From an uncultured Pseudomonadales bacterium (GTDB lineage Bacteria > Pseudomonadota > Gammaproteobacteria > Pseudomonadales > Azotimanducaceae): a stretch of DNA of 64,000 bases. A program made the position numbers and the translations under genes. Shown here piece after piece: positions 1-64,000 of this stretch; positions within the stretch are counted from its first letter, which is position 1, and every line of letters begins with the position of its first letter. The stretch is taken from the NCBI GenBank assembly GCA_958296405.1, contig OY282519.1:3146132-3210131 (forward strand), given 5' to 3'. Below the pieces are notes generated by a model. It saw only the letters and a list, made by a program, of their open reading frames with translations. It made no database searches and was not told the origin of the DNA.

Positions 1-2
1 AG

Positions 3-329
3 ACCGCACGTTTCAAGGACAGCGTCGGCCGGTTGCTGCACGAGGCTGGCAAGCGTTCTATGGCGCTGATGTGCGCGGAGAAGGAACCGCTGGATTGTCA
101 CCGTACGCTACTGGTGGCCCCAGCGTTGGTCAATCAAGGCTTGGGTGTCACCCATATCCACGCCGACGGTGTGCTAGAACCACACGGCGAAGCGATGGAC
201 CGGCTGCTGGCCAAGTTCAATCTGCTCCAGCAGGACGACCTATTCGCTCAGCCGCGCGCGGCGTTGGTCGAAGCGGCCATCCAGCGACAGGCGGCTCGCA
301 TCGGCCATGTGGAACGCAAGTTCATGTAG
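3..329 (+). CDS. DUF488 family protein, C-terminal part (cut by window edge)
   Basis: The reading frame is open from base 3, so the gene begins upstream of the window and only its last 108 residues are seen. The stretch CAEKEPLDCHRTLL is the hallmark C-x-E-x-P-x(3)-CHR motif of DUF488 proteins, small proteins of unknown biochemical role often linked to DNA metabolism or stress loci. The tail is ordinary and stops at TAG. The first in-frame alternative start (TTG at 33) lies inside the conserved domain and is not likely to be real. The next block downstream is rearranged DNA, so the gene may lie at the edge of an unstable region. Confidence 0.8.
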   Translation, partial: TARFKDSVGRLLHEAGKRSMALMCAEKEPLDCHRTLLVAPALVNQGLGVTHIHADGVLEPHGEAMDRLLAKFNLLQQDDLFAQPRAALVEAAIQRQAARIGHVERKFM

Positions 330-381
330 CCGGGAAAGTGCCGACGTCGCTGTTCGTGGGCCTGAACTTGGCATCGGCCAA

Positions 382-1142
382 ACGGTCGGCCAATCCTTCC
401 GCAGACGCCCCGACCACGCCCTCGTTAACCGATCGGTGAGTTGCCCCTCAGCAGGCGGCGCGCTCGGCTCAGCAGTTCTTCTGCGCTTGAGCAGTCGATC
501 ACCAAGTCGCCGGCAAGCGCCAGCCGATCGGCATCCTCCTCATCCGCCAGGAGCCGGCCGAACTCGTCCCCCGCCTCAAGGCCAAAGCGCTTGGTGGCTT
601 GGCGACGCAGCAGCGTCCTGCTTCGGGATGTGCCTTCCCTCAAGCCCTCGGTTCTGCCCTCGGTTCTACCCTCGGCAATGGCGTTTTGCCGCCATTCGGT
701 GATTGCCTCGGCGAGCATGGTGGGCTCCTCCATGTAACGCAGCGCCTGCTGCATATGTTGATGCCGGTCGCTCTCTTCGTCTCCGGCGAAGCGGGCGATC
801 AGCATTCCCATCAGCGCCCGAGCCAGTCTATTCGCAATAGCCTGACGCTCCGCGCCCGAACCGGCCGCCCGCAGCCCGTCGAACAGCGCCTTCGCCAGCG
901 CCGGCACGGATTCCGCCTGCCGGCTTGCCAGCAGCCGCAGCAGCGCGGCGACCGGGTTCGAGCGTCCATCCTCCGCCGTCAAGTTCGCAGCGTCAAGGCA
1001 AAGGAACTCGAACCGCGCCTGCCAGTTGCCCCAGCCCGCCGGCGTCGGCGCGGTCAGTTCGTCGAGGGTCTCTGGCCGCCAGCGCCGGCCTCCGGTGTAG
1101 ACCACCACCGGCAACACCCGCGGCAGCAGGTCGCCGGCGCGC
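382..1142. repeat. Direct repeat copy 1 (partner at 2680-3436)
   Basis: About 755 bp here match 2680-3436 nearly base for base, with scattered substitutions and a few small indels. The match starts at ACGGTCGGCCAA and ends sharply after CAGGTCGCCGGCGCGC. It covers the C-terminal two thirds of an Rpn-family gene plus about 40 bp beyond its stop codon. Past the right edge this copy runs straight into a DUF1501 fragment, while copy 2 continues into the intact Rpn gene. Copy 1 is therefore the truncated derivative. Confidence 0.9.
425..1142 (-). pseudogene. Rpn-family (recombination-promoting nuclease) gene, 5'-truncated copy
   Basis: This copy matches the C-terminal two thirds of the intact Rpn-family protein at 2719-3798, from the GDLLPRVLPVVVYTGG segment to the DUF4351-type tail. 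The first ~120 residues, which carry the PD-(D/E)XK catalytic acidic residue and ExQ motif, are missing. The reading frame stays open upstream to 1285, but those codons are antisense to the DUF1501 fragment and encode nothing Rpn-like. Without the catalytic half it should be inactive as a nuclease. The preserved frame suggests that the duplication or rearrangement is recent. Confidence 0.8.
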
Positions 1143-1911
1143 GGCGGACGACGGAAGCGGCTATCTGCTGGCGGCGGATTGGGAATTGGTCGCGCAACGG
1201 CGCGCGGAAAGGCTGGTGCGCTTGGCGTCCGCCCCCAAACTCCTGCCTCGGGCGGTGCGCAACCGCCGCTACTACCGATCGTCACTCACGCCGGCGACAG
1301 CCGAGGGCCTGCGGCGGTTCGCCGACGCCCTGCCGCCCGAGGACGAGTTCCAGCAGCCGGAGGAGTATGTCAGCCCAATGACGGGAACCTTCGGCAACGA
1401 ACTCCGGCGCCAAGCGCAGCTGGCGGTGCTGGCGTTCAAGACCAGCGCGGGGGTGAGCGCGGACCTGTGGCTCGGCGGCTTCGACACGCACCGCGCCCAC
1501 GACGCCGACCACGAGTGGCTGCTCGGTGCGCTGACGGACTCCGTGGACTTCCTGTGGGACTACGCCGAGCAGCACGGCGTAGCCGACCGGCTGGTGGTGG
1601 TGATCGGCTCGGACTTCGGGCGCACCAACCACTACAACGCCGAGGGCGGCAAGGACCACTGGCCCATCGGCAGCTACGTCGTGATGGAGAAGAACCAGCC
1701 CCGGACGAACCGCGTCGTCGGCGAGACGGACGACCTCCACTTCGCCCACAAGATCAACCCAAGCACCCTGCGCCGCGACGACGCCAACGGCACCATCATC
1801 TACCCGAAGCACTTCCACAAGGCCCTGCGCCGCTACCTGGGCATCGAGAACTCCCCCGGCGCCCAACGCTTCCCCTTCAACAACACCGAAGACTTCCGGT
1901 TCTTTGGATAG
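1141..1911 (+). pseudogene. DUF1501 family protein, C-terminal fragment
   Basis: The translation from about 1141 reads as the C-terminal half of a DUF1501 protein, a sulfatase-fold family usually exported and encoded next to DUF1800 genes. Visible family features are LGGFDTHRAHD, VVVIGSDFGRT, the GGKDHWPIGSY segment and the tail ending DFRFFG. The N-terminal half and any signal peptide are absent. The homology begins exactly where the Rpn direct repeat ends (1142), and no DUF1800 partner is in the window. An open frame extends back to 925, but that part is antisense to the Rpn copy. Confidence 0.75.
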
Positions 1912-2008
1912 CGACAGGGAAGGGAGCGCCGGATGAGGGCAGGACGCCGGCTTGACGGCAAGAAGGCCAAGCTATACGGTTTCGTTGGTTGCAGCGTCCA
2001 GGTGAGCG

Positions 2009-2509
2009 GTGGTGGTCAGCGATCAAACCCGCGGTGAGATTTGGCAAGAGCTGCTGGATTCTGACCGGCTTGTGCGGTACTACACCGCGGTTGCCAACTA
2101 CTACCGTCGCATGCATGCCTTGACGCTGCTGTTGTTGGCGTTTGGCGCGGCCAGTTCGTTCGCGGCGGTCTTGGACGTGCTGCCGAGCGCCGTTCAGTTG
2201 ATTGCCAACGCTCTCGTCGGTTTGGTCGCGGTGTGGGTCTTCATCGCCGATTACGCGAAGAAGGCGGCGGTCGCCCACATGATCAGCTTCCAGTGCAGTG
2301 GCTTGGACACCCAGTGGCGGAGCCTGTGGTTGGAAGTTGAGGACATCGAGGAAGACACTGCCCGCGAACGCCTCGTTGCCCTCGCCAAAGAAATGAACGA
2401 AGTGACGAGCCGGTCCGGCGGCGCGGGCATCGTCGACAATCGCCGGCTGAACAACAAGAGCGAAGCGGAAGCGTTCAAGACAATCAGCGAACGCTATGCC
2501 GTCCAATAG
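2009..2509 (+). CDS. Two-TM membrane protein with cytoplasmic helical tail (SLATT-like in layout)
   Basis: The 166-residue product begins at tandem GTG codons. A short charged N-terminus is followed by two hydrophobic helices at about residues 37-55 and 61-80, then a long charged, probably coiled-coil cytoplasmic tail containing WLEVEDIEEDTARERLVALAKEMNEV. This layout resembles SLATT-type two-TM effectors linked to nucleotide-signalled defence, but I cannot assign the family from the sequence alone. Its 3' end overlaps the start of a 40-residue proline/lysine-rich ORF, which suggests translational coupling. It lies between two Rpn-gene copies in rearranged DNA. No toxin or nuclease motif is visible. 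Confidence 0.7.
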   Translation: MVVSDQTRGEIWQELLDSDRLVRYYTAVANYYRRMHALTLLLLAFGAASSFAAVLDVLPSAVQLIANALVGLVAVWVFIADYAKKAAVAHMISFQCSGLDTQWRSLWLEVEDIEEDTARERLVALAKEMNEVTSRSGGAGIVDNRRLNNKSEAEAFKTISERYAVQ

Positions 2510-2618
2510 GAAAGTCACCGCCAGCGGCACACCACGACGGCCGGGAAAGAAGAAGCCGCCTCCGCCACCACCTCGGCCGAAACCCAAGAAACCGCCCCAA
2601 GGAAACACTGGCGAGTAG
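2496..2618 (+). CDS. 40-aa proline/lysine-rich micro-protein
   Basis: An ATG inside the last codons of the two-TM gene opens a 40-residue frame, overlapping that gene by 14 nt in another frame. The product is very basic at its start, then has six consecutive prolines and alternating P/K/R (KKKPPPPPPRPKPKKPP), and ends GNTGE. The overlap fits translational coupling. A polyproline-basic peptide could bind the acidic tail of the upstream protein, nucleic acid or an SH3-like partner, but that is speculation. The composition, the clean stop and the coupling argue that it is real. Its short length keeps confidence moderate. Confidence 0.5.
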   Translation: MPSNRKVTASGTPRRPGKKKPPPPPPRPKPKKPPQGNTGE

Positions 2619-2679
2619 GCGGTTGTGCCCTAGGCGGTGGGATCCACTATTCGCGGCGCTGAACGCAGGGTCGGGCGAG

Positions 2680-3436
2680 ACGGTCGGCCAACTCCGCAGA
2701 CGCCCGACCACGCCTTCGTCAACCGATCGGCGATCCGTCGCTCAGCAGGCGACGCGCCCGGCCCAGCAGTTCTTCCGCGCTTGAGCAGTCGATCACCAAG
2801 TCCCCGGCTAGCGCCAGCCGATCGGCATCCTCCTCGTCCGCCAGAAGCCGGCCGAACTCGTCGCCCGCCTCAAGGCCAAAGCGCTTGGTGGCTTGGCGAC
2901 GCAGCAGCGTCCTGCTTCGGGATGTACCTTCCCTCAAGCCCTCGGTTCTACCCTCGGTTCTGCCCTCCGCAATGGCGTTTTGCCGCCATTCGGTGATTGC
3001 CTCCGCCAGCATGGTGGGCTCCTCCATGTAACGCAGCGCCTGCTGCATATGTTGATGCCGGTCGCTCTCTTCGTCTCCGGCGAAGCGGGCGATCAGCATT
3101 CGCATCAGCGCCCGAGCCAGTCTATTCGCAAACCCCTGACGCTCCGCGCCCGAACCGGCCGTCCGCAGCCCGTCGAACAGCGTCTTCGCCATCGCCGGCA
3201 CCGACTCCGCCCGCCGGGTCGCCAGCAGCCGCAGCAGCGCGGCGGCCGGATTCGAGCGTCCATCCTCCGCCGTCAAGTTCGCAGCGTCAAGGCAAAGGAA
3301 CTCGAAACGCGCCTGCCAGTTGCCCCAGCCCGCCGGCGTCGGCGCGGTCAGCTCGTCGAGGGTCTCTGGCCGCCAGCGCCGGCCGCCCGTGTAGACCACC
3401 ACCGGCAACACCCGCGGCAGCAGGTCGCCGGCGCGC
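2680..3436. repeat. Direct repeat copy 2 (partner at 382-1142)
   Basis: This is the second copy of the ~755-bp repeat. Here the repeat lies inside an intact Rpn-family gene and its 3' flank. The right boundary is at 3436 (GGCGCGC followed by AGTCCG), whereas copy 1 diverges after the same GGCGCGC into DUF1501 sequence. Confidence 0.9.
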
Positions 3437-3798
3437 AGTCCGCCTTCGGCGGCCACCTCTTGGCGCAGCAGCGCCACGTAGATCTCCATGCGCAGCGCCA
3501 TGGCGCGGTCCGGCGAGGACTGGAACTCCAGCGCCAGCAACGCCTCCGCTCCCGAGCCCACCACAGCGCCGGCCCGCTCTTGCAAGCCGTCCGTCGGCCC
3601 TGCCGGCCCAAGCGTGCCAACCGCCCACGCCATGTCGGCACGGCGGCGTTGCCCGCCCGTGGCGACATGCTCGGTCGGCAGGCGGCGCAGCCGGCTCGGG
3701 TCCAGCTCGCCGGTGACGCCCTCCGGCAGCAGTTCCAGCAGGCAGCGCGTCATGCTGGCATCCGCGAACGCAGTTCGGCAGATGTCGTCTTCGTGCAT
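2719..3798 (-). CDS. Rpn-family recombination-promoting nuclease / putative transposase
   Basis: The 359-residue protein, read from the ATG at 3798 (MHEDDICRTAF), has the order typical of Rpn/PD-(D/E)XK proteins. There is an N-terminal helical part, an acidic residue in ADMAW (D55), the ExQ motif in ALEFQSS (E91, Q93), the LPVVVYTGGRRW strand and turn, then a charged linker with EGRTEGRTEGLREG and a DUF4351-type C-terminus. Rpn proteins are DNA endonucleases that raise recA-independent recombination, and some act in phage defence. An in-frame upstream start at 3864 would add 22 residues unlike the family. A truncated near-identical copy lies at 425-1142. Confidence 0.8.
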   Translation of the reverse strand: MHEDDICRTAFADASMTRCLLELLPEGVTGELDPSRLRRLPTEHVATGGQRRRADMAWAVGTLGPAGPTDGLQERAGAVVGSGAEALLALEFQSSPDRAMALRMEIYVALLRQEVAAEGGLRAGDLLPRVLPVVVYTGGRRWRPETLDELTAPTPAGWGNWQARFEFLCLDAANLTAEDGRSNPAAALLRLLATRRAESVPAMAKTLFDGLRTAGSGAERQGFANRLARALMRMLIARFAGDEESDRHQHMQQALRYMEEPTMLAEAITEWRQNAIAEGRTEGRTEGLREGTSRSRTLLRRQATKRFGLEAGDEFGRLLADEEDADRLALAGDLVIDCSSAEELLGRARRLLSDGSPIG

Positions 3799-4013
3799 GG
3801 CGGCCAATGTGGCCGGCGCGAGTGCGCAGCCGTAGCGACATCCACCCGACTTGGCAGGCGACATCGCTGAAATCGTCGTGCGCCTAGGCCGCCGGGCCGC
3901 GTAGCCGACTGGCAGAGTGTCTCAATGCACACTTGGCCGGCATCAAGGCGCAGCATCTCGGCGCGTTCGGGAAGGGCATCACGGCATGGTAGGGTGGCCT
4001 TTATTCGGCAAAG

Positions 4014-4184
4014 ATGGAGCAACAACGGATGGACGACAGAGTGCGAGTGGTTTCCGGCCCGATCTTCGGCTTGGGTACTGCCATCTTCATATGCTGGCTG
4101 CTATTTTGGGATTTCGGCACCGGCCCAGACCTCTACGACGCCATCCGCTTCGCGCTGCTCGATGCCTGTGGCCAAACGGATTGA
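4014..4184 (+). CDS. Small single-TM membrane protein (56 aa)
   Basis: A short frame starts at ATG 4014 (MEQQRMDDRVRVV), with a second in-frame ATG at 4029. It contains one clear hydrophobic helix at roughly residues 15-33 (GPIFGLGTAIFICWLLFW), followed by DFGTGPDLYDAIRFALL. The charged N-terminus, the single TM and the non-random codon choice look like a real small membrane protein. No strong ribosome-binding site is visible. It converges on the amidase gene at 4222. I do not recognise the family. Confidence 0.5.
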   Translation: MEQQRMDDRVRVVSGPIFGLGTAIFICWLLFWDFGTGPDLYDAIRFALLDACGQTD

Positions 4185-4221
4185 GCGGCTTCATCGCGCT
4201 CGCCAGAACCACAGCCACCCA

Positions 4222-4647
4222 TCACCCCGAATACTGCGACTCCACCTCCCGCTCGAGCGCGGCGTCGCGCTGCACGAGCAGTTCGGAACGGGACCAAGCG
4301 AGCAATGCCTGCAGAGGGAACAAACGCCCGGGGCAGGCGGTCGGCCCCTCACCACGCACTTGCCGATGCGCGCCGACAGTCAGGGCCGGGTAACGGAGCT
4401 TCAGTTGCAGGAGGAGATTCCGCAGTCCCTCAAGCTGCGCGGCAGCAGGGGGCGCCAAGTCGAAATCTCCATCAAGGGCGATGGCGATGCTGCGCGGGTG
4501 CGGGCCGCGTTCGTGCTCGGCACGTTGCGGATGCGCCTGCCCGCTCTCGGCAACGCGGTAGTGGCAGCGCCCCGCCGCCGGGCACGCGCCGTGGTGGATG
4601 AGCGCATAGCGCACAGCGCCGCGTTTCGGTTGCTCCGGGTGGGCCAT
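4222..4647 (-). CDS. N-acetylmuramoyl-L-alanine amidase-like protein (Amidase_2/PGRP fold)
   Basis: The 141-residue product, from ATG 4647 (MAHPEQPKRGAVRYALIHHG), fits a compact type-2 amidase of the AmpD/PGRP/lysozyme-like family. It has an early His in YALIHHG, the CHYRVAESGQ strand, SIAIALDGDFD, and the C-terminal GAHRQVRGEGPTACPG segment with the conserved His and the C-P-G turn. Such enzymes cleave the amide bond between MurNAc and the stem peptide using a zinc ion. There is no signal peptide, so the product would be cytosolic (muropeptide recycling) or exported by lysis. The frame stays open upstream to 5040, but that part is antisense to the Nudix gene. Confidence 0.7.
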   Translation of the reverse strand: MAHPEQPKRGAVRYALIHHGACPAAGRCHYRVAESGQAHPQRAEHERGPHPRSIAIALDGDFDLAPPAAAQLEGLRNLLLQLKLRYPALTVGAHRQVRGEGPTACPGRLFPLQALLAWSRSELLVQRDAALEREVESQYSG

Positions 4648-4749
4648 GGCGGCCAAGCGTAGCGCAAGACTGGGCACTACGCGGCACCCCGCAGCCTCGT
4701 GGTGGCGCAGCAGATGGCCGCCAAGCGCAGCGCAAGGCGGCAGCGGCGC

Positions 4750-4755
4750 TATACT
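4750..4755 (+). promoter_or_regulatory. Candidate -10 box for the Nudix gene (leaderless layout)
   Basis: TATACT (5/6 of the TATAAT consensus) ends 6 nt before the GTG start of the Nudix gene. Transcription would begin at or next to the start codon. No Shine-Dalgarno sequence is visible. No convincing -35 box was found. Confidence 0.4.
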
Positions 4756-4761
4756 GCCGCG

Positions 4762-5319
4762 GTGAACTATTGCAGCGCCTGCGGCAAGCCGGTGGCCCGC
4801 AAGGTTCCGCCCGGCGACGACCGTGAGCGGTTCGTCTGCGGGCACTGCGGCGTCATCCATTACCAGAACCCCAAGGTGGTCGCCGGCTGCTTGCCGATCT
4901 GTGGCGATCGCGTATTGCTCTGCCAGCGCGGCATTGAGCCACGCAAGGGCTATTGGACGCTTCCGGCGGGCTTTCTCGAAGCTGGCGAGACCATCGCCGC
5001 CGGCGCCGAGCGGGAAACGCGGGAGGAAGCGCTCGCGCAAGTCTCAATCATCGGCCTCTACACCGTCTTCAACGTGCCGCACATTTCCCAAGTACACATG
5101 TTCTTCCGCGCCACGCTGGATTCGGGCCAGTTCGGCGTCGGGGCCGAGAGCTTGGACGCGCGCTTGGTGGCAGAGCGAGACGTGCCGTGGGACGAACTCG
5201 CCTTCCCCGTGGTGTCCCGCACGCTCGCGCACTACTTTCGGGATCGTGGCGAGGGCCACTTCCCGGTGCGCGTGGAGGACGTGCCCCCGCTGCGCCAAGG
5301 CAAGCCGGCACCGGGGTGA
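4762..5319 (+). CDS. Nudix hydrolase with N-terminal zinc ribbon
   Basis: The start is taken as GTG 4762 because the product then begins NYCSACGKPV, the first half of a four-Cys zinc ribbon (CxxC at residues 4-7, second CxxC near residue 29). This matches Nudix proteins with a Nudix_N_2 ribbon. The Nudix box is GFLEAGETIAAGAERETREEALA, close to GX5EX7REUXEEXGU but with Leu where the last Gly is usual. The family hydrolyses nucleoside diphosphates linked to another moiety, such as NADH or ADP-ribose. The substrate cannot be read from the sequence. The gene is monocistronic, and the next gene starts 170 bp downstream. Confidence 0.85.
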   Translation: MNYCSACGKPVARKVPPGDDRERFVCGHCGVIHYQNPKVVAGCLPICGDRVLLCQRGIEPRKGYWTLPAGFLEAGETIAAGAERETREEALAQVSIIGLYTVFNVPHISQVHMFFRATLDSGQFGVGAESLDARLVAERDVPWDELAFPVVSRTLAHYFRDRGEGHFPVRVEDVPPLRQGKPAPG

Positions 5320-5489
5320 AGCGGCAAGCCAACCGCCGCCGGCCCACGCCTTGCCAAAGCCCAAACTATATTTGCGGGAGCGCCGACAATGCCCCTAAAA
5401 TCCGCGCTGCCGGGCAGCGTGGCGTGGCGACATTCTTTGGCCCTGAACAACGCAACCCAAGCAACCAACGCGATGAGGATGGAGGCACG

Positions 5490-6473
<984 letters not shown>

Positions 6474-6546
6474 AGCTTCGCTGCCTCGTGCCGCAAGCCC
6501 CGCCTCGCTGCACGCGCGCCGGCATCGCCACAACCAACGCAAATCC

Positions 6547-7554
6547 ATGACAGACGCCCTGCCCACCGCCGACATCATGAGGCAAGTGCGCCGGATGCAG
6601 CTCACGACTGGCCGGCAAGTCACCGATGCCCTCGCCGGCGCCTATGTGTCCGTCTTCAAGGGGCGCGGCGTGGAGTTCGATGAGGTGCGCCCCTACATCC
6701 CCGGCGACGACGTGCGCAGCATCGACTGGAACGTCACCGCCCGGTTCGGGGCACCCTACGTCAAGCGCTACGTTGAGGAGCGCCAACTCACCGTGCTGCT
6801 CATCGTCGACATCAGCGCATCGCTGGATTTCGGCTCGGCGGAGCGCTCCAAGCGCGAGGCGGCCGCGGAGCTTTCCGCATTGCTGGCGTTCTCGGCCATC
6901 TACAGCGACGACAAGGTGGGGCTGTTGCTGTTCCACGGCGACGTGGATCACTTCATTCCGCCGCGCAAGGGCACCCGCCACGCACTGCGGGTGGTGCGTG
7001 AAGTGTTGGCGCGGGGGCGCGATGGCGATGTGGCGGCCCGGCCGCGCCAGCGCGGCACATTCGCCGGCTTGCCACGCATGTTCGCCGCGGCGTTCGGCAA
7101 GCTGCGCCGCCGCACAGGCCTTGGCCCAGCACCTAGGCGACGCGCCACCAACATCGCTCATGCGTTGGAGTTCTGCCGCAAGGTGCTGCCGCGCCGCGCC
7201 GTGCTGTTCGTGATTTCAGACTTCTTGGACGACGGTTACGAGGACGCCATGCGCGGCGCCAACAGGAAGCACGACGTGGTGGCCGCCCGGGTGACGGACC
7301 CTCGGGAGCAGCACTTCGATGGGGGCGGCCTAGTGGCCCTTGAAGACGCCGAGACCGGTGAGCGCCGCTTGGTGGATGCAAGCTCCTCGTCCCTGCGCGC
7401 GGCGCTGTTCGCGGCTGCGGAACAACGCCGCGACGCCCTCAAGCGGGGCTTCTTGCGGGTTGGCATCGACATGATCGAGATCGACGCGGCGCGCCCCGTC
7501 GCCACGCCGCTGCTCGCGTTCCTGCGCATGCGCGAGAAGAGGACCCGCCGTTGA
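6547..7554 (+). CDS. DUF58 domain protein
   Basis: The 335-residue protein carries the DUF58 signature PYIPGDDVRSIDW at residues 49-61, followed by a VWA-like core (LLIVDISASLDFGS) with a MIDAS-type D-x-S-x-S. DUF58 proteins accompany MoxR ATPases and VWA proteins in bat operons. Their exact role is unknown. The ATG at 6547 is chosen because it gives the usual short N-terminus before the domain. The stop codon overlaps the TTG start of the next gene by 4 nt (TTGA), which shows coupling. Confidence 0.9.
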   Translation: MTDALPTADIMRQVRRMQLTTGRQVTDALAGAYVSVFKGRGVEFDEVRPYIPGDDVRSIDWNVTARFGAPYVKRYVEERQLTVLLIVDISASLDFGSAERSKREAAAELSALLAFSAIYSDDKVGLLLFHGDVDHFIPPRKGTRHALRVVREVLARGRDGDVAARPRQRGTFAGLPRMFAAAFGKLRRRTGLGPAPRRRATNIAHALEFCRKVLPRRAVLFVISDFLDDGYEDAMRGANRKHDVVAARVTDPREQHFDGGGLVALEDAETGERRLVDASSSSLRAALFAAAEQRRDALKRGFLRVGIDMIEIDAARPVATPLLAFLRMREKRTRR

Positions 7555-8633
7555 ACAGCCGCACCAGCGCCGCGGCCTTCGCGCTAGCCCTATGCGCCGC
7601 CTGCCAACCGGCCGAGACGGAGCAAGCGCAGGTGCCCAACGAACCCGACGCCGCGGCGGACACCCTCTCCGCCATCACCCAAGATGGCCCCGTGCAGGCA
7701 ACGGTGACGCTGGCACCCGCCGCACCGCGCTTAGGCGATGCGCTCACGCTCACGCTCGCGGTGCAGGCGCAGCCCGAAGTGCGGCTGGACATGCCGGCAT
7801 TCGGCGAAGCGTTGGGGCACTTCGCAGTGCTGGACTTCGCCACTGAAGGCGGCGCCACCGAGGACGGCGGCGCGACCGCCACCCAGCGCTATCGGCTTGA
7901 GACGCCCATGAGCGGGCCGCAGCGCATCCCTGGGCTGCGGGTCGAATATCTCGATGAGCGCGATGGGCCGAGCGACACCTACCGAGAGCTCCTCACCGAC
8001 GAACTCGCCTTTGCCGTGGCATCCGTGCTTCCGAAAGGCGCTGTTTCCGACGAACTGCTGCCGCCGCGTCCGGCGCTGCCAGAGGATGTCGGCGGCTGGC
8101 TGCCGTTCTGGTGGCCGTGGGCGGTGGCCGGGGTTGGCGGCTTGGCGTCGCTCATCGCAGCGGCCTTCCTTTGGCAGCGGCGCGCGCTGGCGCGTGCCCA
8201 GCTCACCGCCTACGACCGCGCCATGCGCCGCCTGCAAGGCCTGGAGCGCCGCGGTTGGCCCGCCGGCGACGCCGCGGATGCTTGGTACGTTGAACTGTCC
8301 GACATCACGCGGCGCTATGTGGAAGATCGCTACGCGGTGCGGGCGCCGGAGCTCACCACCGAGGAGTTCCTGCTCGAAGCGCGCCACGCCGCCGCTCTCT
8401 CGCCCACCCACCGGCAACTGCTCTCCGCCTTCCTCGCCCACTGCGACCGGGTGAAGTTCGCCCGCTACAGCCCCGCCGCGGACGAGTCCCGCGGAGCGCT
8501 CAAGACTGTGCAGCGCTTCTTGGACGAAACCCGATTGCTCGCCGCTGCGGACGACGCGGCCGCGCCCAGCGCCGGGCGCGGGCACCCTCCCCCGCCCGGC
8601 GCAACCACGCCGGCTTCGGTGCCGGTGGCCTGA
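7551..8633 (+). CDS. DUF4381-containing lipoprotein of the bat operon
   Basis: Starting at TTG 7551, the product begins with a short signal sequence and a lipobox-like LCAAC at about residues 14-18, suggesting lipidation. Residues ~40-165 form a beta-rich domain similar in style to BatD N-termini. A TM helix lies near 184-206 (FWWPWAVAGVGGLASLIAAAFLW). The C-terminal part (LERRGWPAG through YVEDRY and EEFLLEARH to LKTVQRFLDETR) is DUF4381-like. The gene lies between DUF58 and the first VWA gene, with a 4-nt overlap upstream and a 1-nt gap downstream, so it belongs to the same envelope complex. Confidence 0.75.
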   Translation: MNSRTSAAAFALALCAACQPAETEQAQVPNEPDAAADTLSAITQDGPVQATVTLAPAAPRLGDALTLTLAVQAQPEVRLDMPAFGEALGHFAVLDFATEGGATEDGGATATQRYRLETPMSGPQRIPGLRVEYLDERDGPSDTYRELLTDELAFAVASVLPKGAVSDELLPPRPALPEDVGGWLPFWWPWAVAGVGGLASLIAAAFLWQRRALARAQLTAYDRAMRRLQGLERRGWPAGDAADAWYVELSDITRRYVEDRYAVRAPELTTEEFLLEARHAAALSPTHRQLLSAFLAHCDRVKFARYSPAADESRGALKTVQRFLDETRLLAAADDAAAPSAGRGHPPPPGATTPASVPVA

Positions 8634-8634
8634 C

Positions 8635-9669
8635 ATGGGCAGCCTAGCCTCGCTGGAGTTCCGCGAGCCGCTCGCGCTGGCCCTCGTGTTGCTCGCCGTG
8701 CCGGCGTTTTGGTTGGCGCGGCGGGATGCCGGGCGGGTGACATTCTCCTCCTTCAAGCTCTTGGCGCGCGGCGCCGTCAGTTGGCGCGTGCGTTGGGCTT
8801 GGCTGCCAGATGCCATGGTCGCCTTGGCGCTCATCGCCTTGGTGGTGGCCCTTGCCGGGCCGCGCGTCGGCGAGCGCCTGAGCCGCATTCAGCGCGAAGG
8901 GGTGGCCATCATGATGGCCATTGATGTGTCGAGCTCCATGCAAGCCTTGGATCTATCAACGGCGGATCGTGAGCGCACACGCCTTGAAGCCGTGCAGGAT
9001 GTGCTCGAGGCATTTGTCCTAGGCGACGGCGCACTCGGCGGCCGCCCGGATGACGCCATCGGCCTCGTCAGCTTCGCCGGCTACGCGGACACCGCCGCCC
9101 CGCTGACGTTGGATCACACAAACCTCGCTGCCGTCGCGCGCAACCTAGCCATCGTGCGCGAACGCGCCGAGGACGGCACCGCCATCGGCGATGCCTTGGG
9201 CCTAGCGGTCGAACGGTTGCGCGAATCCGAAGCGGCATCCCGCATCGTCGTGCTGCTCACGGATGGCGTACACAACGCTGGCGTCGAGGCGCCAAGCGGC
9301 GCCGCGGAACTGGCGCGTTCGCTAGGGGTGAAGGTGTACGCCATTGGCGCCGGCACCACGGGCTTGGCGCCGGTGCGCGTGGAGGATCCTCTCACCGGGC
9401 GCACACGGCTCGCCGCCGTGCCTGTCGAGGTGGACGAAGACACGCTGCGCAGCATCGCCACGCGCACTGGCGGGCGCTTCTTTCGTGCCGCCGATGCCGA
9501 TGGCCTGGCCGAGGTGTACGGCGAGATCGACCGCATGGAACGCACCCAGATCACCGAAGATCGCTTCCGCCAGTACCATGAGCTGTTCTTGGCGCCACTG
9601 GCCGCCGGCCTGTTGCTGCTCGGCGCCGGTTGGTTCGGGCGCGCCGCCGTGTTTCCAAGGGTGCCCTGA
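8635..9669 (+). CDS. batA: VWA-domain membrane protein, BatA type
   Basis: The 344-residue protein has two N-terminal hydrophobic helices (residues ~14-28 and ~59-76), a VWA domain with the MIDAS motif DVSSS at 97-101 and later LLTDG, and one C-terminal TM helix near 316-334. This is the BatA layout, a metal-ion-dependent adhesion-site protein held in the inner membrane with its VWA domain outside. The stop TGA shares its last base with the ATG of the following VWA gene. bat genes are linked to aerotolerance or stress in several phyla, but no function is shown for this organism. Confidence 0.85.
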   Translation: MGSLASLEFREPLALALVLLAVPAFWLARRDAGRVTFSSFKLLARGAVSWRVRWAWLPDAMVALALIALVVALAGPRVGERLSRIQREGVAIMMAIDVSSSMQALDLSTADRERTRLEAVQDVLEAFVLGDGALGGRPDDAIGLVSFAGYADTAAPLTLDHTNLAAVARNLAIVRERAEDGTAIGDALGLAVERLRESEAASRIVVLLTDGVHNAGVEAPSGAAELARSLGVKVYAIGAGTTGLAPVRVEDPLTGRTRLAAVPVEVDEDTLRSIATRTGGRFFRAADADGLAEVYGEIDRMERTQITEDRFRQYHELFLAPLAAGLLLLGAGWFGRAAVFPRVP

Positions 9670-10706
9670 TGGACGGTTGGGTATTCGCCAATCCACACTG
9701 GGTACACCTCATCTGGCCGGCCTTGGCAGTGGCCGGGGGCGCTGCGTTCTTCGAGTTGCGCTCAACAGATGCTTTGGCGCGATTCGTCTCGCCAGCCATG
9801 CAGCGGCGCATCACCCGGCGCGTCACCATTGGCCGCCGCGCCATGCGGCTGGTGCTCCTCTTTGCGACGCTGGTGCTCGGCATCGTCGCGCTCATGCGTC
9901 CACAAACCCCAGGCGGCACGGAGACCTTGGATCGCAGCGTGAAGGCGGACATCTTGGTGGCGCTCGACGTGTCTCGAAGCATGCTCGCCGAAGACGCCGC
10001 GCCAAACCGTTTGGCGCGCGCCAAAGCCGAGGTGGTTGAGTTCATCGAGCGCGTGGAAGGCCAGCGCGTGGGCCTCATCGCCTTCGCCGGGCGCGCCAGC
10101 GTATTGAGCCCACTCACTTCAGACTACGGCTATTTCAGGCTGGTGCTGCGCGATGCGGGCCCGGGCTCGGCGGCGCGTGGCGGCACGCGCATCGGCGACG
10201 CCATCAGGAAGGCCGTCGCCGCGTTCGGCCCCAACCGCGGCACCCCGCGCATCCTCGTGCTCATCACCGATGGCGAAGACCATGACTCCTTCCCCATGGA
10301 CGCGGCCGACGAGGCGGTGGCGGCCGGCATCCGCATCGTCACCATCGGGTTTGGCAGCGAAACCGGCAGCGAGATCCCCATCACAGACCCGGCCACCGGC
10401 GCGCGCTCGCTGGTCACCGATGCGGACGGCGCCATCGTGCGCTCCCGCCTGGACGGCGCGACGCTGCGCGAGATCGCCCTGCAAAGCGAAGGCATCTACG
10501 TGCCAGCCGGCACCTCGGCGGTGGACATCGACTCCATCGTTCAAGCGTATGTCAAGCCGATTGTGACAGACGCCGCGGCGCGCGTGGTGCGCCGCCGCCC
10601 CACCGAGCACTACCGCTGGTTCGTGCTCGGCGCATTGTTGACGCTCATGGCCGGCATCTGGAGCGGCGCAATCGGCGCGGTGGCAGGACGGCGCAGCGCA
10701 ACATGA
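9669..10706 (+). CDS. batB: VWA-domain membrane protein, BatB type
   Basis: The 345-residue paralogue of the preceding gene has a TM helix near residues 12-27, another near 60-76, a MIDAS motif DVSRS at 100-104, and VLITDGEDHDSF. A C-terminal TM helix lies around 315-335. The start ATG 9669 reuses the final A of the batA stop codon. The 3' end overlaps the following gene by 4 nt (ATGA). Two VWA proteins with differing MIDAS contexts probably form a heteromeric complex, as proposed for BatA/BatB. Confidence 0.85.
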   Translation: MDGWVFANPHWVHLIWPALAVAGGAAFFELRSTDALARFVSPAMQRRITRRVTIGRRAMRLVLLFATLVLGIVALMRPQTPGGTETLDRSVKADILVALDVSRSMLAEDAAPNRLARAKAEVVEFIERVEGQRVGLIAFAGRASVLSPLTSDYGYFRLVLRDAGPGSAARGGTRIGDAIRKAVAAFGPNRGTPRILVLITDGEDHDSFPMDAADEAVAAGIRIVTIGFGSETGSEIPITDPATGARSLVTDADGAIVRSRLDGATLREIALQSEGIYVPAGTSAVDIDSIVQAYVKPIVTDAAARVVRRRPTEHYRWFVLGALLTLMAGIWSGAIGAVAGRRSAT

Positions 10707-13081
10707 GACGCTTGGCGCTGATGGCGGCCGGCGCGTTGCTGTTGGCAACGACGGCGGCGCATGGCGAACAGGATCCTCCGCCAGCGCCGCCGCCAGCGGA
10801 CGAGGAAGCCGAATCAAACCCGGCCGATGCTGCCGAACTGTCTCCGGAGGCCAGCCCACGCGGCCACTACAACGCGGCCCTCGCGCTGCTCCAAGACGAT
10901 GCCTTCCAAGGCGCGGTGGATGGCTTTCTGGCAGCGCGCGACGCGGCCGGCGCGGATGCGACGCTGCGGTACCGGGCAGCCTTCAATCTCGGCCTCGCGC
11001 TGGCTGGGCAAGCCGATGCGGCACAAGAGGCACCAACGACCGAAACGTTGGAGACCTTGCGCGCCAGCGCGGCTTGGTTTCACGACGCCACGCGGCTGGC
11101 GCCGGCTGGGGACGACGATGCCAGGGTGAACCTCGAACTGGTGCTGCGCCGCATCCAACGCTTGGCGGACAACATCAACCGCGCCAACACATTGGAAGCG
11201 CGGCTGGATCGCGTCATCGACGATCAACGCGGCCTGCGCGACGGCATCCGCCGGCTGTTGACGGACATCAACACGCAGGGCGCCGTCGCGCAGCCGACCG
11301 GCTTTGCTGTGGATTTCGAAGCGCTGGCGGCGCGGGAACGCGCACTCCTGGCCGAGGCGTCGGCAGTGGCGGACTTGGGCGCCGCCGAGCGCGGGCACAT
11401 CGACAACCTCGACGCGCCAACGCCCGAACAGTCCGTGCGCCATGCTCAACTCACCAGCATGGAACGCTATCTGCAACGCAGCCGGCAGTCGCTCTCAGAC
11501 GCCCGGCGGCGGCTGCGGCGCTTGGAGGGCGAGCGCGCCCACCGCCGCGCTGACGCGGCGCTCGCAGAACTGAAGCGCGCCCGCGAGCAACTGCAAGACC
11601 CGCTGACCACGTTGCGCGCCATCGCGCGCGACGAGGTCGCCCTGCTCGGCCAGACCGCGGCGATGGCGGCGCTTGCGGATGGACGCATCGCGGTGGAGGA
11701 GGGGGACACCCCGCCATCCCTGCCCACTTGGCTGACGCCGCGCCTCCTAGTACACGGCCAAGAGGACGCCGCCGCCCGCACCGGCGCGACGCTGCGCCGC
11801 GTTGAAGCGGCGGCGACGGCCAGCGACAGCGACGCGAACGGCAATGCATCAACAAGACCAGAGGCCAAAGACCCAGCCGCCGCGCGCGTTCAGCAAGCCG
11901 CAGCCCAAGCCGTGCCACTTCTAGAGAACGGCCTCGCCGCCATGCGCGACGCCATCGCGGCCCTTGAGAACGAAGCGTTCGACATCGCCGTCGAGGCTCA
12001 GGCCGACGCCGTGCGCACGCTCAATCGCGCGATCGAACGTTTTGCCGACCTGCGCGGCTTGATCGAGCTCGCCTATGCGGACCAAGGCCAAGCGACCGCC
12101 CTGCTGACGCCCCCAGCGAACGACGATCCGGTCAACGCAGCCCGGACGCTTTCGGCCGCGGACCGCGCCCGCGCCGTGGCAGAGTTGGCCGCTGATAATC
12201 GCGAGCGCCTGTCGCGCATAGAGCCGCTCCTGCGCGAAACGCTGCCGACAGCCTCCGACGAGGGCGAGACTGACGCGGCCGCGGCGGAACAACGTTATGA
12301 GCTGGCCGAATCGCACCGCGCCGCGGCGGCGCGCGAACTCGACGCGCTCACGCGCGAACTCGACACGGCCGGGCCGTCCCACACCGAGGCGCTGCCGCCG
12401 GCGCGAGCCGCGCTCAGCCACCTAGAGGCGTTGCGGCGCATCTTTTTCAGCCTCAGCGAACACCTGCAGACGCTCATCGTCGAGCAATCTGACACGCATG
12501 ACCGCGCTGCCACCCTGCAATTCGAGGCGCAATTGGATCGGCTTGTGCCAGAACTCGGCATGCTCGCCGAACGTCAAACCGACCACGCCGCCGTTGGAGA
12601 TTCGCTGGCCCAAGCCTTGGCGGAACGCGCCGACGCGGCAAGCGCATCCCCTGCGCCGGAGGACCCGGCGGGTGGCCAAGCCGCGGACGGAGAGACTCTC
12701 GCCAAGGCAGTCGTCGAACTCCGCGCCGGCGCGGCACACATGCACGGCGCGAACGCCATCATCGCCGCGGCGAAGGAAGCCGCTGCCGCGTCCTCGCCAG
12801 ACTTGGAGCCCGCGCTCACCGAGCAACTCGCCGCCATCGAACGCTTGGAGAACGCGCTCCGGCTGCTGCAGCCGCCCAGCCAAGATCAAGACAGCGCCGG
12901 AGAAGGCGAACAAGCTGCCAACCAACCCCGACAGGCTGAAGCGCCACGCGATGAGCAAGCCGGCATGTCGCAGCGCCAAGCCCTGCGCCGGCTGCAGGCG
13001 ATCCGCGACCGCGACGCGCAACGGCGGCGAGATCGGCGCCAAGGGCCGGGTCAGCCAGACCCAGTGGAGAAGGACTGGTGA
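10703..13081 (+). CDS. Large exported coiled-coil protein in BatC position
   Basis: The 792-residue product begins with a signal peptide (MRRLALMAAGALLLATTAAHG). A TPR-like segment at about residues 50-145 (HYNAALALLQDDAFQGAVDGFLAARDA) is followed by several hundred residues of Ala/Glu/Arg-rich helix that should form coiled coils. The C-terminus ends in VEKDW, a tail shared with BatC-type TPR proteins. It overlaps batB and the BatD-like gene by 4 nt on each side. At 792 residues it is far longer than ordinary BatC, so it may be a periplasmic scaffold. No enzymatic motif is visible. Confidence 0.65.
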   Translation: MRRLALMAAGALLLATTAAHGEQDPPPAPPPADEEAESNPADAAELSPEASPRGHYNAALALLQDDAFQGAVDGFLAARDAAGADATLRYRAAFNLGLALAGQADAAQEAPTTETLETLRASAAWFHDATRLAPAGDDDARVNLELVLRRIQRLADNINRANTLEARLDRVIDDQRGLRDGIRRLLTDINTQGAVAQPTGFAVDFEALAARERALLAEASAVADLGAAERGHIDNLDAPTPEQSVRHAQLTSMERYLQRSRQSLSDARRRLRRLEGERAHRRADAALAELKRAREQLQDPLTTLRAIARDEVALLGQTAAMAALADGRIAVEEGDTPPSLPTWLTPRLLVHGQEDAAARTGATLRRVEAAATASDSDANGNASTRPEAKDPAAARVQQAAAQAVPLLENGLAAMRDAIAALENEAFDIAVEAQADAVRTLNRAIERFADLRGLIELAYADQGQATALLTPPANDDPVNAARTLSAADRARAVAELAADNRERLSRIEPLLRETLPTASDEGETDAAAAEQRYELAESHRAAAARELDALTRELDTAGPSHTEALPPARAALSHLEALRRIFFSLSEHLQTLIVEQSDTHDRAATLQFEAQLDRLVPELGMLAERQTDHAAVGDSLAQALAERADAASASPAPEDPAGGQAADGETLAKAVVELRAGAAHMHGANAIIAAAKEAAAASSPDLEPALTEQLAAIERLENALRLLQPPSQDQDSAGEGEQAANQPRQAEAPRDEQAGMSQRQALRRLQAIRDRDAQRRRDRRQGPGQPDPVEKDW

Positions 13082-15684
13082 CGCCGCTGCGCGCGTTCGC
13101 AATGGCAGCCGCTCTGGTTGCGCCGCTCGCTTGGGGGCAATCCCTCTCCTTGCAGGTGGACTCCGAGGACCAGTACGTCAACCTGCCTTTCATCCTGTCC
13201 CTTTCAGCAGCCGGCTTCGACGAGACGCCTCAACCGGCGGCGCCGGAGCTCGCCATCGCCAACTGCGAGGTGACGTACTTGGGCGTGAGCCCCAGCATTT
13301 CGCAAAAGATACAGATCGTCAACGGGCGCCGCTCGGAGTGGAAAGAGGTCACCTTCGTGTATCGCTGGCGCGTGCAGGCGCCGGCCACGGGCCGCTACGA
13401 GGTGCCGCCGCTCACCGTCACCCAAGGGGCGAAGTCCGCGACGCACCCCACAACCGCGTTCAGCGCCAAGCCATTGCAGGTGACGAGCGACATGATCGTG
13501 CGCATGAGCCTGCCGGAACGTCCTGTCTGGGTGGGCGAGACATTCGAGGTGGCGGTGGAGTGGTTGCTCACACGAGACGCGGAAGGCACCAAGTTCGTCG
13601 TGCCGCTCTTCGCCGCAGATGCGGTGCGCGTGGCGCCGGGCGCCGGCAGCGGCCAGACCATCGCCTTTCCGACCGGCGCCACCAACATCGAGCTGCCGAT
13701 GCAGCGCGACGGCGTCAACGAGGGCGGCAAGCAGTACACGCGCCTGCGCTTTCCCGCTCGCGTCACCGCGTTGCGCCCCGGCACCATCGACATTGCGCCG
13801 GTGCGCGTGGCGACGCGCCTCAAAGCGGGAACCGTGCGCGACGGCTTCGGCTTTCAGCGCACACGCACGGCGCTCTTTCAAGCCGAGGGGGAACGCCGCC
13901 GGCTGACGGTGCGGCCGCTGCCGCAGGCGGGCCGGCCGCCCGGCTTCGTCAATGCCGTCGGGCGCGGCTTTTCCATTGCCGTGCAAGCGAGCCGCAGCGT
14001 CGTGCAAGTGGGAGACCCGGTGGACCTAGCCATCACTGTGCGTGGCGACGGCGACCTCGAAGGGTTGTCCCTGCCCCCTCTGAGCGGCGTTGGGGCGCTG
14101 CCCGCCGCCCTGTTCTCGGTGCCCAGCGCACCCCCCTTCGGCGTGCTGGAGGCCGCTGCCAACGCCAAGACCTTCGATGTGACCGTGCGCGTGATGAGCG
14201 CCGAGGCGCGTGAAGTGCCGGCCATTGCCCTGCCCTACTTCGACCCCATCGCCGGCGACTATGCCATCGCCCGCAGCGAGCCCATCGCGCTGGCTGTGCA
14301 AACGGGCACCGTCGTCGGCGCCGCGGATGTGGCCGCGGCGATGCCGCCGCCAAGCGCGGCACCGGCCGCGCCCGTGCCACTGGCACGATCGGGCGCTGCG
14401 GCGCCGGTCGCCGCGGGCGGGTCGCTCTTGGGGGCAGACATGTCGTTGAGCGATCCGCAGCAGACTCTGCAGGCACCGTGGGGCACGGAGGCCGCACCGC
14501 ATTGGCTGTTTGCACTGTATCTCGCGCCGCTCGGCTGCGCCGGTCTGCACTTCGCTTGGCGCAGCACCGCAAGCCGCCGCGGGCGACGGCGGCGCGTGGC
14601 GCAAGCGCTGCGCGAGCTCACGCAGACGCTCAAGGCCACGCAGCCGGCCAAGGAAACCGCGCCGCGGGTGATGAGGGCATTGCGCTCGCTCGCCGCGGCG
14701 TTGAGCTTGGAGCCCCTGCCACAGGCCGGGGTGATGGAGCGGCTCGAGACCACAGCGTTCGACCCACGCGCCGCAGATGACCCACTTGATGAGGAGACCA
14801 TCGCTGCCGTGCAAGCGTTGGCGCAGGCATGGCAGCGCCAAGCGGCCGGCGATGCGGCGCCCGCGGGCGCCGTGGCCGCGGCGGTGTTGGCAGTCGGGCT
14901 GATCGCTGGCGGACAAGCCGTCGCGCAGAACATCCCCACCAACCCCGAGGCCGCTGCGACCGCCGCGGCGCAGTTAGACGCCGCGCGCGAGATCTATGGC
15001 CGAGCCTTGGCAGAAGGCGACCGAGTGCGCCGCGCCCACCTCTTCACCGAGGCCGAAGAGCGCCTGCGCGGCGTCGCCAAAACGCAGATCAACGCACCGG
15101 AACTGTTGGCAGACTGGGGCAACGCCGCCCTCGGCGCCGGCGCGTTCGGACACGCGGCCTTGGCGTGGCGGCGCGCGCTGGCGGCACACCCGGGCCATGA
15201 ACGGGCTTCGCGCAACCTCGCTTGGCTGCGGCAGCGGGCACCTAGCTGGCTGCCGCGGCCTGCCACGGCTGGGGCATTGGATTCGCTGCTCTCTTGGCGG
15301 CGCCACATGTCCGCGCGGCAATGGCATTGGGTCGGTGCTGGCGCCTTTGCCCTCGCCGTTGCCATGTTGACGCCGTGGTCTCGCCGCCGCGCGCGGCTCA
15401 TGCGCCGCGTCGCGTTGCTGCCCATCGCTGGCTGGGCCATCGCCTTGGGCGCTGCGGTGTTCGGCAATGCCGGGGCTGGCGCCGCAGTGGTGCTGGCGGA
15501 CGGCGTGACGCTGCGTTCCGCAGACAGCGCCGGCGCCCCGCCGACGTTCGCCTATCCGCTGCCGGCCGCCACGGAGATCACGATTCTTGAGCAGCGCGAC
15601 GCATGGCTGCGCATCGCGTTGGCCGACGGCACAGGCGGCTGGGCGCCGGCCAGCGCGGTGGCGTGGGTGCGCCCGCCAAGCTGA
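13078..15684 (+). CDS. BatD-BatE fusion: oxygen-tolerance protein with C-terminal TPR and SH3-like domains
   Basis: From GTG 13078 (GTGA overlap) the product starts with a signal peptide ending near AWG-QSLSLQVDSEDQY. It continues with a long beta-sandwich BatD part (PSISQKIQIVNG, residues ~20-430), a TM helix near 475-490, a basic cytoplasmic segment and then a second hydrophobic stretch around 595-610. It resumes with TPR-like repeats (~640-710, LADWGNAALGAGAFGHAALAWRRAL), more TM helices near 745-795, and an SH3-like end (GGWAPASAVAWV). This equals BatD and BatE joined in one 868-residue chain. In many genomes they are separate genes. Confidence 0.75.
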   Translation: MTPLRAFAMAAALVAPLAWGQSLSLQVDSEDQYVNLPFILSLSAAGFDETPQPAAPELAIANCEVTYLGVSPSISQKIQIVNGRRSEWKEVTFVYRWRVQAPATGRYEVPPLTVTQGAKSATHPTTAFSAKPLQVTSDMIVRMSLPERPVWVGETFEVAVEWLLTRDAEGTKFVVPLFAADAVRVAPGAGSGQTIAFPTGATNIELPMQRDGVNEGGKQYTRLRFPARVTALRPGTIDIAPVRVATRLKAGTVRDGFGFQRTRTALFQAEGERRRLTVRPLPQAGRPPGFVNAVGRGFSIAVQASRSVVQVGDPVDLAITVRGDGDLEGLSLPPLSGVGALPAALFSVPSAPPFGVLEAAANAKTFDVTVRVMSAEAREVPAIALPYFDPIAGDYAIARSEPIALAVQTGTVVGAADVAAAMPPPSAAPAAPVPLARSGAAAPVAAGGSLLGADMSLSDPQQTLQAPWGTEAAPHWLFALYLAPLGCAGLHFAWRSTASRRGRRRRVAQALRELTQTLKATQPAKETAPRVMRALRSLAAALSLEPLPQAGVMERLETTAFDPRAADDPLDEETIAAVQALAQAWQRQAAGDAAPAGAVAAAVLAVGLIAGGQAVAQNIPTNPEAAATAAAQLDAAREIYGRALAEGDRVRRAHLFTEAEERLRGVAKTQINAPELLADWGNAALGAGAFGHAALAWRRALAAHPGHERASRNLAWLRQRAPSWLPRPATAGALDSLLSWRRHMSARQWHWVGAGAFALAVAMLTPWSRRRARLMRRVALLPIAGWAIALGAAVFGNAGAGAAVVLADGVTLRSADSAGAPPTFAYPLPAATEITILEQRDAWLRIALADGTGGWAPASAVAWVRPPS

Positions 15685-15811
15685 CGGCCCGCTTGCGACC
15701 GCTCGGCTGCCACCGCATCCGATGCCGGCCGCAATGTCAGGTGGCGCCTAGACAGGCGCAACAACAGCGGAACAAGACCAGTGAAGCTGCCTAGCAGGGC
15801 ACTCTGAACCA
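15685..15811. other. Convergent intergenic gap after the bat operon
   Basis: This 127-bp gap lies between the end of the bat operon and the stop of the phosphodiesterase gene on the other strand. No hairpin followed by a T-run is obvious, so I could not locate a terminator. Nothing else is seen. Confidence 0.5.
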
Positions 15812-17023
15812 CTATTGCCCGTCCAAGCGCAGCCACGGCATCGGCACCCCTTCGGACTGCGCCGGCGGCTCGATGTCGAGCAATGCCGCGATGGTGGCGG
15901 CGAGGTCGATCTGCCGCAACTCGGCCGCTTCAGGCAAAGCGCCGACGCCGCGGCCCATGGCGAAGAAGGCCGCCAACATGTCCGGGTGTTCCGGCAGGTA
16001 GCCATGCCCGCCCCGCATCGCGGCATAGTCTGCGGTGAGCACATTGGGCGGCGCCGTGGCGACCAGCAAGTCCCCATGCCGGCCCGGCCACGCCAGCCGC
16101 CAATGCGGCGGCAGGGCATCGGGGCGATGCACGGAGATGCCATCGATCCCGCCCAACACGCGCTCGGCATCGTCAATCTGCCGTCGGTCCTTGAGAAACA
16201 CTTGCGCCAGCCCGCCGCCGTAGGCGCGCGCCGGCACGCCCGCCGCGCGCAAGGCGTCCACGACGTCGATGACGCCTTCAACCGCCGTGAAACCGTGGTC
16301 GCTCACCAACAGCAGCGTCGTGTAGGGCCAAGCGCAGCGGGCATCGAGGCCGTCGATCAGCGTTTGCAGCGCGGCATCTTGGTCCAGCAATTGGGGCACG
16401 ATGGCCGCCGCCGTCGGCCCCGCGCGATGCCCGGCGTCGTCTGCCCCGGCCCAGTAGCTCATGATGAGGCGCGGGCGCTGGTCGGCGGGCAAGTCGAACC
16501 ACTCCAAGATGCGGCGCGCCTTGTGCTGCTCCGGGTGGCGCGCGAACGGCGCCACGCGGTGCGATACGCCTTGGCCGCGCCAGTCTCCCTCCGATCCCAC
16601 CCAGAAATAGGTGGCCGCCTTGACGCCTTGGCGCTCGGCGGCGATCCACACTGGCTCCGCATGGATCCAATCCGGGTCGCCCACAGGGTAGCGCTTGCCG
16701 TCTTCCAAGAAGAAGTTGTCCACGATGCCGTGGACGTCTGGATAGGTGCCCGTGGCGAGCGAGACATGGGCGGGAAACGTGTTCGACGGATAGACGCTCA
16801 ACAAGCTGGCGCGCACGCCATCCCGCTGCAGCCGAGCGAGGCCGGGGAACTCGGCCCAATCCGGGTAGTCGTGGCGCACGCCGTCCCACGAGAGCACGAT
16901 GACGCGCGGGGCTGTCGGCGCAAGCTCACCGCCGTGATCGCCCTGCCCGCGGGCCAGCGCCGCTGGCAACATGGCCACTGCCAGCGCAGTGATGGCCGCG
17001 ATGGCGCGGCAGTGGCTGGCCAT
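15812..17023 (-). CDS. Exported alkaline-phosphatase-superfamily phosphodiesterase / nucleotide pyrophosphatase
   Basis: The 403-residue protein, from ATG 17023, has a signal peptide (MASHCRAIAAITALAVAMLPAALA). Metal-binding segments follow: VLSWDGVRHDY, the Thr-nucleophile motif SNTFPAH, a GTYPDVHGI turn, the D-x(3)-H pair in GADDAGH, and LLVSDHGF. This is the type I phosphodiesterase/NPP (ectonucleotide pyrophosphatase) pattern, a periplasmic two-metal enzyme that hydrolyses phosphodiesters or pyrophosphates. The gene starts 5 bp after the ileS stop, so the two are probably cotranscribed. The substrate is unknown. Confidence 0.85.
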   Translation of the reverse strand: MASHCRAIAAITALAVAMLPAALARGQGDHGGELAPTAPRVIVLSWDGVRHDYPDWAEFPGLARLQRDGVRASLLSVYPSNTFPAHVSLATGTYPDVHGIVDNFFLEDGKRYPVGDPDWIHAEPVWIAAERQGVKAATYFWVGSEGDWRGQGVSHRVAPFARHPEQHKARRILEWFDLPADQRPRLIMSYWAGADDAGHRAGPTAAAIVPQLLDQDAALQTLIDGLDARCAWPYTTLLLVSDHGFTAVEGVIDVVDALRAAGVPARAYGGGLAQVFLKDRRQIDDAERVLGGIDGISVHRPDALPPHWRLAWPGRHGDLLVATAPPNVLTADYAAMRGGHGYLPEHPDMLAAFFAMGRGVGALPEAAELRQIDLAATIAALLDIEPPAQSEGVPMPWLRLDGQ

Positions 17024-17028
17024 GCCCG

Positions 17029-20000
17029 TCAGGCCCGTTCGATGTGGTAGGCGAACGGGCGGCCTTGGATGTCCGTCCGCAGCGCGTCCGGCGGGGTACC
17101 GGCGGCATCGAACTCCACTGCCAGCACTTCGCCTGCCACATAGTCTCGGTGCGCTTTGAGCGCCGCCACCACATCGGCGTCGCCGCCGTAGGTGACGCGG
17201 ATGCGATCGGTCACCTCCAGCCCCAAATCTCGCCTGGAGCGCTGCAGCCGGTTCACGGCTTCGCGCGCCAAGCCTTCGCGCACCAGCGCGTCGTTCAGCG
17301 CACAATCGAGATCGATGGAGACCTTGCTGTCGGACAACACGCCGCTGCCGGGCCGCGGCGCGCGCAGCACATGGATGTCGTCGGGGCCGAACGTCTCGCC
17401 ATCAAGGGTGATCTCGCCGGCCGCTTGGAATTGCTCGATTTCGTCTGGCGTGAGCGCGCCGATGCGCGCCTGAAACGCTTTCATGCGCTTGCCCAAGCGC
17501 TTGCCGAGCACCGGAAAATCCGGGCGCGCCTTGCAGTCGATGTGGCGCGCCTCGTCGCGGTCGTAGGCGACGGCCTTCACATTCAGCTCCGCTTTCACAT
17601 AGCGCTCCAGCTGGGCGATTTCGTCCAACACGGCTTGGTCGCGGTGGATGATGACCAGGCGCGAAAGCGGCGTGCGCAGGTTGACGCGGGCGTCCTCCCG
17701 CTTGCGCCGGCCGAGGAGCACGACGCGGCGCATCCGTTCCACGGCGTCCTCCAACGCTGGCTGGCGCAAGTGGGGCACCGCGTCTGGGTAATCGCACAAA
17801 TGCACGCTCAAGGGCTTGGGCGCTGCGTCGCCAGCCAACTTCGCCAACTCCAAGTAGATGTGCTCCGCCAAGAACGGCGCGAACGGCGCCATGACCAGCG
17901 ACAGTTCGTGGACGGCGGTGTGCAGCGCGCTGTAGGCCGCGATCTTGTCGGCGTCGATGTCCTCGCCCCAAAAGCGCGCGCGATTGAGCCGGATGTACCA
18001 ATTGGTGAGGTCTTCAATGAACTCGAAGAGCCGCGGCACCACGTTGTACAGCCGATATCCTGCCATCTCTTCGGCCACCCGGCTCTTCAGTGTTTGCAGC
18101 CGCGACAGCAGCCAACGATCCAGCACGTTGCTGCCATGATGAAAGCCCATCTCCGGCGCCCAGCCATCGATGTTTGCGTAGGTGCGCAGGAAGGCGAATG
18201 CGTTGTACCAAGGCAACAGGGCGCGGCGCGCCATGTCCCGCGCGCCGGCGTCCGTGAAGCGCTGATCCTCGGCGCGCACCAAGCCGGAGTTGATGAGGTA
18301 GAGCCGCAGCGCATCCGCGCCGAAGGTCTCCATGAGCTCCTCCGGCGGCGTGTAGTTCTTCAAGCTCTTGGACATCTTCTTGCCGTCTTCAGCCATGACG
18401 AGGCCGTTGACGATGACATTGCGGAACGCCGGGCGTTTGCGCAGCGCCGCGGCCAGCACCGCAAGCGTGTAGAACCAGCCGCGCGTTTGGTCCAGCCCTT
18501 CGGCGATGAACTCGGCCGGAAAGCCACGTTCGAAGATGTCTTTGTTCTCGAACGGATAGTGCAGTTGCGCGTAGGGCATGGCGCCAGACTCGAACCAGCA
18601 GTCCAACACTTGCTCCACGCGCCGATAGACGCCGGGCTCGCCATCCACCTCGAAGGTGAGCGGATCCACAAACTCCCGATGCAAGTCCGTCGGCCTGACG
18701 CCGGCGCGTTCCTCAAGCTCGTCCAACGAACCGAGGCACACGCGCTTGCCCGTTGAATCGTTCTCCCAAATGGGCAGCGGCGTTCCCCACACGCGATTGC
18801 GCGAGATTGCCCAATCCCGGGCCGTGGCGAGCCAGTTGCCGAAGCGGCCATGCTTGATGTGCTCTGGCACCCAATGCACATCCTCGTTGGCGGCCAGCAT
18901 GTCGTCGATCAAATCCGTGACGCGGACGAACCAAGACGGCACCGGACGGTAGATGAGCGGTGTGTCCGAGCGCCAGCAATACGGATAGGCGTGCTCCACC
19001 ACAGCTTGCTCATACAGAGCGCCGGCGCGTTTCAGCCAAGCAATGATGGGCGCGTCCGCGTCCTTGACGAACTGGCCGGCGAAGTCCTCCACCTCGTCGG
19101 TGAACACGCCATCCATCCCCACTGGGCAAACGAATGCATCAATGCCATGCTCGCGCAGCACCCGAAAGTCATCTTCGCCGAAAGCTGGCGCCTGATGCAC
19201 GAGGCCAGTGCCCTCAGTGGTGGTCACATAGTCATCCGCCACCACCACGAATGCGCCGCGCCGCACCTCGCCGGCGAAGTAAGGAAAGAGCGGTTCGTAG
19301 CGACGATTGACTAGGCTGCTGCCTTTGAGTTCCGCCAGCGGCTCGAGTTCGTGGCGGGCCGCATAGGCGTCCAAGCGCTCCTTCGCCAAGTAAAGCGTCT
19401 TGCCGGCGACGTGGTCACGCGCCTTCACATAGTCGATGTCCGCGCCCACGCACACGGCGAGGTTCGACGGCAGCGTCCACGGCGTGGTCGTCCACACTGC
19501 GAGCCAAGCATCCTCGTCGGCCAGCTTGAGCGTGACGGTGACGGCAGGGTCTTGCACGTCCCGATAGTTCATGTTGGCCTCGAAGTTCGCCAACGGCGTC
19601 TGCAGCGCCGTCGACACCGGCATCACCTTGAAGCCTTGGTAGATGAGGCCCTGATCCCAGAGTTGCTTCACCACCCACCACACGGACTCCATGTACCACG
19701 CATCCATGGTCTTGTAGCCATCATCAAAATCCACCCAACGGCCAATGCGCGTGATGATGCTCTGCCACTCATCGACATAACGTTCGACGATGCCGCGGCA
19801 TTCGGCGTTATAGCCGGCGACGCCCAGCTGCTCCACGGCTTGGGACGCCGACATGCCGAGCTGCTTGTCGATTTCGTGCTCTACCGGCAGGCCGTGGCAA
19901 TCCCACCCGAAGCGGCGCAGCACATGGCGCCCGCGCATGGTCCAGTAGCGCGGCACGACGTCTTTGATGACGGAAGCGAGCAAGTTGCCGTGATGGGGCA

Positions 20001-20163
20001 ACCCGGTCGCAAACGGCGGGCCGTCGTAGAAGATGTACGGCTTCTTGTCGCGGGTGGCCTCCAAGGAGCGCTTGAAGACTTCCTGCTCATCCCAAAACTT
20101 GAGGATCTCCCGCTCCATCCGCACAAAGGAGAAGGAGTTGCCCGACGTCGGCGTTCCGCTCAT
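17029..20163 (-). CDS. ileS: Isoleucyl-tRNA synthetase, eukaryote-like (type 2)
   Basis: The 1,044-residue class I synthetase shows the YDGPPFATGLPHHGN block at residues 46-60, GWDCHGLPVE, and DGKKMSKSLKNY near residue 595. The GPPFATGLPH and CHGLPVEHEIDK context is that of the eukaryote-like IleRS branch (IleRS2), not the usual bacterial type with its PYANG-x-HIGH. The HIGH motif reads HHGN. IleRS2 enzymes are often mupirocin-resistant (family knowledge, not tested here). The start at ATG 20163 (MSGTPTSGNSFSFVRMEREIL) is preferred over a frame open to 20292. No second ileS is visible in this window. Confidence 0.9.
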   Translation of the reverse strand: MSGTPTSGNSFSFVRMEREILKFWDEQEVFKRSLEATRDKKPYIFYDGPPFATGLPHHGNLLASVIKDVVPRYWTMRGRHVLRRFGWDCHGLPVEHEIDKQLGMSASQAVEQLGVAGYNAECRGIVERYVDEWQSIITRIGRWVDFDDGYKTMDAWYMESVWWVVKQLWDQGLIYQGFKVMPVSTALQTPLANFEANMNYRDVQDPAVTVTLKLADEDAWLAVWTTTPWTLPSNLAVCVGADIDYVKARDHVAGKTLYLAKERLDAYAARHELEPLAELKGSSLVNRRYEPLFPYFAGEVRRGAFVVVADDYVTTTEGTGLVHQAPAFGEDDFRVLREHGIDAFVCPVGMDGVFTDEVEDFAGQFVKDADAPIIAWLKRAGALYEQAVVEHAYPYCWRSDTPLIYRPVPSWFVRVTDLIDDMLAANEDVHWVPEHIKHGRFGNWLATARDWAISRNRVWGTPLPIWENDSTGKRVCLGSLDELEERAGVRPTDLHREFVDPLTFEVDGEPGVYRRVEQVLDCWFESGAMPYAQLHYPFENKDIFERGFPAEFIAEGLDQTRGWFYTLAVLAAALRKRPAFRNVIVNGLVMAEDGKKMSKSLKNYTPPEELMETFGADALRLYLINSGLVRAEDQRFTDAGARDMARRALLPWYNAFAFLRTYANIDGWAPEMGFHHGSNVLDRWLLSRLQTLKSRVAEEMAGYRLYNVVPRLFEFIEDLTNWYIRLNRARFWGEDIDADKIAAYSALHTAVHELSLVMAPFAPFLAEHIYLELAKLAGDAAPKPLSVHLCDYPDAVPHLRQPALEDAVERMRRVVLLGRRKREDARVNLRTPLSRLVIIHRDQAVLDEIAQLERYVKAELNVKAVAYDRDEARHIDCKARPDFPVLGKRLGKRMKAFQARIGALTPDEIEQFQAAGEITLDGETFGPDDIHVLRAPRPGSGVLSDSKVSIDLDCALNDALVREGLAREAVNRLQRSRRDLGLEVTDRIRVTYGGDADVVAALKAHRDYVAGEVLAVEFDAAGTPPDALRTDIQGRPFAYHIERA

Positions 20164-20327
20164 GGCCTTGCTCGGCTCAGGCGTCGCAAAGCGGCGCATT
20201 GTAGGGGATTGTCCTGCCCCATGCAGTGGCGGCGGCACCATGAACGCGCGGGCTGGCGGCAGCTCGCAGCCCACCGAGCCGGCGCACGGCATATCATGAC
20301 GGCTTTGGTTGACGATGGAGCGTTGCG

Positions 20328-21194
20328 ATGAAACTGGGCATGGTGTTCCCCCACAACGAGATCGGCGTCGACCCAGCCGCCATCAAGGACTACGCGCAGG
20401 GCGCGGAAGCCTTGGGCGCAGATCATGTGCTCATCTACGACCATGTGCTGGGCGCGGATCCAGACCGGCCCGGTGGTTGGAACGGCCCGTACGACAACGA
20501 CGTGGCGTTCCACGAGCCGTTCACCACCTTTGCGTTCATGGCGGCGGTGACCACTACGTTGGAGTTCTGCACCGCGGTGATGATCCTGCCGCAGCGGCAG
20601 ACGGCCTTGCTGGCCAAGCAAGCGGCTGAGCTCGCCATCCTCTCCAACAACCGCTTCCGCCTCGGCGTCGGCACTGGCTGGAACGAAGTGGAGTACGAGG
20701 CGCTGGGCGTGCCATTCGAGCGGCGCGGCGTGCGCCAAGCCGAGCAGGTGGAACTGTTGCGGCGGCTTTGGAGCGAAGACAGCTTCACTTATCGGGGCGA
20801 GTTCCACAGCGTGACCAAGGCAAGCATCCTGCCCCGCCCAGAGCAACCCATCCCCATCTGGTTCGGCGGCGGCGCCCCGGCGTTGCTCGCCCGCTGTGGG
20901 CGCTTGGGCGACGGCTGGATTCCTCTTGGCGGTCCCAACGAGGGCGCGAGGCAAGCCCTTCAGGCCATCCGCGGCGCACGCGAGGCGGCGGGCCGGGAGT
21001 GGCAAGGCTTCGGCATCCAAGCGCAGGCGCAGAGCCGCGGCGGCAACCCAGAGAAATGGCGCTCCCACCACGACCGTTGGGCGGAGTTGGATTGCACGCA
21101 CCTAGCCGTCGTCACCCACTACATGGGGCATGGAACGAACGTCGATGCCCACTTGAAGGCCGCGGCGGCTTACTTCAAGGCCGTGCGGGGATGA
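20328..21194 (+). CDS. LLM-class (luciferase-like) flavin-dependent oxidoreductase
   Basis: The 288-residue TIM-barrel-type protein starts MKLGMVFPHNEIGVDP and has the typical ADHVLIYDHVLG, TAVMILPQRQTALLAKQAAEL, LGVGTGWNEVEYEALG and PIWFGGGAPALL segments of the bacterial luciferase-like superfamily (a TIGR03619-like group). These enzymes use FMN or F420 to oxidise small organics. The cofactor cannot be told from the sequence. It is divergent from ileS with 164 bp between the starts. The neighbouring fatty-acid and detoxification genes do not reveal a substrate. Confidence 0.85.
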   Translation: MKLGMVFPHNEIGVDPAAIKDYAQGAEALGADHVLIYDHVLGADPDRPGGWNGPYDNDVAFHEPFTTFAFMAAVTTTLEFCTAVMILPQRQTALLAKQAAELAILSNNRFRLGVGTGWNEVEYEALGVPFERRGVRQAEQVELLRRLWSEDSFTYRGEFHSVTKASILPRPEQPIPIWFGGGAPALLARCGRLGDGWIPLGGPNEGARQALQAIRGAREAAGREWQGFGIQAQAQSRGGNPEKWRSHHDRWAELDCTHLAVVTHYMGHGTNVDAHLKAAAAYFKAVRG

Positions 21195-21282
21195 CCGGCG
21201 GCTTGCCGCTCGCCTAAACCTCGGCGATGGCTAGGCGACGCCTCGCTTCGGTAACCGGATGTGACTGCCGGCAACGGCTGGC

Positions 21283-21660
21283 CTAGCCCTCGGTGGCGGC
21301 CTCTCCCGCCTCACGCTGGAACTGCCGGCTCACCTCATCCATCACGCGGCGCTTCAGCACCGCCGGCTCCACGGCGGGCTCTTGGTAGCGCTCGGCGAGG
21401 AGCTCAAGGTCCTCCTCGCCGAACGAGAGGCTGATGCGCGGGCGCTGAATCTTTGCGTATGGCAGCCCCACCAGCTTGCGCACAAAGTCTGCATAGCTCA
21501 AGTTCTCTGCCGCGGCCGCCATGCGCAGCCGCTGCATCAGCGCTTGCTGGAACTCGAAATGCACCTGCACCTTGCGCAGCGCACGGCGCTCCGCACGGAA
21601 ACGCTCTGGGCGTTCGGCGCCGGCGGCAGGCGCGTTGCCGTTGAGCGCGTCGTCCTTCAC
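21283..21660 (-). CDS. Conserved hypothetical protein, last gene of the YjfI/PspA/YjfK operon
   Basis: The 125-residue charged, mostly helical protein begins at GTG 21660, overlapping the YjfK-like stop by 3 nt (GTGA). The middle (HFEFQQALMQRLRMAAAAENLSYADFVRKLVGLP) resembles a ribbon-helix-helix or small helical DNA-binding style segment. The C-terminus is Glu/Arg-rich. No membrane segment is present. The coupled start places it in the same operon as PspA, so it may be an accessory or regulatory subunit. The family was not recognised. Confidence 0.6.
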   Translation of the reverse strand: MKDDALNGNAPAAGAERPERFRAERRALRKVQVHFEFQQALMQRLRMAAAAENLSYADFVRKLVGLPYAKIQRPRISLSFGEEDLELLAERYQEPAVEPAVLKRRVMDEVSRQFQREAGEAATEG

Positions 21661-22316
21661 TGGCTAGTGCCCTCGCCCGGCCACATGGATTCGATGACGT
21701 CCAACGGGCAGTTCACATCCAGCGAAACGTCTGTCTCGCCATCGGCCCACACCTCCACCGTCACGCCAAAGCGCCCACTGGCGTCTTCGCACTCGTGGTA
21801 GCGCAGTTCTTCCGCATCGTCATCCACATGGCGCGACACGTCTTCGCCGCGGCGATCGCGGCTGTAGAAGTAGCCCTCACCGAAGTTCACCACTTGCTCG
21901 TAACGCTCGGCCACCCAGCCTTCGTACTCGGGCAGCGGCGCCGCGAGCTCCAGCGTGGCCAAGCCCTCATCCCACAGCGCGGCAAACGCCCCTTCGTCGA
22001 AGAGCCGCAGCACGTCGGCGCGGGGCGCTTCACGGGAAAGGGAGAGCTCCGTCGCCCCACGCTCCGGCAAGTCCAGATAGATGCGCCCGCCATCGGTGCC
22101 GTCTAGCGTCAATTGCGCATGCAGGCCATCATCGAAGTGGTAGGTGCCCACCTCGGACACTTCGAAGGTTTGCCCCTGCAGGGCCGGCGGCAGGCTGAGG
22201 CGGTGCTTGAAGGTGAGCAGGTCCCCAGCGCGCAGATCTCCTGCGGTGGCGAGGCGCCGCGCGTCGCCCGCCCCAGCCTTGTCGCCGAAGCGGGCGCGCC
22301 ACAGCTTGCGCAGCAC
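21657..22316 (-). CDS. DUF2491 family protein (YjfK-like)
   Basis: From GTG 22316 the product has 219 residues. The start is fixed by an AGGAGG ribosome-binding site 8 nt upstream that overlaps the pspA stop codon. The protein is acidic and beta-rich, with DLLTFKHRLSLP, TYHFDDGLHAQLTLDG, YLDLPERG and a C-terminal VEVWADGETDVSLDVNCPLDVIE. It fits DUF2491 (E. coli YjfK), which always travels with a DUF2170 protein and a PspA homologue, as here. Its role is unknown, presumably in membrane-stress handling with PspA. The frame stays open upstream but there overlaps pspA. Confidence 0.7.
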   Translation of the reverse strand: MLRKLWRARFGDKAGAGDARRLATAGDLRAGDLLTFKHRLSLPPALQGQTFEVSEVGTYHFDDGLHAQLTLDGTDGGRIYLDLPERGATELSLSREAPRADVLRLFDEGAFAALWDEGLATLELAAPLPEYEGWVAERYEQVVNFGEGYFYSRDRRGEDVSRHVDDDAEELRYHECEDASGRFGVTVEVWADGETDVSLDVNCPLDVIESMWPGEGTSQ

Positions 22317-22318
22317 CG

Positions 22319-23014
22319 CTAGCCTCCTTGCCGCGCCTTCAGCCGCGCCAGCACATCGTTGGCGCCGCCGCCAGCACTGCCGCCAATGCCCTTGGCGCGC
22401 AGCTTGGCGTCCAGGTCGTCCCCTGCTTCCTTGCCTTCCAGCCACTCGCCGGCCTGCATGCGATCTTGCCAATCGGTTTGCTTGGCCTTCACCCGTTCGA
22501 GGGCCTTGGACACGCGGTGGGCACTCGAACCCGTGGCAGCGAAGTTCTTCGACACGCTCGCGGTGGCGCGCTGCAGCTCCTGCACCGTGCGCACCTTGTC
22601 CAAGTCTCGCTTGTTCTTCTGAATGGTGCGCTCGCGGGCCTTGATCATTTGGTGGATCTTGCCGATCTCCACGTCAAGGGCGGCCTGCTCGCTGGACTTC
22701 TCCTCGCGATCGGACTCAAGCTCCGCGATGCGCCCCGCCACTTCCGTGGCCAGCCCTTCCTCGCCACCCTCAAGGGCCGCGACGGCCTTGCGCTCATAGT
22801 CCCCAATGTCCGCGTTCAACGTTGACAGCTCGCGCTTCAACTTGATCTCGGTGCTCTTCATCCGCGTCAGGCTCTGCTTGGCGCTGGCGATGGCGTTCTC
22901 CGCGTCGCGGATCTCCTGTTCCAAGATGCGAATGGCGTTGGCGTCGACGATGGCCTCGCCCACTTCGTTGGCGCCGCCTTTGAGCGCCGTGAACATGTCT
23001 CTCAAAACTCCCAT
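22319..23014 (-). CDS. PspA/IM30 family protein (YjfJ-like)
   Basis: The 231-residue, almost wholly helical protein, from ATG 23014, has an amphipathic N-terminus (MGVLRDMFTALKGGANEVGEAIVDANAIRILEQEIRDAENAI), followed by long coiled coils with little Pro or Gly until the C-terminal GGSAGGGANDVLARLKA. This matches PspA/IM30 (ESCRT-III-like membrane remodelers), specifically the YjfJ branch. A CCGGAGG ribosome site precedes the ATG. It is the second gene of the YjfI-J-K operon. It probably coats and stabilises the inner membrane under stress. Confidence 0.85.
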   Translation of the reverse strand: MGVLRDMFTALKGGANEVGEAIVDANAIRILEQEIRDAENAIASAKQSLTRMKSTEIKLKRELSTLNADIGDYERKAVAALEGGEEGLATEVAGRIAELESDREEKSSEQAALDVEIGKIHQMIKARERTIQKNKRDLDKVRTVQELQRATASVSKNFAATGSSAHRVSKALERVKAKQTDWQDRMQAGEWLEGKEAGDDLDAKLRAKGIGGSAGGGANDVLARLKARQGG

Positions 23015-23045
23015 GATTGCCTCCGGTAGGTGATGGTCTTTCGCG

Positions 23046-23447
23046 TCAGGCGAGCAGGTGCTCGACGGCTTCGAGCACATCGATGGCGTTCTCCGCCTGC
23101 ACTTCGAGCTCGTGGGCAATGACCTCGAAGCGCGTGGACAACGCCATCGCGCCAAACAGGATGTAGGTGTCGCCCTGCAAGCCGATGGCGGACAGCGGCA
23201 CCGCCGGGCTCAGCCGCAGAAATGCCTCGTTCAGTTCGTCCGCCTTGCCGGCGGCGACTTCCGAGGTGTTGAACAGTGGCGTCACCGAGAGGATCTGGGT
23301 TTGCGTCTCGGTGATGTGGATGGGGAACTCGTCGTTGTTGGAGCAGACGACTTCAAGGATGCCGTCCTCCGTGACCAGCGCGTCGAAAGTGGTGCCCTCC
23401 GCGTCCTCATAGTCGTTGAGGCGGAAGGCGAGGTCTTCCAATGCCAT
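23046..23447 (-). CDS. DUF2170 family protein (YjfI-like)
   Basis: The 133-residue protein starts at ATG 23447, 9 nt after an AAGGAG ribosome site. It is mixed alpha/beta, with FRLNDYEDAEGTTFDALV, ITETQTQILSVTPLF and GDTYILFGAMALSTRFEVIAHEL. It matches DUF2170 (YjfI), the usual first gene of the yjfIJK set. The role is unknown. In E. coli it sits beside a glutathionylspermidine-synthase-like gene. Here SpeD and SpeE-like genes lie next door, so a polyamine link is plausible. A palindrome about 75 bp upstream is a candidate operator. Confidence 0.75.
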   Translation of the reverse strand: MALEDLAFRLNDYEDAEGTTFDALVTEDGILEVVCSNNDEFPIHITETQTQILSVTPLFNTSEVAAGKADELNEAFLRLSPAVPLSAIGLQGDTYILFGAMALSTRFEVIAHELEVQAENAIDVLEAVEHLLA

Positions 23448-23521
23448 GCCGGAAATCTCCTTAACTGTTGCCTGAGAGCGCCGCCCGAAAGCCGGAACGA
23501 CCCCGATGCGAGCAAAGCTAT

Positions 23522-23534
23522 GACATATTATGTC
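23522..23534. promoter_or_regulatory. Palindromic operator candidate upstream of the YjfI-PspA-YjfK operon
   Basis: GACATATTATGTC is a 13-bp perfect palindrome around one central base in otherwise GC-rich DNA. On the minus strand a TTGACT hexamer (5/6 of TTGACA) is followed after exactly 17 nt, which include this palindrome, by TAGCTT, a weak -10. A repressor bound here would sit in the promoter spacer. Nearly the same site recurs at 27870-27882 beside speD. Confidence 0.5.
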
Positions 23535-23690
23535 GAAAGTCAAGGGTTCTTTCGAGACGGGTTGCGCGATGGCGTTGGGCATCGGTGCTCGGCTGCGCGG
23601 GGCAGGCGCGGGCCGGTCTCGCTTGGGCGCGGCACCTCTCGCCGGCCGTGCCGGCGGCGCCGCGACTCACGCCAGGCGCGCCGCGTTCAC

Positions 23691-25418
23691 CTAGGGCGGC
23701 ACCTCTTCCCCAGCGAAGTACACGCCTTGGAAGGTCTGCCAAGCCGTTTGGTGGTAGCCATACACCGCGTGTTCGCCCAAGCGATTCACGCGGATGTCCG
23801 CCACGCCGTCGAAGAAGCCGACGGGAAACGCGAATGCGGCGGCGATCGCGGCAGCATCCAACCAGCCATCGGGCGTGGCGTCTTCCTTGGCGAGGGCGAT
23901 GCGGGCGGATGCGGGGCGGCCGGCGACGGTGCCGATGGTCCACCCCCACTCGCCAAAGCTCGGCACGTTCGCGTGGTATTGCTCCACTTGGAAGCCGGCA
24001 TGGGCCATCGTCTTGCCGATGGCGAGGAACGCGGCCTTGGCATGGTACGGCGACGTCGACTGCGTGACGAAGGCGCCATCCGGCGACAGCAACTGGCGCG
24101 CGCGGGCGTAGAAGTAATCGCTGTAGAGGCGATCAAGGTCTGGGTGGCTGGGATCCGGCAAGTCCGCGATGATCACGTCATACCGCTTCCCCTCCCCGAC
24201 CAGGCGCTCCACCTCGACGAAGGCGTCGCCAACGATGGCCGTCGCCCGCACATCGGCGAAGGCGCCTTCGTTCAAGCGCGTGAGGTCATCCGAGAGCCAA
24301 GCGGGAGCGGCGGCGTCCACCCCTTGGAACAGCTTCAGCAACTGACCGTCGAGGTCAATGAGGTCCACCGCGGCCGGCTTCCAGCGCAGCACGTCGCGCA
24401 GTGCCAAGCCATCGCCGCCGCCGAGTATCAGCACCCGTTCGCGCCGATACGTGGCGAGCATGGGCGGCGTGGTGAGGTATGCGTGGTAGATGCGCTCATC
24501 GTTCGAGGCGAACTGCAGCCGGCCATTGATGTAGAGGCTCAACACGTCTGGCTTGCCGGCGGCAATGTGGCGCTTGGTGAGCACAATGCTCTGATAGCGC
24601 GTCTGCAGGCTGTGCGCCACCCGATCTTTGAACAGCGTGTCGCTCAGACGCCCCATCCACTCCACGCCGAAGGCGGCGAAGCACACGAGCAGCACCACCA
24701 TCGCGCCGTGGCCGAGCCAGAGCCAACCGGCGGGCCTCAGCGCATCGCGCCACAGCAGCAGGAAGCCGATGCCGATGGCCGTGTTGGCGGCCGCTGCCCC
24801 CACCGCCGCGTGGGCGATGGGCAGCTTGAGGCAGATGAGCACCCAAATCGCCGCGCCGACGCCGGCGCCGATGTAATCGGCCCCATACATCGTGCCGAGG
24901 TTGTGCTCCAAGTGCTTGCCGTGGATGTGCTGGCGCACCCGCGCGATCAACGGAATCTCCATGCCAATCAAGAAGCCGATGACGAAGCCGAGCACGAACG
25001 GCAGCGCGCGCGAGAGCGTGACCAGCATCGCCGCCAGCCCGCCCTCGAACTCGACGAAGGCATCCACGCCATACACTTGGCGCAGCAACTCCGGCAGCGA
25101 GTAGGCAAAGGCCACGGCGGCGGAGAGCGCCAGCACCGACGTGGCGCCCAAGATGGCGATGCCGAGCTCCAACCACGCGAAGCCGCGATAGATGGCGCTC
25201 ACCCATTTGGCGGCGAAGGCGCCGACCCCCATCGCCACGATCATCAGCCCGATCATGGCGTAGAGCGTCGGCTCCACAGCGCCGAGGATGCGCCCGGCGT
25301 AGTGCGCCATCAGGTATTCGTAGATGAGGCCGCATGCCGCGACGACGCCCATGCCGCCGATGAGCGCGGCATCGTGCAGGCGCAGGCGACGGCGTTGCGT
25401 TTCAGCGCGCGCGGTCAT
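23691..25418 (-). CDS. Membrane-anchored spermidine synthase-like aminopropyltransferase
   Basis: The 575-residue protein has about seven TM helices in residues ~15-270, then a spermidine synthase-type Rossmann domain with RERVLILGGGDGLALRDVLRW (SAM/dcSAM glycine-rich motif), VDLIDLDGQL, and DVIIADLPDPSHPDLDRLYSDYFY (catalytic acidic loop, about residue 420 on). The N-terminal membrane domain resembles the spermine/spermidine-synthase fused transporter-like module. It lies in the same cluster as SpeD, which would supply decarboxylated SAM, so a polyamine (spermidine) product is likely. The exact acceptor is unproven. Confidence 0.8.
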   Translation of the reverse strand: MTARAETQRRRLRLHDAALIGGMGVVAACGLIYEYLMAHYAGRILGAVEPTLYAMIGLMIVAMGVGAFAAKWVSAIYRGFAWLELGIAILGATSVLALSAAVAFAYSLPELLRQVYGVDAFVEFEGGLAAMLVTLSRALPFVLGFVIGFLIGMEIPLIARVRQHIHGKHLEHNLGTMYGADYIGAGVGAAIWVLICLKLPIAHAAVGAAAANTAIGIGFLLLWRDALRPAGWLWLGHGAMVVLLVCFAAFGVEWMGRLSDTLFKDRVAHSLQTRYQSIVLTKRHIAAGKPDVLSLYINGRLQFASNDERIYHAYLTTPPMLATYRRERVLILGGGDGLALRDVLRWKPAAVDLIDLDGQLLKLFQGVDAAAPAWLSDDLTRLNEGAFADVRATAIVGDAFVEVERLVGEGKRYDVIIADLPDPSHPDLDRLYSDYFYARARQLLSPDGAFVTQSTSPYHAKAAFLAIGKTMAHAGFQVEQYHANVPSFGEWGWTIGTVAGRPASARIALAKEDATPDGWLDAAAIAAAFAFPVGFFDGVADIRVNRLGEHAVYGYHQTAWQTFQGVYFAGEEVPP

Positions 25419-25582
25419 GGTGGGCTGCGGTCATTTGGCGCGGTTGGAGGCGGCTTGTGGCCGGCACACCCGCGGCACCGCACCACGCGAAATCGGCGCC
25501 GCGCGGCGCTCGTGCCATTGCGCGTCGTGGCAGGGCTAGGCGGGAATCGCCAGCACGCCACCGGCTCAGATGCAGGCTGGCT

Positions 25583-26479
25583 TCAACCCACCACCGCCCG
25601 GATGACGAGCCCGATGCCGATGAACACCGCGGCTTCTATGGCGGCGACGCCAACATTGCGCTGCTCATCCACCTCCGCCACCACATCAATGCCGCTCAGC
25701 ACAATCCGCTGCGCCAACATCGACAGCGCCAACAACACTGTCGCCAAGATGATGGCCCAGACGAGCCAAGCGATGTAGGCGAGGGCCGCCGCACCGTCCG
25801 CGCCGGGGGTGAAGGCGACCAGCCCGCCGGCGGAAGACGAGGCGAGCGCCGTGCCGATGAGGTGCCCCCCGTAGCGGACGCCCAAGGCGGTGTTGCCCTT
25901 GGCGATGGCATCCTGCCAACGTTCCCCGGCATGGCGGCGCGCGTAGATCATGGCCCGGGCGCGGGTGACGCCGAGCACCACGACTTGCGCCAAGAAAAAG
26001 ACGATGGCCACCGCCGCCAACGCTTGCTCCAAGCTGCCTTCGGCCCAACTCGCAGCGCCGTGGATAAGCGTTCCCAAGGCGATGAGGTTGGCCGCTTGCA
26101 CGGTGCCGGCGGCGGCGTTCTCGCCATTGATCGCCTCGCGCACGGAGAATTTGTGGAAGACGATCCAGTCGTTAATCAAGAGGCCCACCTTCAAGAGCGC
26201 AAGCCCAACCACGGCATAGGCCACGACAACGGTGAGTTCCTCGGTGAACGTCACCGCCGGATCGCCAGCGCCGGCCGCTGCCAAAATGAGGGCCACCGCC
26301 ACGGCGCCGCCGGCCAACGCCAAGCCGAACGCCAGATTGTCCTTCTCGGAGAGTTCGTGGCGCGAATCCACGCCGAACAACATGCTGGCGCCATACCGCA
26401 ACCCGCAGATGGCGACGATGGCCACCAGCAGGTCCAACGCGACGATGCCCCAGATCCAAATGCTCAGCGAATCAAACAT
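25583..26479 (-). CDS. DUF350 membrane protein (YjfL-like), two tandem repeats
   Basis: The 298-residue polytopic protein, from ATG 26479 (MFDSLSIWIWGIVALDLLVAI), has about eight hydrophobic helices arranged as two homologous halves, each with the short, Gly/Ala-rich DUF350 pattern (ending RAVVG). DUF350/YjfL proteins are inner-membrane proteins of unknown transport role that accompany PspA-like and polyamine genes. The spacing to the lipoprotein upstream is 25 bp and to the SpeE-like gene downstream 164 bp, so cotranscription is likely. Confidence 0.8.
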   Translation of the reverse strand: MFDSLSIWIWGIVALDLLVAIVAICGLRYGASMLFGVDSRHELSEKDNLAFGLALAGGAVAVALILAAAGAGDPAVTFTEELTVVVAYAVVGLALLKVGLLINDWIVFHKFSVREAINGENAAAGTVQAANLIALGTLIHGAASWAEGSLEQALAAVAIVFFLAQVVVLGVTRARAMIYARRHAGERWQDAIAKGNTALGVRYGGHLIGTALASSSAGGLVAFTPGADGAAALAYIAWLVWAIILATVLLALSMLAQRIVLSGIDVVAEVDEQRNVGVAAIEAAVFIGIGLVIRAVVG

Positions 26480-26504
26480 GCCTTGGCTACCCCCCTTGAT
26501 CTCG

Positions 26505-27491
26505 TCACTTGCCGCGCCTCGGGCCGCGTTGGCCGCCGCTGCCGAAACCACGCATGGATGCCGTGCTGGCGCGCGCTTGGCCGCCGGGGCGGCTGTACGA
26601 GGACGCGAACTTTTGCCGCGCCACCGCGGTGGAAGCGCCTTGGCGCCGTTTGGCGTATGGGCTCGCGAAGGTGCGCCCCTCAGACGAGAACTTGCGCCGC
26701 GCCGTGGATTCCACGCGCGCTTGCCGCTGCCGCGCCGCCGGCGACGTGTAGTTGCGCCGCCCATAGTCGTGGTAATAGCTGTAGTCGCGCCCGCCCGCCC
26801 AAGCGCCGTAGCCGATGGTCCTGCCGCCGAGCAATTGGCTTATGAGCATGTACTGGCCGTACCACGCCCAAAACGAGTTGCCGCCAGAATCCGTGCGCCA
26901 CTGGCCATAGTTCGGGTTGCCCACGAGTTGGCCGCCGGCACCGAGGCTCTGCGCGCCATTCGCCCGCTCGGATGCCTCTTTGCTGATGGCGCCCACCCGG
27001 GGCAGCGCCCCGTCCGATATGTCCGCAAGCACGTTGAGCGGGTCTGTGAGGGCTAGGTTGAACTCTGCCGGCGCAGCCGCCTCCGAGAGGCTCTGCAGCT
27101 CTCCGGCGAGGGCGGTGTACGCATCGACGCCAGCATCTTCTGGGGGCATGGCGCGCCGCGCCCCGTCCAGGCGCGTGAGCAACCCCTTGTAAAGCGTGCC
27201 TTCGCGCGTGCCTTCCTTGCCCAACAGCGTGGCCACTTCGGCCATTGACGGCTTGCTGCGCGCCACTTCCTTCGCATATTGGCCGATGAGCACCGCGTTG
27301 GAGAGGCGGTTACGGTCCAGATCTTGCCCGAGCTGATGGGTGGCCGTGGCCACGGCGGCAAGTTCGGCTTCGACCTGCCGCCGCGCCGAACCGCTGCCAT
27401 CGCAGCCCACCAACAACAGCGCCGCCATCGCCGTGATCACCGCGCCCGGCATCAGCAACGCGAAGATCGCCGAGCGTTCGCCGCCTTTCAC
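26505..27491 (-). CDS. Lipoprotein with tyrosine-rich, basic C-terminus
   Basis: The 328-residue protein has a signal peptide and lipobox LLVGC at about residues 26-30, a helical middle (QVEAELAAVATATHQLGQDL onward), and then a low-complexity C-terminal third rich in Tyr, Arg, Ser and Gly ending in GSGGQRGPRRGK. The layout, a lipoprotein with a Gly/Arg-rich tail encoded beside DUF350, recalls the YjfM (DUF1190) position, but homology to DUF1190 is not evident. It overlaps speD by 4 nt and so is coupled to it. It probably sits at the inner face of the outer membrane. The function is unknown. Confidence 0.65.
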   Translation of the reverse strand: MKGGERSAIFALLMPGAVITAMAALLLVGCDGSGSARRQVEAELAAVATATHQLGQDLDRNRLSNAVLIGQYAKEVARSKPSMAEVATLLGKEGTREGTLYKGLLTRLDGARRAMPPEDAGVDAYTALAGELQSLSEAAAPAEFNLALTDPLNVLADISDGALPRVGAISKEASERANGAQSLGAGGQLVGNPNYGQWRTDSGGNSFWAWYGQYMLISQLLGGRTIGYGAWAGGRDYSYYHDYGRRNYTSPAARQRQARVESTARRKFSSEGRTFASPYAKRRQGASTAVARQKFASSYSRPGGQARASTASMRGFGSGGQRGPRRGK

Positions 27492-27856
27492 TCGCCGTCC
27501 TCCCGATCATCCAACGCCGGCCGGCGCAGCGCCCGAATGCGCACCTCCCCGCCCGGCGCCGCCGCGGCGATGACTTCCGCCGCACGGTCGGCATCGCAGC
27601 CGCCGCACATGAAGATGTCAAACGCAGCGTAGCCCCGCTCCGGCCAAGTATGAACCGTGACATGGGATTCGGCGAGCAGCGCCACGCCCGTCACGCCAAG
27701 GGCTGCGCCGAACGGATGCATGTGGCAAGAGAGAACGCGCGCGCCCCCAGCCCGTGCCGCGCGGCGCAAGAGCGACTCCAAGGCCGCCTCGCCCAAGCTC
27801 GCATGAGCGCCGAAGCACTCGATGAGCAGATGCTGCCCGGCCGCGCCACCGGCCAT
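27488..27856 (-). CDS. speD: S-adenosylmethionine decarboxylase proenzyme
   Basis: The conserved core LLAESHVTVHTWPE holds the autocleavage serine (S64 in the frame from ATG 27856), H69 and, further on, C84, matching the class 1b (Thermotoga-type) SpeD, in which Ser63 becomes the pyruvoyl group. I choose ATG 27856 because it gives this numbering. An in-frame ATG at 27874 lies inside an AT-rich palindrome and could be promoter DNA. The product decarboxylates SAM to supply aminopropyl groups, fitting the SpeE-like gene in the cluster. The 3' end overlaps the lipoprotein start. Confidence 0.85.
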   Translation of the reverse strand: MAGGAAGQHLLIECFGAHASLGEAALESLLRRAARAGGARVLSCHMHPFGAALGVTGVALLAESHVTVHTWPERGYAAFDIFMCGGCDADRAAEVIAAAAPGGEVRIRALRRPALDDREDGE

Positions 27857-27869
27857 GTCGGGATGCGTT

Positions 27870-27882
27870 GACATAATATGAC
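27870..27882. promoter_or_regulatory. Operator candidate beside speD, same motif as 23522-23534
   Basis: GACATAATATGAC matches the upstream palindrome of the YjfI operon in 12 of 13 positions when read on the same strand sense (GACATAATATG shared). It overlaps or abuts the speD start region, where a bound regulator or RNA polymerase could act. Both sites are AT-rich islands in GC-rich DNA and both front one half of the same cluster. A TTGACA lies on the plus strand across its edge. Confidence 0.5.
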
Positions 27883-28210
27883 GGCATGGTAGGCCGGCGT
27901 GGGCGTGGGCGCAACCGGAGGCGGGAGGGCTGTTGGCGGGCGGGAGGATGATCGCCGATAGTGGCCGCTGTTCACGTCCTAGCGGGAGCGCCCCTCCGGT
28001 TCATTTGATGCTAGCTGGCTGCAAGCCGCAGGTGGTATGAAGTCGAAGTGTAGCTTAGGCCCGGCTAGAGCGCTCGCCGACGTCTTGGGCTGCCTGCCAA
28101 GCCAACCCGCAGAACGACGTCCGAGCTTTGAGCTAGGGAGAGCTTTGCGACTCCAGTTTGGTGCCTAGCACCTGCGGAGCAGTTCGAAGCGGATACACGA
28201 ACATGACAGA
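27883..28210. other. Intergenic stretch, no gene seen
   Basis: No coding frame with family likeness is present in these 328 bp. The right half is lower in GC than the flanks and leads into the orphan AT-richer gene at 28211. Promoter signals for speD may lie at the left edge. Confidence 0.5.
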
Positions 28211-28696
28211 CTACCTCTTGAACATACGACGGAGCCTTACCTGATCATTCCTCCCACGATGGTCGTCGTCACCTAGAGGCGATCGGGTCTCATGATCCAA
28301 TACCTCAAGGCCAAGCTCTTCAAGGCGACTCTTAAGTGCCCTAAAGGTCTCACGTCCCACGTTTTTTTTCCCGTAATCCAACCCGATCACTCCCTTGATA
28401 ACAGTGGGGACAATATACGGCTGCGACACACCATCTTTTTTCCTAATTGTAACTTGACTCAGCCGTTGATCGATCGGGAACTTGAATGCACGGTAGGCGA
28501 CAGCGCGAAGTTCTTCTCCTGCAAGGAGCTTCAATGCTTTATGCAACTGGGCTTCGGTCAAGTCCTCGATCAAACTTCTCCAATCTCCCCTGTAGAAGTT
28601 GGCCAATCTTTCAGGTGCCACTTGGTGCCTTCTGGCAAGTTGGTCTCTGGCACGTGCCGGCAGGGCCCCGAGCACATCCGCGATCTTAATTGTCAT
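28211..28696 (-). CDS. Orphan hypothetical protein, AT-richer than neighbours
   Basis: The 161-residue product (MTIKIADVLGALPARARDQLARRHQVAPERLANF) is mostly helical and basic, with VIKGVIGLDYGKKNVGRETFRALKSRLEELGLEVLDH in the second half and a basic tail (RGRNDQVRLRRMFKR). Codon usage and base composition (many A/T third positions) differ from the surrounding genes, suggesting recent transfer. It has no membrane segment or recognised motif. It stands alone between the speD cluster and a transporter gene. A nucleic-acid-binding role is possible but unproven. Confidence 0.55.
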   Translation of the reverse strand: MTIKIADVLGALPARARDQLARRHQVAPERLANFYRGDWRSLIEDLTEAQLHKALKLLAGEELRAVAYRAFKFPIDQRLSQVTIRKKDGVSQPYIVPTVIKGVIGLDYGKKNVGRETFRALKSRLEELGLEVLDHETRSPLGDDDHRGRNDQVRLRRMFKR

Positions 28697-28980
28697 ACAA
28701 CAATCCGTCCTAAGTTGGCCGATGGTTCCTAATGATGTTATGTCCAGTCGGATGAGTTGTCAAACCTGCAGGCAGTAGTGTCAACGCAAAGTAGAAATGT
28801 CCCCTTTTTGCCGGCGGGCGCGGCCGATGAAGCGCCTGCGCCGGCCGAGCCGCCGAGCCTGTCCGAGCAACGTTTTTCCACGGTCTTTCCACCATGCACC
28901 CCACCCAGAAGAGCGGCAGTGGGGAGACGGCGGAAGAAACAGGGCCGAGCCGGCGCATCCTCCCACGCGCCGGCCTCCTC

Positions 28981-28986
28981 TATGAT
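28981..28986 (+). promoter_or_regulatory. Candidate -10 box of the MFS gene
   Basis: TATGAT (5/6 of the consensus) lies 8 nt before the ATG of the MFS gene. No Shine-Dalgarno sequence fits between them, so the mRNA may be leaderless or nearly so. No clear -35 box was found. Confidence 0.35.
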
Positions 28987-28994
28987 GCGCCGCC

Positions 28995-30203
28995 ATGCCC
29001 CCACCTCTGCCGCCGCGGTCTGCGTTTCCTTGGTATCTCGCCGCGTCGGGCATGTGGCTGGGGGCCATCAGCCTGCACTGGATCATCGTGCCGTGGGTAT
29101 TGATCGGCATGCTCGATGTCAGCCCGGAGCGCTACAGTTTGAGCCGGGTGTTAATCGAGGTGCCGGCGCTGGTGGCCCTGTTCGCCGGCGGCGTGCTCGC
29201 GGATCGCCGGGATGGGCGCAAAGTGCTCATCGCGTTCGCCGCCGTGGCGTGCCTGCCGCCCTTGGCAATGACGGCTGCGGCACCAACCTTCTGGACGACG
29301 GTGGCGTTTGGCGTCGCCGTTGCACTGCTGCAGTCGTTCAGCGACCCAGCGCGGCAGGCGGCCTTGAGCGCCGTGAGTCGGTTGGACATTCAGCGCGCCG
29401 TCGTCATCGTAACGGTGGTCACATCGGTAGTCGGCATCGGGGGTTTTGCGCTCGGCGGCCAGATCAAATCCGTCGGCGTGGGCTGGGTGTTGGCGGGGGA
29501 AGCGCTGCTGTTTGCATTGGCGGCAGCGGCGGCGCAGCCGCTGCCAGCGCTGCCGGCGCGCCAATCCAGCGGCAGGCCCAATCCGTTTGCCGGTCTCCGC
29601 GCACTCAAGCGCCGGCCGCTGTTGCGCGATGTGATCGGGCTCAACTTCGTGTCGGCGTTGGTGAATGCCGGCGCCTACACCATCGCCATGCCGTTCATCG
29701 TCACCAAGGTGTATGGCGGCGACGCGGCCTTTCTCGCCAACCTGTTCATCGCCTTCACCGCCGGCGCCATCGTGTCGAACGTGGCGTTGTACGTCGCCAT
29801 GCCGCTCTTGCGCCCAGGGCGGCTCTTCGCACTGATGCAATTGACCCGTGCCGCCATCCTCGCGGCGCTCCTGTTCCAGCCACCTGCATGGCTCTTCTTC
29901 GTCCTGGTGGCGGCTTGGGGCCTCAACATGGGCGTCACCTCGACGTTGGCGCGGGCCATCGTGCAAGAGCAGGCGCCGGCGCCGCAACGGGCGCAAGTGC
30001 TGGCGTTGTTCGTCTTCAGCTTCATGCTGGCGGCGCCCATCTCCGCGGCGTTGCTCGGCCAGCTCGTCGCAGCGACCGACCCGATGACCGCGCTGGCGCC
30101 GGGCATCCCGGTGTCCGCCCTCATCTTCCTAGCGGCTAAGCGGCGGAGGGAGCTATGGGGCTACCGCTCCCCTTCGCACCCGGCCGGCGGCGCTTTGCAG
30201 TGA
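28995..30203 (+). CDS. MFS transporter
   Basis: The 402-residue protein has about 10-12 hydrophobic helices. The motif GGVLADRRDGRKVLI between the second and third helices is the MFS A-motif (GxLaDrxGrkxxl). The central loop (LPALPARQSSGRPNPFAGLRALKRRPLLRD) separates two six-helix halves. It belongs to the MFS_3/enterobactin-exporter-like group in style. The substrate is unknown. It is monocistronic, flanked by the orphan gene and a convergent metallo-beta-lactamase gene. Confidence 0.85.
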   Translation: MPPPLPPRSAFPWYLAASGMWLGAISLHWIIVPWVLIGMLDVSPERYSLSRVLIEVPALVALFAGGVLADRRDGRKVLIAFAAVACLPPLAMTAAAPTFWTTVAFGVAVALLQSFSDPARQAALSAVSRLDIQRAVVIVTVVTSVVGIGGFALGGQIKSVGVGWVLAGEALLFALAAAAAQPLPALPARQSSGRPNPFAGLRALKRRPLLRDVIGLNFVSALVNAGAYTIAMPFIVTKVYGGDAAFLANLFIAFTAGAIVSNVALYVAMPLLRPGRLFALMQLTRAAILAALLFQPPAWLFFVLVAAWGLNMGVTSTLARAIVQEQAPAPQRAQVLALFVFSFMLAAPISAALLGQLVAATDPMTALAPGIPVSALIFLAAKRRRELWGYRSPSHPAGGALQ

Positions 30204-30352
30204 TGCGGGTGGTGGCATGCGGTGCGACGCAGGACAGCTAATCGAGCCAGCAGACATCCGCGGCAATGCGGGAGCCGCCGCCCAAGACCCTAGACAAAGC
30301 CGAGCGGCACCGACTGCCACCCGTCCGCGCTCCCGCCGCTAGCCGCGCCGGT

Positions 30353-31285
30353 TCATTCCGATGGCATCGCCATGTCCGCCGCGAGAGTGCGAATCCAACG
30401 TTCCTCGTTGATGAAGCCGGCTCCCCACGAGGCGTACTCCGGCGCTAGCCCCGTGGCCACCACTGCATCGACCGTCGCGCCGGCGTCAAGTGCGTGGGCC
30501 ACCACTTGACGGGTCTCGCGCAGCACCTGCACCGCCGCCCGCACGGCGTCGAGGCCACCGAGGGCGCCGTGGCCGGGGATGACCTTGACGTCGGGCGGCG
30601 CCCACTCAAGCACCGCCTCCAAGTTGGCGATGTAGCCGGCCACCGTGCCGCCGGCCGCCATATCGATGTACGGGAAGCCCCCGTTGAACAGCTGATCGCC
30701 CAAGTGCAGCACGTTGGAACCTGTGAACCACACGGCGCTGTCGCCGTCCGTGTGGCCGGCGGGCAGGTGCATGAGGCGGATGTCGTCGCCGTTGAAGTGC
30801 AGGCTCAAAGACTCGGCGAAGGTGACGCTCGGCAAGGCCGCGGCCGGCAAGCTGGCGTCTTCCAGCAAGCGGACGCGCACATTGTGATGGGCGATGATGG
30901 CACCCGTTTGGCCGAAGTGGGGGTTTCCGCCCACATGGTCGCCGTGGTAGTGCGTGTTGAGCACGAACTGCGGCGCTGCCCCGCCCAAAGCGTCGATGGC
31001 TGCTTGAATGCGCTCCGCCAACGGCAGGAATTGGTCATCGACGATCAACACGCCATCGTCGCCAATGGAGACGGCGATGTTGCCGCCAGCGCCGGTGAGC
31101 ATGTGGATGGCGCCGCTCACCGGCGTGGCCGCGACTTCCACATCGTCGAAGCGGCCTTGGGCCGCGGCACCGGGCGCCGAGGCAACCAGCCAACCAACCA
31201 GCGCGCAGGACACGAAGCGGACGGCCAGCGCCGGTCGCAAACGCAGCGCGCGGAGCCAACGTGAGGTACAAGATCGTCTTGGCAT
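30353..31285 (-). CDS. Exported metallo-beta-lactamase-fold hydrolase
   Basis: The 310-residue product has a signal peptide and a binuclear metal motif NTHYHGDHVGGN (HxHxDH), an AGHTDGDSAVWF histidine, and a C-terminal IPGHG histidine, which together make the usual MBL metal centre. The upstream VDDQFLPLAERIQAAIDAL block resembles the quinoprotein-relay/SoxH-like subgroup. A second homologue is at 45898-46872. An AGGAGG ribosome site lies 5 nt upstream of ATG 31285. The substrate is unknown; family members include hydrolases of small thioesters, lactones or sulfur compounds. Confidence 0.8.
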   Translation of the reverse strand: MPRRSCTSRWLRALRLRPALAVRFVSCALVGWLVASAPGAAAQGRFDDVEVAATPVSGAIHMLTGAGGNIAVSIGDDGVLIVDDQFLPLAERIQAAIDALGGAAPQFVLNTHYHGDHVGGNPHFGQTGAIIAHHNVRVRLLEDASLPAAALPSVTFAESLSLHFNGDDIRLMHLPAGHTDGDSAVWFTGSNVLHLGDQLFNGGFPYIDMAAGGTVAGYIANLEAVLEWAPPDVKVIPGHGALGGLDAVRAAVQVLRETRQVVAHALDAGATVDAVVATGLAPEYASWGAGFINEERWIRTLAADMAMPSE

Positions 31286-31379
31286 GGGGCCTCCTAGTCA
31301 GCCCGGCAGATGGCGCCGCCAGTGTCGCAGATTCCACGCCGCATTGCGGTTGCTTCGGCGTCGCCGTCCAGAAGGTGCT

Positions 31380-32046
31380 GAGCCAGACCACAGCGCCGCC
31401 GGAATTGACTGCGACCGCATCGCCGTCATGGGGCACTCGGCTGGCGCGTGCTTGACGTTGATGTCCGGCTTCGTGGTAGAGCACCGGCCTGCTGCGTTAG
31501 TGGCCATTGCCGGATACAGTCGGCTGAGCGTGGACGAGTTCTCCAAGCCCTCGCAACACTATGTCGCGTCGCATGAACGCGCTGATGAAGAGAGTGCCCG
31601 CCGTTCTCCGCAACACGATGGTGAACTCACCGTCTCGGAGAGCGGCCCGTTTGATTCGATGCAACGGCACACGGGCCGGGGGGCTGTTCTACCTGTTCTT
31701 GCGCCAAAGCGGCACTGGGCTGCGCGAGATCAGCGGCAGAACGCCAGAAGACCTCGAACGGCTGCGGGGATACGAACCGCTATTCCACATATCGTCGGCG
31801 TGGCCGCCCACCATGCTGCTCCACGGTCGGCACGACACCGATGTGTCCTTCGAACGGCCGCTTCGTCTACAAGAGGCACTGAATTGCAATGGAGTGCCGA
31901 ATGAACTTCTCTCAGACGAAAACTGGAGTCATGCATTCCTGTATGACTTTGACAAGTTCGTTGAGGAGGCGTTTGATCGAACTATCCTCTTTTGCAAAAG
32001 CACATCTAGCCGAGGATTAGCCGGAAAGATGACCGTACCCCGTTGA
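31380..32046 (+). pseudogene. Alpha/beta hydrolase remnant (frameshifted)
   Basis: One frame reads DRIAVMGHSAGACLTLMSGF (nucleophile elbow GHSAG) and continues to about 31670 with YSRLSVDEFSKPSQHYVASHERADEE. The likely continuation is then in another frame, GGLFYLFLRQSGTGLREISG through HGRHDTDVSFERPLRLQEAL (the catalytic Asp segment) and ENWSHAFLYDF (catalytic His). So at least one frameshift lies near 31670-31690, and no good N-terminus or start is visible upstream. It is a decayed carboxylesterase/alpha-beta hydrolase gene. The 3' end is lower in GC. Confidence 0.65.
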
Positions 32047-32164
32047 ACGACGAAGTGCATCGACCCATCGTGACGCTGCCAGCGCGGCGCCGGTGCAACA
32101 CCTACCCAACGCCCACCGCATCCGCTACATTCACGCCTTGGCGAGACTGGACGAAGCCTCCGTC

Positions 32165-35100
32165 ATGGCCAAAGGAACCGCTGTGCCCACGCGCCAGCCA
32201 CCCGTGACGCCGCGGGCGTGGCCCGCGCGGAGCGTCTGCGCCGCTGCGTTGCTGGCCATCAGCGCGACATTCGCGGGGGCGCAAGCAAACGTGCCGGATA
32301 ACGTCGGCCACCCCACGTTCGCGAGCCCACACGCCCAGCCAATCGCCATCGTTGGCCACTCGGTGTACGTCGCCAACACGCCAGCGGACACCGTGGACGT
32401 CATTGATGCCAAGACGCTCGCCTTGGCGGCGCGCATCAACGTCGGCATCGACCCTGTCAGCGTGGCGGCGCGGCCAGATGGCCTCGAAGTGTGGGTCGCC
32501 AACCATGTGTCGGATTCGATCAGCGTCATCGACGCGCGCCCGGCCAGCCCAACCCGCCACCAAATCATCGCCACCGTTCAGGACATAGACCCAGAGACGC
32601 TGGCCACCCGCTTCGACGAACCCGTCGGCATCGCCTTCGCCAGCAACGCCAAAGCCTACGTTGCCCTCTCGCCGGCGAACCGGGTTGCGATCGTGGATGT
32701 TGCCGGGCGCGCAGTGACCGGGCACTTGGACATCCGGGCGCAAGAGCCCCGCGCCTTAGCCGTGCGGGGCGGGCGGCTTTACGTCATCCCGTTCGAATCC
32801 AACAACCAAAGCCAGCTCTCCGGCTGCTTCGCCGCCGCCGTCGGCCGTCAGAACTGCACATTCGACGCGGTGGAGCATGTGTTCACCAACAACAACGTGC
32901 TGTCCCTGAATTACGACGCGGACATCGTGAGGAACCCGCGCCTGCCAGATCGGGACCTGTTCGTCTTCGACACCGCCACGGACACACTGCTGCACACCGT
33001 GAACACCCTCGGCACCCTGCTCTACGGCATCGCCGTTGATGGCCGCGGACGGGCGTTCATCGCCCAGACGGACGCCCGCAACATGGCGAACGGGCTGGCC
33101 GGCACCGAGGGGCATGGCCTCGCCGAGATGGAGAATCGCGCATTTCTGAACCAGATCACGCGGGTGGCCTGCGACGCCGAGTGCAACACCCGCACGTTCT
33201 TTGACTTGGAGCCGACGCCGCCCAATCACCCAGCGCGGGGGAGGGCATTGGCGACGCCCTTCGGCATTCAGGTGAGCGACGATGACCGCCTCTTGGTGGC
33301 CACCGCGGCCGGTTCAGATCGGGTCTTCACCGTGGATGCGGAGTCCGGTGCCGTGCTGGGCCGGGTGCGCGTGGGCGCCGGGCCGCGTGGCGTGGCCCTT
33401 GCAGCCAGCCCAACCGGCGCCGCGCAGACGGCATGGGTGTTGAATGCCTTGGACAACAGCGTCTCGGTGGTGGACGTGTCAACCCCCGCCGCCCTCTCGG
33501 TGACGGCGACGATTCGCCTCGACGATCCCACGCATCCCGTCGTCAAGCGCGGCCGCATCGCCTTCAACGACGCGGACGCTTCCTCCACCGGCACGTTCTC
33601 CTGCGAGAGTTGCCATCCAGACAACCACACCGATCAACTGATTTGGGTGCTCGACACGCCCTTGTGCGATGTGGGCGGGTGTACGCAAGTTCCACCCCGC
33701 CTCACGATGCCGGCGCGGGGTTTGCGCGACACGCAGCCGTATCACTGGGATGGCATCCCCGGCGACCCCTACGGCGGCAACAACACCGCATCCATCAACG
33801 CCGACGTGGCGCCGAATTGCGGCCTGGAAGACGCGCGCGGCTGCACCGAGGTGTTGGTGGACGGCAGCATGGCAACCACCATGTGCGACGTGGCCAACTG
33901 CCCTGCCAACGACGCCGGCAAGGCCGGTTTGCTCGATGCCGGCGAGCGCGAGGCGCTGGCGAGCTACATCTTGAGCGCACCTTATCCGCCGGCGCCGGCG
34001 CGCCCCTACGACAACGTGATGACGCGCTCAGCCCGAGACGGCTTCTTCGAGTTCAGCTTCATCAATGACGCAAGCGGCCGCACCACCGGCGCCCCGACCT
34101 GCGGCGCCTGCCACAAGATGCCGTTTCTCGTCAGCACCAACACCCCCGGCACGGGCATGGATGCGCCAACTTGGCGTGGCGCCTACGAACGCTGGACCAT
34201 GCTGCCCCAAGGCCGCCTCAACATCTTGGACCTGTTGAATCTCGTGCGCATGGACGACACGTTTCCTGAGCAGGACATGTGGACGCTGGCCGGCGCCTCG
34301 CCGGACATTTGGGAGATGGTGTTGCAAGGCGGCACCGGCTTCCACGGCAGTTTCGCCCGACAGGTGACCCTGAACCACGCGACCGCGCACCGCGCGGACA
34401 CAGCGCGCCTGTTGCAAGCGCTGGAAACCGCCGCGGCCGAGGAAGCCATCGTCCTGCAAGGGGAAGGCGCACGCATTGCCCGTGGCCAAGCGAAGGCCAT
34501 CGCCGTGGAGTTCCGCGGCAACAACTACGCCGAACGCCTTGGCGGCGCCACGTTCTCTCGCGCCGCGCTGCTGCGCGAGGCGGCCGCCGGCGAGTTGGTG
34601 TTGACGCTCACCGGGCGTTTGGGGCCGAACGTTGATCTCGATCATCCGCAGCCGGCGTTGTGGCCGGAAGGCGCGATCGAAGCGCAACTGCGCACCGTGG
34701 ACATTCCGTTCCTGAGCGCAGCCGGGACGCTGCGCTTCAGCGGGCGGCATGTTGAGCCGGGCGCCGCGCTGTTTGTGAACGGTCGCCGCAGCGCCGGCGA
34801 GGTGCGTTGCGCCGCCGGAACGTTGCCGGCCTGCCAGGGGGAAGTGTTGGTCGCCCAACTCGATGCCCTGCCGCAGCCGGGCGGCTTGCACTTCCTGCAG
34901 GTGCAGAACCCCGGTGGCTTCGCCAGCAACGACATGATGTTCTTTTCCGAACAATCCCTGCTGCCGCCGCGCCGCGGCAACTTGGTCTCAAGCGGCGGCG
35001 CCTTCACGCGCGGGTCTTTGAACGACACCAACTGGAACACCGTTGAAATGGCCACTCAACTCATTGAACAGCGTGGCGGCGAGGTTCATGTTTCCGTGCG

Positions 35101-35431
35101 CGAGACCGGCGCGCGGCCTTGGCACGCGCAACTCAGCCATGCCGTGATGGTGACGCGCGGCCAGCAATACACGATCTGCTATGACGCGCGCGCCCAAGGC
35201 CGCCGCGAGATGACGGCGTACCTAGACACCAACATGGATGCTTGGCGCAACCTGAGCGGCGGCCAGTTCCGCGCCAGCCTCACCACTTCGCGCAAACGCT
35301 TCCAACACACCTTCACGGTGGCCGAGACAGACCTGCACGCCCGCGTGGCGTTCGATTTCGCGCAAAGCCCCTTGGACGTGTGGATGGACAACATCGGCGT
35401 CTATGAAGGCGCCCGTTGCGGCACACCGTGA
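32165..35431 (+). CDS. Large exported dihaem cytochrome with YVTN-type beta-propeller
   Basis: Taken from ATG 32165, the 1,088-residue protein has a signal peptide (ARSVCAAALLAISATFAGAQA). Residues ~40-450 carry repeated SVYVANTPADTVDVIDAKT-type blades, typical of YVTN beta-propellers. Two c-type haem motifs follow, CESCH at 480-484 and CGACH at 646-650, with a GEREALASYILSAPYPP stretch typical of MauG/cytochrome-peroxidase-like domains. The C-terminus (~960-1085) looks like a carbohydrate-binding-type beta-sandwich. It is probably a periplasmic or outer-surface redox protein. The partner and substrate are unknown. The frame extends upstream to 32093. Confidence 0.7.
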   Translation: MAKGTAVPTRQPPVTPRAWPARSVCAAALLAISATFAGAQANVPDNVGHPTFASPHAQPIAIVGHSVYVANTPADTVDVIDAKTLALAARINVGIDPVSVAARPDGLEVWVANHVSDSISVIDARPASPTRHQIIATVQDIDPETLATRFDEPVGIAFASNAKAYVALSPANRVAIVDVAGRAVTGHLDIRAQEPRALAVRGGRLYVIPFESNNQSQLSGCFAAAVGRQNCTFDAVEHVFTNNNVLSLNYDADIVRNPRLPDRDLFVFDTATDTLLHTVNTLGTLLYGIAVDGRGRAFIAQTDARNMANGLAGTEGHGLAEMENRAFLNQITRVACDAECNTRTFFDLEPTPPNHPARGRALATPFGIQVSDDDRLLVATAAGSDRVFTVDAESGAVLGRVRVGAGPRGVALAASPTGAAQTAWVLNALDNSVSVVDVSTPAALSVTATIRLDDPTHPVVKRGRIAFNDADASSTGTFSCESCHPDNHTDQLIWVLDTPLCDVGGCTQVPPRLTMPARGLRDTQPYHWDGIPGDPYGGNNTASINADVAPNCGLEDARGCTEVLVDGSMATTMCDVANCPANDAGKAGLLDAGEREALASYILSAPYPPAPARPYDNVMTRSARDGFFEFSFINDASGRTTGAPTCGACHKMPFLVSTNTPGTGMDAPTWRGAYERWTMLPQGRLNILDLLNLVRMDDTFPEQDMWTLAGASPDIWEMVLQGGTGFHGSFARQVTLNHATAHRADTARLLQALETAAAEEAIVLQGEGARIARGQAKAIAVEFRGNNYAERLGGATFSRAALLREAAAGELVLTLTGRLGPNVDLDHPQPALWPEGAIEAQLRTVDIPFLSAAGTLRFSGRHVEPGAALFVNGRRSAGEVRCAAGTLPACQGEVLVAQLDALPQPGGLHFLQVQNPGGFASNDMMFFSEQSLLPPRRGNLVSSGGAFTRGSLNDTNWNTVEMATQLIEQRGGEVHVSVRETGARPWHAQLSHAVMVTRGQQYTICYDARAQGRREMTAYLDTNMDAWRNLSGGQFRASLTTSRKRFQHTFTVAETDLHARVAFDFAQSPLDVWMDNIGVYEGARCGTP

Positions 35432-35488
35432 GTCGCGGCCGGCACCGCCCGCATCCCAATCCAAGCCACGGCAGACGGTCAACCGTTC

Positions 35489-36583
35489 CTAAACGCGGCC
35501 TTGGCGTTTCAGCACAGCCAAGTGATTGCGCACGTTGTCGTGCTCGAAGTAGCCATCCTGCAAGTGGCGCGCCCCGCTGCCGGTGAGCGGCGCGCGCCCA
35601 TGCAGCACCCGATGCCCGGCAACGATCAAGATGTGCCCCGCCGAGAGGCGCAGCCGCGCTTGAGCGGTGCGGGCGCGGAGGCGGCGCGACAGTTCCCGAT
35701 ACGCACGGTAGAAAGCATAGAGTTTCGGTTCCGAGAGCGGGATGGGCTGCATCGTTTGGTTCGAGTAGCGCAGCATCCGCACTTGGCCGGCGCGGTCGAG
35801 CTGCACGATCGGGTTGACGGCATAGGTTTCGTCATCGGTGCTGAACAGACGAAACGGCACCGCCACCTCGCACAACACGTCAAAGAGCGCCGGCGATGCG
35901 CGCCGCAAACCCTCCAGCACCCGAAAGCCATCGACGATGATGGATTCCCCCCCGGCACACTCGTTCACCAACATGTGCAACGCCTGAACGCTCGGCGGCC
36001 ATGTGTAGCTCACCATGTCATTGTGCGGCGGGATGTCTTCCGCGGTGTGGGCGATGTTGTAGCCATGCGGGTTGACGGCGACGTTGTGGATGCGCTCGAA
36101 CACCACTTCGCGCAGCGGCCCCAAGCGCGGCGCCAACGTCTCCAGCGAACCTGGCGTCGTCGGCGCGTTCACCAAGACGGCGGCGCCGGCGGTCAAAAAC
36201 TCCTCAATGAAGGACGCCGCGGTGGCGTCCTGGGACAAGAACTCGGCGTAGTCGAATGCATGTGGGCGAAACCGGCCATCCCAGTGATGCAGCGCCGGCG
36301 GCGGCGTTTGCGTGAGCCGCCAAAGGTCTTGCGCGAGATAGCAGGTGCGATGGCCGTCTGGCCAGACGATGGAGAGCGCCGCGTCACCGTCGCCCCGCTC
36401 CTCCAAGGTCACTTCATGGGGCCGCAAGCGCACCGGAACGGTGCCTACATGGAAGCGCTTCTCCGAAGTTTGCGTGACGCGGCACGCCGGGCAATCGCAG
36501 TTGTCGCGCAACCACAGGTAGGGAATGCGCACTGCTTCGCCACCGCCCCAATCAAGCGCCAGCACCCTGCCCTCTGCCTTCAT
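35489..36583 (-). CDS. Gamma-butyrobetaine hydroxylase-family Fe(II)/2-oxoglutarate dioxygenase (TmpA-like)
   Basis: The 364-residue protein starts at ATG 36583 with a DUF971-like zinc module (C29, C31, C34 and H45 in LRDNCDCPACR...H). A TauD/BBOX core follows, with Fe ligands H187-x-D189 (IPPHND) and a distal His near 328 (RVLHGR), and a C-terminal LQDGYFEHD segment. BBOX enzymes hydroxylate quaternary ammonium compounds. TmpA is a homologue that hydroxylates 2-trimethylaminoethylphosphonate. The coupled HD-domain gene upstream, as in tmpAB, and the nearby soxB favour that activity, but true gamma-butyrobetaine hydroxylase remains possible. Confidence 0.7.
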   Translation of the reverse strand: MKAEGRVLALDWGGGEAVRIPYLWLRDNCDCPACRVTQTSEKRFHVGTVPVRLRPHEVTLEERGDGDAALSIVWPDGHRTCYLAQDLWRLTQTPPPALHHWDGRFRPHAFDYAEFLSQDATAASFIEEFLTAGAAVLVNAPTTPGSLETLAPRLGPLREVVFERIHNVAVNPHGYNIAHTAEDIPPHNDMVSYTWPPSVQALHMLVNECAGGESIIVDGFRVLEGLRRASPALFDVLCEVAVPFRLFSTDDETYAVNPIVQLDRAGQVRMLRYSNQTMQPIPLSEPKLYAFYRAYRELSRRLRARTAQARLRLSAGHILIVAGHRVLHGRAPLTGSGARHLQDGYFEHDNVRNHLAVLKRQGRV

Positions 36584-36608
36584 CGCACAGCTGGAGGGTG
36601 CCATTGCG

Positions 36609-37211
36609 TCAGACCTCGCCGGCGGGCCAATCCGCCTCGACGTGTGCGCCCCAAGGCTTGCGGGCGAAGATTTGCGCCACCAACGGCTCGAATGCGTCGA
36701 TGGGCAGGGTGTCGTAATCGGGATCGAACGATCGTTGATCGTAGTGGGCGCAGAACCGTTCGGTGGCCTCAAAGGCCGGGTGGCTGCGGTAGCGTTCGCG
36801 CTCATTCGCGTCCGCGCCGATCTTGTCGAAGTAGTAATGGCCTTGGAACACGCCGTGCCGCCGCACCATCCAATGGGTGTGCTTGGCGACATAGGGGCGC
36901 AGCACCGCGGCACCGAGTTCAGCGTGGTTCTCCGGCGCCAGCGCATCGCCAATGTCGTGCAGGAGCGCCGCCACCACAACTTCCTCGCATTCTCCCGCCC
37001 GCAGTGCCCGGCTAGCGGTTTGCAGCGAGTGTTGGTAACGGCTGACGCGGTAGCCCATGAGCCCCTCGGACAGGGTTTCCAGATACGCCAGCACACGTTG
37101 GCCAGTCTCGGCGATGTAGGGCTTTGCCAAGTGATCGAGCAACGCATAGTCCGCCGCGTCCCCCGCGTCCATGCGGGTGAAACGGACGACTTGAGCCACA
37201 GTTGCAGTCAC
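36609..37211 (-). CDS. HD-domain protein, PhnZ/TmpB-like oxygenase candidate
   Basis: The 200-residue protein starts at GTG 37211, 8 nt after a GGAG ribosome site. It has HD-type metal ligands H61 (RYQHSLQ), H85-D86 (LLHDIGD), H96 and H119. The GLMGYRVSRYQHSLQTASRAL block is close to the small HD proteins encoded beside BBOX-like dioxygenases. PhnZ and TmpB are diiron oxygenases of this kind that cleave the C-P bond of hydroxylated aminophosphonates to give inorganic phosphate. It lies 25 bp upstream of the dioxygenase, in one operon. The key second-shell Tyr/Glu of PhnZ cannot be aligned with confidence. Confidence 0.65.
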   Translation of the reverse strand: MTATVAQVVRFTRMDAGDAADYALLDHLAKPYIAETGQRVLAYLETLSEGLMGYRVSRYQHSLQTASRALRAGECEEVVVAALLHDIGDALAPENHAELGAAVLRPYVAKHTHWMVRRHGVFQGHYYFDKIGADANERERYRSHPAFEATERFCAHYDQRSFDPDYDTLPIDAFEPLVAQIFARKPWGAHVEADWPAGEV

Positions 37212-37238
37212 GCGGGGCACTCCAAAGCGCCTGACCAC

Positions 37239-37244
37239 ATTATA
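37239..37244 (-). promoter_or_regulatory. TATAAT -10 box for the HD-dioxygenase operon
   Basis: A perfect TATAAT on the minus strand sits about 28 nt upstream of GTG 37211, leaving a ~20-nt leader that contains GGAG at the right distance. No good -35 box is visible (only TTGCGC at 14 nt), suggesting an activator or weak promoter. The 182-bp gap to the divergent soxB start could hold a shared regulator site. Confidence 0.45.
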
Positions 37245-37393
37245 GCGCGAGCGGCGCAGCGCAAGGGGGTTGCAACGAGAAATTTGGCGCCCGAATCGCT
37301 CGCTTCGCGGCGGCGGATTGGGCGCACCCGGCGACGCCGCGGCCAATGTATGCTGGCAAGCCTGCGGCAACGACCAAGCGGCTCGAATCCGGC

Positions 37394-38644
37394 ATGCAAA
37401 GGTATTCCCTCTTCAACCTGCTCCGGCACGCGCGCAGCCATCACGAGAACTGGCAACCCGCGTGGCGCGACCCACAGCCGAAGCCCGCCTACGACGTGGT
37501 GATCGTAGGTGGCGGCGGGCATGGCTTGGCCACTGCCTACTACTTGGCAAAGCGCCACGGCATCACCAACGTCGCCGTGGTGGAGAAGGGCTGGCTGGGC
37601 GGCGGCAACACCGGCCGCAACACCACCATCGTGCGCTCCAATTACCTGCGAGACGAGGCCGCCCACCTCTACGAGTTCGCGCTGAAGCTGTGGGAGGGTT
37701 TGAGCGTCGAGCTCAACTTCAATGTGATGTTCAGCCCGCGCGGGGTGCTGAACGTAGGTCACTCCTTGCAAGACATGCGTGACATCGAACGCCGCGTCAA
37801 CGCGAATCGGTTGAACGGCATCGACGGCGAAGTGCTGACGCCGGCCGAGGTGCAGGCGAAGGCGCCGCTCATCAACTGCTCGCCGACGGCGCGCTACCCA
37901 GTGCTCGGCGCGTCTTGGCAGCCGCGTGGCGGCGTCGCTCGCCACGACGCGGTGGCGTGGGGCTACGCCCGCGCGGCCGACGCCTTGGGGGTGGACCTGC
38001 TGCAGCACACCGAAGTGGTGGACATCCGCGTGGAAGCCGGACGCGCCAAAGGCGTCGAGACGTCACGAGGCTTCATCAAAGCAGACAAAGTGGCCTGCGT
38101 GACGGCGGGGCATTCCAGCCTGCTCGCGGCGATGGCGGGGTTGCGGCTGCCCATCGAATCCCGCCCCTTGCAGGCGCTGGCTTCAGAGCCGCTCAAGCCG
38201 TGCTTGGATACAGTGGTGATGTCCAACGCCGTCCACTGCTACATCAGCCAAGCCGACAAGGGAGACCTCGTGATCGGCGCTGGCACGGACGCCTACAACG
38301 GCTACGGCCAACGCGGTTCCTTCCATGTGTTGGAACACGCCATCCAAGCCGTCTGCGAGCTGTTTCCGGCGTTCAGCCGGGTGCGCATGAACCGCCAGTG
38401 GGGAGGCATCGTGGACATCTGCCCAGACGCTTGCCCCATCATCGGCACCACACCTGTGCGCGGGCTGTACTTCAACTGCGGTTGGGGCACCGGCGGCTTC
38501 AAGTCGACGCCCGGCTCCGGATACGTGTTCGCCGACACCGTCGCCAATGACCGGCCGCACCCCTTGGCGGCGCCGTTCGCGCTGGAACGCTTTCACACCG
38601 GCGCGCTCATCGATGAACATGGCGCGGCCGGCGTCGCGCACTAG
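37394..38644 (+). CDS. soxB: Sarcosine oxidase beta-subunit-like FAD oxidoreductase (orphan)
   Basis: The 416-residue protein starts at ATG 37394 ([24 protein letters not shown]). It has the FAD-binding [18 protein letters not shown] motif at ~38-55, [22 protein letters not shown] and the C-terminal [27 protein letters not shown] segments, a full match in order to SoxB of heterotetrameric sarcosine oxidase. SoxD, SoxA and SoxG, which normally follow, are absent downstream. So it is either a stand-alone dimethylglycine/sarcosine dehydrogenase-like enzyme or uses subunits encoded elsewhere. It is divergent from the HD/dioxygenase pair. Confidence 0.85.
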
Positions 38645-38758
38645 CTGGCTAGTCGCTGCGCCGCACCGTCACGACGCCACGTTTCGCTCCAGGCGTGGCT
38701 CGGCGCCGAGGCGCCAGCACACGCAACACCGGGAACCCGGGAGCGTTGAGCCGCGCCG

Positions 38759-39982
38759 CTAGGCACCCCCGATCTGCGCGACGCCGCCAGCAAGGAGTGC
38801 CGTGATTTGCTCGGCGTCGTAACCCAGCTCGGCCAGAATCTCCTCGGAGTGCTCGCCCAACTCCGGCGCTGCTTTGGGATCCGCCCGGGCGCACCCTTCC
38901 ACGTTCACGGGATGGTTGATGACGAACGGCAGGTCGAACCGCGCGTCCGTCGCGGCCACGGCCATGCCATTCGCCAGCGCTTGAGCATCCACGCCGGCTT
39001 CTTCCACCAAGCCGATGCGGTTCACCGGCAGGTCAACGGCAGCGAACGCATCCATCCACGCAGCCGATGGGCGGGCGCCGATGATGTCCTGCATCAAGCC
39101 ACCCAACGCCTCGCTGTTGGCGGCCATGGCCTCGGGGTTGGCGAAGCGCTCGTCTTCGATGAGGTGGGTGGCGTCCAAGGCGGCGAGCAGCAGGTACATC
39201 AGCTCTTCCGTGCGCACCATGTTGAATTGCAGCCAGCGACCGTCTGCGCAGCGATAGAGCCGCCACAGCCAATTGTGTTGGCCGCGCCGCGCCCGATAGT
39301 CCGCCATGTCGGCGCCGGCCACGGCGCCCTGGGCCACCGAAGACGCCGACCACAACCCGTTGGCAAACAGCGAGGTATGCACCATGCCGCCCTCGCCAGT
39401 GCGTTCGCGCCGCCACAGCGCAGTGATGATGGCGGCGTACAGCGCCACCGCGGTGGGATGGTCCCCCATGCCCGGCAACCCTTGCGTCGGCATGGCGTCC
39501 GGGTGCCGCATGAGGTCCATCAAGCCGCTGCGCGCCCAGTAGGCAATCTGGTCGAAGCCCTTGCGGTCCCGCTCTGGGCCACGTTCGCCGTAGGCGGTGA
39601 GCGATGCGTAGATCATGCGCGGGTTCAGCGGGCCCAAGTCTTCATAGGTGAGCCGCAGCGATTCGCGCACCGAGTGGGGCTGGTTGGTGATGTACACGTC
39701 GCACCACGCCACCAGCTTGCGCAGCACTTCCATGCCGGCGGGCGTCTTCAAGTTCAGCGCCAAGCCGCGCTTGTTGCGCCCATCCAAGTGCCACATGTAG
39801 TTGCTGCGGGCGTCCGGCGTGCCCGGCAGCCGGGAAATGATGCGCAGCATGTCCCCAGCGCCGGGCTGCTCCACCTTGATGACGTCGGCGCCGAAGTCTG
39901 CCAGCATCATCGCCGCCGCCGGGCCGGCGATGACGGTGGCAACGTCGAGGACTTTGAGGCCCGTGAAGGGAGGCGCCGGCAT
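38759..39982 (-). CDS. CaiB/BaiF family CoA-transferase
   Basis: The 407-residue class III CoA-transferase starts at ATG 39982 (MPAPPFTGLKVLDVATVIAGP). Typical segments are LADFGADVIKVEQPGAGD, NKRGLALNLKTPAGMEVLRKL and the C-terminal GEHSEEILAELGYDAEQI. These enzymes move CoA between carboxylic acids. The substrate cannot be read. It lies 8 bp downstream of the MaoC-like gene on the same strand, so both act on one acyl-CoA route. A related gene is at 52934-54124. Confidence 0.85.
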   Translation of the reverse strand: MPAPPFTGLKVLDVATVIAGPAAAMMLADFGADVIKVEQPGAGDMLRIISRLPGTPDARSNYMWHLDGRNKRGLALNLKTPAGMEVLRKLVAWCDVYITNQPHSVRESLRLTYEDLGPLNPRMIYASLTAYGERGPERDRKGFDQIAYWARSGLMDLMRHPDAMPTQGLPGMGDHPTAVALYAAIITALWRRERTGEGGMVHTSLFANGLWSASSVAQGAVAGADMADYRARRGQHNWLWRLYRCADGRWLQFNMVRTEELMYLLLAALDATHLIEDERFANPEAMAANSEALGGLMQDIIGARPSAAWMDAFAAVDLPVNRIGLVEEAGVDAQALANGMAVAATDARFDLPFVINHPVNVEGCARADPKAAPELGEHSEEILAELGYDAEQITALLAGGVAQIGGA

Positions 39983-39990
39983 GGGGACGG

Positions 39991-40833
39991 TCAGGTTTTG
40001 GCGCTCGCCTGCGCCACCAGCGCCACGGTGCCGTCCGCTTTGGCGAGCCAGACGAACGCGGCTGAACGCCCTTCGGTATCCACCCCATTGCCAGTCTTCA
40101 CCCCATGCACCGTCACGGCATCGCCCGGCCACACCGGATTGGTGAACTTCACGTCGAGCCGCCCGGAGGTCCACCAAGCGGCGCCGAACGCTTCCTCGCA
40201 AACATGGGCCGCAAGGGCCATGGTCATGCGCCCGCCGACCACCACGTCTTCAAAGCCAAGCGCTTGCGACGCCTCGCGGTTGGTGTGGTAGTTGGCGTCG
40301 CCGTGGAAGAACTCGCCGCACATTTCCACGGTGATGGCGCGCGTCAGGCCGCCGAAGGGTTCTCCGGGCGGCACCTCGAAGCGGCGCGCCCCCGGTTTGT
40401 CGCCGGCGGCGCGCAGCGCCAGCTTGCCGGAGCCGTCCCGATGCGCGAGGAAGCTCTGATGATGTTGGCTGCGCATGACGAGGCGCTCGGCGGCGTCCAG
40501 CACTTCCACCTCGTAGCGCACGACGTTGCGGTTGCGCCGCTCGTAGATGTCGCGGATGCAGCCGCTGGCGACATAGCTGGCGCCGGGAACCAAGGGCTGG
40601 AAGAACTCGTACTCTTGGCGCATCCACAGATGCCCGAAGTGATCCGGAAACGCGATTTCCTCGAAATAGGCGTTGTCCACCCCGCTGGCAACGCAGGACG
40701 GCACCGGGCGGCGCACATCGCGCGACAGGCCAAGGCCGCCGTGGAAATCCGCCAACAGCGCCTCGTCCACGACGAACTCGCGCGCTGTCAATGCCTTGCC
40801 GACAAATGGGCCCTGCGCCGCTGCCGCCATCAT
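39991..40833 (-). CDS. MaoC-like hydratase/dehydratase
   Basis: The 280-residue protein starts at adjacent ATG codons 40833/40830. It has two hot-dog-like halves: an N-terminal one (ALLADFHGGLGLSRDVRRPVPSCVASG) and a C-terminal one with NYHTNREASQALGFEDVVVGGRMTMALAAHVCEEAF and VKFTNPVWPGDAVTVHG. The C-terminal part matches MaoC/R-hydratase-type enoyl-CoA hydratases, though the canonical Asp/His pair is not certain. It is encoded with a CaiB transferase, suggesting breakdown of an unusual carboxylate. The frame is open further upstream only as antisense sequence. Confidence 0.7.
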   Translation of the reverse strand: MMAAAAQGPFVGKALTAREFVVDEALLADFHGGLGLSRDVRRPVPSCVASGVDNAYFEEIAFPDHFGHLWMRQEYEFFQPLVPGASYVASGCIRDIYERRNRNVVRYEVEVLDAAERLVMRSQHHQSFLAHRDGSGKLALRAAGDKPGARRFEVPPGEPFGGLTRAITVEMCGEFFHGDANYHTNREASQALGFEDVVVGGRMTMALAAHVCEEAFGAAWWTSGRLDVKFTNPVWPGDAVTVHGVKTGNGVDTEGRSAAFVWLAKADGTVALVAQASAKT

Positions 40834-40923
40834 CCTCTGCCCTTCCGCCAAAAGGGAAGCATAGCCGGACTCGCCACGATGCGCCAAAATACCCGCATCA
40901 ACGCAGGAACTTTGGGGGAAGGC

Positions 40924-42138
40924 ATGGATTTCGAACCAAGTGACAAGGTGCTGGAGCTGCAAGCGCGGGTGCAATCGTTCATGGACGCGCATGTCTACCC
41001 GCGCGAGCTTGAGTTTTGGGAGTTCGTGGACGACGACGCCAACCGTTGGCAGTACCCACCGTGGTTCGAGGGCCTCAAGGCCGAGGCGCGGCGAGCCGGC
41101 ATCTGGAACTGGTTTTTGCACCGCGACTACGAGGAGTTCAGCCCGGGGCTTTCCAACTTGGAGTTCGCCCCGGTGATGGAGCTCATCTGCCGCGTGCCGT
41201 GGGCGCAGGAAGTGTTCAACTGCAGCGCGCCAGACCGCGGCAACATGGAGGTGCTGGCCCGCTTCGGCAGCGAAGCGCAGCAACAACGCTGGCTCGCGCC
41301 GCTGCTGAACGGCGAAATCCGCTCCGCCTATTCCATGACCGAACCGGCGGTCGCCTCCTCCGACGCGACCAACCTGGAGACCACCATCCTCCGCGATGGC
41401 GACGACTACGTCATCAACGGGCGCAAGTGGTTCACCTCCAATGCGTTCAACCCGCGCTGCCAAGTGTTCGTCGTGATGGGCAAGACGCACCCGGACGCGG
41501 CGCGCCATCAGCAGTTCTCCATGATTCTGGTGCCGAAGGACACGCCCGGCGTGGTGCTGGAGCGGCCGGTGCGCACGTTTGGCACCTTGGGGTCTCCCGG
41601 CGGCCATGCCCAAGTGCTTTACGACAACGTGCGCGTGCCCGCCGAAAACCTCATCCTTGGCGAAGGGCGGGGGTTCGAGATCGCCCAAGGGCGCTTGGGG
41701 CCTGGCCGTTTCCAATACGCCATGATGTTCGTGGGCATGGCGCAGCGCTGCTTGGACCTCATGTGCAAGCGCGTCGACGAGCGGGTGGCGTTTGGCGAGA
41801 AGCTCTCGGCGAAGACCAGCATCCAACACGACGTGGCGCGCTCGCGCATGGAGATTGAACAGTGTCGGCTGTTGGTGCTGCGCGCCGCCGATGCCATGGA
41901 TACGCACGGCCCGAAAGCCGCGCGCGACTACATTTCAATGGTGAAGGTGGCGGCGCCGGAGATGTGCAATCGGGTGGCTAACCGGGCTCTGCAGGCGCAC
42001 GGCGGCATGGGGGTGACGCAAGACACGCCCATCAACCACATCTACATGACCAGCCGGTACTGCCAGATTGCGGATGGGCCGAGCGAAGTGCATCTCTCCC
42101 AACTGGGCCGGCGCACGGTGCGGGATACCGTGGCGTAG
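40924..42138 (+). CDS. Acyl-CoA dehydrogenase (ACAD11-like)
   Basis: The 404-residue flavoprotein starts at ATG 40924 with a GGGGGAAGG ribosome site 1-3 nt upstream. An upstream ATG at 40879 is in frame but lacks a ribosome site. It shows AYSMTEPAVASSDATNLETTI (FAD/substrate motif), the catalytic-base region IEQCRLLVLRAADAMD, and QAHGGMGVTQDTPINHIYMTSRYCQIADGPSEVH. The catalytic Glu is not certain. It lies divergently from the MaoC/CaiB pair and probably acts on the same acyl-CoA. Confidence 0.85.
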   Translation: MDFEPSDKVLELQARVQSFMDAHVYPRELEFWEFVDDDANRWQYPPWFEGLKAEARRAGIWNWFLHRDYEEFSPGLSNLEFAPVMELICRVPWAQEVFNCSAPDRGNMEVLARFGSEAQQQRWLAPLLNGEIRSAYSMTEPAVASSDATNLETTILRDGDDYVINGRKWFTSNAFNPRCQVFVVMGKTHPDAARHQQFSMILVPKDTPGVVLERPVRTFGTLGSPGGHAQVLYDNVRVPAENLILGEGRGFEIAQGRLGPGRFQYAMMFVGMAQRCLDLMCKRVDERVAFGEKLSAKTSIQHDVARSRMEIEQCRLLVLRAADAMDTHGPKAARDYISMVKVAAPEMCNRVANRALQAHGGMGVTQDTPINHIYMTSRYCQIADGPSEVHLSQLGRRTVRDTVA

Positions 42139-42255
42139 CGTGCCCGCTTAGCAACACGGGCGAGCAGCACGACGCGGGCGATTAGGACAGCGCCAGCGGG
42201 CAAGGAAGGCGGGCGCCGCCGGCCCAAGCGGGGCGGCAGCGCACCGACGCTCAGC

Positions 42256-43134
42256 TCAGGTCAATCCGCCCATCGGGTTGATCGGCGGCCAACTGTCCTT
42301 GGTGGCCAGCACTTGCTCGCCGAGGGCGGCGACATCCCAAGGGGCCGCGTCGCCTTCCTGTTGGGCCACCGTGGCCATCTGCCAAGACAGGAGCGAGACG
42401 CGATTGCCGCTCACGAACCAAGTGCGGCCGGACACTTCCTTGGCTTCGTCCGTGCAGAGCCACACCACCATCGGCGACACTTTCTCTGGCGGCATGGTCT
42501 CTTTCACGGCCTCCGGCAAGATGTCGTCCGTCAGGCGCGACAGCGCTGCCGGCGCCAACACGTTCACCGTGACGCCATACCGCGCGCCTTCGAGGTACAG
42601 GCAACGCGCCATGCCGGCGATGCCGGCCTTGGCCGCGCCGTAGTTCGTCTGGCCGAAGTTGCCGAGCAGGCCGGAGGTGGAACTGGTGACGACGATGCGC
42701 CCGCCGTGGCCTTGGGCGAGCATCTGATCGTAGGACGCCTTCGCGGTGAGATAGGTGCCGCGCAGGTGTACGTCCACAACGACGTCCCACATGTCGTCTT
42801 CCATGTTCTTGAAGGACTTGTCGCGCAGGATGCCGGCATTGCAGATGCAGATGTCCAGCTTGCCGAAGTTGTCCACCGCGGCGCGCACCATGCCCTTCGC
42901 GGCTTCTGGGTCTGAAACGGAGCCATAGTCCGCCACGGCTTGGCCGCCGGCATCGTGGATCTCGGCGACCACTTGGTCTGCCATCGCGCTGCCGGCGCCG
43001 GTGCCGTCGCGGGCACCGCCCAAGTCATTCACCACCACCGCCGCGCCCTCGGCGGCCAACAACAGCGCGTGGGTGCGCCCCAAACCACCCCCAGCGCCCG
43101 TCACCAGCGCGACTTTGCCGTCCAACATGCCCAT
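42256..43134 (-). CDS. SDR oxidoreductase, 3-hydroxyacyl-CoA dehydrogenase-like
   Basis: The 292-residue protein starts MGMLDGKVALVTGAGGGLGRTHALLLAAEGAAVVVNDLGG, the N-terminus seen in peroxisomal-type (HSD17B4-like) SDRs. It carries the Rossmann motif TGxxxGxG and the catalytic YGAAK (Y-x3-K). A CNAGILRDKSF segment completes the core. It converges on the acyl-CoA dehydrogenase and is divergent from the next SDR. Probable beta-oxidation step, NAD-dependent. The start is ATG 43134. Confidence 0.85.
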   Translation of the reverse strand: MGMLDGKVALVTGAGGGLGRTHALLLAAEGAAVVVNDLGGARDGTGAGSAMADQVVAEIHDAGGQAVADYGSVSDPEAAKGMVRAAVDNFGKLDICICNAGILRDKSFKNMEDDMWDVVVDVHLRGTYLTAKASYDQMLAQGHGGRIVVTSSTSGLLGNFGQTNYGAAKAGIAGMARCLYLEGARYGVTVNVLAPAALSRLTDDILPEAVKETMPPEKVSPMVVWLCTDEAKEVSGRTWFVSGNRVSLLSWQMATVAQQEGDAAPWDVAALGEQVLATKDSWPPINPMGGLT

Positions 43135-43202
43135 CGTCCTGCTCTCTCCGTTAGAATCGAACGCAACCGCGTCGAAGAAGCAAACATTCTAAGGGGAAGC
43201 AG

Positions 43203-43952
43203 GTGGATAAGCTATTCGACCTCTCCGGCAAGGTGGCTTTCGTCACCGGCGGCAGCCGGGGCTTGGGGCGGCAGGTCGCGCTCGCGTTCGCGGAGCATGG
43301 CGCCGACGTCGTCGTCACCAGCCGCAAGCTCGACAACTGCGAGGCGGTGGCGCGGGAGATCGAGGCGCGTGGCCGGGCGGCGCTGGCTATGGGCTGCCAT
43401 GTCGGGCACTGGAACGAATGCGACGCTTTGGTGGACGCCGCCTACGAGCGCTTTGGCCGGGTGGACATCCTCGTCAACAACGCCGGCATGTCGCCGCTCT
43501 ATCCGAAGCTCTCCGCGGTGTCGGAGGAGCTGTTCGACAAGGTGGTGGGCGTCAACCTGAAGGGGCCGTACCGTCTTTCGGCGCTCATCGGCGAGCGCAT
43601 GGCTGCCGGCGATGGCGGCTGCATCATCAACATCAGCAGCAACGCCGCGGTGGAGGCGACCCCCAATTCGGAGCCCTACGGCGCGGCGAAAGCCGGCCTC
43701 AACTCGCTCACCCGTTCACTCGCCTTCGCGTTCGGCAAAACCGTGCGCGTGAACTGCATTCAAGCGGGGCCCTTCCTCACGGACATCTCCAAGGCGTGGA
43801 CGCCACAGACCTTTGACGTGTTCAAGACGCGCCTCGCCTTGGGCCGGGGCGGTGAACCAGAGGAGATCGTTGGCGCCGCGTTGTTCCTCGCCAGCCCGTC
43901 TGCGAGCTTCACCACCGGCGCCATCATTCGCGTCGACGGCGGCGCGCCCTAA
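43203..43952 (+). CDS. SDR family oxidoreductase
   Basis: The 249-residue protein begins at GTG 43203 after an AAGGGGAAGCAG ribosome site. It has the cofactor motif VTGGSRGLGRQVALAFAEHGA, NNAGMSPLYP, and catalytic YGAAKAGLN. It resembles FabG-type or gluconate-5-dehydrogenase-like SDRs. The substrate is unknown, but the location among acyl-CoA genes suggests a hydroxyacyl or related substrate. Its 3' end overlaps the stop of the convergent GshB-like gene by 4 bp. Confidence 0.85.
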   Translation: MDKLFDLSGKVAFVTGGSRGLGRQVALAFAEHGADVVVTSRKLDNCEAVAREIEARGRAALAMGCHVGHWNECDALVDAAYERFGRVDILVNNAGMSPLYPKLSAVSEELFDKVVGVNLKGPYRLSALIGERMAAGDGGCIINISSNAAVEATPNSEPYGAAKAGLNSLTRSLAFAFGKTVRVNCIQAGPFLTDISKAWTPQTFDVFKTRLALGRGGEPEEIVGAALFLASPSASFTTGAIIRVDGGAP

Positions 43953-44827
43953 TCCAACTGCGCGTCGCGCCACGCCTCCAAAGCGCACGCCGCGGCCGGC
44001 GCCGGGTCGATGCCCGTCAGCGCCGCCAGCGTGCTCAAGCCTCCGGGGTTCGCAACATTCGCCTCAAAGATGTGCGGATAGGCGAGGTCTATCCCCGCGA
44101 AGCCGGCGCCGGCAGCGTTCAAGCGGGCGATGACGCGCTCTATGAGCTGGCACTCGCGCGCAGTTAACGCCGTGCGCCGGACAATGGCGCCGGCGGCGAG
44201 GTTGCCGCCAGCTTTCGCATACGCGCCGATGATCTCACTGCCGGCGATGAGCACGCGCTTTTCACGGGTGCACGCCGCCGGCTCATGGCGCTGCAGAATG
44301 CAGAGGCGTCCTGCCCCAGCGCCCGTCAGCCGTTCGAGGATGGCGCGGCGGCTCGCGTCATCGGCGGGGAGTTGCGCCACATCCCGTCCGAAGCTGCCGG
44401 CGATGGGTTTGGCGACCCAGCGCCCGCCGCCGGCGGCAATGCGCAGGAGCGCCTCGACATCCGCGCTCACATGGGTTTCCGGTTGAAACTCCAACAACGC
44501 CAGCTTGCCGTGCAGGTAGACCAGCGCATCCACGGCATTGACGAACCGAGCTTGGTCCACGGCGCGCAGGAGCTGCATTCGGTCTAGGAAAGTGTCGCGG
44601 GCGCCCAGCCCCACGGGCCAGATGAGGTCGAAGGCGGCGAGTGGCACGACCTCGCCGCCGGGCACCGTCGCGGCGACGCCATCGGGCGTCATGCCAAGGG
44701 ACTCGTACGCGAGCCGCCGCGCCTGCCAACCACGCGCCGCGAACGCCCGCGCCATGCGTTCGTGATTGTCGCCGGCCGGCGGACCGGCGGCGGTGAGAAA
44801 AGCGATGTGTTGCACGGCGCTGGCCAC
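43949..44827 (-). CDS. Glutathione synthetase-like ATP-grasp protein
   Basis: The 292-residue protein, from GTG 44827, resembles GshB by order: [60 protein letters not shown] (ATP-grasp Lys/loop) and the C-terminal [23 protein letters not shown] metal/ATP-binding block. GshB joins glycine to gamma-glutamylcysteine. It is a little shorter than E. coli GshB (316 aa) and divergent in detail, so a related ligase is possible. It is divergent from nadA with a 31-bp gap. Confidence 0.7.
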
Positions 44828-44846
44828 GGCACAGAGGGCTCTGCGC

Positions 44847-44852
44847 TATTAT
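44847..44852 (+). promoter_or_regulatory. Candidate -10 box of nadA (leaderless layout)
   Basis: TATTAT (5/6 of the consensus) ends 6 nt before ATG 44859 in the 31-bp gap between the divergent GshB-like gene and nadA. There is no ribosome-binding site between them, so the transcript should start at the start codon. Confidence 0.4.
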
Positions 44853-44858
44853 CCGCCC

Positions 44859-45884
44859 ATGCGCAAGGACTACAGCTTGCCCGCGGCGCAAGTGCCCGTG
44901 CATCAGCCGGAGACGGTGTCGGCGGCCGAGCGGGCGCTGCTCAAGGACGAAATCCGGGCGCGCCTCGCCGCGCTGGATGCCGTGCTGGTCGCCCACTACT
45001 ACGTCGATGGCGACATCCAAGATTTAGCGCAGGAAACGGGCGGCTGCGTGGCCGATTCACTGGAGATGGCCCGCTTCGGACGCGATCATCCCGCCTCCAC
45101 CCTCGTGGTGGCCGGTGTGCGCTTCATGGGCGAGACGGCGAAGATCCTGTCACCGGACAAGCGCGTCCTGATGCCTACTTTGAGCGCCGAGTGTTCCCTC
45201 GACATCGGCTGCCCGCCGGACGAGTTCGAGGCGTTCACCCAAGCCCACCCCGAACGCACCGTCGTCGTTTACGCGAACACGTCCGTGCGAGTGAAGGCGC
45301 TGGCGGACTGGGTGGTCACCTCAAGCGTCGGCCTGCGCATCATCGAGAGCTTGGCGGCGCGGGGCGAGCCGATCCTCTGGGCGCCGGACAAGCACTTGGG
45401 CGCCTACATCCAGCGCGCAACCGGCGCGGACATGCTGCTCTGGAGCGGCGCCTGCGTAGTGCATGAGGAGTTCAAGTTCCAAGCCTTGAAGGACTTGATG
45501 GCGGTGTACCCAGAGGCCGCGGTGTTGGCGCATCCAGAGTCTCCCGCGGCGGTGCTTGACATCGCGGATCGAGTTGGCTCCACCAGCCAGATCATTCAAG
45601 CGTCCCGCGAGTTGCCCCACGACACTTTCATCGTGGCGACCGACCGCGGCATCTTCCATCAACTTCGCAAACACTCGCCGGGCAAGCGCTTCATCGAAGC
45701 GCCCACGGCCGGCGACGGCGCCACCTGCCGCAGCTGCGCACACTGCCCTTGGATGGCGATGAACGAGTTGCGCACACTGGCGGAGTCTCTCCAGCGCGAG
45801 GACAACGAAGTGCTTGTGGCGCCCGCCATCGGCGCCAAGGCGATGGCGCCCCTCAAGCGAATGTTGGACTTCCCACCGCCATAG
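44859..45884 (+). CDS. nadA: Quinolinate synthase
   Basis: The 341-residue enzyme condenses iminoaspartate with dihydroxyacetone phosphate to give quinolinate, a step in NAD synthesis. The three [4Fe-4S] ligands are visible at C112 ([11 protein letters not shown]), C199 ([13 protein letters not shown]) and C296 (CRSCAHCPW), the same spacing as in E. coli NadA (C113, C200, C297). ATG 44859 gives this alignment. The frame extends upstream to 44766 as shadow sequence. nadB and nadC are not in the window. A -10-like TATTAT lies just upstream. Confidence 0.95.
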
Positions 45885-45897
45885 CGCACCCTAGTCG

Positions 45898-46872
45898 TTA
45901 GCCGCCGGATTGCTTGGCCAAGCTGGTGTACACGCGGTTGACGAAGCCGAGCGAGCTGCTTTCGTCGCCGTAGCGCTCGTCCAAATCCGCCGTCACTTTC
46001 GCCGCAACCACCTCTTCCAAGGACTGGCCGTCCGCCATCAGCGCCGCCACGCGGCCACGCACCGTCTTCAGCATGTCGATGTACGCCTCCAAGGCGGCGT
46101 AATCCGTCACCTCGCCATGCCCGGGAATGACGATGGCGTCCCGCGGCAGCTCATCGGCGATGGCTTGGCAGAAGGCGATCATGCCGTCGATGTCGCCGCC
46201 GCTGTCCGCGTCGATGAACGGGTAGCCGGTGTTGTTGAACACATCGCCGAAATGCACCGCGTTGTGGCCGCGGAAGATCACTGCGGTGTCGCCCGTGGTG
46301 TGCGCCGGGCCGGCATGGATGAGGTCTATCTGCTCGCCGTTGAAGTGGAACTGCATGCGGTCTTCATAGGTGATGACCGGCAAGGCATCGGCGGGATAGG
46401 GTTGTTGACCGTACTTCGCCATCACCATGTTGATGATGCCGCCGGTAGCCATGTCTGCCCGGGCGTTGGCGTGCGCCACGAGCTTGGTGCCGGCCGGCCC
46501 CAAGGCCAAGTTGCCCTCGGCATGGTCGAAGTGCCAATGCGTGTTGACGGCGTAAGTGATCGCCCCGCCGCCGAGTTCGGCGATGGCCGCGTTCACTTTC
46601 GGAATCATCTCCGGAAACTGGTCGTCAACGATCAGCACGCCGTCTGGCCCCACCGAAGCGCCGATGTTGCCGCCGGCGCCGAACAGCACATAAAGGTTTT
46701 CGCCCACCTGCTCGGCGCGCACCTCCATGGCCTCAAGGTCCCACCCAAACTGGGTGAGCAGCTGGTCGAGGTTCAGCACGTCGTCCTGGGCGGCGCTTGT
46801 GAGCGCAAGCCCCGCGGCTGCGGCGATCAGTGTTTTGCGTAGCGTTGTCACGGTTTCCCCCTTGTTTCTCAT
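45898..46872 (-). CDS. Exported metallo-beta-lactamase-fold hydrolase (second copy)
   Basis: The 324-residue protein has a signal peptide, a binuclear motif NTHWHFDHAEGN (HxHxDH), an AGPAHTTGDTAVIF histidine and IPGHGEV. VDDQFPEMIPKVNAAIAELGGG is shared with the homologue at 30353-31285, to which it is clearly but distantly related. The Trp-Phe pair differs from that of the first copy. It converges on nadA with 13 bp between and is upstream of the acyl-CoA dehydrogenase gene on the same strand (14 bp downstream of its stop). The substrate is unknown. Confidence 0.8.
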   Translation of the reverse strand: MRNKGETVTTLRKTLIAAAAGLALTSAAQDDVLNLDQLLTQFGWDLEAMEVRAEQVGENLYVLFGAGGNIGASVGPDGVLIVDDQFPEMIPKVNAAIAELGGGAITYAVNTHWHFDHAEGNLALGPAGTKLVAHANARADMATGGIINMVMAKYGQQPYPADALPVITYEDRMQFHFNGEQIDLIHAGPAHTTGDTAVIFRGHNAVHFGDVFNNTGYPFIDADSGGDIDGMIAFCQAIADELPRDAIVIPGHGEVTDYAALEAYIDMLKTVRGRVAALMADGQSLEEVVAAKVTADLDERYGDESSSLGFVNRVYTSLAKQSGG

Positions 46873-46886
46873 GCCCGCGCGGCGCG

Positions 46887-48059
46887 TTAGTCCGGCAGGC
46901 CCAAAATGCGTTTGGCGATGATGTTGAGCTGCACTTCCGAGGTGCCGCCCTCAATGGAGTTGGCCCTGGAGCGCAGCCATTGGCGCGGAGCGTCCAGTTC
47001 CGCCGGCTCGAAGCCATGGCCAGACCAACCGAGCGCTTGGGTGCCCATGATGGACATCAATAGCTCGTTGCGGCGTTTGTTTTGCTCGGTGCCGTAGTAC
47101 TTGAAGAACGACGACAGAAACGTTGGCGCCTTGCCGCTCTGCAGTTCCTCGCCATTGCGCCGCACGGTCAGCCCGAAGACGCGCTCGTTCATGCTGTGCT
47201 CGAGCACCTGCGCCCTGACCGCATCGTCCGCGATGCGCCCATCCACTTCGCCGGCGCAGCGCTTTGCCGCCGCGGCAAGCGTCATGCCGCCACCCCCGCT
47301 GCCCATGCCGCCGCCGATGGAGGTGCGCTCGTACTGCAGCAGGCGCTTCGCCACGGTCCAGCCTTGGCCCGGTTCGCTGACGACGTTTTTCTTCGGCACG
47401 CGCACGTCGTCGAAGAACACTTCGCAAAACGGCGAGGCGCCGCTGATGAGCAAAATCGGCTTCACCGAAACGCCGGGCGAGGCCATGTCGAAGAGCAGAA
47501 AGGTGATGCCCTGGTGTTTGGGGGCGTTCGGGTCGGTGCGCACGAGGCAGAAAATCCAATCCGCCCGGTCTGCGCCGGAGGTCCAAATCTTCGAGCCGTT
47601 GATGATGTAGTCGTCGCCGTCTTCCTCGGCGCGCGTCCGCAGGCCCGCCAAATCGGAGCCGGAGCCGGGTTCGCTGTAGCCTTGGCACCACCAAATGTCG
47701 CCCCGCGCGATCTTCGGCAGGTGCTCGGCGCGTTGTTCATCCGAGCCGAACTCAAGCAGTGCCGGCCCGATCATGGAGAGCCCCATGCCCACCAACGGCG
47801 GCCGCGCGTTGATGCGACGCAGCTCTTCCTGCAGCACATCGTGGTCGGGCTTGGACAGCCCGCCGCCACCGTAGGCCACAGGCCATCTTGGCGCCGTCCA
47901 GCCGCGCTCCGCCATGCGGTCCATCCAGCGCTTCGTGTCTGGGTTGCGGTATCGAGCGCGCCGGCCACCGCCAGGGTACTCGTCGTCCTGCATGGGCGCC
48001 CGCATGCTCGGCGGGCAATTCTCCTCGAGCCATGCTCGCGCTTCGGCTCTGAAACTCAT
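46887..48059 (-). CDS. Acyl-CoA dehydrogenase
   Basis: The 390-residue flavoprotein starts at ATG 48059 (MSFRAEARAWLEENCPPSM) with a GGAGAGAAAGG ribosome site, overlapping the amidohydrolase stop by 4 nt. It shows WWCQGYSEPGSGSDLAGL (FAD and substrate loop), and the C-terminal IEGGTSEVQLNIIAKRILGLPD typical of the family. The catalytic Glu probably lies in the same C-terminal region but is not assigned with confidence. It works in an operon with an amidohydrolase and an MBL-fold protein, so it may degrade an unusual acyl ester or lactone-derived acid. Confidence 0.85.
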   Translation of the reverse strand: MSFRAEARAWLEENCPPSMRAPMQDDEYPGGGRRARYRNPDTKRWMDRMAERGWTAPRWPVAYGGGGLSKPDHDVLQEELRRINARPPLVGMGLSMIGPALLEFGSDEQRAEHLPKIARGDIWWCQGYSEPGSGSDLAGLRTRAEEDGDDYIINGSKIWTSGADRADWIFCLVRTDPNAPKHQGITFLLFDMASPGVSVKPILLISGASPFCEVFFDDVRVPKKNVVSEPGQGWTVAKRLLQYERTSIGGGMGSGGGGMTLAAAAKRCAGEVDGRIADDAVRAQVLEHSMNERVFGLTVRRNGEELQSGKAPTFLSSFFKYYGTEQNKRRNELLMSIMGTQALGWSGHGFEPAELDAPRQWLRSRANSIEGGTSEVQLNIIAKRILGLPD

Positions 48060-49255
48060 CCTTTCTCTCCTTGAGGACTGATTTCCCGCCCCCGCGTCAA
48101 CACCAACGCCGGCGACGCAAGGGCACTGAGATCCGCCAACGGGTCTCCCTCGACGAACAACACGTCTGCAGCGAGCCCCGGCGCCAAGCGCCCCGTCTCG
48201 CTGCCTAAGCCGATGGCCGCAGCGCAATCCGAAGTGGCCGTACGCAGGGTTTGCACCGGCGAGAGCGCGGCCAAGTGGGCAAACACCGGCAGGGCGCGGG
48301 GCAGATCGTCGTGCGGCACGTTGGGGATGCCGGCGTCTGTCGAGGCGATGAGACGCACGCCGGCGGCGCGCATCTTGGCGAAAGAGGCCACGACGCGATG
48401 TTCGGACTGGCCGCCGCCTATGAAACGCCGCCACCCAGAATTGATGGTGGGAGACACCCACGCTCCGTTGGCCACAATGCGCTCGGCGATGGCTTGCACA
48501 TAGCCGTCTTGAGCCGGTTCCTTGCCCAGCCAAGAGCAGTGTTCGATGGTGGTGACGCCGGCCCGCGCCGCATGGTTTATGCCGGCCGTGGCATGGCAAT
48601 GCGCCGCCACGTCGTAGCCGTGGCCGCGGGCGCAGCGCACGATGGCGGCGACCGTCTCCGCATCGTATTGCGCGTCGCGCTGCGAGGAGCCTTTGGTGAG
48701 AAAGCCGCCAGTCGCCATCACCTTGATGAGGTCCACACCATGGGCGGCTTGACGTTCGATCACCGCCGCGGCGCTCTCGGCGTCCTCGGCTTCGCCACCC
48801 CAGAAGTGGCAGTGGCCGCGCACGCTCGTCACCGGCTGGCCGGCGCAAAGCAAGCGCGGGCCGGGCAACTCATCGGCCAAGATGCGATCGCGCACGGCGA
48901 GCTCCAGCCATTTGCCGCCACCCAAGTCTCGCGCGGTGGTGATGCCAGCTTGCGCCATCGCCAAGGCGCGCGCTTCAATGCCCGAAACGATGGCGTCGTC
49001 GGACACGGCGAGTTGGTCATCAGGCATCCTGATCGCTGGGTCAAGCGTCATGTGGACATGGGCGTCGATGAGGCCCGGCAACGCGGTGAGGCCAGCCATG
49101 TCGCGGCTGGCGGCGTTGCCGGCGCTGGAGGATGCATCATCCAGCGCCACGATGCGGCCACCTTCCACCGTCAAGCTGTCGGCTTCGGCATAGTCGGCCG
49201 CCACGCCATCCCAGACGCGAACGTTGCGATAAGTCACGCGCTCCACGGGCTGCAT
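48056..49255 (-). CDS. Amidohydrolase
   Basis: The 399-residue protein has the N-terminal metal motif IDAHVHMTLD (HxH), a Lys in LIKVMATGGF, His residues in AAHCHAT and TIEHCSWLG, and Asp in ASTDAGIPN. This is the amidohydrolase superfamily metal centre (Zn/Ni) as in imidazolonepropionase-like or dipeptidase-like groups. No signal peptide is visible, so it is cytosolic. It sits at the 5' end of an operon with the acyl-CoA dehydrogenase. The substrate is unknown. Confidence 0.85.
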   Translation of the reverse strand: MQPVERVTYRNVRVWDGVAADYAEADSLTVEGGRIVALDDASSSAGNAASRDMAGLTALPGLIDAHVHMTLDPAIRMPDDQLAVSDDAIVSGIEARALAMAQAGITTARDLGGGKWLELAVRDRILADELPGPRLLCAGQPVTSVRGHCHFWGGEAEDAESAAAVIERQAAHGVDLIKVMATGGFLTKGSSQRDAQYDAETVAAIVRCARGHGYDVAAHCHATAGINHAARAGVTTIEHCSWLGKEPAQDGYVQAIAERIVANGAWVSPTINSGWRRFIGGGQSEHRVVASFAKMRAAGVRLIASTDAGIPNVPHDDLPRALPVFAHLAALSPVQTLRTATSDCAAAIGLGSETGRLAPGLAADVLFVEGDPLADLSALASPALVLTRGREISPQGEKG

Positions 49256-49378
49256 TGTACCCGCCCCAACCTAGGCCGCTTCGCCACAGGCGCGGCCGGC
49301 GCCCTCCGCCGGCGCGGAGGCTGGTCGGGCGTTGCGGCGGCAGCGGCGAGCCACCGAGTTCATCGCGGGCTGACCGCC

Positions 49379-50107
49379 CTAGCCCGCGGCGGCGGCCTGC
49401 AACAGGCGGGGCAGATAGCGGCGCGCGCGAGCCACCAGTTCCGCCTCGTTGGTAGCCCGCGCCGGCTGAAACTTCACACGATGACCGAGCCAGCGCCACA
49501 AGCGTTGCACGCCACGTTCACCTGGCGTGACACGCCGTGCGCCAGTGAGGCCGAAGGCATCGTTCACCCACGCCGCCACCTCCGCCGGCGTCGCCAGATG
49601 CAGCGCTTGGCGGCGCCTTCGCAGCCGCCGCAGCGATTCGCCGCGGCGTTCGCTTTGGTTGCAGTTGCGTTTCATCTGGCGCAGCACCGCGCTCGCAGCC
49701 CGCGGGTCTTGCATGAGCGCGTCGAGTTCCGGGCGCAAGGATTTAAGCACCTTGCGCCATGCGGCGCTGCCTTGCGCCTTCTCCGTTAGCGTGCCGATGG
49801 CATGGGCAGCGCTATCCCGCTCGCGGTGGCCGCCCTCGCGGGCGCGTCGGAAGATCTCCCGCCAAGCGCCAAGATCATGCACACGCCCGCGCCGACACGG
49901 GCAAAGCTCGCGCAATACCGCGCAACGGGCACCGTGATCGCTGCTGCGAAGCGCGGTGAGGAGATGGCCGATGTGATCTGGCCGGCCGACACGGCAGCCA
50001 GCCGCCGCTGCGGCGCCAATGGCTGCCGGTTGCGGGGCCGCGGCAGTCAGTCTGGATACCTTGGGTGCGAGTGCGGAACGTCTCGCCCGTAGGCCGGCGT
50101 CTTCCAT
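49379..50107 (-). CDS. Basic helical-repeat (HEAT-like) protein in the RiPP locus
   Basis: The frame from ATG 50107 encodes 242 residues, rich in Arg and Leu with repeated helical pairs (HLLTALRSSDHGARCAVLRELC, AWREIFRRAREGGHRERDSAAHAIGTL). The organisation is HEAT-like. The first ~35 residues overlap the RiPP precursor gene out of frame, so the true start may lie within 50000-50047. No metal or nucleotide motif is seen. Being encoded directly after a leader-peptide gene, it may bind or handle the precursor, as some repeat proteins do. The family was not identified. Confidence 0.5.
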   Translation of the reverse strand: MEDAGLRARRSALAPKVSRLTAAAPQPAAIGAAAAAGCRVGRPDHIGHLLTALRSSDHGARCAVLRELCPCRRGRVHDLGAWREIFRRAREGGHRERDSAAHAIGTLTEKAQGSAAWRKVLKSLRPELDALMQDPRAASAVLRQMKRNCNQSERRGESLRRLRRRRQALHLATPAEVAAWVNDAFGLTGARRVTPGERGVQRLWRWLGHRVKFQPARATNEAELVARARRYLPRLLQAAAAG

Positions 50108-50352
50108 TCATGGCCGCCGGCGGCGGCTTGGAGATCGGCGCTGGTGAGCCTGGCATCCGGCGGCAGCACGAGATGCGCCGTGGCCGCGTTCTCCTCGTGA
50201 ACCGTGATCGACAAGGACTGGGGCACCTCAATGCCAAGCGCCTCCTTGATCGCAGCCTTCGGGTCATCGATCAGGCGCGCCCGAAAGCCTGCGTCCGCAG
50301 CGGCCCGATTGATGAGCTCCACCCGCATTTCTCCGTGGGTCTTCGTCGTCAT
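50047..50352 (-). CDS. NHLP (nitrile hydratase leader) family RiPP precursor candidate
   Basis: The 101-residue product starts at ATG 50352 with an AAGGAG ribosome site. Its first ~78 residues match nitrile-hydratase-alpha-like leaders: MRVELINRAAADAGFRARL, LIDDPKAAIKEALGIEVPQ and SLSITVHEENAATAHLVLPP. Such NHLP leaders precede RiPP cores and usually end in GG. Here GG is at 79-80, followed by a 21-residue core (81-101) beginning HEWKTPAYG and ending PRYPD. No maturase, transporter or radical-SAM gene lies nearby, so it is orphan or depends on distant enzymes. A catalytic nitrile hydratase is excluded because it lacks the C-x-x-C-S-C motif. Confidence 0.7.
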   Translation of the reverse strand: MTTKTHGEMRVELINRAAADAGFRARLIDDPKAAIKEALGIEVPQSLSITVHEENAATAHLVLPPDARLTSADLQAAAGGHEWKTPAYGRDVPHSHPRYPD

Positions 50353-50457
50353 GGCATTTTCTCCTTAAAAAGCTGTGTGGTGTCGTGAACACCGCTGGGC
50401 TCCGCCCTTGTGCCACGCTCTCACGCTATACCTGCACCCCCGGCATGTCAACGCGAT

Positions 50458-50480
50458 TGTCGATAGCTGTCGATGTCGAT
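50458..50480. repeat. Triple TGTCGAT repeat upstream of the RiPP precursor
   Basis: TGTCGAT occurs three times within 23 bp (50458-50464, 50468-50474, 50474-50480). It sits 106-128 bp upstream of the RiPP precursor ATG, reading ATCGACA on its coding strand. It could be a regulator binding site or the terminal sequence of a lost IS. Downstream sequence also shows repeated ATCTGTCCG-like words (50490-50525), which favours the mobile-element idea. Confidence 0.35.
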
Positions 50481-51007
50481 GGCAAATTGATCTGTCCGCT
50501 TTTGGCAGCACGTCATCTGTCCGGTTCTCCCGCTGACCGGACGAGCCCTGCGGGCAACCGTCCCACCAGCGTTTTCAGCAGGGTACGTTTTGCTGAAGGC
50601 TGCCCCGATCCGCCGTCGGCGCCTCCTCACCACGACCACGCCATCGGCTAGCGCAGTGCCATATCTACCTGAGCCGGCACAATCCGGCCAACCGTGAGGA
50701 ACGTGGTGGCCCGTCGGTGGGTGCCGCGGCATCATCCCGGCGTCACCTGTCATGTAAGAGGGAACGGTGACACCCGCTGAGATGCGGCGGCCGGTTGGTG
50801 GGCACCGAGGCCTCGCCTTTCCACCAAATGCTCGCCTTTAGCCCCAACGGAGCCGCTGATGCATGGGCTTCCCGGGCAGTTCATCGCCAAGCCTGACCCG
50901 TGCCATGCGCAGCGGCAGAAAATGTTAGGAGATTGCGTAAAACCTTTTGCTTTTGCAGTTTCCTTATGGCATTGTTTTGCATACCTTCAGCGGATCAATC
51001 GGCGGCT
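50481..51007. other. Non-coding stretch, possible IS-end remnant
   Basis: No gene is recognised in these 527 bp. Around 50490-50530 the words GATCTGTCCG and CATCTGTCCG recur. The rest is composition-normal with no long frame that looks like a protein. Confidence 0.4.
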
Positions 51008-51493
51008 ATGGATTTCAAGACGTTTCGCGACAATGCGCCCGAGGCGAAGAAAGGGTTGCTCCAACGGCGCAAAGACATTGGCAACGACATCAACACCTTG
51101 GAGCAGCAGGTTCAAGCAGCCAAAACGGAACAGGCGCGCATCGACGCGGAGTTGTCCGCCATGGAAGCCTTCGAGTCTGCGCTGTCTGGCGTTCCAGCCA
51201 GCCAGGCACGGGCGAAGCCGCGCGCGAAAGCCGGCGCCAAGCGCGGCGTGCGAGGCAAGGCTAGGCAAGGGGGCCGCATCGGCCGCAAGTCTTCCCGCCG
51301 TGTGCAAATCGTCGAAATCATCCAAGCCGCAGGAGCGGATGGCATCGGCCGCAGCGCCATCATTGCGGCGCTTGAGGAAGGCGGCGACGCCATCAACGAC
51401 AAATCTGCCAAGCAATCTGTCAGCAACGCCTTGGCAGCGCTCAAGAACTCCGGCGAAGTGTCCCACGCTAACCGCATCTACCGAATGCCGTGA
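51008..51493 (+). CDS. Coiled-coil protein with C-terminal winged-helix-like domain
   Basis: The 161-residue product, from ATG 51008, has a helical, charged N-terminal half (EAKKGLLQRRKDIGNDINTLEQQVQAAKTEQARI) likely to form a coiled coil, a basic Ala/Lys/Arg linker (KPRAKAGAKRGVRGKARQGG), and a C-terminal segment (VQIVEIIQAAGADGIGRSAIIAALEEGG through SNALAALKNSGEVSHANRIYRM) resembling a winged helix. A DNA-binding role is likely. The region upstream is AT-rich and may hold the promoter. The family was not identified. Confidence 0.6.
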   Translation: MDFKTFRDNAPEAKKGLLQRRKDIGNDINTLEQQVQAAKTEQARIDAELSAMEAFESALSGVPASQARAKPRAKAGAKRGVRGKARQGGRIGRKSSRRVQIVEIIQAAGADGIGRSAIIAALEEGGDAINDKSAKQSVSNALAALKNSGEVSHANRIYRMP

Positions 51494-51903
51494 GCGCGGC
51501 GCCTAGCGCCAACGTTTGACAGATACGCCCTAGATGGCCTATGCGCCTGTGGCGGGCCGCCGTCGCGGGCGTCTGTTGCAACCATGATTGGCATGATGGG
51601 CTGACAACCTGCGTCGCCGGCAAACAATTGCTCAGTGCGTGGGCAGCTTTTCGCTGGCGGCCAATCGGCGGTGATGCTGCTTCCAATGGCTCAGTCGCGG
51701 CTTCAATGGCACGGATGCGGGTTCTAATGGCGCATAGGGTACGGTGTCGTTCAATGCGCCAGCGACGCGGACGCAGCAAGGCCGTGACGGCGGCACATCG
51801 CGCAAGCAATTGATGCCGCACCGTTAGGCCGCGCAAACCAGCACAGGCCATCGGCGCAGCAGCACACGAAGCTGACGCGCCCATGAAGCCGCGTGGAGGA
51901 AGA
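51494..51903. other. Intergenic region with short AATGGC repeats
   Basis: No gene is recognised. The word AATGGC occurs at 51685, 51705 and 51726, in near-copies of TTC(C/T)AATGGC at about 20-21 bp steps. A related AATGCG follows at 51752. This could be chance in a low-complexity spacer. The region lies 3' of the tRNA-Gly gene. Confidence 0.35.
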
Positions 51904-51979
51904 TGGAGCGGGAAACGGGATTCGAACCCGCGACCCCCACCTTGGCAAGGTGATGCTCTACCAGCTGAGCTATTCCCGC
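51904..51979 (-). tRNA. tRNA-Gly (anticodon GCC)
   Basis: The 76-nt minus-strand gene folds into a full cloverleaf. The acceptor stem is GCGGGAA/TTCCCGC, the D-loop region AGCTCAGCTGGTAGAGC, the anticodon stem-loop ACCTTGCCAAGGT with GCC at its centre, the T-arm GCGGGTTCGAATCCCGT. The discriminator base is T. The CCA tail is encoded. Confidence 0.95.
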
Positions 51980-52026
51980 TTAAGCGCCCTATTCTGCACA
52001 AAACCCCCGGCGAAGGAAACCGCACC

Positions 52027-52725
52027 GTGAAGACGCCGCGCTTGCCGCATCGCCAGTCCCTTTCGCCACGCGAAGCCATCGCCACCCAGCGACGGCTCGC
52101 GCAGCGGGTGTCGCTCGCGCCGACGGGGCACGCCGTTCGCTACATGGCGGGGTTGGACTGCGCGTTCACGACAGACCGCGCCTTCGCCGTGGCGGTGGTG
52201 TGGGACATTCAGTCGCAATCGATGGCGCAGGCGCGGGGCGCGAGCGCCAAACTTCGCTTTCCCTACATCCCCGGCCTCTTGTCCTTCCGCGAAGCCGCGG
52301 TGCTGCTGCGAGCGCTCGCCAAGGTGCGCCACCAAGTGGACGCGCTCTTATGCGATGGCCAAGGCATTGCCCATCCGCGGCGCTTTGGCCTTGCCTGCCA
52401 TCTTGGCGTCGCAACAGGCATCCCGGCATGTGGGGCGGCCAAATCATTGCTGGTTGGCGAACATGAAGACTTGGCGCCAGCGCGCGGGGCCACCACGTCG
52501 CTCATGCACCGCGGCGAACGGGTGGGCACCGTGGTGCGCACCCGAGACGCCACGCGACCGATCTACTCAAGCCCAGGGCATCTATGCTCCATCCCGCAAG
52601 CTGCGGCGCTCACGCTGCAGTGCGGCGCCGGCTATCGAATGCCGGAACCGACGCGCCTCGCAGACCGGTGGGCCGGCATGCTGAAGCGTGGCGAGATCAC
52701 CCAGCGCGGGTTGAGCGACTTGTAG
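52027..52725 (+). CDS. nfi: Endonuclease V
   Basis: The 232-residue protein, from GTG 52027 with an AAGGA ribosome site, carries the endonuclease V motif PYIPGLLSFRE (residues 79-89) and the catalytic acidic residues D44 (GLDCAF), E89 and D110 (CDGQG), plus HPRRFGLACHLG. The enzyme nicks DNA near deaminated bases, especially hypoxanthine. It begins about 50 bp downstream (in plus sense) of the divergent tRNA-Gly gene. It has no other operon partner. Confidence 0.9.
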   Translation: MKTPRLPHRQSLSPREAIATQRRLAQRVSLAPTGHAVRYMAGLDCAFTTDRAFAVAVVWDIQSQSMAQARGASAKLRFPYIPGLLSFREAAVLLRALAKVRHQVDALLCDGQGIAHPRRFGLACHLGVATGIPACGAAKSLLVGEHEDLAPARGATTSLMHRGERVGTVVRTRDATRPIYSSPGHLCSIPQAAALTLQCGAGYRMPEPTRLADRWAGMLKRGEITQRGLSDL

Positions 52726-52933
52726 CCCTCTCTCAGCAGAAACACACACCAGAGATAGCAGGAGCGAGGCCGCTGCGCGCGAGCTCAGCCAAAGCAGTTT
52801 GAGCGCCGTGCAGCCGCTCGGCGCCAAACGGATGGCTGGCGCCTTGTGCCCGGCGACGGGCGCTTGTGTGGACAGGCGCTGGCCATGCAGGTAGCTTCGC
52901 CCACATCTCAATGCAGCGACGGGGGAGGTTGCC

Positions 52934-54124
52934 TTGCCAAGACCATTGGATGGCATACAGGTGCTCGACACGGGGCTCTTAGTGCAGGGGCCACAAGCAG
53001 CCGCGTTGCTCTCGGACATGGGCGCCGCGGTGATTAAGGTGGAACTGCCTGGCTTCGGAGACCAAGCGCGCTTCATTCCACTTTCCGCGGAGGATTTCCG
53101 CAGCGCGTACTTCACCGCCTGCAACCGTGGCAAGCGCGGCTTGACGCTGGACTTGCGCACCGAGGCCGGCGCAAACGTCTTCAAACGGTTGGCGAAGACT
53201 GCCGATGTGGTGGTGAGCAACTTCAAGCCCGGCACCATGGATGCGTGGGGGCTCGGCCATGAACAGCTCTCAGCCATCAATCCAGGCATTGTGTGGGCCG
53301 CCGGCAGCGCGTTTGGCCCCGTGGGGGTGGACGCGCAACGGGAAGGGGCAGACCTCGCCGGCCAAGCGGCGGGCGGCCTCATCAGCACCACCGGACGCGA
53401 TGGAGACCCGCCAACGCCGGTGGGCGTGACCATCGCCGACCACATCGCCTCATTGAACATGGTTGCGGGGATACTCGCGGCGCTGCACGCGAGGCGCACC
53501 AACGGCCGCGGCCAACGGGTGGAGGTTTCACTGCTTGGCGGGCAAATCTGGGCGCAAGCGGCCGAATACTCACACTTCCTGCTCACCGACCAAGTGCCCG
53601 GGCGCGCCAACTACGGCCATCCCCTGCTGCCCGCGCTGTACCGCATCTTCCCCACCGCCGATGGATGGCTCGGCCTCATCGGCGTGCCGCCAGACGCAAT
53701 GGACGCATTCTTCGCCGCGTTGGGCAAACCGGAACTCGCGTTGGATGAACGACTGCACGGGGCGCTCCCCACGCAGGAAACCATGACTTGGCTGGCCGGT
53801 GTTGTGGAAGCCGCATTCAAAACCAAGACAACAGAGCACTGGTGCGCCACGCTCCGCGAAGCTGGCGTGCGGTACGCACCCGTGCGCGACTACCGCGCCG
53901 TGGTCGCAGACCAAGGCACCTGGCAAAACGGCTACTTCGCCGAAGCCGCAGACGCCGCCGGCCAAACGCACCGCGTGGTGGGAACGCCCATCCGCATGAG
54001 CGAAACGCCGCTGGCACCAGCGGCCGCCGCCCCGGCATTGGGCGAGCACACGGACGAGATTCTGCACGAGGCGGGCTATGGGGAGGAAGAGATTGAGGGG
54101 TTTCGGAAGGCTGGGGTGGTGTAG
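52934..54124 (+). CDS. CaiB/BaiF family CoA-transferase (second)
   Basis: The 396-residue protein starts at TTG 52934, preceded by a GGGGGAGG ribosome site. It shows GIQVLDTGLLVQGPQAAALLSDMGAAVIKVELPGFGD, NRGKRGLTLDLRTEAGANVFKRL, FKPGTMDAWGLG and the C-terminal LGEHTDEILHEAGYGEEEIEGF. It belongs to the same family as the gene at 38759-39982 but differs from it throughout. It is separated by 208 bp from endonuclease V and ends just before the tRNA-Ser region. The substrate is unknown. Confidence 0.85.
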   Translation: MPRPLDGIQVLDTGLLVQGPQAAALLSDMGAAVIKVELPGFGDQARFIPLSAEDFRSAYFTACNRGKRGLTLDLRTEAGANVFKRLAKTADVVVSNFKPGTMDAWGLGHEQLSAINPGIVWAAGSAFGPVGVDAQREGADLAGQAAGGLISTTGRDGDPPTPVGVTIADHIASLNMVAGILAALHARRTNGRGQRVEVSLLGGQIWAQAAEYSHFLLTDQVPGRANYGHPLLPALYRIFPTADGWLGLIGVPPDAMDAFFAALGKPELALDERLHGALPTQETMTWLAGVVEAAFKTKTTEHWCATLREAGVRYAPVRDYRAVVADQGTWQNGYFAEAADAAGQTHRVVGTPIRMSETPLAPAAAAPALGEHTDEILHEAGYGEEEIEGFRKAGVV

Positions 54125-54303
54125 GTGATCCGAAACGGGCGGGGCGGGTGGTTACTGGGGATTGGAGTCTTCCGGCCACCTCGTATTGCGAACATCCTCT
54201 ACGGTGTGAGCGTCCCCGCCAACGACTCCCCTACGATGGCGGGACAACGCGGCTCCGCCCAAGGCGCGGCAAACTGCTAGAATCCATCCGTGAAGGGGTG
54301 CGA

Positions 54304-54337
54304 GGGGCCAAGCTCCCTTTCGCGGGAGCTTGGCCTC
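54304..54337 (+). other. Strong hairpin upstream of tRNA-Ser
   Basis: GGCCAAGCTCCC (54306-54317) pairs perfectly with GGGAGCTTGGCC (54324-54335) around the loop TTTCGC, extended by a G-T and a G-C pair. No T-run follows, so it is not a classical intrinsic terminator. A TAGAAT (5/6 of a -10) lies about 25 bp upstream at 54275-54280. The stem may lie in the leader of the tRNA-Ser transcript. The rest of 54125-54473 holds no recognised gene. Confidence 0.5.
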
Positions 54338-54473
54338 GTGGCCACTGACCAGTTCGGTGGCTGTGCCAGTCCCCATTTGGATGTGCGCCGCGCCAGACGG
54401 CGGTTGTGTCGTCCATCGCGTTCCGCTCTCGACCCGCCTACTGGCGCGTCAACGGCGGACAGCGAACAGCGCC

Positions 54474-54564
54474 GGAGAGGTGGCCGAGCGGCTGAAGGCG
54501 CTCCCCTGCTAAGGGAGTATGGGTTGATAGCTCATCGAGGGTTCGAATCCCTCCCTCTCCGCCA
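54474..54564 (+). tRNA. tRNA-Ser (anticodon GCT)
   Basis: The 91-nt gene has acceptor stem GGAGAGG/CCTCTCC, D-arm region TGGCCGAGCGGCTGAAGGC, anticodon stem-loop CTCCCCTGCTAAGGGAG with GCT at its centre, a long variable arm (TATGGGTTGATAGCTCAT), T-arm GAGGGTTCGAATCCCTC, discriminator G and an encoded CCA. This long variable arm and GCT anticodon define tRNA-Ser reading AGC/AGU. It is a frequent integration site for islands, and an integrase remnant follows 93 bp later. Confidence 0.95.
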
Positions 54565-54570
54565 ACCCAC

Positions 54571-54654
54571 TGTCCGTATCCGTCCGTAGTCTTCCGCGTT
54601 CTCCCTTAACACCTTGATTCGACGTGACATAAGTGCCCTGTCCGTAGCCGTCCG
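54571..54654 (+). repeat. Pair of TGTCCGTA-CCGTCCG direct repeats next to tRNA-Ser
   Basis: TGTCCGTATCCGTCCG begins at 54571 and TGTCCGTAGCCGTCCG at 54639, differing in one base over 16 nt, 68 bp apart. They lie between the tRNA-Ser 3' end and the integrase remnant. Such spacing would suit arm-type sites of a tyrosine integrase. They may also be leftovers of two att-site copies. Confidence 0.4.
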
Positions 54655-54657
54655 ATT

Positions 54658-55125
54658 ATGTCTACAAGGGTTGCATGCATCCGCGTCTGGGCCGGCACCA
54701 AGCTCGCGTTCGAGTTCCTAGTGCTGACGGCAGTACGGTCCAGCGAAGTGCGCCTGGCGACATGGGGCGAAGTGGACATGGAGGCCGGCGCTTGGACCGT
54801 TCCGGGCGAACGAATGAAGATGGGTCGCGAGCACAGGGTGCCATTGTCCGCACGGTGGGTTGACGTTCTGCGCAAAGCGGCAGGGCTCCAAATGGTGCCG
54901 ATCTAGTATTCCCCCAGCATCCGTGACAAGGTGCTCTCGGACGCCGCGATCGGCAAGCTGCTGCGCGAACGCGGCATCGACGCGGTGCCGCACGGGTTCC
55001 GGTCGAGTTTTCGCAATCGGGGCGCGGAGCAGACGGACTTTCCGCACGAAGTGCTCGAAGCCGCGCCGGCGCACAAGGTGCTGAACGCGGTCGAAGCCGC
55101 CTACGCCGCGCACCGACCGCCATGA
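54658..55125 (+). pseudogene. Tyrosine integrase remnant at tRNA-Ser
   Basis: The frame reads as the catalytic domain of a P4-type integrase: TAVRSSEVRLATW (first catalytic Arg), HRVPLS, and after an in-frame TAG at 54904, HGFRSSFRNRGAE (H-x-x-R) and NAVEAAYAAHRPP. The N-terminal half (arm-binding domain) is missing. The tail stops soon after AAYAAH, before the segment that carries the nucleophile Tyr. It is a decayed integrase. Its position right after tRNA-Ser suggests an integrated element has largely been lost or decayed. Confidence 0.75.
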
Positions 55126-55315
55126 GCGGCGCAGGGCGCTGATGGACGCTTGGGCCGCGTACCTGCCCGCGCAAGTTGGCGGTCAGCAGAACCGACGGAC
55201 GGGTGACGGTACCTAGGATCTGGAGCAAGCGCTCGTTCGCTGAAAGTGTGCTTCAAGGTAGAGTATGGGACAGCAATGGTCGTGGGCTGGCGTCTTGACA
55301 GCCAATCTCGCCGAC

Positions 55316-55534
55316 CTATTTGAGTCGATATGTGCCTGTACAGACGCGAACGAAGAGCTCTGTGTTGCCGTCGCTATTGCCGACGCAATGTTTCGAAAGG
55401 AAGTTGCGCGACGTGTTAGGGGCCCAGCTAACGCCCGCTTTACTGACAGCGGCTCGGTCGAACGGTTCGGCAAGCCGGCCGTCTTGCACAGCTTGCCGTA
55501 TCTCTTGGATGATACGGCCCTCTATGCGTTTCAC
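55316..55534 (-). CDS. Small hypothetical protein (72 aa), orphan
   Basis: From GTG 55534, preceded by a GGGAGG ribosome site, the product is VKRIEGRIIQEIRQAVQDGRLAEPFDRAAV...FLSKHCVGNSDGNTELFVRV. A short helical N-terminus is followed by a compact, Gly/Asn-containing core, the sort of small protein seen in islands near restriction or toxin-like loci. The GC content is lower than in core genes. I cannot assign the family. A frame extends upstream to 55561. Confidence 0.55.
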   Translation of the reverse strand: MKRIEGRIIQEIRQAVQDGRLAEPFDRAAVSKAGVSWAPNTSRNFLSKHCVGNSDGNTELFVRVCTGTYRLK

Positions 55535-55772
55535 GCTTCCCTCCCGTCCTGCCCGCAACACGCCGACGTCGAGAGCCGCAGTCTACCATCGGACCTCAAG
55601 GTGCAGGCGTCACGCGCGTCACGCCACTCAGGATGCTGAGGCCGACCGTATCGTGCCGATGAGATGGAGCCAAACGCTACCAGTAAGATGGCGGCCGAAT
55701 GCGTACCGAGTTCGATGGACTGTGCTACTCTGGCAACTGGCGAGTATGTCGGCTCGATTGCGTAGGGAATGA

Positions 55773-56117
55773 ATGAAAGGGAAGAAGGTTGTGCGGGGTG
55801 TCGTGGGTTTCTTATCGCTGTTGAGCACCTTTGCTGCGATGGGCGGATGGGGCGCCGACGTTGGTGCCCTTGCTATGACGTCGCAGACGGACGCCTTCAA
55901 AGTGTGCGAGGCGCTCAAGAGAACTGACGAACGCATACCGCTTTGCACAGTTGGCGAGGACGTCATTGACGTCACCATCTACACCAACGCCGGGGAAGCG
56001 CGTAAATTCTGCATCGGCGTGGCGGAAATGGTTCCTGGATTCGCTCCTTCCTTACGCGGGTGGCGTATTGTCATACGCAGTTTGGCAGGGACATATTTGC
56101 ACACTTGTACGATTTAG
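55773..56117 (+). CDS. Small exported or membrane-anchored hypothetical protein
   Basis: The 114-residue product starts at ATG 55773 with a short basic N-terminus and a hydrophobic segment (VVRGVVGFLSLLSTFAAMGGWGADVGALAM) that could be a signal peptide or TM. Two Cys-containing stretches follow (FKVCEALKRTDERIPLCTVGEDVIDVTIYTN and KFCIGVAEMVPGF), then a hydrophobic, possibly beta-rich end. The composition is AT-richer than in core genes. No family was recognised. It lies in the island between the small gene at 55316 and the IS remnant. Confidence 0.5.
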   Translation: MKGKKVVRGVVGFLSLLSTFAAMGGWGADVGALAMTSQTDAFKVCEALKRTDERIPLCTVGEDVIDVTIYTNAGEARKFCIGVAEMVPGFAPSLRGWRIVIRSLAGTYLHTCTI

Positions 56118-56251
56118 GTTTGCAGCTACTTGGTGATAGGTGAACGCGACTGTGGGCGTCAAGGGGCGCAATCCGCTGCGCAATGCGTTTTTGTCGCCGT
56201 AGACCACACCCAACGGCAAGGAGGATGGGGGGTGGCCGAGCAGCGAGGATT

Positions 56252-56525
56252 AGGGAAGGTCTGAACAGGACGCCGACGGCGGCTGACGGTCGGCGAAGGC
56301 GGCTTCGGCAGCGCCTTGGGCGCGGAGTCGCCGTAAAATGGCGCGGTTCCGACGCTTTGGCCGCCTTCCGGGCACACTGGCGCCGCGGTCAAACCGCTAG
56401 CCTCCACTCCGCGATCAGCAGGTTGGCGAAGCCCAGCAGCAGCGCGACCCGCTACGCGTTCTTGCGCAGCCCCCGATAGCGCACCTTGCCGCATCCAAAC
56501 ATCCGCTTCATGTATGTGCGCTGCG
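56252..56525 (-). mobile_element. IS5-family element, 3' end remnant
   Basis: The minus strand reads Y-MKRMFGCGKVRYRGLRKNA-stop-RVALLLGFANLLIAEWRLAV and ends at a stop at 56389, matching the C-terminus of IS5-type transposases with one TAG (probably from CAG) inside it. AGGGAAGGTCTGAACAG at 56252-56268 looks like a terminal inverted repeat of such elements. The rest of the transposase is absent here. A piece of an IS5-type transposase on the same strand lies at 59110-59545. Confidence 0.65.
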
Positions 56526-56640
56526 GTCGACCCGCGCCGCTGCGGGATTGTCCGGAAACGGTGCCTCGCGGCCCGACGCGCGAACGTGCGCGGAACCTAT
56601 GAGCAAGCAGGTAGGCGGCCTGGGACGTCCTTCAACCCCG

Positions 56641-56910
56641 TCAGCCCTGAGCACTTCCGTCATTGGCAGGAACGTCCGTCGAATCGGAGACGTCGCCGTC
56701 CGCGGCCGGCTCTCCGTCGCTATGGCGAACCCTGCGCTTCAATCGGCCCCAGTATTCCCGAACGACATAGCCGCCGGCGGCCAGAGCGCCCAGCGCACTG
56801 GTGATGACGAAGCCGGCGGAGCCAGGATCGACGTAGGCGTGAGCCGCGGTCGGCACGAAGACAAACGCGGCGGAGGCAATCAACAGATCGCGCCGAGTTG
56901 ATCTATTCAT
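56641..56910 (-). CDS. Small membrane protein partner of the sulfatase-fold gene
   Basis: The 89-residue product starts at ATG 56910, overlapping the stop of the upstream gene by 8 nt. It has a signal-like or TM helix (RRDLLIASAAFVFVPTAAHA) followed by YVDPGSAGFVITSALGALAAGGYVVREYWGRLKRRV, which includes a second TM and a basic end. The AYVDPGSG...YWGRLKRR pattern is common in small proteins encoded next to sulfatase-fold enzymes. A conserved partnership is therefore likely. Its role is unknown. Confidence 0.65.
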   Translation of the reverse strand: MNRSTRRDLLIASAAFVFVPTAAHAYVDPGSAGFVITSALGALAAGGYVVREYWGRLKRRVRHSDGEPAADGDVSDSTDVPANDGSAQG

Positions 56911-58471
56911 AGAGAAAATCCTCGTAGTAGGGTTTGCCGTACACACCCCGAGGCGTAGTTGCCGGCTTATGCACAGGCTGCGCATATCTTCGCGGCTTGA
57001 CGAGCGGGCTTTCGCCGCCAGACAGGCAGCGAAGCAGGGCGTGCACGGCGTCCAGAATCGTCATCCAGCCTTGGGCCGACGCTTCGTCGAACCAACCAGC
57101 GCATGTGTCGCGGGGATAGACGCCGCCCAGAATGCCGTAGTTGTCCTGGAAGACGAACTCCGGATCGTCCTCAAATTGTAGCCCCTTAGACAGGAACGGG
57201 CCGTGGTCGCCGTACACGAGCAAGATGGCATCGGGGTCATTTTCTTCCAAGTGCCGGATGATTAAATCCAGGTAGCCAGCTGCTCGTTCGCTATTGTTGA
57301 TGTATCGGCGTCTATATGCCTCGGGCTGGCCCGCATCACCATACCGGTATGATTGACGAGTATGTCCCGGTGCATTCAGGTGGGCGATCACGAATTGAGG
57401 CTTGTCGTCGACATTCACCTTGGTGATCTGCTCGGCGCTAAGTGCCGAGTCCTTCAACCTGTTAACAATCTCGTCTCCAACAAGAAGCCGGCAGTATCCC
57501 CAGAAAGAGAAAACCCGTATGCCGGGGTCCAATAGATTGCAGACGGTCTTGTCGTAGAACGTAATGTAGTTGTTGATATGTTGACCTTTTTCGTGCCCGA
57601 AATAGCTGTTTCTATAGATTGATGTTGTCTCGTAGCCGTTCCCGTGAAGGATTCCAAGGAGATTTGACGGGTTTTGACCAGAAAAGAGTTGCGGATCAGC
57701 GTCTTCACCTCTTGCAATCAACTCCCTTAGTTGTGACGAATACGCGTCCACGTCGAGCGCCAGGACGGTGTCGAGAGATTTTTTAGTGGGTACGGAGTTG
57801 GCGAAGAAATTCGTAAAGCGGCGGAAATTGATGTCGAACAGATCATGAAATTCGGTGGTTTCCAAACCAAGGTATTTCTTGAGCAATGCGCGTGGGGCCA
57901 TGGCATCGAACGAAACGAAATACAGGTTTGGTGTCTCCCGGAAGGAGATGTGCCGAATGTGCGTCGCATCTACCGTTGCGGGGACATCGCTGGTCTCCGG
58001 GCGCCCGCCGGCAGTAATCCCGAGGCCCAGCAATGCCGCCGCCGAGAGCGCAACGCCACCCCAGCGCCACTCGTCGATGACACGGAAGGCGACGAACAGC
58101 CCTGCGCCGGATCCGGCGCAGAGTGCAATGAGGGCGGCCCCGTTTCCGGTCAGATAGAGGTCGGTATGGATGATGTACGCCGTCGCAGCGCTGGCCAGCA
58201 CAATCAGCGACAGGACGGCGTTCGCTATGACCTTGTAGCGCACGAGGAACAGCGTGGCGAGCAAAAGGACGGTGTTGACCGTCCCGCCGAGTACGAGAAT
58301 ATCTCTCAGATCCGACTCAGAGAAGGCCGCCTCGGACGACGCATACGTAGCGGCAAAGGCCACCGCCACGAGCAAGGTAGCGAAGACGAACTTAAGCGCT
58401 GCCTTCTCAACGCTGGTTTTGTCCCCCCTTCCCGGGAATGCTGGTTGTGTTGGACGTATGAGAGGCTCCAT
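56903..58471 (-). CDS. Membrane-bound alkaline-phosphatase/sulfatase-fold protein
   Basis: Taken from ATG 58471, the 522-residue protein has about five TM helices in the first ~180 residues (ALKFVFATLLVAVAFAATYA onward), then an extracytoplasmic sulfatase-fold domain. Likely metal and nucleophile segments are NLYFVSFDAMAPRALLK, SVPTKKSLDTVLALD (probable Ser/Thr nucleophile region), FVIAHLNAPGHTRQSY and ILLVYGDHGPFL. This layout matches phosphoglycerol/phosphoethanolamine transferase-like proteins that modify surface polymers. GC is lower than in neighbouring core genes. It is followed by a coupled small membrane gene. Confidence 0.75.
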   Translation of the reverse strand: MEPLIRPTQPAFPGRGDKTSVEKAALKFVFATLLVAVAFAATYASSEAAFSESDLRDILVLGGTVNTVLLLATLFLVRYKVIANAVLSLIVLASAATAYIIHTDLYLTGNGAALIALCAGSGAGLFVAFRVIDEWRWGGVALSAAALLGLGITAGGRPETSDVPATVDATHIRHISFRETPNLYFVSFDAMAPRALLKKYLGLETTEFHDLFDINFRRFTNFFANSVPTKKSLDTVLALDVDAYSSQLRELIARGEDADPQLFSGQNPSNLLGILHGNGYETTSIYRNSYFGHEKGQHINNYITFYDKTVCNLLDPGIRVFSFWGYCRLLVGDEIVNRLKDSALSAEQITKVNVDDKPQFVIAHLNAPGHTRQSYRYGDAGQPEAYRRRYINNSERAAGYLDLIIRHLEENDPDAILLVYGDHGPFLSKGLQFEDDPEFVFQDNYGILGGVYPRDTCAGWFDEASAQGWMTILDAVHALLRCLSGGESPLVKPRRYAQPVHKPATTPRGVYGKPYYEDFLYE

Positions 58472-59109
58472 GACCTTCCTGTATGTGGCGCTCGTAACTG
58501 TAGAAGGAGATTCGTCCTTGACGAGTTCCCCGGAGGCGCCGAATAGGCACTGTGGCCTCGCGCCAGTCTTCAATCTACTTCATCCGGTGCCAAAGCTGCA
58601 AATCTCCCGCCCGAACGTACAGGGCCGGTGACGCTGCGGCGATGGTGAGGCTCGGCGCGAGCATCTGGCTGCAGCGCAGAGACACGGTCAAGTGGTCGTG
58701 GTAGCACGACCACTTGCCGCGTCAGCCCGCTGACCGATAGACGGCGAAGTCGCTGTCGTCGCTGTCGAAGGCCGCGTAGACCCCGCGCGACTGCGTGTGC
58801 GCCAGCGGTCAGGCGGCGATTGGCGGCGGCTTGTGCCAATGGCATCAGAAGTCGTCGTAGCGTTCTCTGCGGACACAGGAGCGCAAGGCCATGACGTCGT
58901 TTGCGCCGGCCTTGCTCCAGCGCATGCGGCTGCTGCTCAACGACCCGCCCTCCTGGACGCGACCTGCCCTTGCACGACCTAGACCCAGCACTTCGCGCCG
59001 CTCGGCGCGAGCTGCAGGAACAGGGTGTCGCTGTCCGAGAGGCGTTCGTGCGCCCTGGTCCTGCCGCTGTGCCTGGCGGTCCGCACCGGCGCCGCCGTGA
59101 ACTTGCCGA

Positions 59110-59545
59110 TCGGCGTTCTCCGTGAAATTGCTCCGCCTTGGCGCGGACCGACGCCCTTTCATTCTCCCGCAGCGCCGCCTCGCCGCCGGCCTCCAACTGC
59201 CGCCGCAGGCCCGGACGCATCGCCACCCGCCAGTCCACGTTCCGGCCCTATCTCTCCGGGCGCTTCTTCACCCCGCGGTAGCCCGCGTCTGCCCGGACGC
59301 GCCTCTCGCCGCCGTGCAGGAGGTGGTGCGCGTGCGCCACGTCCGACTCGCCTGCCCGTCGTCGCCGCAAAGCTGTGCGCCACCCCGTCTCCGCGTCAGC
59401 CCCATGTGCATCTTCATCCCGAAGTGCCACTGCTTCCCCTTCCTCGTCTGCCGCATCTCCGGATCCCACTTTCCCCGAATGGTTCTTCGTCGACGACGGT
59501 GCCTTCACGATGCTCGCGGGCCGCCATGCACACCAGAATCTACGC
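59110..59545 (-). pseudogene. IS5-family transposase remnant (frameshifted)
   Basis: The minus strand reads MRQTRKGKQWHFGMKMHMG, then in another frame SDVAHAHHLLHGGERRVRADAGYRGVKKRPER, an in-frame stop, and then VDWRVAMRPGLRR...ASVRAKAEQF. These are the mid-portions of IS5-type DDE transposases, with at least one frameshift and one nonsense codon. It lacks the C-terminus, which instead appears (from the same or another copy) at 56389-56514. No gene function should remain. The flank 58574-59109 holds no recognised gene. Confidence 0.7.
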
Positions 59546-59563
59546 ACGGAGAAACTGCGATAG

Positions 59564-59648
59564 GCTATGCCCTTAAGCCATGAGCGTGGCGCTCCTCATC
59601 GCAGTGGGGCCCAGCGCCAGCGGCGCCTACGAAGCGAAGGGGCATAGC
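59564..59648 (+). promoter_or_regulatory. Inverted repeat overlapping the ribosome site of the AAA gene
   Basis: GCTATGCCCTT (59564-59574) is inverted at AAGGGGCATAGC (59637-59648), with one extra C in the right arm's complement. The right arm includes the GAAGGGG ribosome-binding site and ends 1 nt before the TTG start at 59650. If formed in mRNA, the stem would hide the ribosome site. If DNA, it could be an operator or the end of the adjoining IS remnant. Confidence 0.4.
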
Positions 59649-59649
59649 G

Positions 59650-61014
59650 TTGGATCATCCAACGGACTTGATATTGCGAGATGTACGCTGCTTCGGTGGC
59701 GAGCAGCGTGGACGACTGCGGCCCATCACTCTGTTGGTAGGGGAGAACAGCACCGGCAAGACTACGTTCCTGGGCTGCTACGGTGCGCTCCTTCGGATGC
59801 TCTCTCCAATCGGCTTGCTGGATGAATTGCTGGATTTCAACCAAGAGCCCTTCGCCATGGGCTCTTTCCGGGACATCGTACGGTCACGTCGCGGCCCGAG
59901 TGGCCGAATCAACGAATTCCAGATCGGGTTTGCGCTTGACACGCGGCGAAACGACCTGCCATACGAATACTTGACCGCCACTTTCCGAGAGGAAGGCTCC
60001 CAGCCGACTATCTGGTGTTTGCGTTTCCAGTTCGACAGCGAGTCGTTCCTGGAGCTGCAACGAAACGACGATGGAGGAACCACCATTCAGATTCCAAGCC
60101 ATGCTTTGCAGAAGATGGACGTCCCCTTTGATAGGGCGTGGTTTCGGCTCACAATCTTGATGAGGGACTTAGACGAGGACAATCGCGCACTTCGCGCGTT
60201 ACCGGACCTGAAGCCCGTTTTCGAATATCTCCGTAGCATTCGCCCTTCCATTAGAAGCGACAAACGCAGTAGTTCAAGTCCGCGCCGTACCTTCGCTATG
60301 CCGAACCTTCCAGAACTGGTTCCGGTAGCACCGCTGCGCTCGAAGCCCAAGCGCACCTACGATCCGGTACGCGAAACCGCATCGCCCGAAGGCGAACACA
60401 TTCCGATGTTGATGATGCGGCTGGACCGCACGGACAAAAATCACTGGGATTCGCTGCACGACGATCTCGTCGAATTCGGCTCCGACGCCGGGTTGTTTTC
60501 AGACATCAAGGTGGGGCGTCATGGCAAGCAGATGAGCGATCCCTTCAAACTGCAGGTGAAGGTTCGCTCCGGCCCCTATGCCAACATCGTGGATGTGGGC
60601 TATGGCATCAGCCAAAGCCTCCCCATTCTGGTCGACATCATGGCCGGGAGCGATCGTCGGTCACGTCGCCGCGGGCACGGGCGGACATTCCTGTTGCAAC
60701 AACCGGAGGTTCACCTGCACCCTAGCGGCCAAGCGCAACTCGCCAGTTTGTTCATCAAATCCCTCAAGAAACACGGCAACCGATTCTTGATCGAGACGCA
60801 TAGCGACTACATCGTGGACCGCGTTCGCATTTCGGTGCGGCAAGGCTTGCTCAAACCTCACGACGTATCCATCCTCTACTTCGAGCCAAAGGGCAATGCC
60901 GTGAAAATCCACAACATGGGTTTGGACGAGAACGGCAATCTGGAAGGCGCTCCGCCCGGCTACCGCGAGTTCTTCTTGCGTGAAACTGACAAACTACTAG
61001 GATTCGCAGACTGA
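59650..61014 (+). CDS. AAA/OLD-like ATPase (DUF3696-type), possible defence sensor
   Basis: The 454-residue protein starts at TTG 59650 behind a GAAGGGG site. It has Walker A GENSTGKT (31-38), a signature-like segment near VGYGISQSLPILVDIM, a Walker B region FLLQQPEVHLHP (347-358) in which Gln replaces the usual preceding Glu, and a downstream ETHSDYIVDRV (H-loop style). This is the AAA_21/DUF3696 OLD-like ABC-type ATPase without a Toprim domain. It is followed after 37 bp by a PIN-domain gene. Base composition differs from that of core genes. It is the likely sensor/ATPase of a two-gene system. Confidence 0.75.
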   Translation: MDHPTDLILRDVRCFGGEQRGRLRPITLLVGENSTGKTTFLGCYGALLRMLSPIGLLDELLDFNQEPFAMGSFRDIVRSRRGPSGRINEFQIGFALDTRRNDLPYEYLTATFREEGSQPTIWCLRFQFDSESFLELQRNDDGGTTIQIPSHALQKMDVPFDRAWFRLTILMRDLDEDNRALRALPDLKPVFEYLRSIRPSIRSDKRSSSSPRRTFAMPNLPELVPVAPLRSKPKRTYDPVRETASPEGEHIPMLMMRLDRTDKNHWDSLHDDLVEFGSDAGLFSDIKVGRHGKQMSDPFKLQVKVRSGPYANIVDVGYGISQSLPILVDIMAGSDRRSRRRGHGRTFLLQQPEVHLHPSGQAQLASLFIKSLKKHGNRFLIETHSDYIVDRVRISVRQGLLKPHDVSILYFEPKGNAVKIHNMGLDENGNLEGAPPGYREFFLRETDKLLGFAD

Positions 61015-61051
61015 GAACCATCAGCCGGAGTGCGCAAAAGGGCTCTGTGAA

Positions 61052-61519
61052 ATGTGCATCATCGTGGACGCCAACAAGTTGGGCGAGTTTCTCCCTAACC
61101 CGCCCAGCGATGATGCGATGCCGATACACCATTGGCTGAGTCGACGCACCGGTGGCGGCGTGCTTGTGTATTCCACCGGAGGAAAGTTCGACAGCGAGTT
61201 AGGACGCAAGGCCCGAACGAAACTGGCCGATTACGCTCGAGCGGGTAGAGCGCGGCTCGTGCCCGCGGACCGGTTCTCGGACGATGCGGACCGGTTGCGA
61301 ACCAGCGGCCAACTTCGTTCTGATGATCCCCATGTGCTTGCCTTGGCCAGAGCGAGTGGCGCACGCCTCGTCTACACTGGAGACAAAAACCTTATGGCGG
61401 ACTTCAACAATCCGCACCTAATCCGCGGTCCCAGAGGCAAAGTCTACTCAAGCGCCTCCAACGCCAAGCTCCTAACTCGGTCCGCCTGCTCGAAGCCCAA
61501 ACTGGCGCAAGGTGCCTAA
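61052..61519 (+). CDS. PIN-domain-like putative RNase
   Basis: The 155-residue protein starts MCIIVDANKLGEFL. It has the acidic residues expected of a PIN-domain nuclease: D6, E49 in GKFDSELG, D91/D92 in SDDPHVLALA and D111 in TGDKNLMADF. PIN proteins cut RNA or DNA and often act as toxins. It lies 37 bp after the ATPase gene on the same strand. The C-terminus (KVYSSASNAKLLTRS) is disordered. The nuclease domain is supported by motif order only. Confidence 0.7.
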   Translation: MCIIVDANKLGEFLPNPPSDDAMPIHHWLSRRTGGGVLVYSTGGKFDSELGRKARTKLADYARAGRARLVPADRFSDDADRLRTSGQLRSDDPHVLALARASGARLVYTGDKNLMADFNNPHLIRGPRGKVYSSASNAKLLTRSACSKPKLAQGA

Positions 61520-61644
61520 CGCTCAGTCTGGTGTTTTGCCGCCATGCCAGCACTCTGTTCTCTGGAGCATCGCGCCCACTGGCCGAGCGATGTTGGGACG
61601 GCTCTTGCTGGCTCTCGATGCCAAGAGCCGCTTTCCCCAAATGT

Positions 61645-63525
61645 TCAGGCAGAAGGAACCAGCTCGGCAGGCTCCGTGCCTCCCCCATCAACCGCCTCAG
61701 CAGCAACCAATTCCCAGCCGCGGAACACCAATGCCAGCCCGATGAACCGAATCGACGGGTGCTGTCGCGCCAGCCGCTCGTCCGCCAGATAGCGACCTAG
61801 CTGTTCCTTGGCCGCGTCGAGCGCCGAGCGTACAGGCACCTCTCCGCCGCGCTCGCGCTCTAGATACTTGAGTTCAACCACATAGCCGTAGCGCAGAGAC
61901 GGATAGCGCGCCGCAAGCGGGGCCAGCACCATGTCTGCGTAGCCCTTGCTTAGCTCCTGCTCCGTGTGGAACACGAAACAGTTAGCCGCGCCCAAGTAGG
62001 CCGCCAAGAAGCCCTGCAGCAGCCGCTCGCCCTGCACATAGTCGCGCACGCCAGTCTGCCGCCGCACCGCATCCGCCAGATAGTCCACCGCCGGGCGCCA
62101 AGCGCCGTCGCGGGCCATCGCCCAAGTGAGGTCTTCGAACGCCAGCAGATCCACCGAGAACACGCCCACGTCGCGGTAGGCGTCGCGCAGGTAGCCGTAC
62201 ATCAGCCGCCGCACGGTCTGGTTCGGAACGCCGAGGCGCAGCCGCCCGTCCGTCGCCCCGTGGATGGAGAGCAGCCCGAAACAGTGCAGCAGCGTCAGAA
62301 AGTTCTCGCGCTCGCCAAGCTGCTCCACCGGAAAGCTGGGGTTCAGGTCAGAGTCCACCCGTCCTTCGGCGATCACCTCGCGCAACACATCGAAGTTGCC
62401 GTTGAGGCCGAGCGCTCTCGCGTCGCGCAGCTCCGCGCTGTTCGAGACCCGCCGCGGCACTTCGGCGCTAGCGGCCCGCTCGACGGCAACCACGGCGTCG
62501 CGATTCACCACCACCAAATGCCGTAGCTTGACATAGTCCACGCGCACGTTGGAGTCGATCAGATAGTCCGGCCCTGCCTTGTTGGGGATGCAGTGCTTGA
62601 GGTAGTACAGCACCATGTCGGTGTTGTACATGTCTTCCGCGGCATCCTTGGCGAAGCGGTAGCCGTTGTACCACTCGCGCATCACGTCCATAGCCGTCTC
62701 GGCCGGCTGGTCGAAAACGCCCAAGCCCCCGTACATCGCCACCAGATCGCCCACTTCCTTCTCGGTAAAACCCACCATCTGGTTGTACGCGGCGTCGAAG
62801 CTGATGTTGGCACCGACGTTGAAGCCGCTGGTCACGTCGTCCATCGTCACCGGCGAGACGCCGGTGATGAACAGCCGCTCTAGATTGCCGGATTCCGTGC
62901 CCGCCTTCAGCGTGGCGAAGAAGTCGCGAAAGAAGCCGCTGCCGTGTGTCACCGCGTGGTACGCGGCCACGCCTTCGCCGGCCAGAATCGTGTTGGCGAA
63001 GTTGTCGTACTCGTCGATCAGCACGTACAGGCGAACGCCGAGCCGTTCGGAGTGCAGGAACAGCTCGTTCAGCCGGCCGCCCATCGTCGGCGGCGCCAAG
63101 ATGCGCTGCGCCAGCTTCTCGGGGAACAGGTCTGCGTTCGCCTCCAACATACCCCGCAGCCGCGTATGGCAGTACTCCTCGAAGCGCTCTTCCAACGTCT
63201 CCAAGCGCTTGCCGAATGCCGAGAAGTTGAGCCGCAGCACCGCGTAACGGCTGCAGTTCGCCGTTGGCTCACGGCCGATGTCCGTGCCCGCGAACAGCGC
63301 CTCAAAGCCGTCCTTGCGCGTGCGGTCGTAGTAGTGCTCCAGGATCGACACCCAGCACGTCTTGCCGAACCGCCGCGGGCGCAGGAAAAACACGTGACGC
63401 TCGTTCTCCAGCTCGCGCACGAAGCGCGTCTTGTCCACATAGAGGTATCCCTCGCGGCGGATGGCGCGAAAATCCGCCATGCCGTAGGGAATGGGCGGAT
63501 AGGGCTTGCTGTCGGCGCTGGCCAC
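61645..63525 (-). CDS. AAA ATPase-like / PD-(D/E)XK nuclease fusion (DUF1703 type)
   Basis: The 626-residue protein, from GTG 63525, begins with IPYGMADFRAIRREGYLYVDKTRFV, has a P-loop-like RPRRFGKT (49-56) and an acidic Walker B-like VLIDEYDNF, and ends in a PD-(D/E)XK_9 nuclease segment (YVVELKYLE). It fits AAA-ATPase_like plus PDDEXK_9 proteins, common in host-associated and island genomes and of unknown role. It is convergent with the PIN gene. It may be another accessory or mobile gene rather than part of that system. Confidence 0.8.
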   Translation of the reverse strand: MASADSKPYPPIPYGMADFRAIRREGYLYVDKTRFVRELENERHVFFLRPRRFGKTCWVSILEHYYDRTRKDGFEALFAGTDIGREPTANCSRYAVLRLNFSAFGKRLETLEERFEEYCHTRLRGMLEANADLFPEKLAQRILAPPTMGGRLNELFLHSERLGVRLYVLIDEYDNFANTILAGEGVAAYHAVTHGSGFFRDFFATLKAGTESGNLERLFITGVSPVTMDDVTSGFNVGANISFDAAYNQMVGFTEKEVGDLVAMYGGLGVFDQPAETAMDVMREWYNGYRFAKDAAEDMYNTDMVLYYLKHCIPNKAGPDYLIDSNVRVDYVKLRHLVVVNRDAVVAVERAASAEVPRRVSNSAELRDARALGLNGNFDVLREVIAEGRVDSDLNPSFPVEQLGERENFLTLLHCFGLLSIHGATDGRLRLGVPNQTVRRLMYGYLRDAYRDVGVFSVDLLAFEDLTWAMARDGAWRPAVDYLADAVRRQTGVRDYVQGERLLQGFLAAYLGAANCFVFHTEQELSKGYADMVLAPLAARYPSLRYGYVVELKYLERERGGEVPVRSALDAAKEQLGRYLADERLARQHPSIRFIGLALVFRGWELVAAEAVDGGGTEPAELVPSA

Positions 63526-63969
63526 GGCTCTTGCGTCACCAAGGGTGGTCGATGGGTCGGATTCTCACACCAAGGCCGCGCCCTGTCTAACCGACGGGCA
63601 CGTTCGGCAACAAGCGCCGTCTAGCACAGCGCTGCGGGGCCGGGCGAAGACGAGCGTTGGACAGGGCGGCGATGCTTCTCGGCCTGCTGGCGGGAGCGGA
63701 CTCGCCAGCCAGCCGACGGAATAGGGCGCGAAGCAGGTTAGGCGGGGTCCGCATAGAGCGGGGCGGCCACCGATAGTTCCGGTGTTGCAGAAGGCCGCCG
63801 AAGACGCGAGAGACGAAGGCCGCAGTGTGCAGGGCGTTTTCGCTCAATGAAGCTGGTTGAGGCAGGAACATAAACATCTACCTCTCCGCAAAACAGCATT
63901 CAACCACTCCCATCAAGCCTCTCCTCCACCATCCCGCTGGTTTCTTGCTCAGAGGCGTTTAGCGTTGCC
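63526..63969. other. Upstream region of the AAA/PD-(D/E)XK gene, no recognised gene
   Basis: No protein family was recognised. A short Arg-rich minus frame from ATG 63877, with a GGAGAGG site, exists at 63587-63877 but its composition is not convincing. The region lies between the ATPase gene and a palindrome-flanked -10 at the window end. Confidence 0.4.
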
Positions 63970-63997
63970 ACAACTTGCCGATTATAACACAAGTTGT
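63970..63997 (-). promoter_or_regulatory. Promoter/operator: extended -10 within an inverted repeat
   Basis: ACAACTT (63970-63976) is the exact inverse of AAGTTGT (63991-63997). Between them on the minus strand lies TGTTATAAT, a TGn-extended -10 box (TATAAT at 63981-63986). The transcript would run toward the AAA/PD-(D/E)XK gene. The placement of both arms around the -10 fits a repressor site. The -35 would lie beyond the window. Confidence 0.5.
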
Positions 63998-64000
63998 CGA

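Follow-up and report, generated by a model that had tools for sequence, protein, structure and literature searches.

A dispersed family of NHLP-type RiPP precursors and a candidate prenyltransferase gene run in an uncultured Pseudomonadales bacterium

Described peptide-terpenoid hybrids and NHLP systems

RiPP-terpenoid hybrids are known (PMC13290415). In NctPC one fused ABBA/cyclase enzyme is described to carry out both geranylgeranyl transfer and cyclization, leaving a C20 unit on Trp (Hubrich et al. 2024, PMC13290415). Prenylation by MppC is reported to be leader-dependent, and to involve an L(x)4L motif (PMC12715784), which is listed as a leader element used also by SrpI (PMC10858898) and MprC (PMC12455567). 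The srp clusters of sponge microbiomes are described as combining the precursor SrpE, with core LCCCW, the YcaO protein SrpC and the brominase SrpI (PMC10858898); the words prenyltransferase and terpene are absent from the searched text of that article. Combinatorial arrays of NHLP precursors have been described in Pelotomaculum and Azospirillum (Haft et al. 2010, PMC2887384), and as MprE1-10 (PMC12455567).

The genome of the window (G000) and that of its nearest relative (G008) host NHLP precursors which resemble several of these systems and differ from all. Unlike in NctPC, as described in PMC13290415, PT-barrel and cyclase-like domains reside here in separate proteins, a prenyl synthase is encoded beside them, and in place of a C20 unit on Trp there are many scattered NHLP precursors, in which the constant aromatic residue is Tyr (22 of 22 distinct cores) and Trp is found in nine of the 22. 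Judging from sequence, split enzymes, an own synthase, many precursors and the lack of a constant Trp would be new relative to the known hybrids. The likeness to the mpp cluster lies in the long structured leader with L(x)4L that MppC is reported to need; the mpp product is in contrast a lanthipeptide geranylated on Trp, with a Nif11-like leader and the terpene synthase MppD (PMC12715784, PMC11791876). As in the NHLP arrays, one leader is joined to many cores and NHLM export genes are present, but the arrays described are tied to a cyclodehydratase or LanM, and their cores are rich in Cys, Ser and Thr (PMC2887384, PMC12455567).

The srp clusters share with the genes analysed here the NHLP leader, L(x)4L, an NHLM-type exporter, a homologous PT-barrel protein and a homologous cyclase-like domain, which is there fused to an NHLP leader. 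LCCCW-core NHLPs accompanied by these homologues are found in G001-G005, G007 and G014. They differ in that their Cys/Trp cores lack Tyr and HxH, YcaO is present (checked in G003, G004 and G005), and in the aligned fusions Ser takes the place of the second Asp of the DXDD motif. The genome-wide search for YcaO genes proposed in the preliminary description returned no match in G000, nor in G008, and YcaO maturation is rejected on this ground. Cys is missing from all 22 distinct cores, and neither the LCCCW core of srp precursors nor the Cys of LanM lanthipeptides is found.

Srp-type loci with an NHLP leader fused to a cyclase-like domain, and a PT-barrel protein encoded near an LCCCW precursor, were found in records assigned to several phyla. 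Fused-leader genes map at L067:6116-7426 (+), L069:7034-8332 (+) and L071:12509-13858 (-), and are found in L077, L078, L086, L088 and others; several of the MAGs compared are presumably of sponge origin. The homologies make it possible that an isoprenoid step has been overlooked at srp-type loci. One such locus encodes also a 783-aa protein (L067:7517-9868, +) that combines a fatty-acid-desaturase domain (98 bits) with a nucleotidyltransferase stretch resembling GlnE (26.5 bits). Another NHLP variant is found in a genus member, G005 (L068:3421-15622), where ECIC, CQC or CACM end the cores of three NHLPs; the locus also encodes two homologues of the PT-barrel protein, an exporter and a maturase of MNIO type, which is HvfB-like but scores below cut-off. 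In two MAGs, titled Silicimonas and Rhodobacteraceae (L080:4561-8746 and L085:10001-14152), an NHLP with core IGDIDTW is found with a PT-barrel homologue and a tryptophan halogenase, the latter Pfam-tested in L080 and called by similarity in L085.

The window gene and its paralogues

The window is the whole stretch of 64,000 nucleotides analysed. It contains, at 50047..50352 on the minus strand, an ATG-started gene coding for a 101-aa NHLP (proteusin) RiPP precursor. The product matches TIGR03793 (leader_NHLP) over residues 7-80 (63.4 bits, cut-off 50.9, E 1.3e-17), and is 53-66% identical to 15 paralogues encoded by the same genome. The leader, delimited by the HMM match and by the leader alignment, covers residues 1-80 (50113..50352, minus strand) and terminates with Gly-Gly at residues 79-80. 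Its L(x)4L motif (50131..50148, minus strand) is formed by L69 and L74, each conserved at 90% or more in the family alignment. The 21-aa core HEWKTPAYGRDVPHSHPRYPD (50050..50112, minus strand) carries the family motif, His at +1, Tyr and H-x-H. A Shine-Dalgarno sequence, AAGGAGA (50360..50366, minus strand), lies just upstream of the ATG, and comparable sequences are found ahead of the paralogues; a promoter-like TTGACA ... TATAGC(GT) element (50425..50451, minus strand) is similar to elements ahead of most array genes. The preliminary description had read the ORF as a 101-residue NHLP-type precursor with a ribosome-binding site, a GG at residues 79-80 and a 21-residue, Cys-free core, and all this is borne out; lanthionine chemistry is, as it stated, unlikely, because the core lacks Cys.

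The Pfam NHase_alpha model matches residues 21-65 of the product (28.0 vs cut-off 27.2 bits). Cys is absent from the whole protein, and the Cys motif of nitrile hydratases is thus lacking. The core is identical in the G008 orthologue. The core and stop codon (66 bases) differ between the two genomes at two sites, both at codon position 3; the 245 upstream bases of the gene show 18 substitutions (position 3 in 11 cases), as well as a gap of three bases. From this pattern, selection seems to preserve the gene in its role as a precursor. A degraded nitrile hydratase, named in the preliminary description among the findings that would refute it, is rejected, because the leader scores over the cut-off, the core looks selected and the family is intact in the relative.

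The gene had been called an orphan, and possibly a minimal RiPP. Neither term suits a gene with 15 paralogues in a genome that also encodes an NHLM exporter and, in one run, candidate maturation enzymes. RiPP maturase or exporter domains were not found in the 10 neighbouring genes scanned, one of which encodes a glutathione-synthetase-type ATP-grasp protein; the statement that none lies nearby holds for these genes, but not for the genome as a whole. In G000 there are 16 NHLP precursor genes, 15 with a core, and the same number was recovered again by profile, two more matches (E 0.09 and 0.2) being left out. In addition to the window gene, the set includes a tandem array of ten (2.558-2.563 Mb), a lone gene with core HGDWNLGHVYQSHPHA (1.295 Mb), two genes near the exporter (3.527 and 3.532 Mb), one heading the putative prenyltransferase run (2.040 Mb) and a leader gene without core (2.283 Mb). 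The 14 such genes of G008 are the window orthologue, an array of eight, two at the counterpart of the 2.040 Mb locus, one full-length and one truncated gene at the exporter locus, and the coreless gene. The coreless 68-aa leader (L024:9306-9512 and L066:6224-6430, both minus strand) is kept in both species, precedes an FAD-oxidase-like gene (named by eye), and is perhaps a leader domain with another use.

Seven other species of the genus were searched, and carry other NHLPs, each including one with core LCCCW. In a set of 369 genomes from the class, G000 among them, compared to E 1e-12, three others matched, all with other cores. A scan of the genome contig collection, made with degenerate patterns that may miss distant members and possibly excluding the window's own genome records, detected 20 loci, of which five belong to the G008 record and the remaining 15 have different cores or lack a core of this kind. 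Earlier reports of an NHLP family with His+1, Tyr and HxH were not found in the literature searched, of limited coverage.

The 30 precursors of G000 and G008 include 27 with a core, and 22 cores are distinct. The leader ends with Gly-Gly or Ala-Gly and is followed, as is usual in the family, by a hypervariable core. His at +1 and Tyr are present in 22 of 22 distinct cores, and H-x-H follows Tyr in 21. The leader/core split was placed at the Gly-His junction, so His+1 is partly found by construction; the three coreless genes, however, stop short of this junction, and a free alignment shows almost no variation at G80 and H81. In a shuffle control of 2000 rounds H-x-H after Tyr was found in 2.1 cores on average (maximum 7), a comparison overstating independence because the 22 cores are related by descent. 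Clustering below 0.6 similarity gives 14 groups, and the motif is preserved in 13 of them. His and Pro are the most frequent core residues, and Cys never occurs. At the other aligned core columns no residue exceeds 0.36, save for Pro before HxH, at 0.55.

The core HGDWNLGHVYQSHPHA is found inside the array in G008 and 1.26 Mb from the array in G000, letter-for-letter identical. The G000 gene lies near two sulfotransferase genes and a glycosyltransferase gene, and near a transposase-like gene recognized by eye. Precursors appear to move yet keep the core, if one goes by these sequences. The conservation of HGDWNLGHVYQSHPHA away from the array suggests that local enzymes are seemingly not needed, and movement of precursors with kept cores is expected if the enzymes act in trans. 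A TTGAC[AG] element is located at -96 to -104 ahead of 19 of 21 window- and array-type genes of the two genomes, the exceptions being the array genes arr2 of G000 and arr3 of G008; in most of the 19 a TAGCGT-like box follows. The two exporter-side genes lack TTGAC[AG], and the precursor of the prenyltransferase run has TTGACA at -59. Hairpins can be drawn before many genes. Folding z-scores, obtained with an approximate, self-written dinucleotide shuffle, range from -1.3 to +1.1 in 23 of 24 5'UTRs, exporter-side gene 2 scoring -2.1, and RNAalifold on the 5'UTRs gave two pairs and no compensatory changes. An RNA element in the 5'UTR is rejected on this ground, and only the promoter-like similarity is retained.

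The ORF at 49379..50107 (minus strand), conserved, encodes a 242-aa protein, basic (pI 11.7), all-helical and weakly HEAT/ARM-like. Its model has pLDDT 72, residues 1-43 being below 50; the best armadillo/HEAT match in Foldseek has E 0.31, none reaches E 0.001 or lower, and TIGR/Pfam-type models gave no family match over cut-off. The start codon (ATG in G000, GTG in G008) lies within the precursor gene, and the overlap spans 61 bases. Both differences between the two genomes in the overlap leave the precursor sequence unchanged, and in the HEAT-like frame they hit codon position 1; this indicates that the overlap is kept as precursor code. Homology outside G008 starts near residue 43-46 or later, and for this reason translation from an in-gene start is plausible rather than proved; later common starts (TTG, GTG) would remove part of the conserved region. 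HEAT-like matches (37-92% identity) were found in seven of 28 other genomes; some contigs of the relatives are short, and the 37% match, in G010, is partial, spanning 65 residues.

Candidate maturation and export genes

The 2.040 Mb precursor, 1.16 Mb from the window gene, is followed by three genes on the same strand, at intervals of 74, 112 and 78 bases, in the same order in G008. The first encodes a 345-aa protein with no Pfam or NCBIfam match. Its alignment retrieved no PDB chain by sequence search, and no known family. The AlphaFold2 model, based on an alignment of 21 sequences, has pLDDT 87.7 and pTM 0.88. All the 38 PDB matches found by Foldseek at E 1e-3 or lower are prenyltransferases (TM 0.38-0.58), which we take to be all of the ABBA/PT-barrel type, and include the RiPP enzymes DciF and PagF. 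E42, D53, E108, R192, H317, K319, K334 and Y336, located on the strands of the barrel, are invariant in the 20 of 21 rows used for the count, the truncated L085 row having been dropped. For the peptide prenyltransferase that a RiPP-terpenoid hybrid needs, G000 has a candidate recognized by its predicted PT-barrel fold and encoded far from the window gene.

A profile of the PT-barrel protein detected 11 matches in nine of 29 genomes, all of them no farther than about 2 kb from an NHLP match, and no copy away from an NHLP gene; there is some circularity in this association, the profile having been derived from those same 11 NHLP-adjacent copies. Genomes hit by the NHLP profile and lacking a PT-barrel match are G006 (64% complete), G011 and G016, and in the latter two the NHLP matches are weak and look like nitrile hydratase alpha itself. 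Five of the 15 contig-collection loci outside G008 lack a homologue (L076, L084, of 6.9 kb only, L089, L090 and L091). Homologues are found also beside NHLPs whose cores have neither Tyr nor His (LCCCW, CxC), and the PT-barrel protein might accordingly have another role.

The second gene encodes a 319-aa class II terpene-cyclase-like protein, in which DADDTS at residues 98-103 includes DXDD, the acid motif of these enzymes. Hits of the family profile include drimenol synthase (2.1e-7) and a squalene-hopene/tetraprenyl-curcumene cyclase (2.5e-6); the best PDB matches of the profile are nitrile hydratases, retrieved via the fused leaders. The Pfam match of the protein itself is under the cut-off (23.1 vs 26.1 bits). 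The third gene encodes a polyprenyl synthase (182.7 bits). Three polyprenyl synthases are found in each of G000 and G008, one in G003 (86% complete), and two in each of G004 and G005. Of the other two of G000, one is encoded after an xseB-like gene (named by eye), as is usual for ispA. Chain length in IspA-type synthases is affected by the residue that precedes the first DDxxD; the residues at this site are HAYSL in the ispA-like synthase and HASSL in the extra one.

A C39-peptidase ABC exporter is encoded near the 3.527 and 3.532 Mb precursors. It scores 902 bits with TIGR03796 (cut-off 853), and it is by this model, among TIGR03794, TIGR03796 and TIGR03797, that an NHLM exporter is recognized in the genome. 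A second ABC gene (TIGR03797, 698 vs 709) and an HlyD gene (TIGR03794, 76 vs 156) remain under the cut-offs. Directly after the precursor array, both genomes carry a gene for a TPR protein with a 2OG-Fe(II) oxygenase domain (PF13640, 68.3 bits), 97% identical between them. The one MNIO match of G000 is not beside a precursor. Two full Trp_halogenase matches fall at 2.986-2.991 Mb, and a third, weak, at 3.54 Mb; there is no NHLP match at 2.986-2.991 Mb, and the halogenases are therefore not linked to the precursors. SapC- and cupin-8-type genes are found between the two full matches, which are flavin halogenases (L116:8000-12863, minus strand).

Proposed maturation scheme and alternatives

The reading we favour, with confidence a little above even, is that of a dispersed NHLP precursor family, one leader and many cores, with Tyr (or His) prenylated in trans during maturation. 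The argument for prenylation rests mainly on the predicted fold, the gene run and the extra synthase. The PT-barrel enzyme would be guided by the leader, act in trans on all cores and prenylate the invariant Tyr, or less likely His. The extra synthase would supply the prenyl donor, probably C15-C20, and the cyclase-like protein would cyclize or remodel the attached chain; the TPR/2OG-Fe(II) oxygenase may hydroxylate the cores. The C39 peptidase, an enzyme type with a cleavage preference beyond Gly-Gly, would cut after (A/G)G, leaving His as N-terminus, and the product would be exported.

The defining maturation may rather be the work of the oxygenase, by hydroxylation or oxidative crosslinking of Tyr, His or Pro, the PT-barrel and cyclase-like proteins serving only the adjacent precursor(s). 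We regard this as rather doubtful. The place and score of the oxygenase gene fit, as does the abundance of His and Pro in the cores, but array and window members share their leader type and their Tyr ... HxH core pattern with the precursor that heads the prenyltransferase run. Hydroxylation is on the other hand compatible with prenylation, and the distribution does not separate the two, as the two genomes that carry the oxygenase are also those that carry the run. The PT-barrel and cyclase-like proteins could also be chaperones or scaffolds binding the leader, with folds kept and catalysis lost. The presence of homologues beside NHLPs with very different cores, at YcaO, MNIO and halogenase loci, and the fusion of the srp-type cyclase-like domain, with motif DXDS, to an NHLP leader would agree with such a role, which is nonetheless unlikely given that DXDD is intact in G000 and G008, that the run includes an extra prenyl synthase and that charged residues on the barrel strands are invariant.

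Little or no processing is an option that we consider quite unlikely: the C39 exporter would cut and secrete plain His/Tyr peptides, binding for example Cu or Zn. It would be in line with the presence of the exporter, with the lack of YcaO matches and with the metal-site-like core motif (His+1, HxH). NHLP loci are however described as often paired with tailoring enzymes (Haft et al. 2010, PMC2887384), a PT-barrel homologue is found beside the NHLP in most srp-type and halogenase loci compared, and the genome has the prenyltransferase run. A two-gene system, either a minimal RiPP or a peptide-binding pair made of the precursor and the HEAT-like protein, is highly improbable. The overlap and the gene order are kept in G008, as expected of a pair, and the neighbour is, as initially described, real, basic and overlapping the 3' end of the precursor gene. 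Yet, within the flanks fetched, six other relatives have no NHLP beside the HEAT-like gene, their NHLP matches, where present, being on other contigs, and tblastn found no HEAT-like gene in the stretches fetched around the other 15 precursors of G000. On this distribution a dedicated partner is rejected, and the HEAT-like protein is, as far as sequence can tell, probably a bystander with no functional tie to the precursor.

Within the prenylation scheme, a speculative extension, which we hold for improbable, is that the products are terpene-anchored metallopeptides, with a copper/zinc site reminiscent of the histidine brace, a known copper-site type, and an isoprenoid membrane anchor. The site would be made of the freed N-terminal His, the fixed H-x-H and Tyr, and the peptide would be held in membranes by a C15-C20 isoprenoid, cyclized and attached to Tyr (or His). 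Were this the case, one leader would display about fifteen metal-site variants on the surface of the cell or of a host, most of them expressed from genes with a promoter-like element of their own.

By these data an apparent orphan becomes a testable trans-acting system made up of fifteen natural substrates, an exporter and the genes for three enzymes. If the prenyl/terpene step is true, an isoprenoid step would be suggested also for the srp-type NHLP clusters, because those compared hold homologues of both proteins, and the known ribosomal peptide-terpenoid hybrids would be joined by ones that use NHLP leaders, split enzymes and Tyr or His as the modified residue.
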